DNA of 64,000 nt from Anthostomella pinea (lineage: Eukaryota; Ascomycota; Sordariomycetes; Xylariales; Xylariaceae). The notes below the pieces were generated by a model that was given only the letters and a program-made list of their open reading frames with translations, had not been told where the DNA came from and made no database searches. Below are positions 1 through 64,000 of this stretch, piece after piece. The first letter of the stretch is position 1, and the number at the start of each line of letters is the position of its first letter. The stretch covers positions 1,426,001 through 1,490,000 of the forward strand of contig CAUWAG010000007.1 of NCBI GenBank assembly GCA_963556695.1, in the 5' to 3' direction. A program made the translations under genes and the position numbers.

Positions 1-3000
1 GCTTGCGATACTGGCGACACATGCTGAGCGTGGCAGCATGGAGGGAACTGGGGAAGTGCGTGTTTCGTTTCGTTTCAGTTAGGCATGTCGGATTCTCGAA
101 GTTCGGACGACCACCCTTGAACGTTACGGGATACGAGCATGTTGCGGATTAGGTTAGCCTCTACGCAATGACGAGGGCTGCTTCGTATGATCGTGTCGCA
201 TATATAATGCGATGGTTTTCTGCCTATCTACAATCGATACGCGTGAGACTAGAGTTTCGATGGTTATTGTTGTTACTCTCGTCATCGGTAACATCTTCAT
301 ATGTGACATCCACAGAAATCTTGTCGGTCTATCGATATCTTATGCAAGGCCGATAACACGGATCCCCATTGTAACGAACGATGCGAAGGTTGTTCGTGAC
401 CCCATACGTCGTGTCGCAGATCTGTTGATGAGATTGCCATGTCTGAGGGTACGTGCGTACACATGCACACGTCCACTTCCATCGACCGGTGTTTTTCCTT
501 CTTCCAGATCAGACAGATCCATAGGACTTTCACTTTCGAGTCTCGAATTTGTCAACAAACAGACCCGAGCGATCAAAGCACACCACAAGAATAGCCTCTG
601 TCGTCAAGGACGCGGCCATCCAGTAGATCTGACAGTTTCAATTCTCGCTGAGCGTAAACAGGTCGACGCTGTCAGCGGCTGATTGGCAGAACAAAGAAGC
701 CAGCCTTGACTCATGTCTGGCTGTGGCGGTCAAGCGACGACAGGCGACTGGTTCATATCGGCTGGCGACTATGCATGCATACAGGTTTAGCTACAGATAC
801 CCAAGCAGGCCAACTTGACCTGAACCACCCACCCCCGACCCCCGACCCCCTCCTCGCTTGTTTCATGTCTCGAAGACTCTTGGCCAGCCAGACCAGCCAG
901 ACTAGCCAGACTCTCAGACCAATGAATCACTAGCACCTGTCATCGTCAACCGCGTTCAATCAAAGGGATCATGCGGCGCATCGCGGCCAGTAGGGCAGGG
1001 CATGGGTGAGATGGGCCACTGGCAGCCACTCATGCCGTCCCAGTGCCAGCCTCCTGGGGGCGTACGCTGGGTGTGTCGTGATCGACTGAGTCTGGTGAGG
1101 ACGACCACAGAACAACCACAGCATCGAATGCGGCACCCGCTGGCCCAATAGCCTCGGCCAGGGGGTGTCTTCAAGGTGGTGGTGCGCATTCACGAAAGTG
1201 ACCCAGCGCGAAAGTCCGTGCAAATGGATATATGAGATCTGGAGACACGCACCGACTCACACTCACTCCCGATCCCGACTACTCTTCCCTTCCATCACCA
1301 AGACTACTTACCTAGTCAACGACTTATTATCCAACGACGACCCGACGGTCTGGAATGAAGCCTGACTCTGTCTAGACAGTATTGAAGGGATTACCGATTA
1401 CGACCCAGCCACACACGCACATCATTGACGACTAACACGACCTTCACGATACGAAACCCACTATTCTAGGCTCTGGACAGTCTACCACCATTCGATACTA
1501 TTCAGCCATTAATCATCATATTACCAGCACACGCACACTCACTTTCTTCTTGACGAAGACTTGTTTGTTCCCTTCCCTCGGTCAGATCGACATATCTTAT
1601 ATATCAAGCCGCTGTGCACTCTAGCAGGATTCGGCACACACACAAACAACCCACGACACATTGGTCACAGACTCACTCTTACTTGGTCACACAAGTCACC
1701 ATCTGCAGCACTCTGATTGAATCACCGACATTTGCAAGTGTGACGACCTCGGTCTCGCGATTCACATCATCTCGCCAAATCCCGTGATCTCGTGCATTCG
1801 CTCTCGTTTGAAACCCGTCAAAAAGCCGGACCGCAACTGCGCCTCGACACCCGGAGCCATCGGGATCAGCCATACTGCTTACAACAACATCAGCGACTAG
1901 ATTCGTCAGTCTTTCGGGGCAGAGCCATTCAGCCTACGCAACCAACTTCGGATTCGGGCAGATCGTGAACGCCTTTCCTATCGTTTCTACCGTAGCGATC
2001 CAGCATCCTCTAGGCTTTCCGCAGGCTCGGGAACCATTCCGTTCTTTGGACCACCATCACCACCACCATCACCACCCACACAGACTGGCAACCTGACCTG
2101 TCCTATACTAGCAGCGAAACGCAGAGCAGCTGACCAGCTTACCTGACCTGAGCGTGTGTGCATAACCGCCACAGGCCTATAATTCCAATTCGCATAGCCT
2201 TTTTGGTTCCATTCGACCGCGTCAGCCGCTCACGCATTACTCTTCATAAAACCGCCGTTCGGCCTGTTTCCTGACCTACGACGAAGAAGAATCCGGCCGC
2301 GCATCGCAACGGCATCCACTCATCCGCGCTCGACAAGTTAAGCCACGATTTCCGTGCTGGACACCCACGACGCAAGCGAAGCAAAGCGTAGCTGAGGACA
2401 ACTTGTTTTTTCGCAGCCGTATCCGTACTATTGGATCCGCATTGAGCCACAGTCGCCGTCATCAGTCGACGTACTATCTGTCAACAAACCGAATTTGGAA
2501 ACTCGAGGAATCAGGAATTGAAGATACCTACGAAAGGGGACACCGCATAGGCTCCTCCGAGGCAAATCCCATTATCCCACCCATCCCGTTCCTTCGCCGA
2601 CACCGACGACACCGACCACCGGCACAGGAAGACTGTCTTCCAACTGAGACCCCTGCCGGCCAAACCCGACAGCGCCCCCTGCCCCCTGCCTCCTGCAGTG
2701 CACCCTGCATCCAGCCTGCATACCATCCATAGCGCCTTGCTGCCGCTATCAGTGGTCGCCCCTCACCCTGTGCTTTTAGCAGGTTTAGCCACCTCCTTGG
2801 ACAAACAGTTGCCCCCCAAAGGCCCAGTCCAGGCAACCCCTGCCACTGGCACCTTCGCGTCCACCGTCGAGCCGTCCGTGACGGATCAGCTAAGCCAAAA
2901 ATTCAGCGACCGACAGCGCCCACCCGCCCACTATTACCGCTCCCTCCAGGCCCGGCTCCAGCGCCCTGGCTCAGCCTCGACGGCAACCACGTCACACCTT

Positions 3001-3319
3001 TACGCACCCGCCATCGCAGCCGTCTTCAATATTCCATATTAATGACCAGAGACTTCGCCCTGTGATACGAACTGAGGATCCTACATTCACACACACACAC
3101 ACGCATCAACCTACGCTACGCTACCTTAGCTCAGCTACTTACGTATATTACCACCTGCCCACCATTACCAAACCTTCCTTGGATTCTCTGTTTCGACATA
3201 TCTTGTCGTCCATAGCACTCGGAGCTACATCGTTGGAGCAGGACATAGCTTCGGTACCTGGTACCTCGACTTACACACAACACCTCACAAACTCATTCAC
3301 TCACACACAGACACTCACC
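1..3319. other. Gene-free left end and long leader upstream of the cyclin gene
   Basis: I see no recognisable coding sequence here. The open frames are short, overlap on both strands and match no family I know. From about 1240 to 3319 the plus strand is strongly pyrimidine- and CA-rich, including a CA dinucleotide run near 3090-3110, which is typical of promoters and 5' leaders of fungal genes transcribed to the right. The segment next to the cyclin start (3062-3319) has no in-frame stop, so the leader is open in the cyclin frame but starts without an ATG. Several short upstream ORFs would lie in a long transcript leader if transcription starts far upstream. Confidence 0.5.
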
Positions 3320-4480
3320 ATGTCTTCGACAACAAGGTTATCCATGGGCGAGCTCAACGCCGCTGCCCTTGAGCAGTTCGTCTACACCCCAGTCAACAAT
3401 GCCATGATCTCATACCTGGCCCAGGCGGCATGCGATGTCATACAGTGTGACCCCAACATGATGCCGCCTCCTCAGAACCAGACACAATGTCCATCACCAC
3501 CCCGGACACCCTCGCCAAAGGCTATACAAGTCAACGACAGTAGCCTGCCGTCACTGGAAGAGTTCATCACACAACTGGTCGTCTCTTCCAATGTCCAGGT
3601 CCCTACTCTCATGTCAACACTAGTCTACCTCACAAGGTTAAAGTCTCGGCTACAGCCCATGGCCAAGGGTCTCCGGTGTACAACGCACCGCATCTTTTTG
3701 GCAGCGCTCATCCTCGCTGCCAAGTATCTCAATGACAGCTCGCCCAAGAACAAGCACTGGGCTACATACAGCAACATCAACTCTGACAGCTACAGCTTTG
3801 GATTCACCCGGACCGAGGTCAACTTGATGGAGAAGCAGCTGCTGTTCCTACTAGAGTGGGAGCTGAGGATCACAGAAGAAGATTTGTACCGGGAACTGGA
3901 TGGCTTCCTGGCCCCGATCCGCGACGACATCCAGACCAAGCGCGCCCGCCGCATGGCGCGCCGGAAGCAGAGGGAGGAGGAGGAGGCGAGGGCCTGGGCT
4001 GTTGCAGCTCAGTACCCGACACCGCCCTCGTCGCGGGGCAGCTCGCGGTCGCGAGCACAACAAAGAATGCCGTCGCCACCAACAGAAACGATCCGCATGG
4101 TGCACGAAGTACCCGCTATCTCGACGCCCCCAGAACTGATCTACAGCTACAGCTCTTCGGCCAGCTCGAGCGGCGGCTCATACGCCTCGTCACAATTTTC
4201 GCAACAGCACTCGCGCTCATCGACACCGTTTTCGGAGCCCGAGGTCCTGTGCATAGACCGATCAGGGGCACTCTACGAGTCACCTGTGCAAATCCTGCCG
4301 GCTAATGGCTCGGCTTATTCACGGACCGGTGGCTACCGGAAGGAGGGCAAGCAGCTTCTGCCTTACGAGATCAGCGCCGATGAGTTCCGCGAGCTGCAGG
4401 ACAGCAGCACGAGAGCAAAGCGCCAGCGCACGGGTCGAGGCATGTGGGGTCGCATGTTCGGTGGTGCCATCCACGCATGA
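3320..4480 (+). CDS. Pcl1/PclA-type cyclin (partner of a Pho85-like kinase)
   Basis: This is a single-exon gene of 386 codons. The ATG at 3320 was chosen because it follows a CACTCACC leader and begins the conserved start of the family, where 'LNAAALEQFVYTPVNNAMISYLA' is the usual helix before the cyclin box. The cyclin fold runs from about residue 75 to 200 ('SLEEFITQLV', 'RIFLAALILAAKYLND', then 'RTEVNLMEKQLLFLLEW'), matching the Pcl1/Pcl2/PclA branch that activates Pho85/PhoA-type kinases in G1 and in fungal conidiation. The remaining C-terminal half is Ser/Pro- and Arg-rich and probably disordered and phosphorylated, ending in a basic stretch ('RAKRQRTGRGMWGRMFGG'). The exact Pcl subtype is inferred from memory of the family, not from an alignment. 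Confidence 0.88.
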   Translation: MSSTTRLSMGELNAAALEQFVYTPVNNAMISYLAQAACDVIQCDPNMMPPPQNQTQCPSPPRTPSPKAIQVNDSSLPSLEEFITQLVVSSNVQVPTLMSTLVYLTRLKSRLQPMAKGLRCTTHRIFLAALILAAKYLNDSSPKNKHWATYSNINSDSYSFGFTRTEVNLMEKQLLFLLEWELRITEEDLYRELDGFLAPIRDDIQTKRARRMARRKQREEEEARAWAVAAQYPTPPSSRGSSRSRAQQRMPSPPTETIRMVHEVPAISTPPELIYSYSSSASSSGGSYASSQFSQQHSRSSTPFSEPEVLCIDRSGALYESPVQILPANGSAYSRTGGYRKEGKQLLPYEISADEFRELQDSSTRAKRQRTGRGMWGRMFGGAIHA

Positions 4481-7400
4481 TCTTCCCCTTGCGTTTTACG
4501 ACCTATTTCCGTTTGTCCTACGTCATTTGAGATACACCGCACCGGCCAGTTCTGATCATGAAACGGCGTGCATGCATATTACCAGCATTCTCAGCATTTT
4601 CAGCATTTCAGCATCATCAGCATCGTCAACGGAGTTTACCGGCCTGGAGGCGAACGGACACGCCGCGGCACGGGGGGGTGTCGTCATGAGAGACTATAAA
4701 AATTTCCCGTTTGGGTTACGAGGAGGATTCAAGCGCTGCTTTACATAGAAAGGGGAGGATGGGGGGATCTGGCAAGGCCGGGTGGATCCTGCGCTCGTCC
4801 CCCCATCCTCTCCTCTTCATCGATCATACCTAACCTAGAAGAGGAAGAACGGCGTTTTTTCATACTTAATGGGCCTAATTGTTGAGCGGTGTTTGGGTAT
4901 AGCATAGCAGATTGGTGTTTTGGGAGACTGGATTAGGGTTTATTGGGTAGATTGGTTTATTCTTCATGAATATCAGGACTGGGATCGATTGATGATCGAT
5001 TCGAATAAATTGAACATCTATCTCGAGATATCTCTACCGCTCCATTGAACTCTTCTTGCATTGTCGTGACTGGTCTGGTTTCGTGATAACGGAGTTTACG
5101 ATGTCATGCCTTATCATAGATTTCGAGACTACCTTGGTAAGTTCAACTACGCGAGACTCCATGCAGCTGCAAATTAGCATCCATCACCGCCAATCCTCCC
5201 ATTCCTCGCCAGTCTCGTCTCCATGCAAGCAGCTCCTGATGAACGCCGTACGTCTTGTCTATTGCTCAATGTGGACCTGGGCATCCCTTGCTGCTACTCA
5301 ATTGCGTGACACGAATGCAACTATTCCCAGTGAAAATCCCAGACCGACAGATGAAAAGTTGCATGTGGGTAAGGACCAAGGTAGGGTAGATAGATACGCG
5401 AACGATCGGTCTGCCCGATGTAGAATGACAGATCAGATGCACTACCTGTCGTCATAGCGTCCGGCACAAGGCGACAGCACTAGATGACTGATTAACGACC
5501 GCCCAACCCACTGGGAAAGATCTACTACAGGGTAGATACGTAGATCATCAGGTCCTCGGTGTACACTATAACGTTTTCGGTGCGCGAACATGGCAGGTGA
5601 AGAAGGTTGATTATACCAAGTCAACCACTCGCGATATCCTTCAGAAATCCAGAAATAGCCCCGGATGGGTTAGGTGGGTTTGGGGTCCATGCCATCCATG
5701 CTGGCTCCGCGGCGGCCGTGCTGATGAAATTGACAGGCGATCCTGGCTGCACATCCTTTTTTTCTGGTGCTGTACCCCGGAATGACGATCAATGTGGACA
5801 GTAGGATGGGCTTCTTGGGAATCCCATGATGGGGTTCAACGACGGTGATTCCGAATACGTACTACGCGCACGGCCCCAATAGACTGGGAGCTGCTGGACG
5901 TCGGACGATAATGCACTTGCCACCATCGTCGGATCTAGCCCTAACGATATCATTCGGGGCTACCGAGCCGCGGGACTGCAGGCCTCGTCCTTATTAGGTC
6001 GCTGCTGCTAGTCGTAGCGGCCTTGAGGATTGGACTATGTCTGCCGCCGTCCGTGCCACACTGGCGGCGCTTGATGATGGATGCAAGGACTAGGTAGGCA
6101 GGCAGATTCGACGACCAGGAGTAGGTAGTACCTGGGTCCTGCCTGCACGTTCCTATCGCACGAAAGCTTCGCCTTTGCGGGCTGCGATGAGAGATCAGTC
6201 CCGGCGCATCGCCCGAGGTTTTATTATAGGATGTGCGCTGGCACCAGGGAGCGAGCTGTGGCTGAGAAAGGCGTGGTTTGGTAGTTTTGCCTCTGTTCCG
6301 AGTCTATTGCTGCTGCCTGCTGGATAGAGTAGATGCGGTGAAAATCAAAGGATGCGTTATGCGCTTAAAAAGTCCCAGTGATGGACGTCCATCCTCGTTG
6401 ACACCGGACAGCGAAGGATGTGGGAATTAGATAATAAGCCTATCACTGGTAGGTAAGAACTTAGAAGTGTGTTGTCAATACAAGCTGAGCAAATCCTTTG
6501 TTTCGGACAGGGCTGCTGCTGGCACCAATGCAATCCGGAATATGCAGCTTGGAGGCGCATGCGTCACTGTACAGGTCAGCCCGACTTCGGGCGGTCTTCA
6601 GGGGATCTCTGGTTGGATGATTGGATGGGCTGGGGTGAGGCGCAGGCTTGGGCAAAGCAACATAACAATGCGCACAAGGAATCTTGCCCCGGGGAGATGG
6701 ATTGCCCAGGACGGAGCACTCGAGATGTTGTCGACCATACCAAGTACATGTACACAGGACAGCCCGTCCTAAATCGGGGGCGCTTGGTAGACGCCGGATC
6801 GGACCCACTTCGGCCGGTCGGTTGTCTCGTGAAGCGCCGTATCATCGTTTGACGCCGTGTAGTATTAGTAATATCCCTGGAGGTATTTTGATTGACGCTT
6901 TTGACGACGGTCAGCTTCCTGGGTGGAAAGGCGCAGACCGAGACCGAGAGTGGGAGGCGACATGGAAACCCAGTCAGATCCATTGGGGCGCAAGGCAGTA
7001 TTTGTGAGTTGGTGTTAGACAGACCTGAAGATGACTACGTTGGGCGCTGATGATGCCTTTGCTTATCCTCTCGCTTACCTGCCGCTACAAGTGTTCCGAT
7101 AGCGAGCATGGCTCTGTTGAGGTCACGTCTTTTTGCAAAGACCGGTATCCTATGTGTCGAGCTCAATCCGTTCGCCTGCTAAGTCTTTTAATATCTCGGA
7201 TTAATTTTATATCACTACTCTCGTGGCCAACCCACAGTTTTGTTATGTACATCGGCCGTTGGCATAGTCACGCTGACTCACACCGTAACACAATAACGTC
7301 AACCTCGTCGAATGGTACGAGGCCAAGTCTGCTTCCCCGAGCTCGACCTCATTTAAATCCAACTTAGCGCCTAGTTGAACCACGTAGGCTGAACAACCAT

Positions 7401-7704
7401 AGCTGTCCCGAAAGTTCTCATGGCATCTTTCTCCCTTCTTTCTTACTACACTGGTAATACGCCTGAGGTTTCCGGGTTCGGTACAAAGTAAAAGAGTGCG
7501 CAGATACGGGTGCAGCAGTGGCAATTCAGGCACAAGTCCTAGTCCTCTTAGTAAAATGCTACCACCTTACCGACCGCGCCGAGGTAACCCAGAGCGTTTA
7601 TAGTGGTGAGATGTAGGACGTGGTATTTCCCTAACGGATGCTACACAACTAATGTTTTGTATCTAAGACTGATTTTTGACTGTAAGTTAAGAGGAAACTC
7701 CAAA

Positions 7705-7803
7705 TGTTACGGTTACGGATTGCAGACCACCCCCGCCTCCAACGGTGCCATACACGAAGCCTACAGAAAGAAAGCCATACGTCATCCCCATCTACAAGAG
7801 CCT
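7705..7803 (+). pseudogene. J-domain (DnaJ) fragment
   Basis: The plus strand encodes 'CYGYGLQTTPASNGAIHEAY' followed by 'RKKAIRHPHLQ'. This lines up with the start of a J domain, where helix I (YxxLGL), helix II (I..AYRKKA) and the HPD loop follow in this order. Here the two residues between Y and LG are missing, and the catalytic HPD is HPH, so Hsp70 stimulation would be lost. Upstream there are stops in all frames, and downstream the frame ends within about ten codons. The piece is too short to be a gene. It is best read as a relic of a DnaJ-family gene; chance similarity is not fully excluded. Confidence 0.42.
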
Positions 7804-8526
7804 GAGGTAGCCATGATCTTTATACACACAGGTTGATTGATACCTGGCACCCCGAATGTCCGAATGTATGCGTGCAAAGCAGCGCCTAAGAAGCCCCTAT
7901 TCAAAATATCTCGCCAGCACATCTCCACAAACATGTAAGCTATGATAAATATAGAAGCTACACACCGCGAAATAATGCCGAATACGACGTTTTCTGCCAA
8001 GCTCCTGTCAGCCAGGTTGCTTGCTCGAGTGCTTCCGAGGGAACAATGAGGATCAAGCAACGTACCCGCACCGGCTTGACCGGGCGGCACAGCAGTTCAG
8101 AGGAATCTTCACCTGGACGTCCTTTAGGAGGGCATGCCCCCCAGTACCCCTATCATCCCCATGGGATTTACGGAAATATGGAAGGTGTAGGTTTTGGTTT
8201 GCGGCACAGCTGTAACCTGTGGTGCTAAACTAGGAACACCTCACGGACGGACCAATGGCCCAGTTCAGACATCAATTACATCTTAGCGAAGATCTTACTC
8301 CTTGTTAGGTCGAAGGAAATGTCAGCAAGGTCTGTAACTCCACCGTTAGGCAGAAAATTCACTTTGATCGCCTCATGAGTAAGTGAGTTAGGTGGCTTCC
8401 TTGACAATGGTAGGATATCATAGATATAAGAAGGAGGCATTTTTTCAACAGTTCGAACACAGACATATCCATGCAAGCAAGTATTCCAAATCAAACGACC
8501 CCAGGAATACCAATTTCATGCCACAT

Positions 8527-8566
8527 CTCTCTCACCACGGTCGATACTCTCTCACCACGGTCGATA
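8527..8566. repeat. Perfect 20-bp tandem duplication
   Basis: The 20-bp unit CTCTCTCACCACGGTCGATA occurs twice in direct tandem (8527-8546 and 8547-8566). It ends 42 bp before the ATG of the small secreted-protein gene at 8609, so it lies in that gene's promoter or 5' leader. Confidence 0.85.
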
Positions 8567-8608
8567 CCTTTCATCACGTCTTCAGCCCTCCAAGTCTCGG
8601 AGGGCACC

Positions 8609-9184
8609 ATGCAGATTCTCAGAAGCACCGCCCTCTTGATGGCGTTGGCGATCCCGGGCGTTCTATCTTCAACGATAGGATTGCGTTCTCACGAGGTAAT
8701 TAAGCAATGCAAATCAACTTCCCAACATAACGTCGCGTTTTTTTGGCGTCGGTAGACTGACGACACCGGAGGAAAGTCGGTTATGGACTCGAACGTATTC
8801 GACGGCTTGAGCGACAGCGACTTCAAGTCAGCCAACAAGCATGCGCTTGGTGGGGGAAAGTCAAAGGCCTACATCGATGTCGTCGAGGGCAGGAAATTCA
8901 CCCTAAGCAGCGGTGGGGAAGTCGCCGCCTGGTTGAAACTAACGCATGAAGAAAAGAAACACTACCAGTCGGCCGGGAAGAAGGCTCTGAGCACCGAAAA
9001 CACCAACCCCAGCAAACTGTTTCGCCGCGCTAAGACAGACAATGAATGCAATGCAGAAGCGTGCGGGAACGGGACAGCCGGAGGCGATGATGCGCAATGC
9101 CGCCGTATAGACTGCCAAGGATGTACGCCTCTGAGAGTAAAGATAGGTGAGGCGGTCTATACGAGCTATATTTGCTCAGCTTGA
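8609..9184 (+). CDS. Small secreted cysteine-rich protein (effector-like)
   Basis: Two exons, 8609-8695 and 8756-9184, encode 171 residues. The 60-nt intron (8696-8755) starts GTAATT, ends TAG and is phase 0; skipping it leads to a stop. Exon 1 encodes a clear signal peptide ('MQILRSTALLMALAIPGVLS'). The middle is a charged, probably helical region. The last 45 residues carry six cysteines with spacing C-x4-C-x11-C-x4-C-x2-C-x16-C. A dibasic RR just before this part could be a Kex2-type processing site, which would release a Cys-rich peptide. I recognise no named family. A secreted, disulphide-stabilised, effector-like product is inferred from the architecture. The gene sits alone in a gene-poor stretch. 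A second gene with the same layout lies at 40640-41164. Confidence 0.72.
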
Positions 9185-11137
9185 GCTATCAGTCACACGA
9201 CGTGTAAGGGAGACGTGGCAATAAGGGAGGAAGAGAGTGGCATATGTAGCTAGTTACCTAAGTTGTTGAGTTATTACGGTTTAGAAGATTAAGAAAAAGG
9301 GGTTATAAATTTTCAAGATGGATAGGCCTGTGTTGCGTGATGATATGTAGCTTGAGTGCACAGCTCCTACAAAGTATACCATAGGATCAATATACCGGTA
9401 GTGAGATGAGGCCGTGGGCCCTGAGATGATATGATCCAGCTCCCCTTGGAATTAATCTAGGGCCACCATTCTTATCGAGGCTTGGAGATTTGGGACTTGG
9501 TGAGATCTTCCATGATCCGGGAGAGGCAAAGAGGCAACCTTCGAACGGGGCAGATTTGATAAGCCCAAGAGCCGGGGCTGAAAAGCGGGTCTCTGTGTCC
9601 ATCGCTGTCAGCTGGCAGGCTGGGCAACACTTGACTCGTGGCTTATGTGGCTCATGCCGGGTCTGTGCTGCAACAGCTCGCTGTCTACTGTGGCTTGCTG
9701 ACGACTCTCTCTTGCTCATCACTTTCACACTTTTGTCGCTTCGCCCTAAGAAATCAGCATTGCCATAAGGCCATGAGATATACTTCCTCTTGTCCGATAA
9801 GAAATGTACATCAGCCTTGGTCTGGCCGCTCTTCGAACCCAAGTCTGCCTGCAGCTTCCTCCATTCCCATAACAGGGTTGCGGTGCTTCTCAATGGCTTC
9901 AGCAGCCCAGCGGCAAGTGCATTCGCCCATAGAACGCTTCACGAGGCAGCCTGCTTACAACCATGCTCACAATGTACTTCTGTGGAGCTGCATAGGTACA
10001 CAGCTCTCATTGGAAAGGAAACGCGGCATGGACTGGAGTCGGGCTACAAGACAGCTTTAGGTACGCCCGGTGAAGCCGTAGCCCGACAAATCGATCCTTC
10101 GGTTCAGGATCACAAACCATGACCTTCTACGCCTTCTAGAACTTTTCCAAATCGGGACGACCTTCTGAGTCTGTTGCACCATGGAAGAAACCATAGGGAT
10201 CATGACCTTCGGCAAGGCTCTTCCCCGGGCCACCTGTCAGCAACAAACCTACCTTTCCGCCACCGAGCTCGGGACTGCCGCGATCTACAGGTGCCGCTGC
10301 AGGCTGACATGCCTTACGAATCCTCTTCGTGGGGACGACGAGATGTTCTTGAAATTCATGATCTTGACGTCACGTTTGATCGGTAGCCATTCGAGATCAC
10401 TCCACTGCCAGGCCACATTTGCTTCAAGGGGCCTGAAACTTTCAGCAGCTGTATGTAGTTCATGGCGGTGTCACTCCTTTGACAGGGGACATATGGACAC
10501 ATGGATCTGGCATGTGCGGCGCGAACCTCTAGTGAGTCACTTTCCTTTTTAGATACACAGGCATGAGTTCAGGATTCGCTAAAAATGCACTCGCATCAGC
10601 ACCGACTACAAGTGACAGATTTCGGCCTGGGCGAAAGACTGTAGGTTTAGAGTAGTCATATCATCACTCGAATGGTCGAGTTACAGTCCACGGCAGTTCC
10701 GAACTCCGGACACTGGCGCAAACATGTTGTACCAGGCCTCTCGAGTCTCGTCGTTCGACAATTTGTCAGAATCAGAGGACTTACTCTTGCAATCAGCTAC
10801 AGCGGACAGCTTCCCATACCGAAATTGACGACACGACTATGACGGCTCCCGAGGGGCTTTCAAATCGGGGATCAATAGACTGGCAAAAGTGTACGGACAT
10901 CCGCTGTACCCCGCCGGGAGCACAACGAGACAATGGCATCGTGCTTCCTTCAGGTCCTCAGACTTGACGGGTAAGTGAAGGTGCTGAACCAGGCTCGCAA
11001 TGCCCACCTCCAATTCGAGCCGTGCCTGCCATAGCGATCATCTGGCCTGAGTTTGCATAGCCCGGAGACCGATTGCACTATCTGGGAGGTATCAATGTGA
11101 CTAGGTTGGTTTGTACCACGATCACATGGTCGCATGG
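9185..11137. other. Intergenic stretch without a supported gene
   Basis: Overlapping short ORFs on both strands (for example a 168-codon minus-strand frame at 9387-9893) show no domain, no signal peptide and no matching splice signals. The segment next to 11138 may contain further decayed 3' sequence of the fucosidase relic, but I cannot follow it. Confidence 0.4.
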
Positions 11138-11944
11138 TCACAAGTTCACGGGGCTCACTATGAGAGAACCAATCCCGACCATTATGACTGTCCTGGAATG
11201 GTGTGTTCCTCTGGTTGCTCTGGCCGTATCCCCTTCTATCGCAGGCACCCGAGCCTCGACCAACAGCCGTCCAACAGCCGGCTCCTCGAGGCTTAGGATA
11301 TAAAACATATCATTCATCTGCATGAACCTAACATCACCCTTCTCGGGCCTGACAGCCCAATACATCACATTGAACACCGCCTCACCATGCGCGCGTATCC
11401 ACACACCCGCCTCCCACAGGTTGTCGATTCCCGCCATACGACACTCCCGTCAGCGCGGGGCCCAATATCCAGCAGGAAGTTGCCGTTCTTACTCACCATA
11501 TCGACAAAGTCGCGCAAAATAGTATTCGCGTTTATATAGTTGCCGTCGTCGGCCGTTGCGCGGTTATAGGCACGCGTAGCTGTAAATGTCCATGCCCTGG
11601 TTGCTACCCCCTCGCGCCACTGGTGTGCTGAAGGTCGCGTACTCGGGCGTCGAACTCGGCGGCCCAGGGGCTGCCGCAGCGGTCGTTGATCGTGACTTGC
11701 CGACCCAGTGTGCGTGCCCAATTACATCAGCGCGCGACTTGTCGGTACCGTTGGAGGCGCGGGCATCCGTATAACATGACGTCGGAGGCGTACTCTTAGA
11801 CGAGGGTTCCGTGCGACAATGCCCGGATGCCCGATGCGACGTCGAGGTCACACGGCCGAACCGTGAACCCGTCATGTATGCGCATAAAATACTGAGAGTG
11901 CGGGATTGGATCGCGATTTTGCCAGCGCTCGAATAGCCCGTCAT
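11138..11944 (-). pseudogene. GH29 alpha-L-fucosidase relic, N-terminally truncated and frameshifted
   Basis: Reading the minus strand from 11944 down, three frames in succession give parts of a glycoside hydrolase family 29 enzyme. The first has an 'INDRCG' segment with 'TPEYATFSTP' in a neighbouring frame. The next has 'YNRATADDGNYINANTIL' and 'FVDMVSKNGNFLLDIGPRAD', which is the conserved C-terminal part of the catalytic barrel in this family. After another shift near 11440 comes 'LWEAGVWIRAHGEAVFNV', the helix after the barrel. At least two frameshifts (about 11580 and 11440) break the gene. Roughly the first half of the enzyme, with the catalytic nucleophile region, is absent because the homology stops near 11944, where the HET relic begins in the opposite direction. 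GH29 enzymes remove fucose from glycans; this copy cannot make one. Confidence 0.72.
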
Positions 11945-12000
11945 CGTTCCACATTGTCATCGTCGACAGCTATCTCTAAGTCTAACCAGCCAAATTGGCC

Positions 12001-13618
12001 CACACTCAAGGCTTCAACGCCACGGCGAGATGACAAGAGAAGGCGGTCCAGGTTTCCAAGATGGGCGACATCTTTCAGCGTGCAGCTCATGTCGTTGCCT
12101 ATATCGGCCCCGAGGCAGACGAGAGCGTCAAGCTGATGGAATACCTGGAGCATGTTGGGAAAACTGCACATATGATTGGGCCACCGGCATAATGGACGTG
12201 GCTGCCTTGCACCATGAGTGGAATGAAATGCGCTTGGTTGATGAGCATGACAACCTGCTTGTCGATGCCCATCTTCAGGAGAAGTTATACAAACTTTTCT
12301 GCCGACCCTGGTTTGAGAGATTATGGATCAGGCAAGAGATTATTTTGAGCACAACAAAGGCCATGATCACTTGTGGCCGTTGTCAGGTACATTGGCGTTT
12401 CTTCCTACGCGCATGGACCTGCTTATACTCCCACTTTGCACGAACCGACAGTCTGGAACCTCAATATCTTAGAAAACTGTGGCAAGTTTCGTCCTTATTG
12501 GAGCAACAGCGACATTCGTCCCTCAATACCCTGAGAGATTTCTGTCGGGGGATGAAATGCACAGATCCGTGCGATCGCTTATTTGCAGTGTTGGAAATGC
12601 TGCCCAAGGGCGAGAAGAAGCTGATTGACGTCAACTACAAGAAGCCACCGGCGGATGTGTACAAGGACGCTACACTTGGAATAGTCGAGACTCACCATGA
12701 CCTGTCCATTTTGCAGGAATGCGAGTTTCAAGAGGGATTGGTTGGTCCAACTTGGGTACCAAACTGGGGAGCAGATACGCAAGTTGATATGGGAGCGTAC
12801 TTGGGATTCAAGACGTCGCGGCTGGCAGCAATTCTAGACGCAAGTCAGGCGGCCGAAAGGGGAGTCATGCGAATTGTTGGACCTGGAATAACCGCGATTG
12901 AAGATCTACGTCCTTCGGGAATAGACCTCGAGTCGGCGGACCTCTCGGCTAAGCTCCGTAATCTGTTCAGCGGCATCCAGACGGAGGGAGATTATGTCGC
13001 AGAAGGTTGGTTGCTACTGAGGCAATCTCGCTGCCTATAGAGATACCTCAGCACGCGTGATTCTGAACCGAGTATTTAGGTAGCTTCAGGTACCCAGAAA
13101 GTTTCAGAATCAAGCGAGCACTTCCACCATTCTTCTCAGGAGGGACTTTGCGGGAAGCCTACGCTGCGGCCCTCTTGCGCGGAAAGGTCGCAACAGCCAC
13201 CGAACCAGAGAACTACGGCTGTTCTTCACTTGACTATGTGGCCAGTGCCGTGCAACTGGTCTGCTCGCCATCGGCTACCAAGAATCTGCCGCTCAAAAAG
13301 GAGTCACTCGTCGACTTGCGGATGTTCTGTGCACGCAGACAGCTACTCAGGGGAAGTAATGGCTACATAGGAATGGCGCCTCCAGCGGCACGCACAGGAC
13401 ATCTGATCTATAACGTTTCGGGCTGCGATTACTCTCTACTGCTGTGGGATGCAGGTGAGAGGCAGTTTCAAGTGGTCGGTTGCTGTTTTGTGTCTGGCGC
13501 CATGGAATTCCAAGCGCTTCTGGGTCCTTTGCCAGCACGCGTTGAAGCGGTCTTCTTCAGAGCAAATTGCAATTGTCTGGGCTTTAGAAACCGCGTGACG
13601 AGAGATCTCACAGATTGA
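12001..13618 (+). pseudogene. Heterokaryon-incompatibility (HET) domain gene, truncated and probably broken
   Basis: Parts of a HET-domain protein appear in different frames. Near 12046-12165 one frame reads 'KAVQVSKMGDIFQRAAHVVA', the region that follows the INQ motif. From about 12165 another frame takes over, with 'LFCRPWFERLWIRQEIILS', 'CGRCQVHW' and 'DPCDRLFAVLEMLP', all typical of the HET C-terminal half. It stops at 13040. A third frame (about 13100-13618) carries 'GYIGMAPPAARTGHLIYNVSG', the usual tail of these proteins. The first conserved block (YxALSYxWG) is missing upstream, and an in-frame stop and frameshift occur near 12030-12165. The 13040-13110 gap might be an intron, but I find no convincing donor. 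HET proteins trigger cell death on nonself recognition in the cytoplasm. This copy looks inactive. Confidence 0.65.
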
Positions 13619-16384
13619 TCCTCGATTGTCAATGCTACCATTGACGGACGAGGAGAGGGCGCGTCTCCGTACTTGGTCAGGTGCAGGCGCACTTGAAGTC
13701 TTTTTGAAAACGCTGCATAAATTCAATTCGGGAGTGGAATGGGTGGAACTTGTCTAATATAAGGCTACACATATACGTAGGTATGAATACAATCAGCCAC
13801 CAGAATCCCGACTATTATCCCAGTCAGATCGTGGACCCGATACCCGTGAAGCCCAATGATCGTGGTTTTGCCACCGGGGCCATCGGACTTGATGGCTATG
13901 ACAAGGTCGGAGAAGCCAATTCCCCTCTCTCGCATCCGCTTGATTCCCACTTCTCGTCTCGGACGCGCGGCAAGCTCAAACTTGAACCTGGAGTCTTGGA
14001 ATAGGCGCTGGAATATTGGATCAGCAGGTTCTTGGGTACGAGGACCTCGCAGGCCGAGATACCAGTGGCTCCGCAAGGGTGCGTCGTCTTGCGACTGTGC
14101 TCCTTGGTAGTGACGGGATAGAAGTCTTGGTGCACGTAAACAGCTCGTGAGAGGTCTTGGTGCATCGAGACGGGTCGAGACATTGTTGCGCAGATTGCCC
14201 TGGGGCTGACTCTCCTGTGTGTATCAGCGCCTAAAAACTGAGCTCAGCAGGTTGTAAGGCAGCCGAACAATCGCAGAAAAGCGGGAAGATGGAAGAAGAT
14301 GGGGGAAGGCGGATGAACCAGTCCGTGGAGTTGGAAAGTAGGCACAAGCGCTGGAAGCAGCAGAAGTCATGTTGCCGCTGCTTCCGAACGAACACTGAGG
14401 CAAATGGAATGAATAGATAACAGCCTTGCCATCAGTCGTCGGCTCTACCTAGATAATTCCAGTCGTATCAGCGTATATGCCCTACTGAAGAGTATCTTGT
14501 GTGATATGAATCAGGAGGGGCGGATGATCTACCGATACACGTCCCGAACTGAGCCAGTCGCGCGATAGGAGGCAATTAGGCGGCGAAGGGTAAAATCTTG
14601 ATACTTCTTCTCTTTAAAATGGTAGCTTGTCTTGAAGCAAGATGCGCGGTAGAGGAGCACGCGGGCTGCGTTGCAAGGTTCTGGTGGCCGCATATGTGAT
14701 TTTGGTTGCAGGAGGTGGTGTATTTGATGCCAGCATGCCGGCGTGGTCGTGTATCCTCGGAGAGTTGCAGACTTTCATCAAGACACGGATACGTTCGCAA
14801 AAGAGCTGTCTGTATCTGTGATAAAAGTTAGCTGAGTGCAGTACAGAAACATGAAAGGACAGGGCGCATCGTAGACTGGACGCATGCGGGCCGATCCCTT
14901 GAAGATACGTGTCCCTCGAGTAAAATAATCTTAGCCAAAAGCTTCATGATAGTTAGAGAGGTTGAAAGTTTGTGTGGCCCCAGGCTGCACAGTGCAATCG
15001 CTAGAAATTGAGTGTCGGAGTGCGGTCAAGAGCTTGATGTATATGCCAGAAGGTGCGATGGGATGCCTGAGGGTGACCTATGGGAAAGTAGGAACTCTGC
15101 AATAGAAGCAAGTCGCGACCTGGTGGTCATTCATGCTGCATGTAAGGTAGTCATGATGGGATACTTCTCTTTTTGCAGGTGTCGAACATCAAGTGGTTGG
15201 GTGACATAGCAGTGCTGCGCTCATTAGGTAATGCTTAGGGTGTCCAAAGTTCAAGCCATCGGTGAAAAGGGGCATAGACTGGGGGGCAGGGTGGAGACGA
15301 GAACCAATTATGGGCAGACGGCAGAGCAGATATATACCTAGACAAGGTGAATACTATTACATGGGTTCGGGAGCACCGACGTTCGTAAAGCAAGGGGACC
15401 TCACCAGTCTACGGAGGATGGCTGGTGTATTGGTCTCTTGACCAATACACATAGTTAGCGGCGACCATCGGATACCAAGCCCCGCATTCTGGCCAATTCC
15501 AGTTCATGGGTATCTTTTCTCAGTACGTCTTCGATTCGAGCTTGTCTCGGGTCAATTTTTTGAGCCAACTTTTAAACCAGCCCTCTTTATCTTCGGAGAT
15601 TCACACCCTATCCTCTCAAGGAGCACTGCAGCCATCCCTAGAAAGGGAAAGTCATAGAACTTCTACTCTTGTCCTTTGCACATGCTACAATCCTTACATT
15701 GGTGTCTCTTTCGGCTGCCGCATCAAAGTGCGTCCCATTCATCTAGGAACAGGCAGTTAACTTATGGCGAGGGATTGGATCACGGCCTGTACCAACTGTT
15801 CTACCCCCCTCTTATCCAGCATAATATTGCTGGATTTAATTACGCGTCGCCCGCACGAAATGTTCATGTGCGCGTGTACGCACGATCAATAGGGGGGAGC
15901 GCGCCGACGTGCAGTCGGGCCTGCTGACAAAGCAGGTGGCCCAAGCTCTACCTTGAAAGTTGGGGGCATCTCCAGCGAGAGGCGCTGACGGTCCGCTGTT
16001 TCCTATGCAACCAACAACATGCTGAATCGGGCTCTTGTTCCAACGACACCGAACTTGACTCGCACACCCCGAGACATCTGGGTTGAATATGTCTCAGTTT
16101 GCTAACTGGCTAACGGCGGTGAGATGGCGCTCGCTCGCTAGGCAGCCTAGCGCAACGTCCAAGACTCAAGTCCATTCAGCCTCGAAATCAATGACGTCGT
16201 AGTCAGCCATGTGCCCATCATCAATGCCAGTCCATCCAGCCTCTTGGAGGCATGGGCGCCCATCTATAAGAGGCCCCCAAACCTGTGCGATGATGGCGCC
16301 AGCAAGTGAATGCTTCTAGCAATTTCAGCATTGGTATCTCAGCTGCTGTTCAAGATTACCGCACCTTGACACAACCGTCAACGG
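13619..16384. other. Intergenic stretch without a supported gene
   Basis: Only short ORFs on both strands are present, without a recognisable motif. A minus-strand frame at 13765-14076 and the overlapping one at 13896-14183 look somewhat protein-like but match nothing I know. The last few hundred bases before 16385 should hold the promoter of the FAD oxidoreductase gene. Confidence 0.4.
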
Positions 16385-18263
16385 ATGGCCACTGAAACCT
16401 TTAGTCGCGATATTGAAAGAGACAGCGCATTATTCATGTCTCAGAACGGGAACAAGGCCCATAATGGCCGCAAGCGCGTCCTCGTTGTCGGTGCTGGCGC
16501 TGCTGGGTAAGCTGAGCCCGAAACTACACGGCCACTTGAGTATAGCCCAAGTCAGTCTGACTAACGGACAAAACAGCATGTCGACAGCGCACCACCTGTC
16601 CCAACACCCAGACAAGTTCGACGTGACGCTCATCGACGCCGTCGACTACTGCGGCGGGCAGGCCTTTTCCATCCCGCTGGACAAGGACCGCTACGGCGCC
16701 TCGTGGTTCAACCAGGGCGTGCAGGGTGGCTCCTTCATTTTCCACCACACCGTGACCATGTTCCAGCGCCAGGGCTTCCACGCCGACCCGGTGAACCTGC
16801 ATGTCTCGTTCGGCAAGGACGACACTTTCTGGACAAACGTGTTCCCAACGCAGCTGCTGGTGCGCCACCATAGCGAGGTGCGCCGCCTGGCCGCCGTGTT
16901 GAAGCTCATGCGCTGGTTCGAAGTCTTCTTCGCGCTCCTGCCGCTCAGGATCGTCTTCCGCCTGTTCATGTTCTCCGAGGAGTTCACCAACACCGTCGCG
17001 CTGCCCATGACGGCGCTGTTTTTAGGGACCGGCAACGCGACGCCTGACGTGCCCGCCATCATGTTCGAGCGCCTGTGTACCTCGCCGACTTACGGCATGT
17101 GGTACGCGCCCGACAAGAACACCGTCGTCAGCAACCAGCCGTCCATGATCGTGTTCCCGAACTTCTCCGAGTTCTACGAGACCTGGCGCAAGGACCTCGT
17201 CTCGCGCGGCGTCACTGTGCGCCTGTCCACCGAGCTGACCGAGATCGTGCAGCGCAACAACCGCGGCGTCGTCGTCAAGCTCCGGCCGCGCACCCCGGCA
17301 CCCGACGGCCACAACCCCGACGGTGCCGACGAGGACGTGCCGGCAGGCGAAGAGAGCTACGACGAGATCGTGCTGTGCTGCCTCGCGGACACGGCCAAGA
17401 AAGTGCTCGGCCGCACCGCGACGTGGAAAGAGAAGAAAGTCCTCGGGTCCGCCAAGTTCAGCGACGATATCACCATCACGCACAACGACGCCGACTACAT
17501 GAAGAAGCACTACGAGAACTTCTACCGCGAGGACCTAGCCGTGTCACGCGTCAACGGCGCGGACCAGACCTCGAGGCTCAATTACGCCTCTTCAAACTTC
17601 CGGCCCATGTACTACATCAAGATGTACGAGCGCGACCGCTCCAAGCTCGAGATGTCATTCGATACGACCAACTACCAGTCCCAGTTTCCCGAGCGCGTGC
17701 CCTTCGAGCAGCACGTCTTCCAGACCATCTACCTCAACAAGGCCCGCGACGGCGCGCTGTGGACCGACGGCGAGATCCGCGAGGACAAGATCATCCGCAA
17801 GGACTGGTGGCACCAGCTGTGCCACAGCTACACGCACTACCTGTTCGTCATCCCCTGGATGATGTTCCTGCAGGCCAAGAACCACACGCGCTTCGCCGCG
17901 TCCTGGACCCTGGTCAACGCCCACGAGGTCGCCGTCATGTCCGGCATCGCCGCCGCCGTCGACCTCGGCGCCGAGTACCCGGAGGACCTCGAGAACGACA
18001 AGTTCGCATTACTTTGCTTCCGGCTTTATTATTTGCTTGCGTACGGCAAGTGGTACAGGCGCAGGCACACCAAGAAGCAGCGCGAGCCGACGTCCCAGGC
18101 GGCGAAGGAGGGCAGCAGTTGGGCTACTGGGCTGTATGGGAGTGTCTATAAGGGCCCTGGCGTTTCTACTACCGAGAGGCAGACGTGGAGGGAGGAGGTG
18201 AAGAAGGGGACTAGCACTGGTAATCTGGCTGAAGGGAATGCGCCTGGGAGAAGTCAGCCGTGA
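16385..18263 (+). CDS. FAD/NAD(P)-binding oxidoreductase, flavin amine-oxidase-like
   Basis: Two exons, 16385-16506 and 16577-18263, encode 602 residues. The 70-nt intron starts GTAAGC, has a CTAAC branch site at 16561 and ends CAG. It splits a glycine codon so that 'RVLVVGAGAAG' joins 'MSTAHHLSQHP', restoring a perfect Rossmann dinucleotide motif (GxGxxG at G36, G38, G41). The acidic end of strand 2 ('VTLIDA') and a following 'YCGGQAFSIPL' fit the NAD_binding_8/amine-oxidase fold. The ATG at 16385 opens a 30-residue leader before the motif. A hydrophobic pair of segments around 'FFALLPLRIVFRLFMF' may contact a membrane. Codons are strongly G/C-ending. The substrate cannot be told from the sequence. 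Related fungal enzymes act in secondary or lipid metabolism, but no biosynthetic cluster surrounds this gene. Confidence 0.85.
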
Positions 18264-19871
18264 GTAACAACAGGCATGCTTGCTAAGATAGCAGATTCCT
18301 AAGGCGGCTGTATCGTATGGAGACATCAATTGGACAACTCGTATCTGTGCTTGCAATTCATCAATGCTCTTTGAAAGAAGGGGAAGGTAAGCTGGAGTAG
18401 TCTATGACATACTTAACTCGCAAACCGTCAGAAATCGTCAGCTTTAACTAATTTCTGAAGATCTTAAGTTATCTAGCATCCTGGAACTCGGTCCATTTGA
18501 CCAGGAATTTCTCATAAGCCTCTGAAATCGTATTCGGTAGATCTTGGATGGCCTACTTGAAAAGGATGTTTTTTCCCCCTCTCGAGATGATCGAAGATCA
18601 TAACTACCTATAGACCCAGAGGTAGCTACGTTCCGTACTTAAATCCGTCTAACCATCCCCTTTTTGAGGTGATCCTGAACCACTAGCCTGTGTCTCAACC
18701 CCTTATGGTCGGGGAACCGAACGAGACGCTCGTCTCGTCTATCACGGTGTTGATCTCAGACCGGACCGTTGACCAGTCATCCTATCCTCCCCAAGCACAC
18801 AGATAGTCAGCAACTCAACGGCAAGCTTGACGAAGCCACATGTCACCCACATGTCACCTGCACTGCACATAGGCACGTCCCATAAGCAACACCATCAAGC
18901 TTCCTACCTCCCGCATCACCAGAATTCAAGAAACCACCTGCACCGATCAAGACCATCATTATCAACAGCCCCTAATCCTCCCCAGCACACCCATCGCCCC
19001 GAGGACCCGCTCGTAAATCCTGGAGGCCGTCTCGATGATGGTCCAAAGAGAAGTAAGTGACTGTTTCGACCAACCTTAGCTCTGGACCATACTTCAATGT
19101 TTGCGTATCGCTTCGTAGCTACCTAGCATGCGGCATCAGATCTGGTCTGGTCTTTCTGCTACCTAGGTAGGAGTTGGTGTAAGACCGGCTCTGGGGGTGG
19201 CAAGGCTATACCTAGACAGGCGATCAATTCAATACGGACAGAGCTGCCTGAGGGGTATCTCGTGGACAACCGGCTAATCATGGTTATTGACCCAGTGGAA
19301 GGACTGGTGGTTGTGGGTGGCTGAGCACAAGCACCACAACCAAGTACCACTGCAGCCATTCGCCGTCCGACGCCGAATGACCTCAACGAGAGTTGAATGC
19401 AGCGGCCTGCTACTTAGTAGTGATTGAGGATGTGCGGTCACGACGGGTAGTGCGAAGCATATACACGGCAAGATAGGACTTTCCCAAGATTACCTTAAAA
19501 GAGCGCAGGACGACTGACTTCCTTGTGGTCTTCATTATGACTAATGCCAAACATGCTCTTTGGTAACCTAACCCCCTGCTACATAACACCCACCGTGATG
19601 TGTAGGGCCATATCCAATGCAGCCAACATCAACCCCCGGAATGCAAAGACCTTGGTATGATATGATATGGTATAAATACAAAAGATGGCAAACCAGATCA
19701 CAGAGATTCATTACCAATTCCGGGACCTCATCGAAAATAGGCTTTTCAGAGATCCGCTCCCAACCCAAGGGCCTATCCCAACCTTCTATAGTTGCCAGCT
19801 TGCTCGCCCGCTCGCTCGAGGGTATCCAATCCATCCATTCCAAACTCCCAAAATGCAATAAATTCGACATC
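18264..19871. other. Intergenic stretch between convergent genes
   Basis: This is the 3' flank of the FAD oxidoreductase gene and of the minus-strand membrane-protein gene. The ORF at 18827-19060 is His/Pro-rich without a domain and is probably not coding. I see nothing else. Confidence 0.45.
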
Positions 19872-21431
19872 CTAGAACGCGCCAGTCTGACTCGCCCGCC
19901 TGTTCTGGGGTTGAACCTCCACCGCTGGGGCTGCTTGCTCAGCCTCGTCGAACTGGCCTTCGGGGATGGGGCTCCGGCTCACATCATCGCCGTCCCTCAT
20001 ATTCATGATCTCGTCCTTGCGCGCGACAGAGGGCCAGTTGATGTTCCCTTTGATGGCCGCTTCCTCGGCTTCGGCCAGCCAGCGGCGCCATTGAGGCGTG
20101 CTGGGCGCGGCGCCGCTTCTCCCTACCCACGCAGTGCGTTTGGTTTCGCGGATGACATACCAAAGTGTCCGTGTAAAACTCTTCATGCCCTCTCGTGGGT
20201 CGGGGGTATCAGTCTGCTTGTCGGCGTTTTTTGCGTGGGGCGGTGTGATGTCTCTGTAGGTGTATCGGCTCAGATCCCAGAAGTAGCGCTTCGGCAACAG
20301 TCCCATTGTCCAGTACATGCCATTCAAGGTGATGTAACTAACACCGATGAAGATCTGCGTTTTCCACTTGCAATTGCCCAGCAGAATGACAGACACCATA
20401 AGAAGCAGGGTGCCGATCCCCATGAGGACACGGTAGGCCTGTCCGCTGACGTGATACTCGCACTCTTCGGTCCCAGAGTACAACTCCCGCGCAACCTCTT
20501 CAGTACACTTGACGAGCAGGAAGGCGCCCTCTCGAGTACGAATAACCACATCGCCTGCGGGTACCTTGTTCTTTTGGATGCGGTTCATGAGGATGGGCTT
20601 CCACCAGGAAGCCCAGCCGACGATGGAACTAGCCAAGGCGATGAGCGAAACAGCGAGAATGGCGGTGCCGTCCTGGTACTTTACGGCAAACCCAATGATG
20701 GAGAACGTGAGCAGCGCCGAGAAGATCTCCAGAATGTGAATAGGGGAGTATAATTTGGCGGGAATTGCCGGCCGCTTGATGTCATTCGCACCCGTCGGAT
20801 TGGTCACGAAGTCCTGCACCTTCTCTTTCATTGTCGCCCGCTTTCTTATTCCCGGTGCCGGTGTGGCAGCTTCGACGTCAGCACTCGAGCTGAAGGTCGT
20901 ACCTCCTGGGGGCGTCTTTGAACTACCCTCGTCATGGGCATCTGGCGGTGGTCCCGTGAGCCTCACCGAGCGCGTCTTTGACATGTTGGTATTCGATCTC
21001 AGCCCCGTCCGTAACCTAGAAAGCAGATTCGAACCATTTGTATCCGGTTCTCGGTTGGCATGTTTGATTTCGAGGACCTTGAACGAGAAGGGTTGTAGCT
21101 CGTCGAGAGGATGGATGATGTTGGCAAAGAAGCCGACGGTATCGAGGACGACACCACTATAGACGCCAGTCATCTTCGCGGTGGTTTCGGGAAGACGAAC
21201 CGGGCGCGAGGGCTTCACAAGTGCCTGCGGAGCCGGTATGATACGCGGTAGGAGACAGAAGACGCTCGCGGTGATAGTTTGGGCGTGCTCGGCTATAGAG
21301 CCCTCGCCGATGACGGCGAGCAGGGTGACGACATCGAGACGCCAGCCGGATGGGCCCGAGGCTCCATCAACATCGGACGAGAACCACCACAGAGCGGAAC
21401 CCGGAGAGGCGGTATCGCCGCCGCTGGACAT
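19872..21431 (-). CDS. Conserved-looking four-helix integral membrane protein, unknown function
   Basis: A single uninterrupted frame of 519 codons starts at the ATG at 21431. The first third is soluble. Then come a linker rich in Ser/Thr/Pro and basic residues (about residues 150-215) and two pairs of hydrophobic helices: 'ILEIFSALLTFSIIGFAV' with 'TAILAVSLIALASSIVGWAS', and 'VLMGIGTLLLMVSVILLGN' with 'IFIGVSYITLNGMYWTMGLL'. Between the pairs sits a hydrophilic loop with 'GDVVIRTREGAFLLVKCTEE'. The C-terminus is charged and ends in a Gln/Ala-rich tail. I do not recognise a named family; proteins of this layout are commonly annotated as fungal integral membrane proteins. A long plus-strand frame across the same DNA is a shadow. 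Confidence 0.75.
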   Translation of the reverse strand: MSSGGDTASPGSALWWFSSDVDGASGPSGWRLDVVTLLAVIGEGSIAEHAQTITASVFCLLPRIIPAPQALVKPSRPVRLPETTAKMTGVYSGVVLDTVGFFANIIHPLDELQPFSFKVLEIKHANREPDTNGSNLLSRLRTGLRSNTNMSKTRSVRLTGPPPDAHDEGSSKTPPGGTTFSSSADVEAATPAPGIRKRATMKEKVQDFVTNPTGANDIKRPAIPAKLYSPIHILEIFSALLTFSIIGFAVKYQDGTAILAVSLIALASSIVGWASWWKPILMNRIQKNKVPAGDVVIRTREGAFLLVKCTEEVARELYSGTEECEYHVSGQAYRVLMGIGTLLLMVSVILLGNCKWKTQIFIGVSYITLNGMYWTMGLLPKRYFWDLSRYTYRDITPPHAKNADKQTDTPDPREGMKSFTRTLWYVIRETKRTAWVGRSGAAPSTPQWRRWLAEAEEAAIKGNINWPSVARKDEIMNMRDGDDVSRSPIPEGQFDEAEQAAPAVEVQPQNRRASQTGAF

Positions 21432-22608
21432 TACAGACTAGCTCCCGAGGGAACGGTAGGTTCGACTAGAGGGACGGTAGGTAGCAATTGGGTTCGAAGC
21501 TAAGCTGGTCTCCCACAGCCTCGTCGGTATGTGGAGGAAGATGGTTGGTAGGCGGATAGTGATGATAGCAAAGAGAGCAACGCTGTGTCATTAAATAAGG
21601 AAGTCCATTATGGAGCAAGCAGAGGTATATATACGAGCGATTGAGCTGGTGGTCAGCAAGAGAAGAAGTCGTGACGATGATTCGCAAGGTAGAAGCAGGT
21701 AGGTATTCAAAGAGAAAAGAGACGTCGAGGGCCAAGAATAGGGAGGACCGTTTGTGATTTGAGATCTTTGGGGGCAGCGGGCAGCGGGCACCAGCGTCCA
21801 CTTTGGACCCGGCATGGGTGGGTTTGGTTTCAATCAGCCGCTGCGGGCCGCCAATGTGCCCACACTCTGGCAGGCGCTATGCCTATCCAGCTGTATCCGT
21901 GGGGCTTAGCGGATACGAGATAGCGCTGATAGACAGAGATAGTGCTGCTAGGCCCACTAAAGCCCACTAAAAAGGGCCGCCGGGCGGGGACGAAGAAGCT
22001 TCCAAGAGACTTGAGGGGCTCTGCCCGTCTGCCAAGAGTGGCGCAGACGGCCAACTGCATGTCTCCGCGTCGAGAATCCGCCTTTGTCACTTTGTGCGAG
22101 TCGACGACTCGTCATTGTTCCATTCTTCAACACAGCCTCTGTCTTGTTCCACAGCCCAGCCTATCTGTATTTCCTGTTTGCGTTGGGGCGAGGACACACA
22201 GGCCAGACAGACCTTCAACTACACATCAACACCGAACCTCGGATCAGTTGACTGAGGGAGGTTGATGGTGTCACGCGTGTGTCGTTCGTTCCCTCAGCTC
22301 ACGGCGCGTGAATCACAAACACACATGTTCAATGCAGATACTCGGGTTATCTCAAAGGTCCATAATGAAAGCTTCATTTGCGCCCGTAAGAAATAGAAAC
22401 TGAAGGAGATCTGTGAACATATCGACCTAAATGCCTCCGGCCTCATACTGTTTCTGGTATCACGAATTCACCCAAACGAACGTTGTTGGCCATCAAACCG
22501 AACCCAAAGAGACACCAAAGAGAAACCCTAAACCAAGAACGCTACGAAACAGGCCGCAGCGCCATACTCCTTCGTGTCAACCAGCCAATATCAATCAACA
22601 AGTTTACT
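21432..22608. other. Promoter and 3' flank region
   Basis: This holds the presumed promoter of the minus-strand membrane-protein gene and the 3' flank of the ADGF-type deaminase. The short ORFs in it match nothing. Confidence 0.4.
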
Positions 22609-22674
22609 CTCAAGCTGCAATGCTCAAGCTGCAATGCTCAAGCTGCAATGCTCAAGCTGCAATGCTCAAGCTGC
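22609..22674. repeat. 14-bp tandem repeat over the stop codon of the deaminase gene
   Basis: Four perfect copies of CTCAAGCTGCAATG begin at 22609, 22623, 22637 and 22651, and a fifth partial copy ends near 22674. The stop codon of the minus-strand deaminase gene (22652-22654) and its last codons lie inside the last full and partial copies. The unit length is not a multiple of three. Confidence 0.9.
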
Positions 22675-24894
22675 TCATCTCGGGAATATCGCTCTTCTTG
22701 GGAGGATAATCGCTCTCCACTCCTGCATAGTTCTTCCCGTTGGCCGCCCTCTCTCTCCCTTTGTCTTGAGCTTGCTCCAGCTTGAGCAGCCTGTCCGGCT
22801 TCTTCTCCTGGCCTGAATTCACATACTTAATGAATTCCTCCCACCGTTTCACCCACTCGGCCTCGGCTCGCTTCTTATCTTCGTCGCTCATGCAGGAATG
22901 GGTCAAGCTCCACTTGGCGAGCTGTTTCCAGCCGTATAGGTTCATGTTTTTGTGGCCAGCCATGACTTCGTAGAAATCGTGTGAGAGTGTGGACCTAGTA
23001 TGGGGTCAGCTTCGGTACTTGTCTTGATCTGCGAAGGCGATTGGACTCACCGGAAAAGGGTACCGTTATCACTGCTCACCGCGCAATGCATATTTGCATC
23101 GAGCAGCCTGTATACAGCGTGTTGATCCATCCGCTCCGTCAGGCCGAGAACCATGTTGGAGATTGGGCACGTCTCCACGCAGACTCCCTTCGCCTTCATC
23201 TGCTGCAGGATCTCTGGTTTTTCAGGCAGGGCATATCCGTGGCCAATCCGCCTCGAACCGAAATTGAGGGCGCATTCGAGGTTACCTTCCTTGTCATCGG
23301 GGGTCTCGCCGCAGTGGAATAGAAATGGAACATCGAGGCCTTCCGTATTGTCGCAAATTGTCTGGTGTCTCTGGAACTCATCCTTAAAGAACCACAAGGG
23401 ACATATCCTACCAAAGGCCTCTTCGCCTATCAGGTCGAAGCCAGCGATATAATCGCGATATTTCTTCTGTATTGCCAAATCTCGACAAGCGCTTAGAGCT
23501 TTCCCAACTGCATCCTTGTTGAAAGACCTAGGGGTGCAGTAAATGATCTTCAACCCACTGAAGGTCGGCCTGTGGCCGGGATTCGTGACAATCGTATTAT
23601 CGTCATTCATGTCCCCTATATCCTTCATGAACTGTTGATAAACATCGATGATCAAGTCCACGGTGCCTTGATTGTTGATTTTCTGGGAACCGTCATCCCG
23701 CAAGATCTGGTTGGTCGCCATGAAATTCGGCCGAATCTCAGCATACTGGACGTTGTCTCGGACAAATTCCTCCAGACACTGCCTGGTGTACGCCCGGTAT
23801 GCGGTCTCGTAGTTGAAGAGACCCTTCATCATCCTAGTGCGGCCGTCAAATCTTTCCCATGCTCTGAAAACCTGTTAGCTTGGTTGCAACCCTAGACCGA
23901 ACAAAGCAACGTACATGCGTGCTCTCATGCGTTCCTGCTTGTATTTGTAGTTGTTTTTTTCGATAGCCGATTTGACCTCCTTGCTGTCCTCGCTCTGCTT
24001 GCTCCATTGGAATGTTCCTGATCCGTTTGACTCGTCCAAGTTCTTCTCATACTTGCCCGCGTACAAAGCGTTGATCTCCTTCTCATCGGAGACAAGCTTG
24101 CTCTTGAGCCACTCGTCGCATGAGCCTAGCTCCTTAGGAGCCTTCTCCTCCCACTGCTTGCGAAAGTACGCATACCGCATTTGTTGGACATCATTCGGGT
24201 GGTCTTTCTTGTTATTGTACGCCTGGGTGAAAACGTTCGGGCCAACCTCGTCATACTCGTCCAGCTTTCCAGCAGTGGCTTCCCTGGCTTTCCTCTTCTC
24301 ATCATCCGTCTTACCATCCATACTCCCGACCTTGTCCTTGTACCTTTCCAACAGATCGCCGAGCATGAACTCAATTCCACATTCCTCGTAGTCCTTAGGC
24401 GTCAGGAGCTTGTGACTACTCCACATGAACATGTTGGGCATATTCTTGGCGTAGCCAAGAAGGACTTCGGGGAGAAGCGTTGAGTTGAAGTGGATGTGCA
24501 GGTGTGCAGCTTTGGGCATCCAGTGGGCGTACTTGAGCAGGCTGGTCTTATCGATGAAATCTGCATTCCGCGTGAAGTGATCGCCAGCAGCAGATCTTTC
24601 GTCCTCCTTCAAGTGACGCTCCTGCTTGAGAAACGACTCATTCTCCTTCTTAGCCAGTTGCAGCTTCTCATTGGCCAGCTTTTCGGCATCGGTAGCCTTC
24701 CGCTTCAAGTCGCCTTGAAAATCAAGCTGCAGGTTGTCCATTCTGTCCGTCATAGATTGCTGGGGCTTTCCGGTTATCTTGTCGCGAAGGTGCTGCAGTG
24801 GGGGGATGGCGACAGGTCTGGGTGAAGCTTCTTCGGAATCCTTCTCATGTTGATCGGGGTCTGGGCCTTTATCAACACTGCAGAATGACCCCAT
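22652..24894 (-). CDS. Adenosine deaminase-related (ADGF/ADA2-like) protein
   Basis: Three exons on the minus strand, 24894-23915, 23863-23051 and 22994-22652, encode 711 residues. The introns are 51 and 56 nt, with GTACGT and GTGAGT donors; the first has a CTAAC branch site. Zinc ligands of the adenosine/AMP deaminase superfamily are visible: HLHIH (H131, H133), FHCGE (H510 and general-acid E513), RIGHG (H535) and VSSDN (D592). The family usually has Asp after that Asp; here it is Asn593. 'ETCPISN' is also conserved. The ATG at 24894 was chosen because the frame upstream lacks another ATG. It gives an N-terminus of 'MGSFCSVDK', a possible N-myristoylation and palmitoylation signal instead of the secretion signal seen in ADGFs. 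Residues 60-105 look like a coiled coil. Expected role: hydrolytic deamination of adenosine or a related purine. Confidence 0.85.
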
Positions 24895-27800
24895 GAGCGC
24901 ATTTGAGCACGGCTGCTTGACGCAGACGAACGAAGAGAATGAAGCGCTGTTGGGTTGGCCTGTGATGCGATCCAACGGGGATGCCTGTTGGACACGTGCA
25001 GTCAATGAACAACCCCTGGTAGACCCGTCGTTTCGATGCCAAACGATCGTTTGCGGTAGTCGCTGATGGTGCTGTTGGTGCTGCTGGCGGGGCCGGGGTG
25101 TGAGTCCAGTTGGAGATGAGATGAAGTGGGATAACGTGTCAGAAGTGGAAGCCCAGGATGATCACGGCCAGGACTATGGGGGCAGCTGGGGTGGCTGTGT
25201 ACCTCTCCCGCATAACCGCACTGAATCCGGAGGTAAGGTAAGGCCCGGACGGACAGGCTACAGCGAGGTGACATTGTGACAAGGTAGGCGGTACATTAGA
25301 CCCACCTTTTGTTTGAATGGCGCAATCGCGAAGGTGGCTGGCAGATACCCGCGACAGGGATATACCTAAAAGTGATCAATTCTTGTAACCGCTATAAGAT
25401 GCATCAAGAGGGCATAAAGGTGGAAACCCGATAATCCAGCGACTAACCAACACCATCTTCCATCATTCACGTTGACGGGACTGTTGGCCAGGCACATGGT
25501 GCCGCCTGGACAGTTCGGTTGACTCCGATGACCCTGTTACTCACCATTACCCTTGGACATTCTCGTAAGCACCATGATGATGTTGGTCCAGTCAGTATAT
25601 CTGACCAGAAACGTGGACAACCAGAAGACTCGATACAGAACGTTGGCCGCACCAAACCGAGCGCATTCCTGTCACAGGCTTGCCGAATGCATCTCGTGGA
25701 GATTCCGTCCCGTCACCTGCCGGGGCCAGGGATCATGAGTTTGGTACAGTAGCAGCACATAAGGCTCTCACGCTTTGTCGCGACCTTCTCGGCTATACAA
25801 CCGACAGCATCATCAGCACCAACCAACTATGCCTGTCAGTTTCACAAGCCCTACACACTTCAAAGGAATGGATTCTCTCTCATCCCTGCAGAATGTTTCC
25901 ACTACCCACGTGTGAAGATGTTCCAGAATGTGGGCTGAGCCTCGCACCATTTCCGCTTGCGGAGCGATAGAGCGAATGGAAGCACGGGAGGCCTCCAACG
26001 CCCCTGATTGATATATAGTCACACCGGTACTAGCCACATGCACATCGTCAAGTGGAAGATCCATCGTGGAAAACCATGTTGCCTACTACCTTTTCTCGGG
26101 CTTTGGCAATCGGCTTGCGACTAGCGACTATCGACGTTTCCGGAATCAGCCTTTCGAGATGCCTTGCAGTAACACCCTCTACTACTTCCGTCGCGAGCCG
26201 GCAATATCGCTGGTATGTTGGTATGGTGTTGGGCCGACATCATTCTGTTTCCGGTCACTGCACCAGGATAGCAACCACTCGCTTCCAGTACTGTCACCGA
26301 TCTGGGTGAGTGTTGGTGCGCACACAGAATGCCCTGCAAGATCCGTCGGGGAATGTCATTGCATCTCTCGTCCCATGGGTCAACCTAGCTTCTCTTGTCT
26401 GGATGGTGATATCTCCCAAGGCCCGACTCAGCTTCTACGAAGCCCTCACGCTCATGCATACTCGCAACAGGCCTTGCATAGCAGGTACGAGTCTTGGTAC
26501 TGGGAGCTACTCGAGTATATTGTATGGCAAGAGGTTGTTCATGGTTCTGCACTATGAGTATGTCCGGTCGCTCGCACTAACGTCACGCCGTGACACCGCC
26601 CCTAAATCAATAGGACCATCCGCGGAACGACCATCAGCAGCGACAACGATGTCGCTGCTCCGCTCACATTTTCATTCAATCAAACTCCACTGGGTTGTCG
26701 GTGGAGGCACACTCAGGTCCGCGACTCGAACGAAGATCAGCGTCGCCTTGAAGATGCTCGAAACGATCGCGATGGCATGGTTGTTCATACTACCTTAATG
26801 GATGACGGCCTCTACTAGAACAAGTTCAACCCTGCCCCACCACTTGATCTTGACTTTCTACTGAAATGACATGCTCAATGCGATCCCGGATGCGAACCAA
26901 GACCACAGCCGTACGATCCATGCTACTGACATATTATCATTCGCCATCCAGTCAGGACTATTTACCGCTGACTAGCTCGCATCGATGCTGCGACGTCACA
27001 TAGCCATGACAGGCACCCACAACTCGAACCAAACGACCCAGGCTGCGATGTCACGCAGTTGAACGAGGGTACTCCGATCCCTTTCTTGCCCAGCCAGTCG
27101 GCAGAACAGCCGGGAAAGGGGAGCTAAGCAGGACCCTTTCTCGGGGGCCCTCTAGCAGACAGACGAAGGACAAACTGCATGTCTGCAAGTGTAATAGCTC
27201 CCGCAGCCAAGGTTCTCTGGGTCAGTTCATATCCAGTGGAGACAGCCGTATCGTATGCCGTCAGCGATTAAACGCCTAGAAACGTCGATGTCGTCAGGTT
27301 CACCCCCGTCACCTTTCTTTTGCTGAAGTGCCGAAGGATAACTAAATCAGTATCGAGCTGCTACGATACTCGCAATTAGGTTCAGACGCAAGCTCTCAAC
27401 GCTCAAGGATAGGTAGATCATGGCCGTGTCTAGATGTACCTAGTTCAGCACCATTATGGTCATCTGTCCAAGATGTCCAGTCCACAAGCTATCTAAATTA
27501 TTTCATACACAATCACCCGTGCACCTCACAGAGGTCCACCACTGCCGGTCCAGAGCACACCCGACGGCAATTCACATGTAGGTAGCTAGTCCGACCAATG
27601 GATACCACACATTTCTCCAATATCGAGTTCTCCAATATCGAGCGATCAAGCTTTCACTCTAAGTCAACTAGCTGCCCACATACATACCTAGGCGCTCCAG
27701 GTCCAAAGGTTCGCTGACAAGGAATCACCATCGTGATAGGGGGCGGTGCCACCTAGCACGCTCCACTCCAGGCATAACATCGAACCAGACAACTCCAGCA

Positions 27801-28421
27801 CACACGAACGCCTCAGCCCGTGAAACTACCAGGCATCAACAAGCTAAGTTAACGACTGACAGAGGCTGTTCATGTACCCATCCATCCCCACATCTCCAGC
27901 GCCGAGCTCGTGCGGGAGAAGGCTGAGTCTAGCTTATGAGTTCATTCACGGCGGTTTCGCTTGGCCGGGAGGAAAAGTCTCAGACTGTTCCGAAGTCTTT
28001 ATTCGCATCTATCTGGGTATCTACCCCGAAGTTGGTTCTTTCTCCGCCCCCAAGAAATTGGGAATACAGCATATGTACAACTCTCTCTCTTGAGCGCTAA
28101 TCAGAAATGGATATCAGGATCCATCAGCCACGCCATGCTGCCATGCCAATGCAACGCGCAAAAAGTGCAGATCTAACCACTCCATGACGGCGCTCAAAAA
28201 TTAAGACTCCAGGCATAAAGCGCAAAACCGGCTTATCACGCCAAGGTGACATCGATGGAGTGAGCGGTAAAGCTGAGAAACAGCACAGAACCCACGATCC
28301 TCCAACGCATCTAAGTCCACGCTAACGACTATATCTTGACATGCTCGTGCAAAAGGGGTACCATGTTGCAGTCAAACGTCGCGTCATAAGCTTAGTCGGA
28401 AGCCATCAGAGCCCGGGCTAA
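24895..28421. other. 3.5-kb stretch with no supported gene
   Basis: The longest frames (26066-26557 and 26310-26798, plus strand) are arginine/serine/leucine-rich, overlap each other in different frames, and have no domain, signal peptide or splice structure I can defend. A 15-bp direct duplication (TTCTCCAATATCGAG) lies at 27613-27642. The region could include decayed genes, but I recognise none. Confidence 0.4.
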
Positions 28422-28604
28422 TCAGTCGAATCTCAAGCGCTTGACCGCTTTCTTGAGATTACGGTCAGCTTTGTCCACGGCGGCCCTGTTGACGAGGATG
28501 GACTTCTGCGACGAAGGAGTGACAGACTTCCGTGGTCTGGCGGTTGGGCCCTTCGTGGGGGTGACAGGGGAATTGTTGGCCAATCGAGTTTTTCCCGGTG
28601 ACTT
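28422..28604 (-). other. Coding-like in-frame extension after the SRP40 stop
   Basis: Directly after the SRP40 TAG (28605-28607) the same frame stays open for 60 codons to a TGA at 28422. The predicted peptide is basic and nucleolar-looking, with 'PVTPTKGPTARPRKSVTPSS' and 'VDKADRNLKKAVKRLRF', and its third positions are mostly C or G like the gene before it. No ATG starts it. Stop-codon readthrough, an alternative last exon (the preceding GACTAG could serve as an acceptor) or a recently lost C-terminus are possible. SRP40-family proteins normally end near 'IKFED', so this part is not needed by the known fold. Confidence 0.4.
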
Positions 28605-29858
28605 CTAGTCCTCGAACTTGATGCTTCGACTCATGTTGACATCCAGAGGGCCGCCCTTGTAGCTTCCGCGCTTCTTCTTGTTCTTCTCCTTCGTGAAGCC
28701 CTTACCCTTAGTGATGATCAGATCCTGATGGGCTTTCTCGCCATACCCGTGAGTAACATAGGCATTCGATGATAGGCGCGGATCGACGACTACATCGTTG
28801 CGGATGCGTGAAAATGGCTGGTTCTGCACCTTCTTGGGCTTGTCTCCGTTCTGACCTCGATTGTTGGTCTTGAGGGTGCTCGGGTTAGGTGGGAAAGGGG
28901 CAAAGGTAGACAGCGGAGTGATCTTGGGAGAGGTTTTATCCAACGTCGCCGAGGTATCAGATCCTGTGCCGTTGGTGGCATTGTCTTTGGAGGCTTTGGT
29001 AGGCTTCTCATCTTCAGACTCGGACTCGCTTGAGGAGGAGTCAGATTCGGGCAATGGCACTTTGGCAGCTACAGCTACCTCGTCCTCAGAGGAGTCAGAC
29101 TCTGATTCAGACTCAGAGTCTGAGGACGAGGCAGAACTCTCGTCAGAGCTAACGGCCTTCTTGACCTTCTTCGCCTTTGGTTTTTCGTCCTCGGAGCTCG
29201 AACTGGTCATGTCTTCGTCTGACTCAGAACCCGATGATGAGCTCTCGCTGACCGACTTGGCCTTACGCTTCCGCGAATTGGCAGTCGTCTTGGTCTTTAT
29301 GACGGTTACAGCAGGTGCTGCTGCTGTAGTTGCCTCCTCTTCATCGCTGTCACTACCACTGCCACTCTCACCCTCGCTGGAGCTGGAGCTACTGCTAGAA
29401 GACTCCGAGCTGCTAGCATCGGCGTCGGCAGGTGCGTCGGCCATGGCAACGTCCTCGGAAGAGTCATCATCACTACTGTCACTCTCAGAGCTGTCGCTAT
29501 CATCGCTGCTGCTGACCTTGGTGATGTGCTCTATAGCCTGTTGAGTTGTTGCGGCGGGCGTGGTGTCTTTGCTAGGAAAGGTCTCCCACGTCTGAAAAAC
29601 GCCGACCAGGGAGTGGTGCTCTTTGCCCTTGCTCTTCTTAGGGTCCTGGCACTTCCAGCCCCTCTTCGCCCGGTGTTTCTTAAACTCGCGGTGGGCATTG
29701 TCGAAGCCTTGGTCGGACAGGAAGGACTCGACGAGGTCCATGAGCTGAGCGGGAGGGGCTTCGCCGGTGGAGGTCGCGGTGACTGGGGCGGCGTCCTTAG
29801 GAGCAATCTCCTTATTCACTCTCACCACCGTCTTGTCCTTCTTGACCTTCTTTGCCAT
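28605..29858 (-). CDS. SRP40: SRP40/Nopp140-like nucleolar phosphoprotein
   Basis: A single exon encodes 417 residues. The ATG at 29858 ('MAKKVKKDKTVV') was chosen over upstream codons in the same frame because it follows the CT-rich leader and starts the family's basic N-terminus. Residues about 35-60 form a LisH-like motif ('LMDLVESFLSDQGFDNAHRE'). The centre consists of acidic serine clusters separated by Lys/Ala/Pro-rich linkers, the casein-kinase-2 target design of Nopp140. The last 75 residues are the SRP40 C-terminal domain ('PFSRIRNDVVVDPRLSSNAY', 'HQDLIITKGKGFTKEKNKKK'). The protein should act in the nucleolus and Cajal-body-like sites as a chaperone of snoRNPs. The frame stays open after the stop codon (see the entry at 28422-28604). 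Confidence 0.9.
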   Translation of the reverse strand: MAKKVKKDKTVVRVNKEIAPKDAAPVTATSTGEAPPAQLMDLVESFLSDQGFDNAHREFKKHRAKRGWKCQDPKKSKGKEHHSLVGVFQTWETFPSKDTTPAATTQQAIEHITKVSSSDDSDSSESDSSDDDSSEDVAMADAPADADASSSESSSSSSSSSEGESGSGSDSDEEEATTAAAPAVTVIKTKTTANSRKRKAKSVSESSSSGSESDEDMTSSSSEDEKPKAKKVKKAVSSDESSASSSDSESESESDSSEDEVAVAAKVPLPESDSSSSESESEDEKPTKASKDNATNGTGSDTSATLDKTSPKITPLSTFAPFPPNPSTLKTNNRGQNGDKPKKVQNQPFSRIRNDVVVDPRLSSNAYVTHGYGEKAHQDLIITKGKGFTKEKNKKKRGSYKGGPLDVNMSRSIKFED

Positions 29859-31543
29859 TGTGACTGGCTGGGTAGGGTCTGTGTCGTGGGAGGGCGGCAG
29901 AGAGGAGGAAGCTGTCGTGTTGTTGCTGAACAACCAGGCAGGAGGTAGCTGAGCAGTTGTGGTGTTGGTATATGATGGTTGAGCTTGCGGATGCTTAGGC
30001 ATTAGGTAGCCCGAATATCGAGTGAACCAAGCTGTGTTTGCCTGGAAAGTCCGACAAACTGTTCGACAGAAGGAGGGAAGAAAAGTCAGCGACAGCAGGC
30101 GGGCTAGCAAATGGCTGGATGGCCGGATGGCTGTCACCAGAGCGGCAGAGCCATCAGAAAAATTTGTGGGTTGCGATAGCGATAACAGAAACAGCAGCAA
30201 CCCCCCACATTCTGCCGGGCGATCCTTCCTCACACGTCTCACCGCCCCAACCACGCTCTTACCAGGCAAGCCAGGCTGCCCAGGCGCTGAAGCTCAGCTC
30301 TTTTCGTTGGCACGCTTGGTCAGCTCCCTTATGCCGCTTCAATGTTTGCTGGTGGAGCTCGTGAGTGGCTTAGAGCTGACTTCTCTACATACTTCGAATG
30401 TCACTGCAGATTCAACCCTCCGTCCAGATCTGCGGTCTCCTTCCACGTTCAACAAGAATCACAGATTACTGAGGCGTGAGTCTCTATAAGACATACACCG
30501 GATCGATCTTGATCTTCTAACTCTTGTCGTCCTTTTGCCATCTGTGTGCTCATCGGCAACACTGATACCTATGTCACTCCCGAAGATCTTCACTTTCCAA
30601 GTAGACGACGACTTGGGCATCCCCGATCTGTGGCAGCTAGCCAGAGAGCAGGGCTTCAACACGGAGGTGCGGCAGCGGATCTTGTGGCGATCCACGCGGC
30701 CACCGACTACGAAGTAACTAGCTGTGCTGCACCTGGACCCCATCGTAGACAATGAGGATTCGTCAGCTTGCCGATCGATTCATCAAGGACCCTGGCTGAC
30801 GAAGCAAGGCGGAATCTTCAATCATACGGTACACATTGAATGAAGGCAGGTCAAGTGGCGACCTTCAGTGGGGAATTTGGCCCCTTCATCATGTTCGTCT
30901 TGGTTGATGCCATGATGTGCCGTCCAAGTCAACGCAGCAAAGCACAACAACCTGGGTTCTCCCATGATAATGATATGAGATCCATGGCCGAACCGTCACT
31001 TATCACGGCCCGGGGTTAAGATACTACGCTTGCCTGGAACTGCTGCCAGAGTGCCGGAGTGCCTCGCCTGACCTGCATCGTCACCGATTGGGAGGGAGGT
31101 GGCTCAGACGCCTAGCTGGCCGTAGGATTCGCGGGCCCCGGTCTTCCAAAATGGCCAGCCTATCACCCAACGTGCTTTCATGGGAGCTTGTGGCTGTAAC
31201 ATGCATCGCCGGCGGCATGACTGGGCTGACTTCAGATTGGGCCCTGAGCAGTTCTATGTGTGGCTGCACCGTTGTGCCAGGCAGCCGAATCCTGGCCAAG
31301 CACTGTGATCGTCTTGATAATCTTTCCCATTCTGACGGTTTCAGATGGCTGGCTGTGCTGTCTGGTCTTATCATAGCCACGCTGCTCTGCCCTACGCGGC
31401 ACAGCTGTTCTGCCCGGGATTGGGTTATAAGACCTTCCTGCTCCATGACCCCTCCTCCTCGACTCACCATACCAACCACAATCGCTACCTGATCTCCCTC
31501 GTTACAGTCCACCAAGCAGACATTGATTCCCGAGGCGTCCATC
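29859..31543. other. Divergent promoter region between SRP40 and the tetraspan gene
   Basis: Transcription leaves this region in both directions. A 60-codon plus-strand ORF at 30535-30717 looks weakly protein-like but has no family. I see no RNA gene. The CT-rich stretch just before 31544 is a typical fungal leader. Confidence 0.4.
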
Positions 31544-32325
31544 ATGAAGAACGATATGGACCACACTGACCCCGTCAACGCGACCACACCCCTCAATCCG
31601 GGCATGGTCGCCGCTCCACCCAGCGAGTCTTATTACAGCGACGCCCATGACGACTCCTCCACTGACAAGGAGTACAGCGTTCACGTTGCTTCTTTGCTGC
31701 GAGCTGTGATCATCATTCTCACGCTCACCAACGCCATCCTGCAGATCAAAGACGAGCCGGAATGGCCCGTGACCATCATCCTCATGGTCCTGACCTGGCT
31801 GTCGCTCACGTGGAACATCTCCTCAGTTGTTCCTGGGTTGGTGCTCGTCGGCGGGAAGAAGGTAGGCATGGTACTTCCGCAAACCAGCTTGGTCGTCGGC
31901 GGCCGCACCTACGTTCTCTTCGGTCCCAGTGAGGACGACACCGACAAGGACGGCAGGAGGGCCGTCCTCAGAACCGCTGTAGCCGATCTCCTCCTCGGAG
32001 GTCACTTTCTTCTCTTCAGCTTGATAGGCGAGCTTGGTCAAACCGTGAATTGGTGGAGGCACGAGACGGCCATCATGGTCTTGTGTTTCATCGTCACGTA
32101 AGTTACCTCCATCCCATTGAGACTAAAGGTCTCGCTAACAACGATGTGAACAGGGCCCTTCAGCTTGTCGTCGGTGCTTTCATGCTCTTCCCGGCCCTTA
32201 CTCAGACCCGCTTCGTCATCCGATCGGTGTATCGCCGCGATGCCGGTCAATATCACATCAGATTGCCCCAGGACATCGAGGCTGCCCCTGTCCCCAGCAG
32301 ACAGCCCATCTCCATCACCGCGTAA
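31544..32325 (+). CDS. Small four-helix membrane protein, unknown function
   Basis: Two exons, 31544-32097 and 32154-32325, encode 241 residues. The 56-nt intron (GTAAGT, GCTAAC branch, CAG) splits a Thr codon in the fourth membrane helix, so 'IMVLCFIVT' continues as 'ALQLVVGAFMLF'. The start is the ATG at 31544 ('MKNDMDHTDP'). The first 48 residues are acidic and soluble. Four hydrophobic helices follow, around 'ASLLRAVIIILTLTNAIL', 'TIILMVLTWLSLTWNISS', 'AVADLLLGGHFLLFSLIGEL' and the spliced fourth helix. The tail ends in a short hydrophilic stretch. I do not recognise the family. The size and topology fit small fungal plasma- or endomembrane tetraspan-like proteins, without the cysteine motifs of true tetraspanins. 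Confidence 0.78.
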
Positions 32326-33793
32326 CTCGAGGTGGGCGGCTCCAGCAACGTCTGGGGAAGTGTACACTCTCTGGATGGATCTCGACCACGAATGTCCAGA
32401 CTCTTCGTGATACAAGATTGAAGATATGATGTCCGTATCGAACCGCATTGTGGCTCGTGGTTGGTTCTCTCATGGCTAGCTTATGGCATATTCACCTTCT
32501 CTCGTCTCTCACACTTAAACTTGGACTGGACTTATGATGGAATCTGATGCACGGATGGCGAATGGCAATGGTCTCATGATTTTGGCTATCGATTCAAAGC
32601 GAATACCTACACTCTTTCATAGAAAAACACGGAAACAAAATAAAAACACGGAAAATAAAAAAATACCCCGAACCTTGTCCGGGACGACACTAGCTAGATC
32701 CCTCAAGTAACTAAGAGCCACTGGTACATCCTCATCCCCGATGGGCACCCTATGGAAACCACCTTCTACGCGGGACTGAGCTCTCCTGCTGAAGCGTCTC
32801 AGCTTGCTGGCCGAGTGGCCTGTTTGTTCTTAAGGCGCTGACGTCGGTCAGTCTAGTCTTGGATACATTATTTACTTACCCCTTTTCACTTCCTTCTATC
32901 ACACCTTGCACCTCACTCACACCACTCACCACACCCCATTCACGCCCAACACATCATCCCAGTACCCTCTCCCCATCGCCCAAAGATACCTCACGCCCCG
33001 CCTGGGTCCCAAGCGCCAATGTCCCTCCCCGTAGCACACGTCCCTCGCACACATCCATTCTCCTCCCCTTTCCCCTTTGCCGTCCCCCTTTGCTCCTGCC
33101 TCCTCGACCCTGCCCCCTCGACCCTCCTTCCGCTCCCCTGTTCTATCCTCCCTTAAAGCCCGTAACCGTAACCAGAACCGTGGGCTGCGAGACGGACCGC
33201 CTCTACGGTAGGTCGGTCAGCCGGTCGGTCGGCGATGGCCGGGTGTAGCGTAGGTGGCAATGGCGACCACGGGACGGGAGGGTCAGCCGCGGCGGGGTGG
33301 GGGCGGTTGCTTGTAGTGCGGCAGGCATGTGAATTTAGTTACCTAGGGTGGGCGAATATGGCAGTAGCCGAAGAGAGAGAGATGTTGCAGGAGTAGGTAG
33401 GTATGAGATTCAGCGCACGCACTTGGGTGGAAAGTATGTGTGGTGGTCCTGTTCATGTGCTTGGGTATGAGATGTAGACTCAGTGCTTGCACATGGGTGG
33501 GAGGAAGTGTACATGATTTGTCCACAAGGGTTGAGGCGCTCGTGCGTAACCACAAGTTCGCCACGGGATGCAAGTAAGGATATGTATCTACAGATCAAGA
33601 AAGGTACGCTGTCGCTTGACAGCCGGCCATGGTCAGTCATACGCAATGATACATGTGTTGTGAAGACAACAGTACAAGGCAAGAAAGGGCTGGGTATACA
33701 GAAAATCTGGTATGTGTTCTGGTTAGCTACTCAGTATGAATAGCTGTCTATGAAGCAGATCTATAAGAAATCGCAAAACAAGTAACATCATCA
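32326..33793. other. 3' flanks of convergent genes with a polypyrimidine tract
   Basis: Between about 32870 and 33150 the plus strand is almost continuously C/T, as in a promoter or leader, but no gene follows: the next gene ends here from the other side. An unannotated non-coding transcript or a lost gene could explain the tract. I see no open frame worth reporting. Confidence 0.4.
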
Positions 33794-36266
33794 TCAATCG
33801 TCAGTCCTAAATATGTACACCTCGCCCACAAGCACCGTACAACCCACGACCATGGCTATAGCGATTATGGGGAGATTCACACGCGCAAACTCCAGACCTC
33901 GGACGCGGATGTGTTTCCGGGCGAGGATGTCTCGCCACAGGAGGCCGGCCAACGACGCACTGAACGCTACGCTGAACGCGCCGTAGTTGACGCCGAGGGC
34001 CATGCTGTAGATCGTGGCCCATTTTGTACGGTCGCCGATGTGGGTGCCGTTGATACGATGGATCTCTATCCATGCTTGTATGACGCGGGAGAGCAGGATG
34101 GTAGTCCCTATGTTTGTGCCTGCGAACTAGTAATGCGCGAGCAAGGTCAGCTTGCCAAGTGTGAAATCAGGTGTTAGCCGTAGACTTACGTTGCACAGTA
34201 TGACGGACAGAAAGCCCATGCCACCGATGGCGCCGATTGTTCCCGTCTTCACCACCCAGTGGTCCCATCCGTAGGCGAATACTGGTACCCAACCTTTGTT
34301 GACCAAACCCTGCACCAGAATGAACATGCAAAAGGCAAATGGTAGGAGGGCGAACGGCAGGTGTGATACGACCGCCGTGACTGTCGGGAAAGTCTCCTGA
34401 GACCACCTGTACCCATCGCGAACAAGCGAGATGAGTGTTGGGCGCTCATGCCTTTGTCGTAAATCTTGCCTGAAGGGTGCGAGCTTTTCCTCATCGAGTG
34501 CCCCACTCGATGCCGTGTCTACTTTTCTCTGCGGTGCAGCCTTCGGGTCATGACCGTGAAGAGCTTGCTTCTCATCAGAGTCCCTTACAGTATCAACAAG
34601 CGGCTGGCCATCCTTTGGTGCGAACATGGTGGGAGAAGACCCAGGTGGGGAGGTGGACACTGGAGTCATACCATCGCCGTTCTCAGATACGAGAAGCGCG
34701 GGGCTCGTCGATGATTGGAAACCCGGCTTCGTTGGTCTCGTACTGATTCTATCGGCTCCTATCAGACTCTCTCTGTCAATGTCAGCAACGGAATGGCCAG
34801 GTTCGCTTGTCCCATCGCCATTAGTTTCCCTCGGAGTCTGCTCTACTGCTTCTGGTGAACGAGTCAACCTCAGGGCATGTTCGTCAACTGCTGTGATGAT
34901 CCGCTCCTCCAGTTCCATGCCCTCCTCCCGGTTCTCCCTTGCGGTTTGTATTTCGCGTCGCCCGTCGCGCGCAATTCTGCGCGTCTCTTCCCGGTGCAAC
35001 CATCCAGACGAGATGTCCCAGCACAGCATAACCACCGCGGCAGGTAACGTCACGTAGAACACGGGATACTCGCCATTCTTTTGTGCTGCTGCATTGAGTG
35101 ACAGGACAGTGACCAGCGTTGCAACCATGATGAAGCCTCCGAATGCTGCACCTCCTTTATCGAGGAAAGGGTTCAAAACCTCTTCAAGAGAGATGAGCTG
35201 GCCGGTTTTGCTGTCCGCATTCTGGTTCTCTACTTCCTCAGCCTTTCCTCGTGCATTGGGGATGTTGGGGTTCACAGGCTTCCGGTCTTTCGCTTCTTGG
35301 GGAAGGTCGTGCATCTCGATGGAGATAGGGATGAGCGACTCGTCGGCGAAGACAATGTACAGCAAGAACGGGAATAAGACGATAGCGGTAGCAAATACCG
35401 GCACAACCATGTTTTTCGTATAGTCAACGAATCGGAGCCCGAAAGCACCGGCAAGCACCAGATTGGTCGGGTTTGACGAAACGAGGAGCGCAGAGGCGAT
35501 GTTGGCGACGGCGAACTGGGTGTGGATCCAGGCTCTCGGGTGGACGATGTTGCTCGAAACCCGAGTCATGTAGGCGAGGAAGGCGGTGCCGGACAGAATG
35601 ATGGGGTCGTTACCAATCACGCTGCCGATCAGGAAGAAGAAGGTATAGAGGTAGAAGAACAGCCTGTGCCCGACTTTACCCGCCTTCTGTAGCACCTTGA
35701 AGGCTAGCCACCTGATGAGGCCAGAAGCGTCGATTGAGATGGCGATGTAGGCTAGGGAGAGGAAGAAGATCATGATGTCGTAAGGGTTTATGTTGTCTGT
35801 TCCAGCAATGCCCTGGACTATCTCCCGTCGGCCAATGGCTCCGGTGATGAGTAAAAAGATGTCGGCTATGAAGGGCCCTGTTGCGAAGTCGACGCGGAAT
35901 CTGGGCAGGACGAACCATGGCCGGGCGCGGCCAGGCTGTTGATCATGGTCGCCATGGTCATTGCTGGAGCCACGTTGAATTCGAGGCTGTCTGGGCGGTA
36001 TGATGCGCAGAACACGCAGGCTCTTGAAGAAAGCATCTGAGAGAAGGCGAGGAACGGGAATAATAACGTTAAATGGGAAAAGTACGACGAGGTCTAGCAG
36101 TAGCGAAGAGGAGTTAATCGCACAGGAACGTACGGGGGTGCACGCCCAAACATGGGTTGGACTTACTGGCTGCGACGAAGACGATGAGGGTGAGGATGGA
36201 TCTCCACGTCTTGATCTGTTCGGTGTCAAGGTCGATATTGAAATTCAGCTCATCTGAATCTGACAT
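33794..36266 (-). CDS. ArsB/CitMHS-superfamily anion permease (arsenite-pump-like)
   Basis: Three exons on the minus strand, 36266-36167, 36093-34190 and 34126-33794, encode 778 residues. The introns are 73 and 63 nt, both with GTAAGT donors. Splicing the first replaces a Ser-rich false start with 'MSDSDELNFNIDLDTEQIKT' and a first helix 'ILTLIVFVAANLVVLFPFNV'. Splicing the second joins 'MGFLSVILCN' to 'FAGTNIGTTILLSRVI', a conserved helix pair. About a dozen hydrophobic segments are visible. 'NDPIILSGTAFLAYMTR' and 'LVSSNPTNLVLAGAFGL' are the re-entrant signature regions of the ion-transporter superfamily. A loop of roughly 200 hydrophilic residues divides the two halves. Export of arsenite or transport of an organic anion or sodium are family functions; the substrate here is open. 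Confidence 0.85.
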
Positions 36267-37655
36267 GGTGGGGTCCGCTGGCAGAAGCGAGTGAGCGCTT
36301 CACTCAGAAGATCAGCGCTCTTCTGTGAACACAGTCCATCTGTAAGAAATATGCAGCGATCTCGGACCTGTCCAGCGACGAAACCGTATAGCCTCTAGCA
36401 GTGGAATCTAGGTGGTGAGAGATGAGGTAGAGCTGAGATGCTCGATGAGGCCTCGAGGGCAGTTGGCGATGCGAACGGCGACGTCTTTGTCTGCGCAGAT
36501 GACGGATGGCTTAGGCGAATCAGGTCGCCAACAGAAATCTACACGATGGACATGTGCTCGGGTGTAGGATGCTTTCGAGACTCGGCGCAGAAACAGTGGA
36601 AGACCAAGACAACCAAGATAGCATCCAAGGCTTGGTGGTGGCTGTGGACGTAAGTACTAGTCTAAATAGAGAAATAGAAGGGTTGTGGAAGGGTCGTACC
36701 GCGGTAGTGATTGGTCAATGGGCGGAAGAATGCGGGGCTGTGGTTTTGGGGAATCCTTGATCAGCGTCAGTGCGGCTGTGCAAGCCCGTGCAGGTGAGTC
36801 TACATGTATACTCCAGTACTGGTATACTCTTGATGCTAGATCCGGAAGTCTTGACCGCCTTATGAGTTACATGTATCTACCACTTGATAGGTACGGTGAT
36901 ACACCCTAAGTAGAATAAACCTCGGGGCTCGCCGTGTAATGCATTTCTGAGTGGGAGATGAGCACTCCGCAGTCGTCTGTCAATGCTATTGTTTCTTCCA
37001 TCAATTGTCTAGGTGGAAACCACATCTTGAGCCAACATGCTGGCAGCTAGCTTGGTGAATAGGTGAGCGCCTGGTGAGTGATGAATACTTATGGGTAAGT
37101 CGGCATTGTAAACTGCCCGGTTGATGTAGGACTTCTGTCAGATGACAGATGACGCTGCGACACACAGCTGCCAAGGCTGCTGACCAGCTGCCCAAAACGG
37201 GTGCTCGGTGAATGGGGCTGCACTGTCCAGGACTGGGGCATCGGGTCCGTCCTGGAAATATGACGGTCAGCCTCCATTATGTACAACTGAATCCCATGTC
37301 TTCCGAGTCCTGCCTCGTCACCCTTGCTCACGCGGCAGTCAGTCAGTCAGTCAGTCAGTCCATGCAGCCTTGCCTTGTATTGTCTTGCCTTGCCCCTTCG
37401 GCGAATATCAATGATGAGGCGGGCAGAGACATCTCAACGTGGCCTACTTCAACCTTCCCCTTCTCCTCACTGCCTCTCTATAGCCTCCCGATGGGATGCA
37501 TACTTTCACGACTAATCGAAGACACGCATGCATAACAAGCAACCCATCCCCTTTTTTGAACCGCTACAGCCCCTGTGAAACTTACCATCAGTCTGCCGTA
37601 TTGTCTGTCTTGCTACCATAGCCTACTCTAAGCCCTCTTTCTCCGCTCTCTCTTC
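36267..37655. other. Divergent intergenic region with a CAGT microsatellite
   Basis: This is the promoter side of the permease gene (left) and of the six-exon membrane-protein gene (right). A run of six CAGT units lies at 37336-37360. The stretch from about 37420 to 37655 is CT-rich like a leader. No gene is seen. Confidence 0.45.
37336..37360. repeat. (CAGT)6 microsatellite
   Basis: Six uninterrupted CAGT units plus one extra base lie about 300 bp before the start of the membrane-protein gene at 37656. Confidence 0.9.
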
Positions 37656-40006
37656 ATGCCAGTGATTTCTCCCACCACGCCCATCAACACCTTTGTCGAC
37701 CGGGATACGATTACCAATTCCACGAATGCCACCGTTGCGGATGCTCTACAGGTCGTATGTGCGTGGCCCGTATCGGGGCAGTACGGAGCCGGCTCGCGGG
37801 TGCTGTAAGTGAGAAGACTCGGCTCTCCCCACAAAGTCCACTTCCTCCACTTCCTCCACTTCCCGAGATCGTGAACTCGAGTCCCACATCGTTAGCATAG
37901 TCTAATCCGACTACAAGCTAATCCGCTACCTCTTCCTTGCTCTATAGCTACTATATCCTCGTGGCTGTGTGCGTATTTGCTCGAAAGGCAGAATGGCTCC
38001 GGAGCGCCGGCTTAGCAGCTGCCTTGCTTGTTCCCGCCGTCGCGGCCCTCCACGCCATTGTCCTTGCTGCCGTCCACGTCGATGGTGAGCCAGTATCCCT
38101 TCTCTGCACCCACATGTAATGAGATACTGACAACATTACCTGACACCCAGGCGCGGTTGATATGGACGTCTATGGTGCCTTCCAACTGTGTTCCATCGGC
38201 ATTCTGGCTGCTCCCGTCACCGTCAGACTGTCGCAGACCTACTTCAATGACCCCGGTCGAAATATGATCTTCCTGTGGACTGGCCTTGTTCTGGCTGGTG
38301 AGTAAATCTTGTGTTCCCGCCGCTCTGTCAGTCCGCTTACCCACCTGAAGGGCTGCTAAGCTTGACCGTCGAGTTCTACCGCATCGAAACCTTCGCTTGT
38401 TCCATGGATGATTTTGGGCAACCCATGTCGTCCGATCCAAGCCAGTTCAATTACATGAATGCCGGTTGCGGCTTGGCTCTACCTTGCAACACCGGTCCCG
38501 CTGGGCCTTTTTCTCCTCTGCGACGCGGCGCTACCAATGAGATCTTCGTCATACCTGCACCGGACAGGCTGACTTTCAACGCCGCAACGCTTGTCGCAGC
38601 AGCTTGCTGTGTCCCTGCCATTCTCTCTCTGGTATGTTACCGGAGGCTCACTGCCCCCCTATCGAACTCGCTTCCACAGCCAAGTTATCTACCAGTGGTA
38701 GTTGAAATTGGAAGAATGTCTTTGGGGGCACCGCAGGCTAACCCGCTACTATGCAGATATATACCTGGATCAAGATCCTCGAAGTCAACTGGAAAAACAG
38801 CTACGGCCACCATGACGAGCCCATCTCTGGCACCAACGGCGCCACCATCGGGAAGATGAAGGGAGTCAACGCCGTCATCCGAACCTTTCTCAGCACCGTC
38901 GAAGTCCCACTGTTTGGTGGAGCAGTGATTGTGATACTTGTCTTTGGCGAGCTAAACTTCTTCAGTCGTCAAGTCAACTTTCAAACTGAACCTATGACTA
39001 GCATTGGTAAGTTGCCCTACCCTTCGAACTGTTGAGAGCTCTTACCGACGTGCCGCCTGTCGTAGGCCAGTGGGCTCCTATTGTAGGAACTGTACTTGCT
39101 GCAATAGGGTCATTATATGTCTTGTTGGCAAGCCAGCGAGCCGCAATGGATCAAGCCCATTCCACAATAGCAGTGCATCACTGCACCTACTCCCACCATC
39201 ACTGTACGCCGAGTAGCAGAGACAACGAAAGTATTGGAAGTGTTGCCATCGAGAGTCCACCACAGATTTCGAGGGACCTCCCAGCTGTGCGTCCAAACCT
39301 CACCAACGGGCAGGGAGGGAACTCAATCGAAATGACGCCAACAAGAAGCCGCTCAGTACCTGGGTCAAGACAGCATAAACGATCGTGGACGGGTATCGAT
39401 GATGGTAATAGACGCAAAGTAGCGGACGTGCTGACTGCGGTTGGCGATTGGTTTGGAACGGCTTCCCCCGATCGTTTCGATGACTCCCAGTTCCGACGCG
39501 GAAGGGCGGTCGATTTCCCTGTCATCCCAGGGGAGGCGAATCGAAATTCTGAGCTCCCCCGGATCCAGAGAGTGTGGAATCCGCACCGGGACGCAGATGG
39601 CAACGCGACACCCCGGCTTTCTGGGCGAGGTAGTTTCAATGGCAGCGTGGTATCTGGGCTTGCTCTGGAGGACGACGCGACGACACCAGGTCCAACGTCA
39701 CCTCACTCGCCGCATTCACCACACTCCCCGTCATTCCCATCGCCAACTGCAGCTCGATCTAGCACGCTCCCTTCGGGACGTTTATCACATGACAGTCCGG
39801 GAGTGTTGCGGTCACGGCGGGACACACTAGAAGTGCCAACAGCCGCCCACCACGGTCATACCCGCACCAACTCGACGTCTTCACCGTCACCACCTCTCCC
39901 AACCATGACCAGAGACCAGCGTCGGCCTACAATCGTAGTGTCCACCGAGCCCGACACCTTGTCAACCTCAAGCATGCCAAATGCTAGCTCACCTGATCCT
40001 CCTTGA
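37656..40006 (+). CDS. Polytopic membrane protein with long Ser/Pro-rich tail, unknown function
   Basis: Six exons can be joined in frame: 37656-37804, 37948-38084, 38151-38297, 38351-38631, 38757-39006 and 39066-40006, giving 634 residues. All donors are GTAAGT, GTGAG or GTATGT, and every join keeps the frame and avoids nearby stops. The acceptor at 38350 (AAG) is the weakest. A short extracellular-type N-terminus carries several Asn-x-Ser/Thr sites. About six hydrophobic helices follow, among them 'LAAALLVPAVAALHAIVLAA', 'GAVIVILVFGELNFFS' and 'IVGTVLAAIGSLYVLLAS'. The last 290 residues are hydrophilic, Ser/Pro-rich and probably cytoplasmic, including repeated 'PHS' triplets. The layout recalls a receptor-like seven-helix protein, but I recognise no signature motif. 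Function unknown. Confidence 0.72.
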
Positions 40007-40639
40007 GCATCACCTGCGCGATGACCCGAATAACCATTCGGAGCTTGCCAGGAGTCGAAATTCGCGATGCGGTATTTGCTACTAGCCCATAACCCGAAGA
40101 TTCTCGAACAAAGCACGATATCTCTGTCCGGAGATTGCAATACGTTGCTATCAACAAACCTCAACATTAATCACCATTTGTTTTCTCCATCAATCGACGC
40201 CCGCATTGGTTCATACACCCGTGGGTTTGGAAGCACTTTAGCTGCTCGCATTATAGAAACGATCTACACGAAACTCGACACATTCATTGGTCAACGGCAC
40301 CTCTTACTTCATGACGAATAGCGACTATCTTGCATATAGATGGATTAGACAAGGCTACATAAATCGGGAACTTGCTATGCGGTACGTGGGGGGCCTTACG
40401 TTTACGAATTACTGACTCGCCCGAATATCACCGAGGCCGATATATGGCTAACATCCCGAAGGACTATTTTTCCATCATTTGGAACAAGGCAGATATGATC
40501 CCGTTTCTGGTACTTGGTCAACCAGCCTCCGAATAACAGGGTGCAAATAAGAGATTTTGACAAGGTGCAAATAGCAGGACTCCTGCGCATTCCCCACTCC
40601 AAGTGCCCAGCCATAAACGTGCTGCTGCCGAACGAATAA
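40007..40639. other. Intergenic, between convergent genes
   Basis: 3' flanks of the polytopic membrane protein gene and the secreted-protein gene. Nothing recognisable. Confidence 0.5.
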
Positions 40640-41164
40640 CTACCCAGGCCAAAGACAATCTTTAGAGTCCCCATCGCAAACCGAGCACGTTCCAACCGGG
40701 CATGGGTTATTGGCGCAATATCTGGAGGTATCACAAGCCGAGGCACCCCCTGCAGACCGAGGCATCAACCCCCTAGCATCATCCGCAGGGCTGGTCCGCG
40801 CCCGATGCTCCTTCGTGTTGGCTTTGGCTGCCTGGAATTCCTTTTTCAACCCGTCGGAAATTTTCACGCGGCCGATCTCGTCCATAGAGTCGGCTTCTTT
40901 CACAACGGCCTTGTCCTCGGGTTCGTTGTATAAGACTCCGGCCCAGCTCTCGGCTTTTTCCATCAGTTTTGCGAGGTCTTCGTTGGCGGACTGGTCGGGG
41001 GCTTGTTAGCTTTTGGTCGGGAGACTGCATTGTGTTCTGGGTATGGAGGGGAGGGGAGGGATAGAGGGTGGTGGCAGACTGACCTCGTCGTCGCTGGAGT
41101 CGGACATGCCCATGAAGGCCGTAGCGAGTGACGCAAAGAGGACAAGAGCTGTGCTTGGCTTCAT
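40640..41164 (-). CDS. Small secreted cysteine-rich protein (effector-like), second member
   Basis: Two exons on the minus strand, 41164-41084 and 40990-40640, encode 143 residues. The 93-nt intron starts GTCAGT, has a CTAAC branch site and ends CAG; it is phase 0. Exon 1 encodes a signal peptide ('MKPSTALVLFASLATAFMG') and an acidic stretch. The middle is charged and helical ('SANEDLAKLMEKAESWAG'). The tail has six cysteines with spacing C-x5-C-x4-C-x4-C-x2-C-x6-C. The shared C-x4-C-x2-C core, the single phase-0 intron after 27 codons (29 in the other gene) and the overall plan match the gene at 8609-9184. A secreted, possibly processed, disulphide-rich product is inferred. No known family is recognised. 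Confidence 0.72.
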
Positions 41165-42379
41165 TGTGATACTCGAGTTGGTTCGGTGGCTGGCTATGTT
41201 TGAAGTTGTTGGGCGTGTGCTTGGTTGAGAGAGTCCCCGTGGCGAGACGTATTTGAATGTGCGGGAGAAAGATCGATGTGTCTGTGTAGAGGTGTGCCTG
41301 TATTTTAGGATGGGCAAGACTCTACCTTTTCTAGTCTGAGGCCCTGGGCCTATTCCTTTGCGCTTGAGCGTCCGATTATCGCTCCATGCAGCTGTGACAC
41401 AAGTACGTCAGTGTGCGAGGAAGCTTCAATGGGCTACAATGGCTCCGTCATCCGCAAGCAAGGCTGGCATGGTTCCCTCGCTAGGTACTGGGGACGTGTG
41501 TTGCTACAAAAGATCGCACCGACAAGGCCTGATTCGATGAAGGCCGCATGTCTTCATTGACTTTGGCTATGCAGTATGGAAGATGTCTGGAACTTTGAAG
41601 GCTATAATTAACCATGGGCTCGAGTGAATCACCGCACACTCCGCTGGGCGTCATAGCCCGACTACTTCAACGCAACATAGGTGCGAAGGCTGGGATCGCA
41701 TACTCGAGCTACACGCCCAGTGTTCTCGAGACTATACCAGGGTCCAAAAGTACCAGCCGCCCCCGCCCCAATCCATCTGCACTCCTGTTCCGCCTACAGG
41801 GGAGAAAGTTCCTCGAGAACCGCGTCGGATCATGGTTTCTCGGTATCGTTTGGACGGTGCCATAGAAGCCGACTCCTCCGCTTCCTGCGCGTCGGCCGAG
41901 ATACTTCCGAAACAGGATTATAGCCTCACTTGCAGACCAATCAAATGCGACCGGGCGCCGGCGGCGTGAATGATGCCATGACAAGCGCTGGCGACGTGGG
42001 TGATGCCATGATGCTGGTTTGCTCTGATTCACATACAAAATCATAGGTGTGTGATGGTTCCACCATCCATCAGGTGTAGCAATGGTCCCCATGGTCCCTG
42101 GGTCACGTGACTGAGCACATGACTGATCGGATGACAGGTTGATCCATGCCCTGGTGGGTCTGGTGGGGGACGACTGCCCACATCTAGCTGCCCACCAATT
42201 TGGGTGCATCTCCAGATCTTTCTTTTCCTTTAACCAGAGTTCGTTATACGTTAATAGTCAATAAGGGTCCCTGTATCCTTCCAATACATTTACGGAATCG
42301 TGACAAGGTGGGTAAAGCATACACACAGGTCACGTGCTACCTAGATACAGCATAATTCCAGGATAGAGTATACAAATCT
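41165..42379. other. Flank between secreted-protein gene and A+T-rich block
   Basis: Base composition is normal up to about 42.2 kb and then becomes A+T-richer. Short ORFs are present but none is supported. Confidence 0.45.
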
Positions 42380-42619
42380 GGGTTACAAAATTATATATTC
42401 GATCAGGGGTAACAAATATACCCCTTAACGGCGGGGGCCCCTTAATAAAACACCCCCTTTGATAAGATAGTTTTTATATCAAATATCACTATGTTTATTT
42501 CTATATATATTTATAATTAATAAGGCTAGAAATACTGGTTTTATTACTTCAAATTTTTTCCCTTAGTGTTTTTGTAATATATAAGTTATTGAATACCGCG
42601 TTCTTATCAATTAAGTAGC

Positions 42620-42823
42620 TGTTGGAACAGGCTTGAACGATCAATCATAATACTCGAGTATGGGGTCAAGGTCATGATGTTGCTGATGGTTGGATTGAGA
42701 GGAATCTAGCTGGACTCAAAGGTCTGGCCAAGTGCCCTCTCAATCCACTATCTTATCTTATCTAATCATACATGTGGGTCCTGGTATAGATGGTTTGCAG
42801 TCTGGAATCGCATGGATCCAACA
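42620..42823. mobile_element. Solo LTR with 5-bp target-site duplication
   Basis: The 204-bp island starts TGTTGG and ends CCAACA, a perfect 6-bp inverted terminal repeat with the TG...CA ends of retrotransposon LTRs. GTAGC occurs immediately before (42615-42619) and immediately after (42824-42828), as expected for a 5-bp target-site duplication. No internal retrotransposon sequence accompanies it, so it is a solo LTR. The retroelement superfamily is unknown. Confidence 0.75.
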
Positions 42824-43233
42824 GTAGCGATATTTTAAACTTATATTATAACTCGTTATTATTACAAGGTCGGGAAAACTAGCCTTGTTATAAGCGTGTC
42901 GTTAAATTTTAATAAATGTAAAACTTTATATTATATTTATTTATATTATAAACATAGGTCATTATAAGTAGCTATTCTTTATAAGTTAAAAAAAGAGAAA
43001 TATTTTCGTTTAAACAGACATATTATACGACTCTTTTTGGCTAAGTTATAAAGGTTATAATATTACGATTTTAATAAAGGAACTATTTTATTAAAAATGC
43101 TGTTTTATTCGGAGGCCTTTACCGTTATTTACTTATTTATACTTTATTTATATTCTTTTTTAAAATACCTACTTTATAAGTCATTATCTTTTTTATAACT
43201 ATTTAGTTTATTACCTACTATTAATATATATAT

Positions 43234-43460
43234 TGTCGGACGTGGTGCCTCAGGGTGTGTGGCGTAGGCTGTGGCGCAGGTGGTCCGTGTGTGGCTGGGG
43301 ACAGTCGTTGAGAGACCGTTGCCCCACCGCTCAGCTGTTACGCTAGCGGGACACGTACGTACTGTATTTTAACTGTATTTGTGTCCGCACTGGGTAGACA
43401 CGGAACCTTAGAGAAATCAACGAGTGAATGGATACGTATTCTGCACACTGCCTTTCCACA
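43234..43460. mobile_element. Probable solo LTR
   Basis: This 227-bp island of ordinary base composition starts TGTCGG and ends TTCCACA (TGT...ACA). It is flanked on both sides by TATAT (43229-43233 and 43461-43465), a possible 5-bp target-site duplication. In such A+T-rich surroundings this match is less telling than for the island at 42620. Confidence 0.55.
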
Positions 43461-43645
43461 TATATAGGAAAAATAAAAGAAATCCGGCTTAAAATAATTA
43501 GTAATAACTTTTTTAATGTAGTTATATTAATTATAATATATTTATAAACTTAGCAACGTTTTTATTAAGTTATTTTTATAGCTGCGGGTAGAGGTTAAAC
43601 TTATATCCAACGTAATAAAAAGTTCGCGCGTATATCAGTAACAAT

Positions 43646-44020
43646 TGTCACGACGAGCGTACTGAGGAGCTGGGACATGGCCGGCAGCAAATTGACGAGA
43701 ATATCAAGACTAGAGAGGAAAGGAAGAAAGAGAGAGAGATAGATACAGTGGGAGGTTGCCCTTTTAAGGGGATCCTCTGGTCAGATCCTTTCCCTATTGG
43801 GAAGTATCCGCTCGTCATGTGAGAAGGTCTGTGCAGGCCGTCACAGAGGGTGTGAGCGGTCGCTGCAAATGTTGTTTGTCATTCTCAAGTATGCTTGGCA
43901 GGGCTAATCTACAGCTAAATACTATACTGCACCATGCCAGGGTGCATCCACTGTTCCCTTGACAGCCCCTTAGTGGGTACTGCACCTAAGAGCACCATAT
44001 CTGGGATCCAACATCTGACA
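43646..44020. mobile_element. Probable LTR, no target-site duplication visible
   Basis: This 375-bp island starts TGTCA and ends TGACA, a perfect 5-bp inverted terminal repeat. It contains a purine-rich stretch and a TTTTAAGG promoter-like element. The adjoining bases (ACAAT and GTTAT) do not match, so it may have arisen by recombination between two elements, or the ends are misplaced. Confidence 0.45.
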
Positions 44021-44093
44021 GTTATAATTAAAAGATTACGTGGTTAAAAAACCTTAAAAAGCTATTTCGTTATATAGCTATTTTTTTCTTTAA

Positions 44094-44512
44094 AAATCTC
44101 CTATTAATAATAATGAAACCGCGGAATCGGCGTCACCTACCACTAACTAAATCTAGCTAAACTAAAAAGTTATAAATAAATAAAAATATTTTAAGTTAAG
44201 TATATATTAAGTATAATAAGTAGTAAGTATTATTATCGGTAAACCTCTTCCCTTCTAAAAATCCTTTATTAATAGCAGTAAAGCCGCAAAAGCGGCGTTA
44301 CTTACCGCTAGTTAAGCACAGCTAGACCGAAAAGTTATAAATAGATAAAAATACTTTAAGTTGGGTGTGTATTAGGTATAATAGTAAGTACCATCGTCGG
44401 CAAACCCCCTCCCTTTTGAAAATCCCCCATCAATAGCAGCAAAGCCGCAGAAGCGGCGTCCCCTGCCGCCAGCTAGGTACAGCTAGACCAACCAGTTACA
44501 CGTAAACCTACA
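44094..44512. repeat. Tandem repeat of about 161-165 bp with a left-to-right mutation gradient
   Basis: Three successive copies start at 44094, 44259 and 44420; the third is truncated near 44512. Landmarks shared by all are an AAATC start, a 'GCGGAAGCGGCGT'-like core and an AGCTAGAC-like segment. Aligned by eye, the leftmost copy has T or A at many places where the rightmost has C or G, and the middle copy is intermediate. The differences are nearly all transitions of the RIP type. Confidence 0.75.
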
Positions 44513-44586
44513 CGCAAAATGCGCGAAACGCGTTGAGAAGCTACGAAATAGCTGGTCTACCATGGGATACCTGACAGTTCCCAACA

Positions 44587-46240
44587 ATGGTGGTCGGGTA
44601 CCTGAGCCGTCACACAATGTCGGGATTCCACTGGGCGGACACGAGAGGAGCTGACGGTGCGCCCCTGCAAATGACCTTGAGGGGTCGACTGGCTGGTCAC
44701 TTGCCAGCACTGTTGCCCGAACTGCGCCGCGACTTGTCTTTGTCGTTTGATCGACGCTTCGAGTCGCTCACAGAGGTCAAAGGTAATGTCACTCCACCCT
44801 AACAAATGTATCCATATACTCATTGATCGGGCTGACACATGTTCTATTTCTGCATAGGCCTCAGACAAGGCGCACTCTTCCCTACTATTCTCGATGCTGT
44901 TGCCAGGTACAACGCGCTTGCGCTCTTTGGAGAGGAGTTCTGTAGGAAACACCTGCCCGGCCTCGTTTTTCTCTATGAGGAGGTTGAAAGTTAAGCTGCT
45001 GACAGGCCGTCTTTATGATGTACCGGAAGATCCCGGGCTGGTGCGGTATGGAGTGCACATGATCGAGCACACATTGCTGATTGCTGAAGTCCTCCGCATG
45101 CTTCCTGCCTTTAGCCGCGAGTAAGTGAACCCCACGTGTGCTGTCAAGCCGTCAGGCATATCTGAGCCCAATGTTTCCATACTGACAGCAGAAGCCTAAT
45201 TGGGAAATTCATGTCCGCACGCCTCAATTCTGGTACTGTCATGACTGAGGCCCTGCTCCAAATTGTGACTAAGCGGTTCGAGGAGCGCGAGCTTCATAGA
45301 GCCGGCCAGGATACCCCGGAACACCATGATTGCATTCAGTGGATCATGGATCATTCGCCCCGTCACAAGCCTTGGACCGCTATGCGTGTCGTGCACGAGC
45401 TCATTGCCGTGTGGTTTGGCTCAGTGCACATCGCGTCAACGACTGCCTGCGCAGCCCTTTTCGATCTTTGCGACCACCCCGAGTACGTGCCCGTTCTGCG
45501 GCAGGAGATAGAAACGACCGGATGGAAGGCGTTCGATAAGGCAGGGGGACAGATCTTCCCGCTGATGGACAGTTTCCTTGAAGGAGTCGGCAAGGCTGAA
45601 TCCTATAGAATCAGTCAGCACGCAAGGTCTTGAAGCCGTTTCAGTTTTCGGACGGGACCGAGGCGCGAGCAGGGCAATGGATTTGCTCTGCGCCCAAAGC
45701 CATGAACCGCAACCCGGACACCTGGGCCAAAGCAAACGAGTTCTACGGCTTTCGGTTCGCCAAACCAGAGATTCTGGAACAAGCTTTGAGCAGCCATGAG
45801 ACATTGGTTTCGCCATCATCTCATGAGGAGAAGTTTTAGATTCCCGAAGAAGGCAAGTCGACCGCGTATACAGACCTCACCGACTGGCAGCAGTGGGGTA
45901 CTGGAAAGGCATCATGGTGAGTCTATCCTCAACAAGCCCATCCCTGACATGCTACAGCACAAGTAAGGCTCCATGTGTTGCTAACTTGCGTGGCATGATC
46001 AGCACTGGAAGATGGTATACGTCGACGGCCATCAAAGTGATGATGGGCCTCCTCATCACCAAGTACGATATTCATCTCGTGGACCCCAAAGCGCAGCGGT
46101 TCTTTTCTTGGCGTACCTTCATTTACCCGTATGTGACCACGAAGGTCACCATGACACCACGGTTGGGCGCAGAGTGCTACGGGATAGTGTTGGGCCCCGG
46201 ACAGATAGCGCGTCTAGGTCAATCCGCCTTGAGAACATAG
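44587..46240 (+). pseudogene. Cytochrome P450 pseudogene, N-terminally truncated
   Basis: Five exon pieces can be joined through canonical introns 44783-44857, 44942-45005, 45121-45191 and 45917-46004. They give 'MTLRGRLAGHLPALLPEL', the FGEEFC helix, the I-helix-side region 'HDCIQWIMDHSPRHKPWT', then 'DLCDHPEYVPVLRQEI' with 'LMDSF', the K-helix equivalent and 'LKPFQFSDGTEARAGQWI'. The last intron splits the heme-cysteine codon, and splicing restores 'WGTGKASCTGR', a valid FxxGxxxCxGR-type motif with Trp first. Two frameshifts (near 45576 and 45625) and one TAG (45837-45839) break the frame. About 100 N-terminal residues, including the membrane anchor, are missing at the RIP-like block. The family resembles fungal microsomal P450s of terpenoid or polyketide pathways; subfamily not determined. 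Confidence 0.78.
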
Positions 46241-46559
46241 ACTTGGGATCTGAAAGCTGGAAACTCAGTTTATCACCCTCGTGACAGATCTGCCGAGGAG
46301 CAAGTGCGCCGGGATACGGAATAGAGTGGGTTAGCCTTAGGGAGATAGAATCTGTGTTCGAGCACAATACCAAGTTAGCTCTCGAGAGACGAATGGAGCA
46401 TCGGGGCCGAAGCGTCAAAATTTTTGTATGAGCAACGACAAGCTCGCGAACTTAAGTGCTTCCACGGCTGTGTTTGGATTGGGTGCGACTCCGACGAGGT
46501 GCCCAGAACTGATAACTTGACCGTAGTCTCCTTTGAGCCCATGCCTCAGATAAGCACAC
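46241..46559. other. Short intergenic gap
   Basis: 3' flanks of the P450 relic and of PEX11. Nothing recognisable. Confidence 0.5.
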
Positions 46560-48007
46560 TTATTTACCACCAGCAACCTCCCGGCCACATCTGTCCCAAA
46601 CCTCCTTACCAGTCAATATGGTCGTAACGAACATAGCCAAGCCCACCGTGCCGGCGTCCGCCTTGACCCAACCGACCACACTGCCCGGCAAGGTGATATC
46701 CAGAGCATTCGCCACAACGCCAAGCCCAAGCCCGCGGATCTTCGACCGGATCTCCCGCCTCCACGCGACGCGTCCTTGCTTCCGGTCCCTGACGATACCG
46801 CGCAGACGCTCCTGTTCCCTCCTTAGCTCCCACCTCTCATTCTCATTCCCGTCGTCATCCTTGAACACCGGCTTCTCGGTTGCGGTCGCGGTGCCCGTAG
46901 TACCAGTGGCTTCCTGCTGCTTGTCGCTAGAATAGCCCTGCCCGGTGGGCGGCACAGGCGTGTACGCCAGCACCTTCAGCATCTTCAAGAGGCCCGAGAA
47001 CACGCCGCACACGAGGGCGAACAGCCAGAAGCGCTGGGCCTCGATGGTGAGGTAGCGGTGCCACTCCGGCGTCCACACGGCGAAACCCTCAACGCCCAGG
47101 GCCTCGATCATTGTTGACGCTTCTAGCAGCAGGTACATGGCATTAAAAGTGCGCCCGAAGACGTCGAGCCAGGCCTCGGTCTGCACCCATCGCGGCTGAG
47201 GTGGTACTGCCTTGGTGCCCGGCGGCGGTGGTGGCGATAGGCTGACGTAGAGCTTGTGGGCTGCGTGAAAGGACTCTAGGCAGCGGAAGAGGCGGAAGAA
47301 TCTGCGGGCTAGGGCTAGACGTTGGCGCAGGGCGAGTAGGATGGTGTGGGTTGCCGCTAGCGAGGGTGGTCCTTGCGTTGTGAAGCTCAACAGATAGATC
47401 AGTACCTCGAAGGGGAGGGCGAAGGAGGAGAGAATCTGGGTGATGGCTTGGAAGAGTCGGAAGGTCCGCTCGAGCCCGACTGGGGAAGGTGTTAGTATTC
47501 TAGCTCTGTGCATACATGAGGTTACGCGTGTGGGGAAGAGGAAACGCAATGCATGTGCTGTACTGTGAGTTCGACCGCTTGGCTACTGCTCTGACATAGC
47601 CTGCCATGTGGAAAAATGCCGTGGCCTTGACACTGGCACGACTCTGGGGGCAGTGTCTCTTCCGCGCATTCAAAGGCTTAGGAATGAGCCAAATAACTCT
47701 GGATTTTTTGGTGCTCTTCATGACTGCCGAATGAATACTCAACTCTTCGGCGGTCTAGCGTTTGATCCGCACTCAAGCACAATGTATTCAATCGTTCTTT
47801 CCAAGCGAGTAGACAAAATCTCGGACTGGTTTGGATGCAATTACCATAAGGAGAAAACATCACCGTCCCAATTGGAAGCCATATATGATTGCTTTGCGCC
47901 CCATAACATGAAGCGGATGCCCATAGGTTAAAAGTGCGGACGCAAAATAGAAAAGGCTTACCTGAATCAGTCATGAACCTGATGAACTGCTCAAGCGTGT
48001 GAGACAT
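46560..48007 (-). CDS. PEX11: Peroxisomal membrane proliferation factor PEX11
   Basis: Two exons on the minus strand, 48007-47962 and 47479-46560, encode 321 residues. Exon 1 holds 'MSHTLEQFIRFMTDS'. The junction gives 'DSVGLERTFRLFQAITQIL', the amphipathic helix region at the start of PEX11 proteins. Further family features are 'RLALARRFFRLFRCLESF' and membrane-associated helices near 'FWLFALVCGVFSGLLKML' and at the C-terminus ('VVGWVKADAGTVGLAMF'). A charged loop rich in Glu, Lys and Arg separates them. PEX11 tubulates the peroxisome membrane before fission. The intron is 482 nt (GTAAGC, ACTAAC branch, CCAG), several times longer than any other in this window. The fungal subtype (PEX11 or PEX11B/C) is not resolved. 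Confidence 0.85.
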
Positions 48008-48640
48008 GTTGCCGTGATGTGCGCGTGGTTGTGCGTTATGTAAGCACCCGCCTATCGCTGCGGTTCAATTGGAGAAAATCTCAGAAGGCCGTGACGCACG
48101 AGCCAACGATGAAGAAACCTTAATGTGCGGTGACAGTACCTTAAGAAAAAACAAATGAGGGCGGCCACATTTGACAGCGCAATCCACGTTCTCCGGGACA
48201 GCTGTTGTGCTCGGTGATTGAATGGTCATGGGTCGTGGTGAAAGCTGACTGGTAGAGATTGAGCCTCTGGGCCTGAAGTCAAGATCGGCATGCGCCGCCT
48301 TCGGTGCCCGAGTTGGGTCCCAATGGAACTCCTCAAGGTAACATTTCTGTGGGTCGCCCTGGAAAAAGGGGCACCCGCAAAACAACCAACACTCTGTTTC
48401 GAACCACCTGTTGGATGGTGGGTTGAAGAAAGGTCCGAGTATTCCTGGAAGTTTGGTTGGCTGGGTTGAACTCATGTTGGTTGAACCTGGTCTGGCCTAT
48501 CTCTGTGGCGCAGCATGCATGTTATGTTGGTGACGACATTGGCGTTTCTCGCGCCCACGATGACCACTTCCGTGTTGTCTTTCCAATGGCATTGTTCCTG
48601 TCTTTTAAATGGAATCTTAAGCTAACAACCCAGCTGCACA
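48008..48640. other. Divergent promoter region
   Basis: Region between PEX11 (leftward) and the repeat-containing unknown gene (rightward). No gene is supported; the minus-strand ORF at 48065-48475 shows no features. Confidence 0.45.
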
Positions 48641-49875
48641 ATGGAAGACATCTGCGGACCGAAGCTCGGTAAAGACGCGCAGGCCGGACAGGCGCCCGAG
48701 GTCGTGAGGCAAGACCCAGCCGAACTGGCTTCCGAAGCTGTGAGAATGGACTCGGATATCCGAGCCCAACAAGCTCCCGAAGTGGTGAGGATGGACTCGG
48801 AAAGACGGGCACGGCAGGCGCCCGGGGTTGTTGCCATGGACCCGGATGTCCGAGCAGAGATGGCACCAGAGGTTATAGGGACAGCCTACGGAAAGCAAGC
48901 ACAACAGCCGCCACTGAACCCAACAACAAACTCACCATTCACCCTCCCAATATCCGCTTGGGGCCTGCAATCCAATCTCCCCGTCCACTCCATCAAACAC
49001 CCCGCGGCAATCCCCCAGATCAGACCCGAGGCAACAGCGCCCTTCCTCGCAGCCACAGCCCCGTCGCTCCAAGCCCACGGCATCCAATCCGACGTCTGGC
49101 TCTCCTTCCTCTCGACCATGTCCGCCTGCGTCACAACAGCCAAGGTCTCAAACCACAAGGCTAACATGGCCAAAGACCTCGGCAAGGGCGCCTTCAAGTT
49201 CGCCCGCGCGGCGAGCGGCAGGATTAGGGACGCCGGGAAGAGGGGCGACCTGGCGCGCGCCGGCTGGGCCGTCGTCGGCGCCGCGGTGAGCATCCCGGTC
49301 GTCACCTCCCTCAATCTCGTCGGCGCGGGCGTGGCGTTGCCATTCGTGGCGCTCGGGGCCATAGGTCGGAAGCCGCAGACGCCGCTGGAGCGGGCGGCAG
49401 CGTGTCATTGCTTTTAAAATCTTTCATTACCCCCTTATGGCTATGTCTTGAGAGCGCGAATCTCCTCTTCTAGCCCGTCTCAGGAGCCCTCGCTCCCTAG
49501 ATACGCTGCTCGGCTCCTTGCTTCTCGTTACAACATCTGGAAGGAGTAAATTAGTAATCTGCTAACTCTCGTTTGCTACTAGATGCCGCGGCGGCGAACG
49601 AGGAGTGGCTGCACCCCCTGGGGCTGCACGCGCAGCTACAGCACTCGGCGCAGCTGTGCGGGGCGCTGGGGCTGCTGGCGGCGGCGCTGGATGATCTGAC
49701 GACGGAGGCGCAGGGACCGGAGGAGAGGGGGCGCATTGTGAGGGCCCAGCTGGAGGTGCTGGGGGAGTATACGAGTCGGATAGTTGTGGTTGATGAGACT
49801 ACTCCCCTGCTTGAGTTGGGGACGGATACGCTTTGGTTGGTTGTTGCGAGGATGGATGGCACTGATATTGCTTAG
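48641..49875 (+). CDS. Unknown protein with N-terminal 15-residue repeats
   Basis: Exon 1 starts at 48641 and exon 2 runs 49583-49875. The acceptor (CTACTAG with a GCTAAC branch) is good. The donor is uncertain: either after 49403 (351 residues) or after 49364 (338 residues); both keep the frame but are weak. Residues about 15-85 form imperfect repeats of 14-15 residues built on 'QAPEVVRMDSERRAR'. The middle has a Gly/Ala-rich hydrophobic segment ('AGWAVVGAAVSIPVVTSLNL') near 'ALPFVALGAIG'. The C-terminal exon is alpha-helical ('EEWLHPLGLHAQLQHSAQLC') and ends with 'TDTLWLVVARMDGTDIA'. I do not recognise the family and assign no function. Confidence 0.62.
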
Positions 49876-50970
49876 TCTGCCCCTGTGGTTTTTACTATTT
49901 GGGTTTACGCATCTGAATCGATACATCTGAGTGAGCAACTATCATGTCTAGCAAGATGGGTGGGTGGGAAACGGACTTGATAGAAACGGGATTTCACAGC
50001 ATCACGGGCAAGGGCCGTGAGGCACACCCTGGCAGGCAGGCCCACGATTGCGTATATCCGAGGGAGCGGTCTAGGTTCTCATTCACCACGGCATCACAAT
50101 CACAAAGCCACCAGAGCCCAATACCAAGAAGCATGAATGAGCCAGCCTATTATCATTCAATTCACCACAGAGAAACTACCGACCCGCCGACCCATAGGAC
50201 AGACAGCCCCCAGTCCCAGTCCACGATCCCAAGGCATCCAAATCCATGCTATCGAAAGTCCTCCATACAGTCAGTCTTTCCTCTCCCTTCATACTCCAAA
50301 GGAGGCAACTTAAAACCCATCAAGAACCCACAAAAGCAGCCACCCTCCTCTATCACATCTTCGTCGCGCCGCGCAACGCCCCATTGCTGCCATCACCGTT
50401 GATGCTGCCAGGTGGAGGAACATGTGACGAAGGCGCAGGAGAGCCCCAGACGTTCGAGGGCGCGCCGTCCAGAGTGTCCCTTCGGGGCCCGCTGCTGGAG
50501 ACTGGGGGCAGCTGGGGTGTCTGGCCCATCTGGCTCTGGCGGTAGGCTTCTCCTGAGTTGGGCATGTTTTCGGCAGTAGACTTCGTGATGGTCTCCTTTG
50601 TGGAGGTGTTGGTCGTGGTCCCGGCCGTTGTTGCGGTCGAGGCTGTGACAAGTATGTAACTTTGGGATGGCGATGTGATATGTTTTCTCGGTGTCGAGTA
50701 GATCAGTTGGTGCTCTGTATAGGTCGAAGGTCAAGACTTTGAGCGTCAGGCCTAGACAAGGATTTATAGACACTCTATCAGACTGGCATTGGTGTACTGA
50801 ATACATGGATATTGTGTGACAGGTTTCTAGGTCAGCTGCTGAACGTTTAAAAGCATTGATTGATGAAAATGTACATAGTGACGGTTGGTGTTGGCAAAGT
50901 GTTCAAGGTGTTTCCCATTTTTGGCCACATGATCGTGCCAGCCAGCCTTCCCATTGGTGACTCCTCACGT
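49876..50970. other. Intergenic, between convergent genes
   Basis: Small ORFs on both strands (for example 49944-50402 and 50393-50806) have biased composition and no motif. The 3' end of the complex I gene begins at 50971. Confidence 0.4.
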
Positions 50971-52608
50971 CTATTGTCCAGGTGCAATCAGCTTACCCTC
51001 TGCTCGCGCAGTAGGATGCCATCCACCGGCAAAAGCTTGGGCACCATTCTCACTGGCGTACTTCTGCAACCTTGCTTCTAGCTCAGGTCTGAAATGACGG
51101 ATGAGACCCTGTATGGGCCAGGCGAACGCCTCTCCAAGAGCTGTCATTGTGTTAGTCACGTAATTGCAAATGGCTTTCTGGACAATGACTTACCGCAAAT
51201 CGTGTGGCCCTCGACTTGTTTCGTGAGCTCTTGCAGCATGTCGATCTCCCTCTCGCGACCCATACCCTTCTCGAACCGGCCCATGATCTGCTCAGTCCAC
51301 TTGCTACCCTCTCGGCAGGGTGTACATTGTCCGCACGATTCATGGCGATAGAAATGGGATAATCTCGAGATGGCCCGAACAACGTCAGCGCTCTTGTCCA
51401 TCACAATAACAGCCGCAGTACCAAGACCAGATGCGCTGTCCTTCAGCGCATCAAAGTCCATCAGTTGATCGTCGCAGATGCTCTTGGGCAGGATAGGTGT
51501 AGACGATCCACCGGGAATGACGGCAAGCAGGTTATCCCATCCACCCTTGACGCCACCACAGTGCTTGTCAATAAGCTCCCGCAGAGGAATGCTCATTTCC
51601 TCCTCGACTGTGGCTGGGTTGTTGACGTTGCCAGAGATACAGAACAGCTTCGTGCCCTGGTTCCGCTCTCGGCCGAAACCGGCGAACCAGCTGCCACCTC
51701 TTCTGCAAATTGTAGGTGCCACAGCAATAGTCTCGACATTGGCGACAGTTGATGGGCAGCCGAATACGCCGACTGCGGCGGGGAACGGAGGCTTCAGTCT
51801 GGGCTTGCCAGGCTTGCCCTCTAGTGACTCGATCAAAGACGTCTCCTCGCCACAAACGTAAGCACCAGCGCCACGGTGTAGGTAGATATCGAAGTCATAG
51901 CCGGAACCGCAAGCGTTCTTTCCGATCAGACCATCAGCGTAGGCCTCATTTATGGCGTTTTGTAAGACGGCGGCTTCGTGAATAAACTCGCCGCGGATGT
52001 AGATATAGGCCGCAGTAGCGTTCATGGCTCGGCCGGCAACCAGACATCCTTCCAGCAGCTTATGGGGGTCCTTTCGCATGATTTCTCGGTCCTTGCATGT
52101 TCCGGGCTCGCCTTCATCCGCATTGACGACAAGGTATCTCGGCTTCGTGTCCTTATCCCAGTCTTTGGTGTTCATGAACGACTAATATCAAGCACGCATC
52201 AGTAGAGCGCCCCCATTAGAGAATATCACTAGCAAATTGCCATACCCATTTCAGGCCAGAAGGGAAACCAGCTCCTCCTCTGCCTCGCAGACCCGAGGCC
52301 TTGACCTCGCTGATGATCCAGTCGTGGCCCTTCAATATGATCTCCTTCGTCTTGTGCCAGTCTCCCATCTTCTTGGCAGACTTCAGGTCTGGCGGGAATC
52401 GGCCGTAGAGGTTCTGGAATATGCGATCCTGGTCCCTGAGACCGCCATAGGTGCGCTTGGGTGCTCCCTCCTGGACTGTCGCGAAGTTTCGGGATCGCTG
52501 CTGGGACGAGGTCGAGGAGGTCTGCGGTAACCTGGCGGCGGCGGGTAGAGCGACGCGCGACAGGGCCTTCGCAGAGGCTGCAGACGGCGTCGTGGTCCTG
52601 GACAGCAT
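50971..52608 (-). CDS. NDUFV1: NADH:ubiquinone oxidoreductase 51-kDa (flavoprotein 1) subunit
   Basis: Three exons on the minus strand, 52608-52246, 52181-51194 and 51140-50971, encode 506 residues (fungal nuo-51). The introns are 64 and 53 nt. The first 45 or so residues are a Ser/Ala/Arg-rich mitochondrial targeting sequence. Then come the NADH site ('[15 protein letters not shown]'), the FMN region ('[20 protein letters not shown]') and the N3 iron-sulphur cluster motif '[11 protein letters not shown]'. The fourth cysteine ('[14 protein letters not shown]') is formed across the second intron junction. This subunit accepts electrons from NADH at the tip of the matrix arm of complex I. Every known ligand is present and the length is normal. 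Confidence 0.96.
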
Positions 52609-53089
52609 CTTGAAGGTGGCGATTGCGCTCAATCGAGCTGAGGGAGTGGAGAGTCCAGAGGGCAACGGCGGTTGGGAAGGATTTGTACTCTAGGTATATG
52701 TAGGCTTTTGGCCGTGTTGTTGAATGATGAGGCACTTGAATCAAATGGTCCGAAATGACCGGGTCATCATTGGTCAGAGGAAGTTTCAAGTGGGCACCCG
52801 TGGCAAGAGAAGCTTGGACCATGTTGGCTATGGTAATGACCTCGTGCATGCGCATCATTTCAGCTTGGATCAGTGCATATCCTCTTTAGATGCATCTCGA
52901 CTGCGATCTTCTGGAACCCAGCAAGGGAGAGCTGCCATAATCCAAAACTCAACTCGCATTCTCACGACAACCACGAACATTGCAAATAAGGAATAGGTCG
53001 CAGCTATGGGCTCCGTCGCCTGCCAAGGTCTCCAAACCCGCACACCCTGATCCGATCGGGATAACGACGAACCCATTCATTACCCGACA
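52609..53089. other. Divergent promoter region of complex I and dynactin genes
   Basis: About 480 bp serve both the leftward 51-kDa subunit gene and the rightward dynactin p27 gene. I see no gene inside. Confidence 0.5.
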
Positions 53090-53792
53090 ATGTCGTCCTC
53101 CAACAAACGCCAGTCCGTCCTCCCACGGATGCCCGCCGGCCCCAAGGCGCCCGTCAACTTCTCCTCATCGATCACGATTGCCGACTCGGCGCTGCTGGCT
53201 GGTAAGCACACCATCAACATCGGCTCGGAATCTGTCGTACACCCGCGCGCGCGACTCGACTCGGCGCTCGGCCGCATCACCATTGGCCGACGGTGCGTCG
53301 TGCACGAGCGGACGAGTCTCGGCGCTGCGCCCGCTTCCGCGCCCGCTTCAGATCCCACGATACTGAATACCCAAGGTGGCGTGACGATTGGCGACTACGC
53401 GACTCTGGAGGTAGGGGCTGTTGTCGAGGCGGGCGGGACTGTCGTTGGAGAGGGCTGTGTGGTGGGCATTGGGTGCCGGATCGGGAGCGGCGCAAAGCTG
53501 GGGAAGGTAAGTTCCTAATCTATTCGTACCATACTTATCCACACCTGGAGACGAACGAGGAAAGAGGCTGGCTGCAGGAGCTTACAATCGGCCACATTGA
53601 CAGCACTGCACACTGACGCCCCTGAGCGAAATACAACCCGGAGAGGAGGTGCCGGACTTCACTGTCGTCTATTCTAACGGTACGAGGCGACTCGACCGGC
53701 GCGGAATCACAGAGTTGAAACATAAGGCGCAGGCGCGCCAGATAGAAGTCTTGAAGAGGTTGATACCCAGTAATCCGACCAAGTTTCAATGA
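53090..53792 (+). CDS. DCTN6: Dynactin subunit 6 (p27)
   Basis: Two exons, 53090-53506 and 53604-53792, encode 201 residues. The 97-nt intron starts GTAAGT and ends CAG; it joins 'GSGAKLGK' to 'HCTLTPLSEIQPGEEVPDFT'. The core is a left-handed beta-helix made of hexapeptide-type turns ('ITIADSALLAGKHTINIG', 'GVTIGDYATLEVGAVVEAGG', 'VGEGCVVGIGCRIGSG'). It is followed by the family's C-terminal strand and helix ('VVYSNGTRR', 'ARQIEVLKRLIPSNP'). p27 sits with p25 at the pointed end of the dynactin filament and helps dynein bind endosomal cargo. A Ser/Ala/Pro insertion near residue 85 is a small peculiarity. Confidence 0.9.
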
Positions 53793-53878
53793 TACCCCAT
53801 GTGTTTACCAGTCCAAAGTGTTCGACAAGGCTTTCTCGGGTTGATGAACCTTGAACATGTTTATATGCTTACGAAAGT

Positions 53879-55648
53879 CTATGGTGCGCATTGAGATGGT
53901 GAAGGGGGCTCGTCATCGTCTGAAAAGACCGTTGCTGCCCCCGGCGCCTCGCCGTTGTCTGTCTGCGCTAGCGGCAGCCAGGCGTCGTCCGTAGAGTTCA
54001 TAAGTATCCAGAAAGCCAGAAGTGAGCGCGCCAGGGCACCGCCTATAATCCCGACGCATAGTACAAGGAGAACGATGGGAAAAGTGAGCCATACCCAGCC
54101 TCCGCCACTGATCTCCGTATACTTGGTCCGCGCGATGCCCTCGCGGATCGCCGTCCCGTTCAGTGGCACGTGATCACTCCAACCAGCTGCTTCAGCGTGC
54201 TGGCGGTTGAGGCTCCAATAAGCCTGCGCCGTTTCTGTCAATGTGGCCGACAGGATGTCGACGTATATAAATTGCAACAATAAGTCTCCGTTACTGTTTA
54301 AGGCGAATGGTATAGAAGATGTGAAGACGCCGGCATCGGAGCCCCAGATAGAGCTGATGTTCTGGATCATGGGTTTGGGATCCGCGGCCGTGAGGTCTTC
54401 GTAAGGCTCCATGTCTGCGGAGATCTCGAGGGGTCGGACGAGCGAGTCCATCTTCACATTCACCAGGCTGTCGTAGCCCTCGTATCTGCATTGGACAACC
54501 GTGGGTCGCTGATACCACCAATCCTGCTGCTTGTCATACCTCAAATCCTGGATGGCGAAAAAGTGCGTTGGTATCTCCTCGAGGTCGTCGTGATTCTGGA
54601 CGAGCTGGTGGACGATCCGGAGCGGCTGACTGCGGCCCTGGATGGCGACTAGGGGCTGCATTCCTGGTATGCGGCAATCCACCTCGTACTCGTACAGCGC
54701 CGGCTTCGCAGTCGAAGGCCCGTTCAACGACGTAAACTCGCCCTGCGCATGCGGCGTGTTGCACTTGTTCGTTATCGTCTCGCAGCGGACTTGCACCTCG
54801 GTCCCGTGCACCCGCGCCTCGAGGCTCTCAAACCTGTGGTACGGGGGCAGTGCGTACGACCGGTCGTACATCGGCTTCGCCGCCAGCCTGTACCCGTGCC
54901 AAGAAGCCGCGTTGATGCCGATGCCGTGGGTCTTGGGCTCCGGATACAGAGTATCGCCCAGCTGATTTTGCAGTAAGCCCACGTCCTCCCACCAAGAGAC
55001 GGGCCGGGGGGTCCTCCAGTTCGTCATCATGGCGTGCAGGTGGGCGCTTCGGGTGAGCCACTGCTGCAACTGGACCACGTCGTAGTCGACGAACGGGTCG
55101 TAATCCTGCACTTGGGCTGCGTAGCCGCGCGTCAAGACTGAGTATATGGGCTAGGTCATCTCCAGTGTCGTCTCTTGAGGCCCGAAGAGAGCCAGAGCGG
55201 TGACACTGCACAGCATGCCGGTGAGAGACACGGCCGCAAAAGACCAGCCGGTGATTGTGGGTTTGGCTGCTTTCTCATCAGGTTGCCGTCTCTTGCCCAC
55301 GATTGATCGTGTACACCTGGACAGAATCGGGTAGGTTTTCGACTCGGTCCTGCTTCCGAGGTAGTGCTCAAGCGCATATAGTCCGCCATACACGAACATT
55401 CCGAGAAGAACACTGCCGGTCACGATTAGACCGGTCCGCACATTCTGACCTATTGTCATGTCGGAATTGCGGTGTCTGAATGATGTCCGGAAGTTCGTGT
55501 AGACGCAGTTCTCTTCCTTTGGAAACTGATCCGAGTCGAGGGTTGGTATATCGTTGTATGTGACACCATGGCTGAGCGCGATACTGAGAAAGATGATAGA
55601 AAGTGCGTTGGCGAACAAGGCAAAGGCCAAGTGCGGTCCCGAAGCCAT
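53879..55648 (-). CDS. Membrane protein gene interrupted by one in-frame TAG
   Basis: From the ATG at 55648 the minus-strand frame runs 165 codons, meets TAG at 55151-55153, and continues in the same frame for another 423 codons to 53879. The first part has a signal-anchor helix ('LAFALFANALSIIFLSIAL'), a helix at 'GLIVTGSVLLGMFVYGGLY' and a third ending just before the stop. The second part is a large, probably lumenal or extracellular domain with glycosylation sites and paired cysteines, then a last helix ('WLTFPIVLLVLCVGIIGGAL') and a short cytosolic tail. The two parts read as one 590-codon gene. The stop may be a recent nonsense mutation, a read-through stop, a sequencing error, or removed by a cryptic intron with a poor donor (GTCACC). 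Family not recognised. Confidence 0.6.
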
Positions 55649-57776
55649 GGTGATGAATGCAGATGGTTGAAACAGTTGCCAGGAGATGATGTTGGTGAAC
55701 CGGCGGGTAAGTCACCTAGGCATAGCTCTGCTCAATCTGCTATACAAGTCGACTTTGCCCACTCAGTTGGTTTCAATATACAGAGGAAGCCGGGAACGGC
55801 AGGGACTAGACGGGGTTCCAGGTGCATGAACGAGTATAAGGCTCCTTTCAGAAGCAGGGTCATGAAATACGATACGATACGAACCCATTCTATCGTATAT
55901 GATTCGTATACGATTGTATTAAACAAGGGGTAAAAGTGGGACTTTTTAATACAACTTATATATTTTCTCAAAGAAGAAGGAAAACAATTAAAGATGTATT
56001 CAAGGGTTTTTCGACTAATTGTTCAACCAGGCCATCTACATATGATAGATGCCAGAACCTGGAGAGGGCCTCGCCGTGTTCTAAGCTTTGGAACGTCATG
56101 GGTACATTGACTAATAAGAGCCTGCCGTGAATTCAATGGGAAAATAATGCTCGGTCCTGTTCGTGCCACCCTGCCAGCGAGTCCATAGTATGAACCGGGC
56201 ACGCATACGGATTTTTAACACTCACATAGATTCGTTACAAAGATCTGTTCTGTTATCACCGGGCGGACCACGGTCAGGAATTTATGTGCAAAGGGACATA
56301 TTAATGATCTTGTCTACGTACCTTGCCAGTACATAGGTTTCAAGGAATAGAGCCTCATATTCGAAAATCAAGAAAATGGCTTGTTGCGAAGTATATAACC
56401 GCTTCAATGGGAACTACTCGTGAAAACTGTTTGAGCTCAAGTATATACGCCATTGCCAGTCTCAGGGATATCTACACATCAATAGTTCCGTTTCTCCGGG
56501 CACCTCGAAGCCCCTGTCGAACGCCCTGTTGTATGAATCCAGAATGGAATGTACGGCATCCACCGCTCGCATGCTTTTTCTCTGTGGCTACGGCGAAGCT
56601 GCTCAGTTACTCGATGTCTGTTGTTCTAACACTTTTAGATCGAACGTTACAAGTATTCAGCGCAATCTAGAGCACGTCGCGCCTGTAGGGAGCTTGCGAG
56701 AAGGTCAAGTAGAAGCGGAAGGCTCTTAGTTCCGGCACCGAGTATTGATGGCGTCAGGAGCGAAGCCTCAGCTGAGGTGGTTGTCTTTGAGATACAGCTT
56801 GACTATGTGGTGTGGAGCGTGGGTGCCGCCGGAAAAGGGGCACATGAATAGGGGCACGGAGTAGGGCGTGTATCCCCCTGCAGATCACAAGGTAAGCAAG
56901 TCTGCTTTCAAAAAGAAATTTCCGAAGTTCACATCGCGTCACGCGCGACTCGTAAATATCGAGACACCCCATGGTAGCCACGAATTCGTCACCAAGCTCA
57001 GGACAGTGCAGATCGGCCTTTCTGTGGTGGCCATGGTCCGCTGAAGACATGTATAAAACCCGTTATAAACTCAAAGCATCTTGGCTAAGTCATACATCCG
57101 ACCGTTTTCTTCAGAGAAGACGCTGCCTTTTGCACCACACCCCTTGCCATCCCGAGTCCGGCTTCTTATCTCAGAGACGTCTGATTTGCCATTCGGTAGG
57201 TGCATGTCTCCCAGTTCGGTATCTGCGTCTGACCCCATGCGACGTTAGGGTCAAATTTGCATGTTTGATAATCAAGATCGAAATCCAGGTTCCAACCCTC
57301 TATACAGATAAACTGTCAGTGGCCAGGCATTCACGACACAACAGGTGAGGGATTGAAGAGGCGCGTTGTACAAGCGTCGGCTTGCAGACAAGCTGAGCGA
57401 GAAACATCATACGCAGAGGAAGCATGAGGTAACTAAGCTGGAATTAAGGACATACCAGAGCTGACACCTCCGTTCCTCGTTTCAACATATATATCAATCG
57501 CAAGCTCGACGCTGTAGACATACCGACCACGGAGGCACGCCGTGTACTGCAAGACAAGTTAGAACATCAGAAGGCCGTAACACCAGACAGCTCGTTCGGC
57601 TTGGGATTCACAGAGACGGGCCAGAAGTGTGAATTATGATGCCCTGAGTAGAGCCTCTGGACAAGCAGAGAACTTCCGGGAACACCTACTACCGGATTAG
57701 GATTTTCCGCCGTGAATGTGAATCCACCCGTGTGAGGTTCATCCACGCCTATGGCTGGGTTTGCCTGAAAGTCGGC
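55649..57776. other. Intergenic stretch without a supported gene
   Basis: Contains the imperfect inverted repeat at 55866-55920 and short ORFs (56323-56670 and 56529-56729 in different frames) without family or structure. The centre is somewhat A+T-richer than the flanks. Confidence 0.4.
55866..55920. repeat. Imperfect inverted repeat with 18-bp arms
   Basis: The arms are 55866-55883 and 55903-55920. By eye they agree at 14 of 18 positions as reverse complements, around a 19-bp loop. It lies about 220 bp upstream of the ATG of the TAG-interrupted membrane-protein gene. Hairpin or regulatory site is open. Confidence 0.55.
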
Positions 57777-58345
57777 CTAAATTGTGTCCCAAGTCCAGTC
57801 AGCTGTGGAATCCCATATAAGAAGCCACCACGAAGGGCACCAGACGGTGCAGACTCCAATAATTGATAGACGTACAAGGGTGGACGAATTGCGATCCTTA
57901 ACTACCGTGATCTGACTTAGCGGTTCATGCTTATCTATTGAGCTAACGTCGACTTTGGTGTTCAGGATGTAGAAGTCGTCCCCCGCCTCCAAGGTTAGGT
58001 TGCTATTAGACCAAGTCACGCCATTGATGGCGAAACGCGTCGAATCAGAGCCGATGTAGAAGAGTTCCTCGGCGTACTCTAGTGTCACAGTACAGGTCAT
58101 GATAGATAGGCTAGGAGGAAGCCCGTGCGATGGTGTCTGTACTTGAAGACTGAGGTCGGGGAAACTGGCATGCAGAGTGCTCCTGTCTTCGGAGAAATTG
58201 ACGATAACGCCACCACTGGGACCGCAAGCCCCAGGGGTATCAGATCAGATCGCACTAGGGTACACAGATGCGTATTGTGCGCTCGCCGTGCCAGCTAGCG
58301 CGGTGACCAGGGAGAGGTGCGCATTTTGGAGTCGTTTTTTCTTTT
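57777..58345 (-). pseudogene. DUF4360-like secreted protein, broken
   Basis: The minus strand encodes a signal-peptide-like 'LVTALAGTASAQYASVYPSA', then a TGA. In the same frame it continues with 'GACGPSGGVIVNFSEDRSTL', the 'CTVTLEY' strand and 'FAINGVTWSNSNLTLEAGDD'. This order (Cys-Pro-Gly motif, FS.D.S strand, second Cys, 'I.GV.W..N..L..G') resembles the DUF4360 family of small secreted fungal proteins. An ATG at the right place for the signal peptide exists one frame off, so a frameshift after the start and the internal TGA break the gene. The C-terminal third after about 57900 is not recognisable. The assignment rests on a remembered family pattern. Confidence 0.5.
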
Positions 58346-58937
58346 CTTTGATTCGGTTCTCGTAAGAATGCGAGTGTTGTGTGACTAGAACTCCTGCGGG
58401 AGCAGCGCGGGTGGATGGTCTTATATAGTCACGGGTCCTTGAGCCAATTGGCGACATTAGCCCGAAAAGAGGGGTACACAGTATCTACGAGGGCACATAT
58501 AGGAAGAAGCAGGAAAATATTGCAATGGTAATTAGCATCAGGACAAAATCTGAGGATGTTAGCTGGTTGAGAGGGTAAGACACGTCACAGTCCGTTCAAC
58601 GACAAATCCAACTATAAGGTCATCATCACTCGAGTTGGCGATATCCACCAAGTAGAGCACCCGCAAAAGACGACAAATACCATTCGCGTAGCCTGGTAAG
58701 GTGGCGGTTCTCACAGCATGCAATCATCTCCGGACATGACCAGTAAGGACAAATACCATACTGCTAACAACCGCGCCCAGCGCCTTCGGGTCCTTCTCAA
58801 AGGGTAGGCCAACACGCTCGGTGCGGTGCTGGAAGCGGTGGTGAGATCGCCAATCCGGGCGTGACGGCGGCGGCGCACGCTGTTGAAGCAGTGATACTCA
58901 TTATCGTCAACCCAGCGCACACACATGCTCATCATGG

Positions 58938-59297
58938 TCACCCCGAGCGTTGTCGCGCCCGCGCTCCGCCGTCTAGGACAGCGGCATAGTCTCTCGCTTT
59001 AGGAACGTCGAACGTCGGCGAAGCGAGTCGGGTTTCAGCGGCCGGCGAGAAGCGGTAGGAAGTCTGGGTTCGGTCTAGCATGTCGCGCGTTGGCGTGAAC
59101 TTCTGCTCGCCCACGTCGAGCACAAACTGGCCGACGTCGTGGGACATTGCTTTGGCCCTGGGGTTCGCTCGCTGCCTGTCCAGCGACAGTTCATATGAAC
59201 TCGAAGTTCGCGACCGAATAGGTATCGGCTTCACTCCGGAGAGTCTGGGCCGATATATCTGCTCCAGTACCGGTACTGCCTGCTCCGGTCTTGCCAT
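58938..59297 (-). pseudogene. Possible BTB/K-tetra-domain fragment
   Basis: The frame contains 'FVLDVGEQKFTPTRDMLDR', which resembles the first strand and turn of potassium-channel-tetramerisation-type BTB domains (LDVGG.kF.TTRdTL). The rest of the domain (the D..FF.DRD part) cannot be followed downstream in this frame, and the frame ends after 119 codons. It may be a relic or an unrelated short protein. Confidence 0.3.
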
Positions 59298-59761
59298 TGC
59301 GGAGGGAGATGACGCGACTTGACTACCCGCCCATATCCATGTTCTTATCAGCAGAACTGCTCACACGAGTCCAGACGGGGCCTCTATTCAGAACTGCAGA
59401 TGCGATAACAGGGGCGGGGTAGCATCCACCGCGGAGGTGTCCGGCATGATACATATGTAGGTAGAAGACTCGGATCATTGCCTTCAGTGTACTGTCAGTC
59501 ACTCCTCGGGTCTGGATGGGTGGACGAAATCCTCTGTTGATCGTTTATTTGATCGAGTCATTGCACGAGAGGCAGCGAAGGTGCGGTTTTACGTGAAGAG
59601 TCTCCCATGGGACACTCTTCCTCCGATCTGCCCGCCCAGACTTCTCCGGAGCTCTCCCGGTCACTCTACTGGAGCTTGATCTACGGGAACCCAGTTGCTC
59701 GGCGTCTCGGGCAGGAACTCAAGTTGTTTCTGCGTGTTGGCGGTCTCGAACCATCGCAGCA
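59298..59761. other. Promoter region of the permease gene
   Basis: About 460 bp between the BTB-like fragment and the permease ATG. No gene seen. Confidence 0.5.
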
Positions 59762-61664
59762 ATGACAAAAACGGCATCGTCACATGTCGTCGATGAGAGG
59801 AAGACGCCCTCCACTCCGGACAACGTCACCACCGACGCAGACGGAGTTGCACTGGCCAGCAACGGTAACGTGATAGACGATGGTTTGCAACGGGGGTTGA
59901 AGAACCGACATCTGGTAAGTCCCGGCACCAAGCAGGAGAGCACGAAAGTCATGGCTGACTTTTCACTCGCTCAGCAAATGATAGCATTCGGAGGAGTAGT
60001 CGGGGCTTCGATCTGGTACGGCACAGGGTCCGCGATAGCATACAGCGGACCTATTGGAGCTCTCATCTGCTTCTTCATCATCGGCGTCGACGTCTTCTTC
60101 GTGATGCAGAGTCTCGGCGAGATGGCCACGCTGTTTCCTATCCAGGGGGCCTTCATCGAGCTGGCTGGACGGTTCATTGATCCTGCTTTGTCTTTCAGTC
60201 TTGGCTGGAACTATTGGGTAAGCCAAAGTCTCATCTTCTGCTGAAATGCTTGGTGGCTGTCTTATCATGACCAGCTAGCATATACTCTCCGCGCGCAGTT
60301 TCGTAACGACTAACAATTGGGCAGTGTAAGTAAATCGATGACTCTTCAAGTAGTGCAACAGCCATGCGTCGGGTAAAGTACTAACCAAAAGCGCCTTGCT
60401 GCCACCAGACCTATGGGTGACCAACATCGCGAACGACTACAACAATATCTCGCTCATCATGGGCCTCTGGACGACCGCCGTGCCGTCGTACGGCTGGATC
60501 CTCATCTTCTGGGCCGGCTTCCAGTGCACCTCGCTGCTGGGCGTCGTCGTCTACGGCGAGATGGAGTTCTACCTCGCGTGCTGGAAGCTGCTCTGCGTAG
60601 TCGGCGGCTTCCTCGTGGCCATCCTCGTCAACACGGGCGCCATAGGCGGCGAGTACATCGGCTTCCGCTACTGGCGCGACCCGGGCGCCATCGCGCACGG
60701 GATATCCGGCTTTGGCAAGACCTTTTTGTTGGCTGCCGTGTACTATGCCGGCACCGAGATGCTGGCGTTGACCGCGGCGGAGAGCAAGAATCCCAAGAGA
60801 GATTTGCCCAAGGCGATCCGACAGACCTTCTGGCGCATCCTGGTTATCTTCCTCGGCCTGGTCTTCTTCGCGGGCATCATCGTGCCGTACGACAGCGAGG
60901 GCTTACTGGCCGGCTCCAGCAAATCCGCGCTGTCGCCCTGGACCATCGCGCTCGTGCAGGCGGGGTGGTCCGGCGCCGGCAACCTCCTCAACGTGGTTAT
61001 GATCACGGCGCAGTTCTCGTCCGTTAATAGCGCCATCTACGTCGCGTCGCGCAGCCTCGTCGCGCTCGCCGTCAACGGCCGCGCTCCGCGCCTCTTCGCG
61101 CGCACCACCGCCAACGGCGTCCCCGTCGCCGCCATCGTCTTCTCCAACACGCTCGGCCTGGTCGCGCTGCTCAATATCGCGGCCAGCCCGGGGAAGGTAT
61201 TTTCATATTTAATCAACATCTCGGGCGCGGCGACGTTCGTCGCCTGGGCTTTCATCGACATCACGCACCTACGATTACGAAAAGCCTGGGCCGCACAAAA
61301 CCATACCCCGGAGGAGCTGCCGTACCGCGCCTTCCTGTTCCCTTACGGAACGTGGTTCGTCGTGTTCATCAACCTGTTTCTGGTGTTTATTTCTGGGTAT
61401 GAGGTCTTTGTCGGCGGGTTCGCGGCGGTGGATTTCGTGTTTTCGTATATCGTTCTTGTCATCTTTACGCTGCTGTTTCTGTTTTGGAAGGTCTTCAAGG
61501 GGACTAAGTTTGTTGACCTGATGGATGCGGATCTGGTGACGGGCAGACGCGAGGATTTGGTTCAGGGTGGGGTGCATGAGTTGGAGGGCGCGGATGGGCA
61601 TGGGCGTGAGAAGGGCGGGAGACCGCCGTGGTGGATCTTGGTCAAGAGATTCATCTTTAGCTGA
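59762..61664 (+). CDS. Amino-acid permease (APC superfamily, fungal YAT family)
   Basis: The best model has four exons, 59762-59914, 59975-60217, 60325 and 60409-61664, giving 550 residues. Intron 1 (60 nt, in frame, no stop) must be removed to join 'GLKNRHL' with 'QMIAFGGVVGASIWYGTGSA', the universal first-helix motif. Intron 2 (60218-60324) and intron 3 (60326-60408) both have standard donors, CTAAC branch sites and CAG acceptors, and leave a single T between them. That T plus AC forms Tyr and restores 'LGWNYWYLWVTNIANDYNN'. Later landmarks are 'VVVYGEMEFYLACWKLL', 'GTEMLALTAAESKNPKRDLP' and 'VASRSLVALAVNGRAPRLFA'. About twelve helices are present. It should import an amino acid at the plasma membrane by proton symport; the substrate is not predictable. 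Confidence 0.85.
60325..60325 (+). other. Candidate single-nucleotide exon in the permease gene
   Basis: The T at 60325 is preceded by an acceptor (GGGCAG, with CTAAC about ten bases before it) and followed at once by a donor (GTAAGT). Without it the permease frame runs into a stop (TGA) soon after 60409. With it, a Tyr codon is formed across the three exons and the conserved WNYWxLW sequence is restored. The alternative is a longer exon 2 ending with a poor GTCTCA donor, which would give WNYWVSQNLW. Confidence 0.6.
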
Positions 61665-62246
61665 AGATGCCTCGTTGGAAACGCGCGTTGATTTCATGAT
61701 ACTTGTCTATGTGTTCTTCGGTCGTCGCAGAGCCGAGACAAGTGTGCGTCAAAGGCTCTAGATAGCGGTGCCACATGGCATATTACAATGCGATGCTTGG
61801 GCATGGCTTCATGGAAGCATTCCGGCTATTATTCATTACGAAGTCACAATCCTCAGTTCGTGTCCGGGCATAGAAAGGCGTCTCCTCCTTCTGGCGCCTG
61901 TTGCTTACCTCTGAGTGAGTGCCCTTGGAGCTCGAACAATTACGATCCAGGGATCTACAGTCGCTTCAGACTATTTCCAGTGATACCTGCTACTATGCGT
62001 TATACATCCTAGATCATATCAACCGCCTGATCGGCCCATTTTCTTAGCAACGAAGAATTGGCGTTCTCCTTACTCATTTATATGCTCAGTGTAATCGAGA
62101 GACAGGTTGTTTGTACCACATGGCTTGCCGGTAGGTAAGGTTTGACTCGCACGCCGCAAAGCTTATAACTCCCTCCATCTGCATATGAGCGTCCTCGTAA
62201 GAACAGACGCTCAAGATATATGAGCTTGTTAATAAGATGAATTATA

Positions 62247-62334
62247 AGCCGGGTTGGTACGGCCTAGCGAAATACTCTTACAAGTATTCTTACAAGGTAT
62301 TCTTAGGCACAGCGGTTCGATTCCTCTAGCGGCT
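62247..62334 (+). repeat. Pol III B-box-like repeat, copy 1
   Basis: This 88-bp copy starts AGCCGGGTTGGTACGGCCTA and ends TCTAGCGGCT. Its ends can pair over five bases (AGCCG with CGGCT). It contains GGTTCGATTCC, an exact match to the tRNA B-box consensus, and the following sequence is T-rich. I cannot draw a full cloverleaf, so it is not called a tRNA gene. Confidence 0.6.
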
Positions 62335-62695
62335 GACATTCTTTTCCTTTCAGCCCTCCCCACCCGAGGACTGGAGGCCTTGGTACCCTCGCCCCTTATG
62401 GAGGCATGAGTTGACTTCGGGAGCCATCATCATACATGTACGTAGCTAGCATACGTAGATAGATGTTGGACCGCTTGTCACGTCACATCGCTCCTGTGGC
62501 CCAGCGGACTGTCTCGCAGCTTCGCAGTAGGCAGTAGACGTTAAAGACTGCAACCAACCAACCAACCTCTCCACTCTCCTCTTTTCGTATAGAGATCTGC
62601 CACCTTGCGCACTTTTTGCCCATGTCCACCCTTTCCTTTTTGCAATGCCCATAGCCGTGTAGGGTATATAACTAAATTTAGCATGTAAATTTGGT

Positions 62696-62778
62696 AGCCA
62701 GGTTGGTACGGCCTAGCGAAGAGCGAAGTATTCTCACAAAGCATTCTTAGGCACAGCGGTTCGACTCCCCTAGCGGTT
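62696..62778 (+). repeat. Pol III B-box-like repeat, copy 2
   Basis: An 83-bp copy of the same sequence with the same head (GGTTGGTACGGCCTAGCGAA), the shared CATTCTTAGGCACAGCGG and a B-box GGTTCGACTCC. A T-rich tail with TTTTTCTTTTT follows. The flanks on both sides resemble those of copy 3, so the repeating unit is longer than the core. Confidence 0.6.
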
Positions 62779-62943
62779 GAAAATTTCTCTTTTTCTTTTT
62801 GTCCTTCCCACAAGGACTGTCTCTCTCCTTTCTCTTTTCATATTGAGCTGAGCCACCTGGTACGGTAGCCCGTTGCCCTTTGACACATGTTCATCCGTTC
62901 CTCCCTGCACATGGTATAGCTCTGTTTAGCATGTTAATCTGGT

Positions 62944-63023
62944 AGCCGGGTTGGTACGGTCTAGCAGCTTATATTTACACAGCGTTGATCATTCTAGGCA
63001 TAGAAAGTTTAATTCCTCGTTGA
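62944..63023 (+). repeat. Pol III B-box-like repeat, copy 3 (decayed)
   Basis: About 80 bp with the conserved head AGCCGGGTTGGTACGG and CATTCTAGGCA-like centre, but the B-box is reduced to an AGTTTAATTCC-like remnant. It is followed by a long T-rich tract near 63050-63070. It starts about 248 bp after copy 2. Confidence 0.5.
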
Positions 63024-63631
63024 CTACACAACTACTCTTGTTTGTTCCATTGTCTTTTTTTTCTTTTTTTGGCCACCATATGCCTGTCTGTCTGTGTTTG
63101 GGACCTTTGGGAAAATGAGTCTTGACCAACACAACACCCCTTCTATGAAAACTTCTATCGAGCTGCATGTAGTATGGGCCTACAGCTATGTGTTGGACTG
63201 CCACGTATTGAACTGACTACTGTGCAGTGGTATAAGCGTTGAAGTGACGGTGGTCTCGCCAACCTCGCCGGCACAGTTGCTAGAGGCAGAACGCTGTGTA
63301 ACTGCATGACCGTCAAGGCAGACCCGGCAGGCTACCTCCAGGTGGCAGAAGGAACAGGGAATGCAACATTTGTACTTCGCTGTATGGCGGCATGGACATC
63401 TCGTTGGCGGCGATCTTGAATTTGCGCGCGCGAGATTGATAGCAAGTGAAATGTGAAGTGACTTCTTGGACAGAAGTAGGCTTGGGTATCTGGTGAGATG
63501 ATATCGGGACACAAACTCATCCAAGTTTGCTGAGCCGAGTTGCTATGGAACCACCTCCTATGATAGTACAAGCTTGATCTCTACACCATCGTACACTTGA
63601 GATAAGGTAGTCATTCCCCTGGGTATTCCTT

Positions 63632-64000
63632 TCAAGACTCAGCGACTCTCCTCACAGCAAAGAAGTAGTTGCCGAACTTCTCACTCCCGCTGACCTCCTT
63701 CCACCCGAAACCGGGGATGTAAATCACGCCCATGCACCGAGGCTCCGCCCACCCGGTCCGCTTCTGCAGGAAATGGCGTCGCATCTCCTCCTCGTTGATG
63801 TATTTGCGCCAGTCGTGCGTGCCCCTGGGTACTATGCGCAGCACATCCTCCGCCATGATATTTGTAGTCAACCAGCTCGTCCACGTCCGCGCAATGGTAC
63901 TGAGCACCAGCCAGCCGCCCGGCTTGACGAACGGCGTGCACCTATCCAGGAACTCGGCCGGATACGAGACGTGCTCGATGACCTCGAAGACGGACACTAC
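63632..64000 (-). CDS. COQ3: Ubiquinone biosynthesis O-methyltransferase COQ3, C-terminal part
   Basis: The frame is cut by the right edge of the window; 122 C-terminal codons are present and the stop is at 63632. The visible part begins within the methyltransferase fold ('SVFEVIEHVSYPAEFLDRC'), continues with 'FVKPGGWLVLSTIARTWTSW' and the family-specific 'IVPRGTHDWRKYINEEEMR', and ends 'GNYFFAVRR'. This matches COQ3, the mitochondrial-matrix S-adenosylmethionine enzyme that methylates two hydroxyl groups during coenzyme Q synthesis. The SAM-binding glycine motif and the targeting sequence lie beyond the window. Confidence 0.9.
   Translation of the reverse strand, partial: VVSVFEVIEHVSYPAEFLDRCTPFVKPGGWLVLSTIARTWTSWLTTNIMAEDVLRIVPRGTHDWRKYINEEEMRRHFLQKRTGWAEPRCMGVIYIPGFGWKEVSGSEKFGNYFFAVRRVAES

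Follow-up and report, generated by a model that had tools for sequence, protein, structure and literature searches.

A probable one-nucleotide exon in an Anthostomella pinea amino-acid permease gene

In a 64-kb stretch of the Anthostomella pinea genome, called the window in the following, an amino-acid permease gene contains two introns that lie only one base apart, which raises the question whether this base is an exon. The gene runs on the + strand. Exon 1 (59762–59914, 153 nt, codons 1–51) starts with ATG and has an open frame, and its junction with exon 2, RHL|QMIAFGG, matches that of relatives, e.g., P0002. Intron 1 in between (59915–59974, 60 nt, GTAAGT...CTCAG) is retained in the published protein P0001 and absent from P0002, P0005 and P0007. 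Exon 2 (59975–60217, 243 nt, codons 52–132) has the 3' end ..AAC TAT TGG, i.e., it closes in phase 0 with the codon of Trp132.

Intron 2 (60218–60324, 107 nt) has the donor GTAAGC, a CTAAC branch site at 60310–60314 and the acceptor GGCAG, with 11 nt from branch A to AG. Intron 3 (60326–60408, 83 nt) has the donor GTAAGT, the branch site ACTAAC at 60380–60385 and the acceptor CACCAG, with 24 nt from branch A to AG. Between them stands a single T at 60325, preceded by AG and followed by GT (CAG|T|GTAAGT, 60322–60331). Re-reading the sequence thus bore out the two complete introns given in a preliminary description of this DNA. Two features count against an exon at this place: intron 3 would end at the second AG (60408), past an earlier AG at 60391 that lies 7 nt behind the branch A, and position −1 of its donor is T, the usual G being absent. 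Exon 4 (60409–61664, 1256 nt including the TGA stop) begins with AC CTA TGG GTG and would supply the rest of Tyr133 and the codons up to 550. The T would hence open the codon of Tyr133 (T|AC), an assignment to which frame enumeration, profile scores and conservation all point.

With these exons joined, the coding sequence from the ATG at 59762 to the TGA at 61664 spans 1653 nt and encodes 550 amino acids with no inner stop. The predicted product is an amino-acid permease of family PF00324, which it matches with 386.6 bits over residues 50–500 (profile positions 1–465 of 470), above the curated Pfam cut-off of 24.6. The preliminary description had claimed that the T is needed for the frame, and this held: exon 2 joined straight to 60409 reads WNYWTYG* and stops at codon 136, whereas inclusion of the T gives WNYWYLWVTNIA with Tyr133 and a frame that is open throughout. 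Retention of intron 2 leads to a stop at codon 141, and retention of intron 3 to one at codon 135. Splicing errors should thus be unproductive, since skipping of the T or keeping of either intron brings a stop within nine codons.

We enumerated GT/GC-AG single-intron and GT-AG double-intron solutions with introns of at least 40 nt, donors between 60185 and 60419 and acceptors between 60200 and 60474. The 59 open-frame solutions listed comprised 14 with one intron and 45 with two. Only the model with the one-nucleotide exon placed a single residue between W132 and L134. We scored the products with a profile built from 119 relatives (120 listed of 673 matches, with the species' own published protein left out). 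The one-nucleotide-exon model ranked first of 60 sequences with 993.5 bits, by a margin of 7.4 bits, which is small and which we count as a caveat. It was followed by a model with a 4-nt exon (986.1 bits), one with a GC donor (984.5 bits) and one with a GTCTCA donor (982.5 bits).

The relatives agree with the spacing. Exactly one residue stands between W132 and L134 in 117 of the 119 listed relatives; Tyr is found in 113 of them, Ala in two and Phe in two, so the inserted T yields the residue expected of the family, as had been proposed. P0002 (Biscogniauxia), P0005 (Camillea) and P0007 (FL2044), at 82–84% identity, read WNYWYLWVTNIANDYNN. The two exceptions are P0097, which has a gap over the region, and P0120, where a long insertion begins at this point that looks like an annotation error. 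P0035, P0088, P0103 and P0120 have odd insertions at the site or just downstream of it, e.g., ITNEQYANMQQIAN, which look like missed introns.

Support that is independent of fungal annotation comes from the solved LysP chain 9eyd, which reads GWNYWYNW and aligns gap-free at the site, and from bacterial loci. Among the best 80 of 176 such loci, a selected set because the motif was part of the peptide patterns used to retrieve them, the alignment was gap-free over query residues 126–142 in all 80; the site residue was F in 76, L in two and Y in two. Tyr therefore appears to be mainly fungal and the one-residue spacing general. Moreover, lgn, jgi or ena is the sole source for 17 of the listed relatives, and in every one of them the stretch is unbroken, with Tyr in 16 and Phe in P0112. 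Eight of these proteins begin exactly at Met53 and a ninth, P0062, slightly ahead of it, with their starts adjoining the position of intron 1. They are presumably intron-blind gene calls on genomic DNA and, taken as such, would stem from genes without both introns 2 and 3.

We also ran a protein search with exon 4 alone, aimed at gene models whose start lies within an intron at the site, and it returned 11 new proteins (P0121–P0131). P0124, a distant relative of 436 amino acids from jgi, starts with MVNCEGEVCSDMHQWITN, which suggests that an intron ends there about 5 nt past the position of intron 3 in A. pinea; from this start, the permease site may be prone to introns. In viral contigs, where orthologue DNA was sought, there was one pattern match and no relative.

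Taken together, it is very likely that the T at 60325 is a genuine, constitutive one-nucleotide exon of a nuclear PF00324 permease gene, and splicing of this exon, as predicted from the genomic sequence, has a high probability of being real. Among other accounts, splice choices that add residues at the site leave the frame open. A GTCTCA donor would give WNYWVSQNLW, a 4-nt exon TTTC would give WNYWFHLW, and the deposited annotation has 22 residues here; P0120 likewise carries a long insertion. We nevertheless regard these choices as very improbable, because they conflict with the single residue seen in nearly all listed relatives and with the profile scores given above. Moreover, the alternative donors GTCTCA and GTAACG are weak, and the alternative acceptor at 60391 is 7 nt away from the branch A. 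The GTCTCA donor and the residues VSQN in place of Tyr had been named beforehand as findings that would speak against the exon; the former scored 11 bits lower, and the latter occurred in none of the 119 listed relatives.

The published gene model does not contain the one-nucleotide exon. The deposited A. pinea protein Uu.00g123950 (P0001, 591 versus 550 amino acids) is identical to our protein outside two stretches, i.e., 20 extra residues that stem from retention of intron 1, and the 22-residue insertion HILSARSFVTTNNWAVALLPPD at the site. It scored lowest of the 60 sequences (933.5 bits), a deficit that is partly due to the retained intron 1. We conclude that this gene model is wrong in two places. 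The annotation was made with Augustus, GeneMark-ES and homology, and the searched passages of the genome paper mention no RNA-seq or transcript data (PMC10763133).

An assembly error or a recent frameshift would reduce the locus to one 191-nt intron with a base missing beside it. Single-base insertions and deletions occur in Nanopore-type data. The A. pinea assembly was made from Nanopore R10.4 reads alone and polished only with Racon and Medaka (PMC10763133). A missing base would, however, yield Tyr only if a T outside any homopolymer had been lost; a G lost from TTGGG would give Asp. The remainder of the 550-codon frame is intact. Furthermore, the 191-nt stretch contains the full set of branch site, acceptor, single base and donor, for which the chance expectation is about 5e-6 per 191-nt stretch, a figure that serves as a guide only since the pattern was written post hoc. 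We hence think it quite implausible that sequencing or mutation produced this layout.

In the 53.7-Mb genome, the pattern CTAACN{4,25}YAGNGTAAGT had three matches on both strands, compared with 11 for a backward control. By eye, the other two matches (L042 and L043) look like the ends of normal exons next to a donor, and their CTAAC falls within coding sequence. On both strands of the window, YAGNGTAAGT occurred once and the looser YAGNGTRNGT six times.

Least probable of all is a [D1,2] stwintron, in which intron 2 would be internal and split an external donor (G60217 plus T60325 GTAA) with no exon in between: the arrangement G|GTAAGC..CAG|TGT fits the requirements of such an element, and almost 300 sequence-similar [D1,2] stwintrons are reported from 14 Xylariales species (PMC12403724), yet the rebuilt donor would be GTGTAA, outside GURWGY and two bases before an intact GTAAGT, the product would be WNY* with a frame shift and a stop at codon 132, and the locus has neither the sequence-similar sister copies of the propagating kind nor the inner symmetry that marks some, not all, of them. 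Introns 2 and 3 showed no likeness to each other, as 364 of 500 shuffles reached their score in direct and 397 of 500 in inverted orientation.

If the T is an exon, how would it be spliced? The acceptor AG (60323–60324) and the donor GT (60326–60327) lie one base apart and therefore would not both be occupied simultaneously. A factor that occupies one of these two sites also covers the other, and sequential removal is hence most likely. Introns 2 and 3 would each be recognized separately by intron definition and be taken out in turn, and after either of them has left, the T would simply be the last or the first base of a normal exon. If intron 2 left first, the joint would read TGGTGTAAGT with two overlapping donors, of which the stronger GTAAGT would lead to Tyr and GTGTAA to a stop. 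Intron definition is described as the rule for splice-site pairing in ascomycetes (PMC12403724, PMC5639578), and a two-step view that combines it with recursive splicing was proposed for Arabidopsis APC11 (PMC4674806). Intron definition with removal of one intron after the other is thus the mechanism that we consider most likely for the permease.

The preliminary description had implied more novelty than the literature allows, because one-nucleotide exons are in print for the plant genes APC11 and VPS55 and for Fusarium CYP621A. The exon in CYP621A (Nelson and Syed 2026, PMC12940212), backed by transcripts, is called the first fungal case by its authors, so the A. pinea permease would be a further one. 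Both are nuclear genes of filamentous ascomycetes in which a lone base flanked by AG and GT brings the coding sequence back into frame within a conserved motif; both exons were missed by annotation pipelines, and an intronless relative served as length marker. CYP621A, in contrast, encodes a P450, has a G as the second base of a codon and is documented by 20 Fusarium orthologues and SRA reads, whereas the permease base is a T at the first codon position and is read from genomic sequence.

In Arabidopsis, the APC11 exon (Guo and Liu 2015, PMC4674806) has transcript proof. It is likewise constitutive and required for the frame, and the combined model of intron definition and recursive splicing was put forward for it; the differences are the plant host, a combined stretch of 422 nt, the base A and tests with reporter constructs. 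The VPS55 exon (PMC8831610) was also overlooked by annotations and has a GTRAGT donor downstream. Unlike the permease exon, it is described as conserved across land plants and alternatively spliced in some, on the basis of RNA-seq and RT-PCR.

Two kindred systems share the tight packing. Xylariales [D1,2] stwintrons also consist of two packed introns removed in turn by intron definition (PMC12403724, PMC5639578); their inner intron splits the outer donor with no exon base, while the permease has an unsplit donor and a single coding base that separates its two introns. In Ophiostoma mitochondrial rnl, neighboring introns are one exon base apart as well, but these are group II introns of an rRNA gene that are removed without a spliceosome (PMC12308204). 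Titles and abstract openings in the open-licence literature named no one-nucleotide exon in a permease or other transporter gene or in a Xylariales gene. The A. pinea exon would hence be a rare new example of a kind already reported from plants and Fusarium.

Regarding its origin, an older phase-1 intron (TGGT|AC) may have gained a neighbor one base upstream. Alternatively, a base at the exon edge may have been lost and a base of a long intron taken up, as was suggested for CYP621A by Nelson and Syed (PMC12940212). A bolder and rather doubtful version is that a new intron, inserted one base before the older phase-1 donor, made a sibling of a stwintron in which the inner intron adjoins the donor from outside, and that the T acts as a frame switch whose rate of skipping tunes permease output. 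If this were true, inclusion of the T would give the full transporter and its skipping an early stop. Each independent one-nucleotide case suggests that this limit has been reached repeatedly and missed by gene predictors; the deposited A. pinea protein, with 22 residues where its relatives have one, exemplifies such a miss. A fungal case with short introns also lends itself to an easy minigene test, which could settle the order of intron removal.

The intron pair was absent from all seven paralogues inspected in the same genome. By eye, those on C14, C12 and C7 and two on C9 are uninterrupted at the site. In L022 (C10) and L020 (C16), a single intron seems to lie upstream of the site by a few codons (GWS|YW and GWN|YALQW), i.e., at other positions. 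The 191-nt stretch had itself as sole match in the genome, which rules it out as a dispersed repeat.

A short dispersed repeat with GGTTCGATTCC does lie nearby, with neighboring copies at 62247–62351, 62696–62795 and 62944–62968. ARAGORN found no tRNA genes in the 64-kb window. The motif GGTTCGATTCC is similar to the B box of tRNA genes, a feature of tRNA-derived SINEs. Counting the repeat itself, the genome contained at least 40 scored matches to it, with identities of 81–100%.
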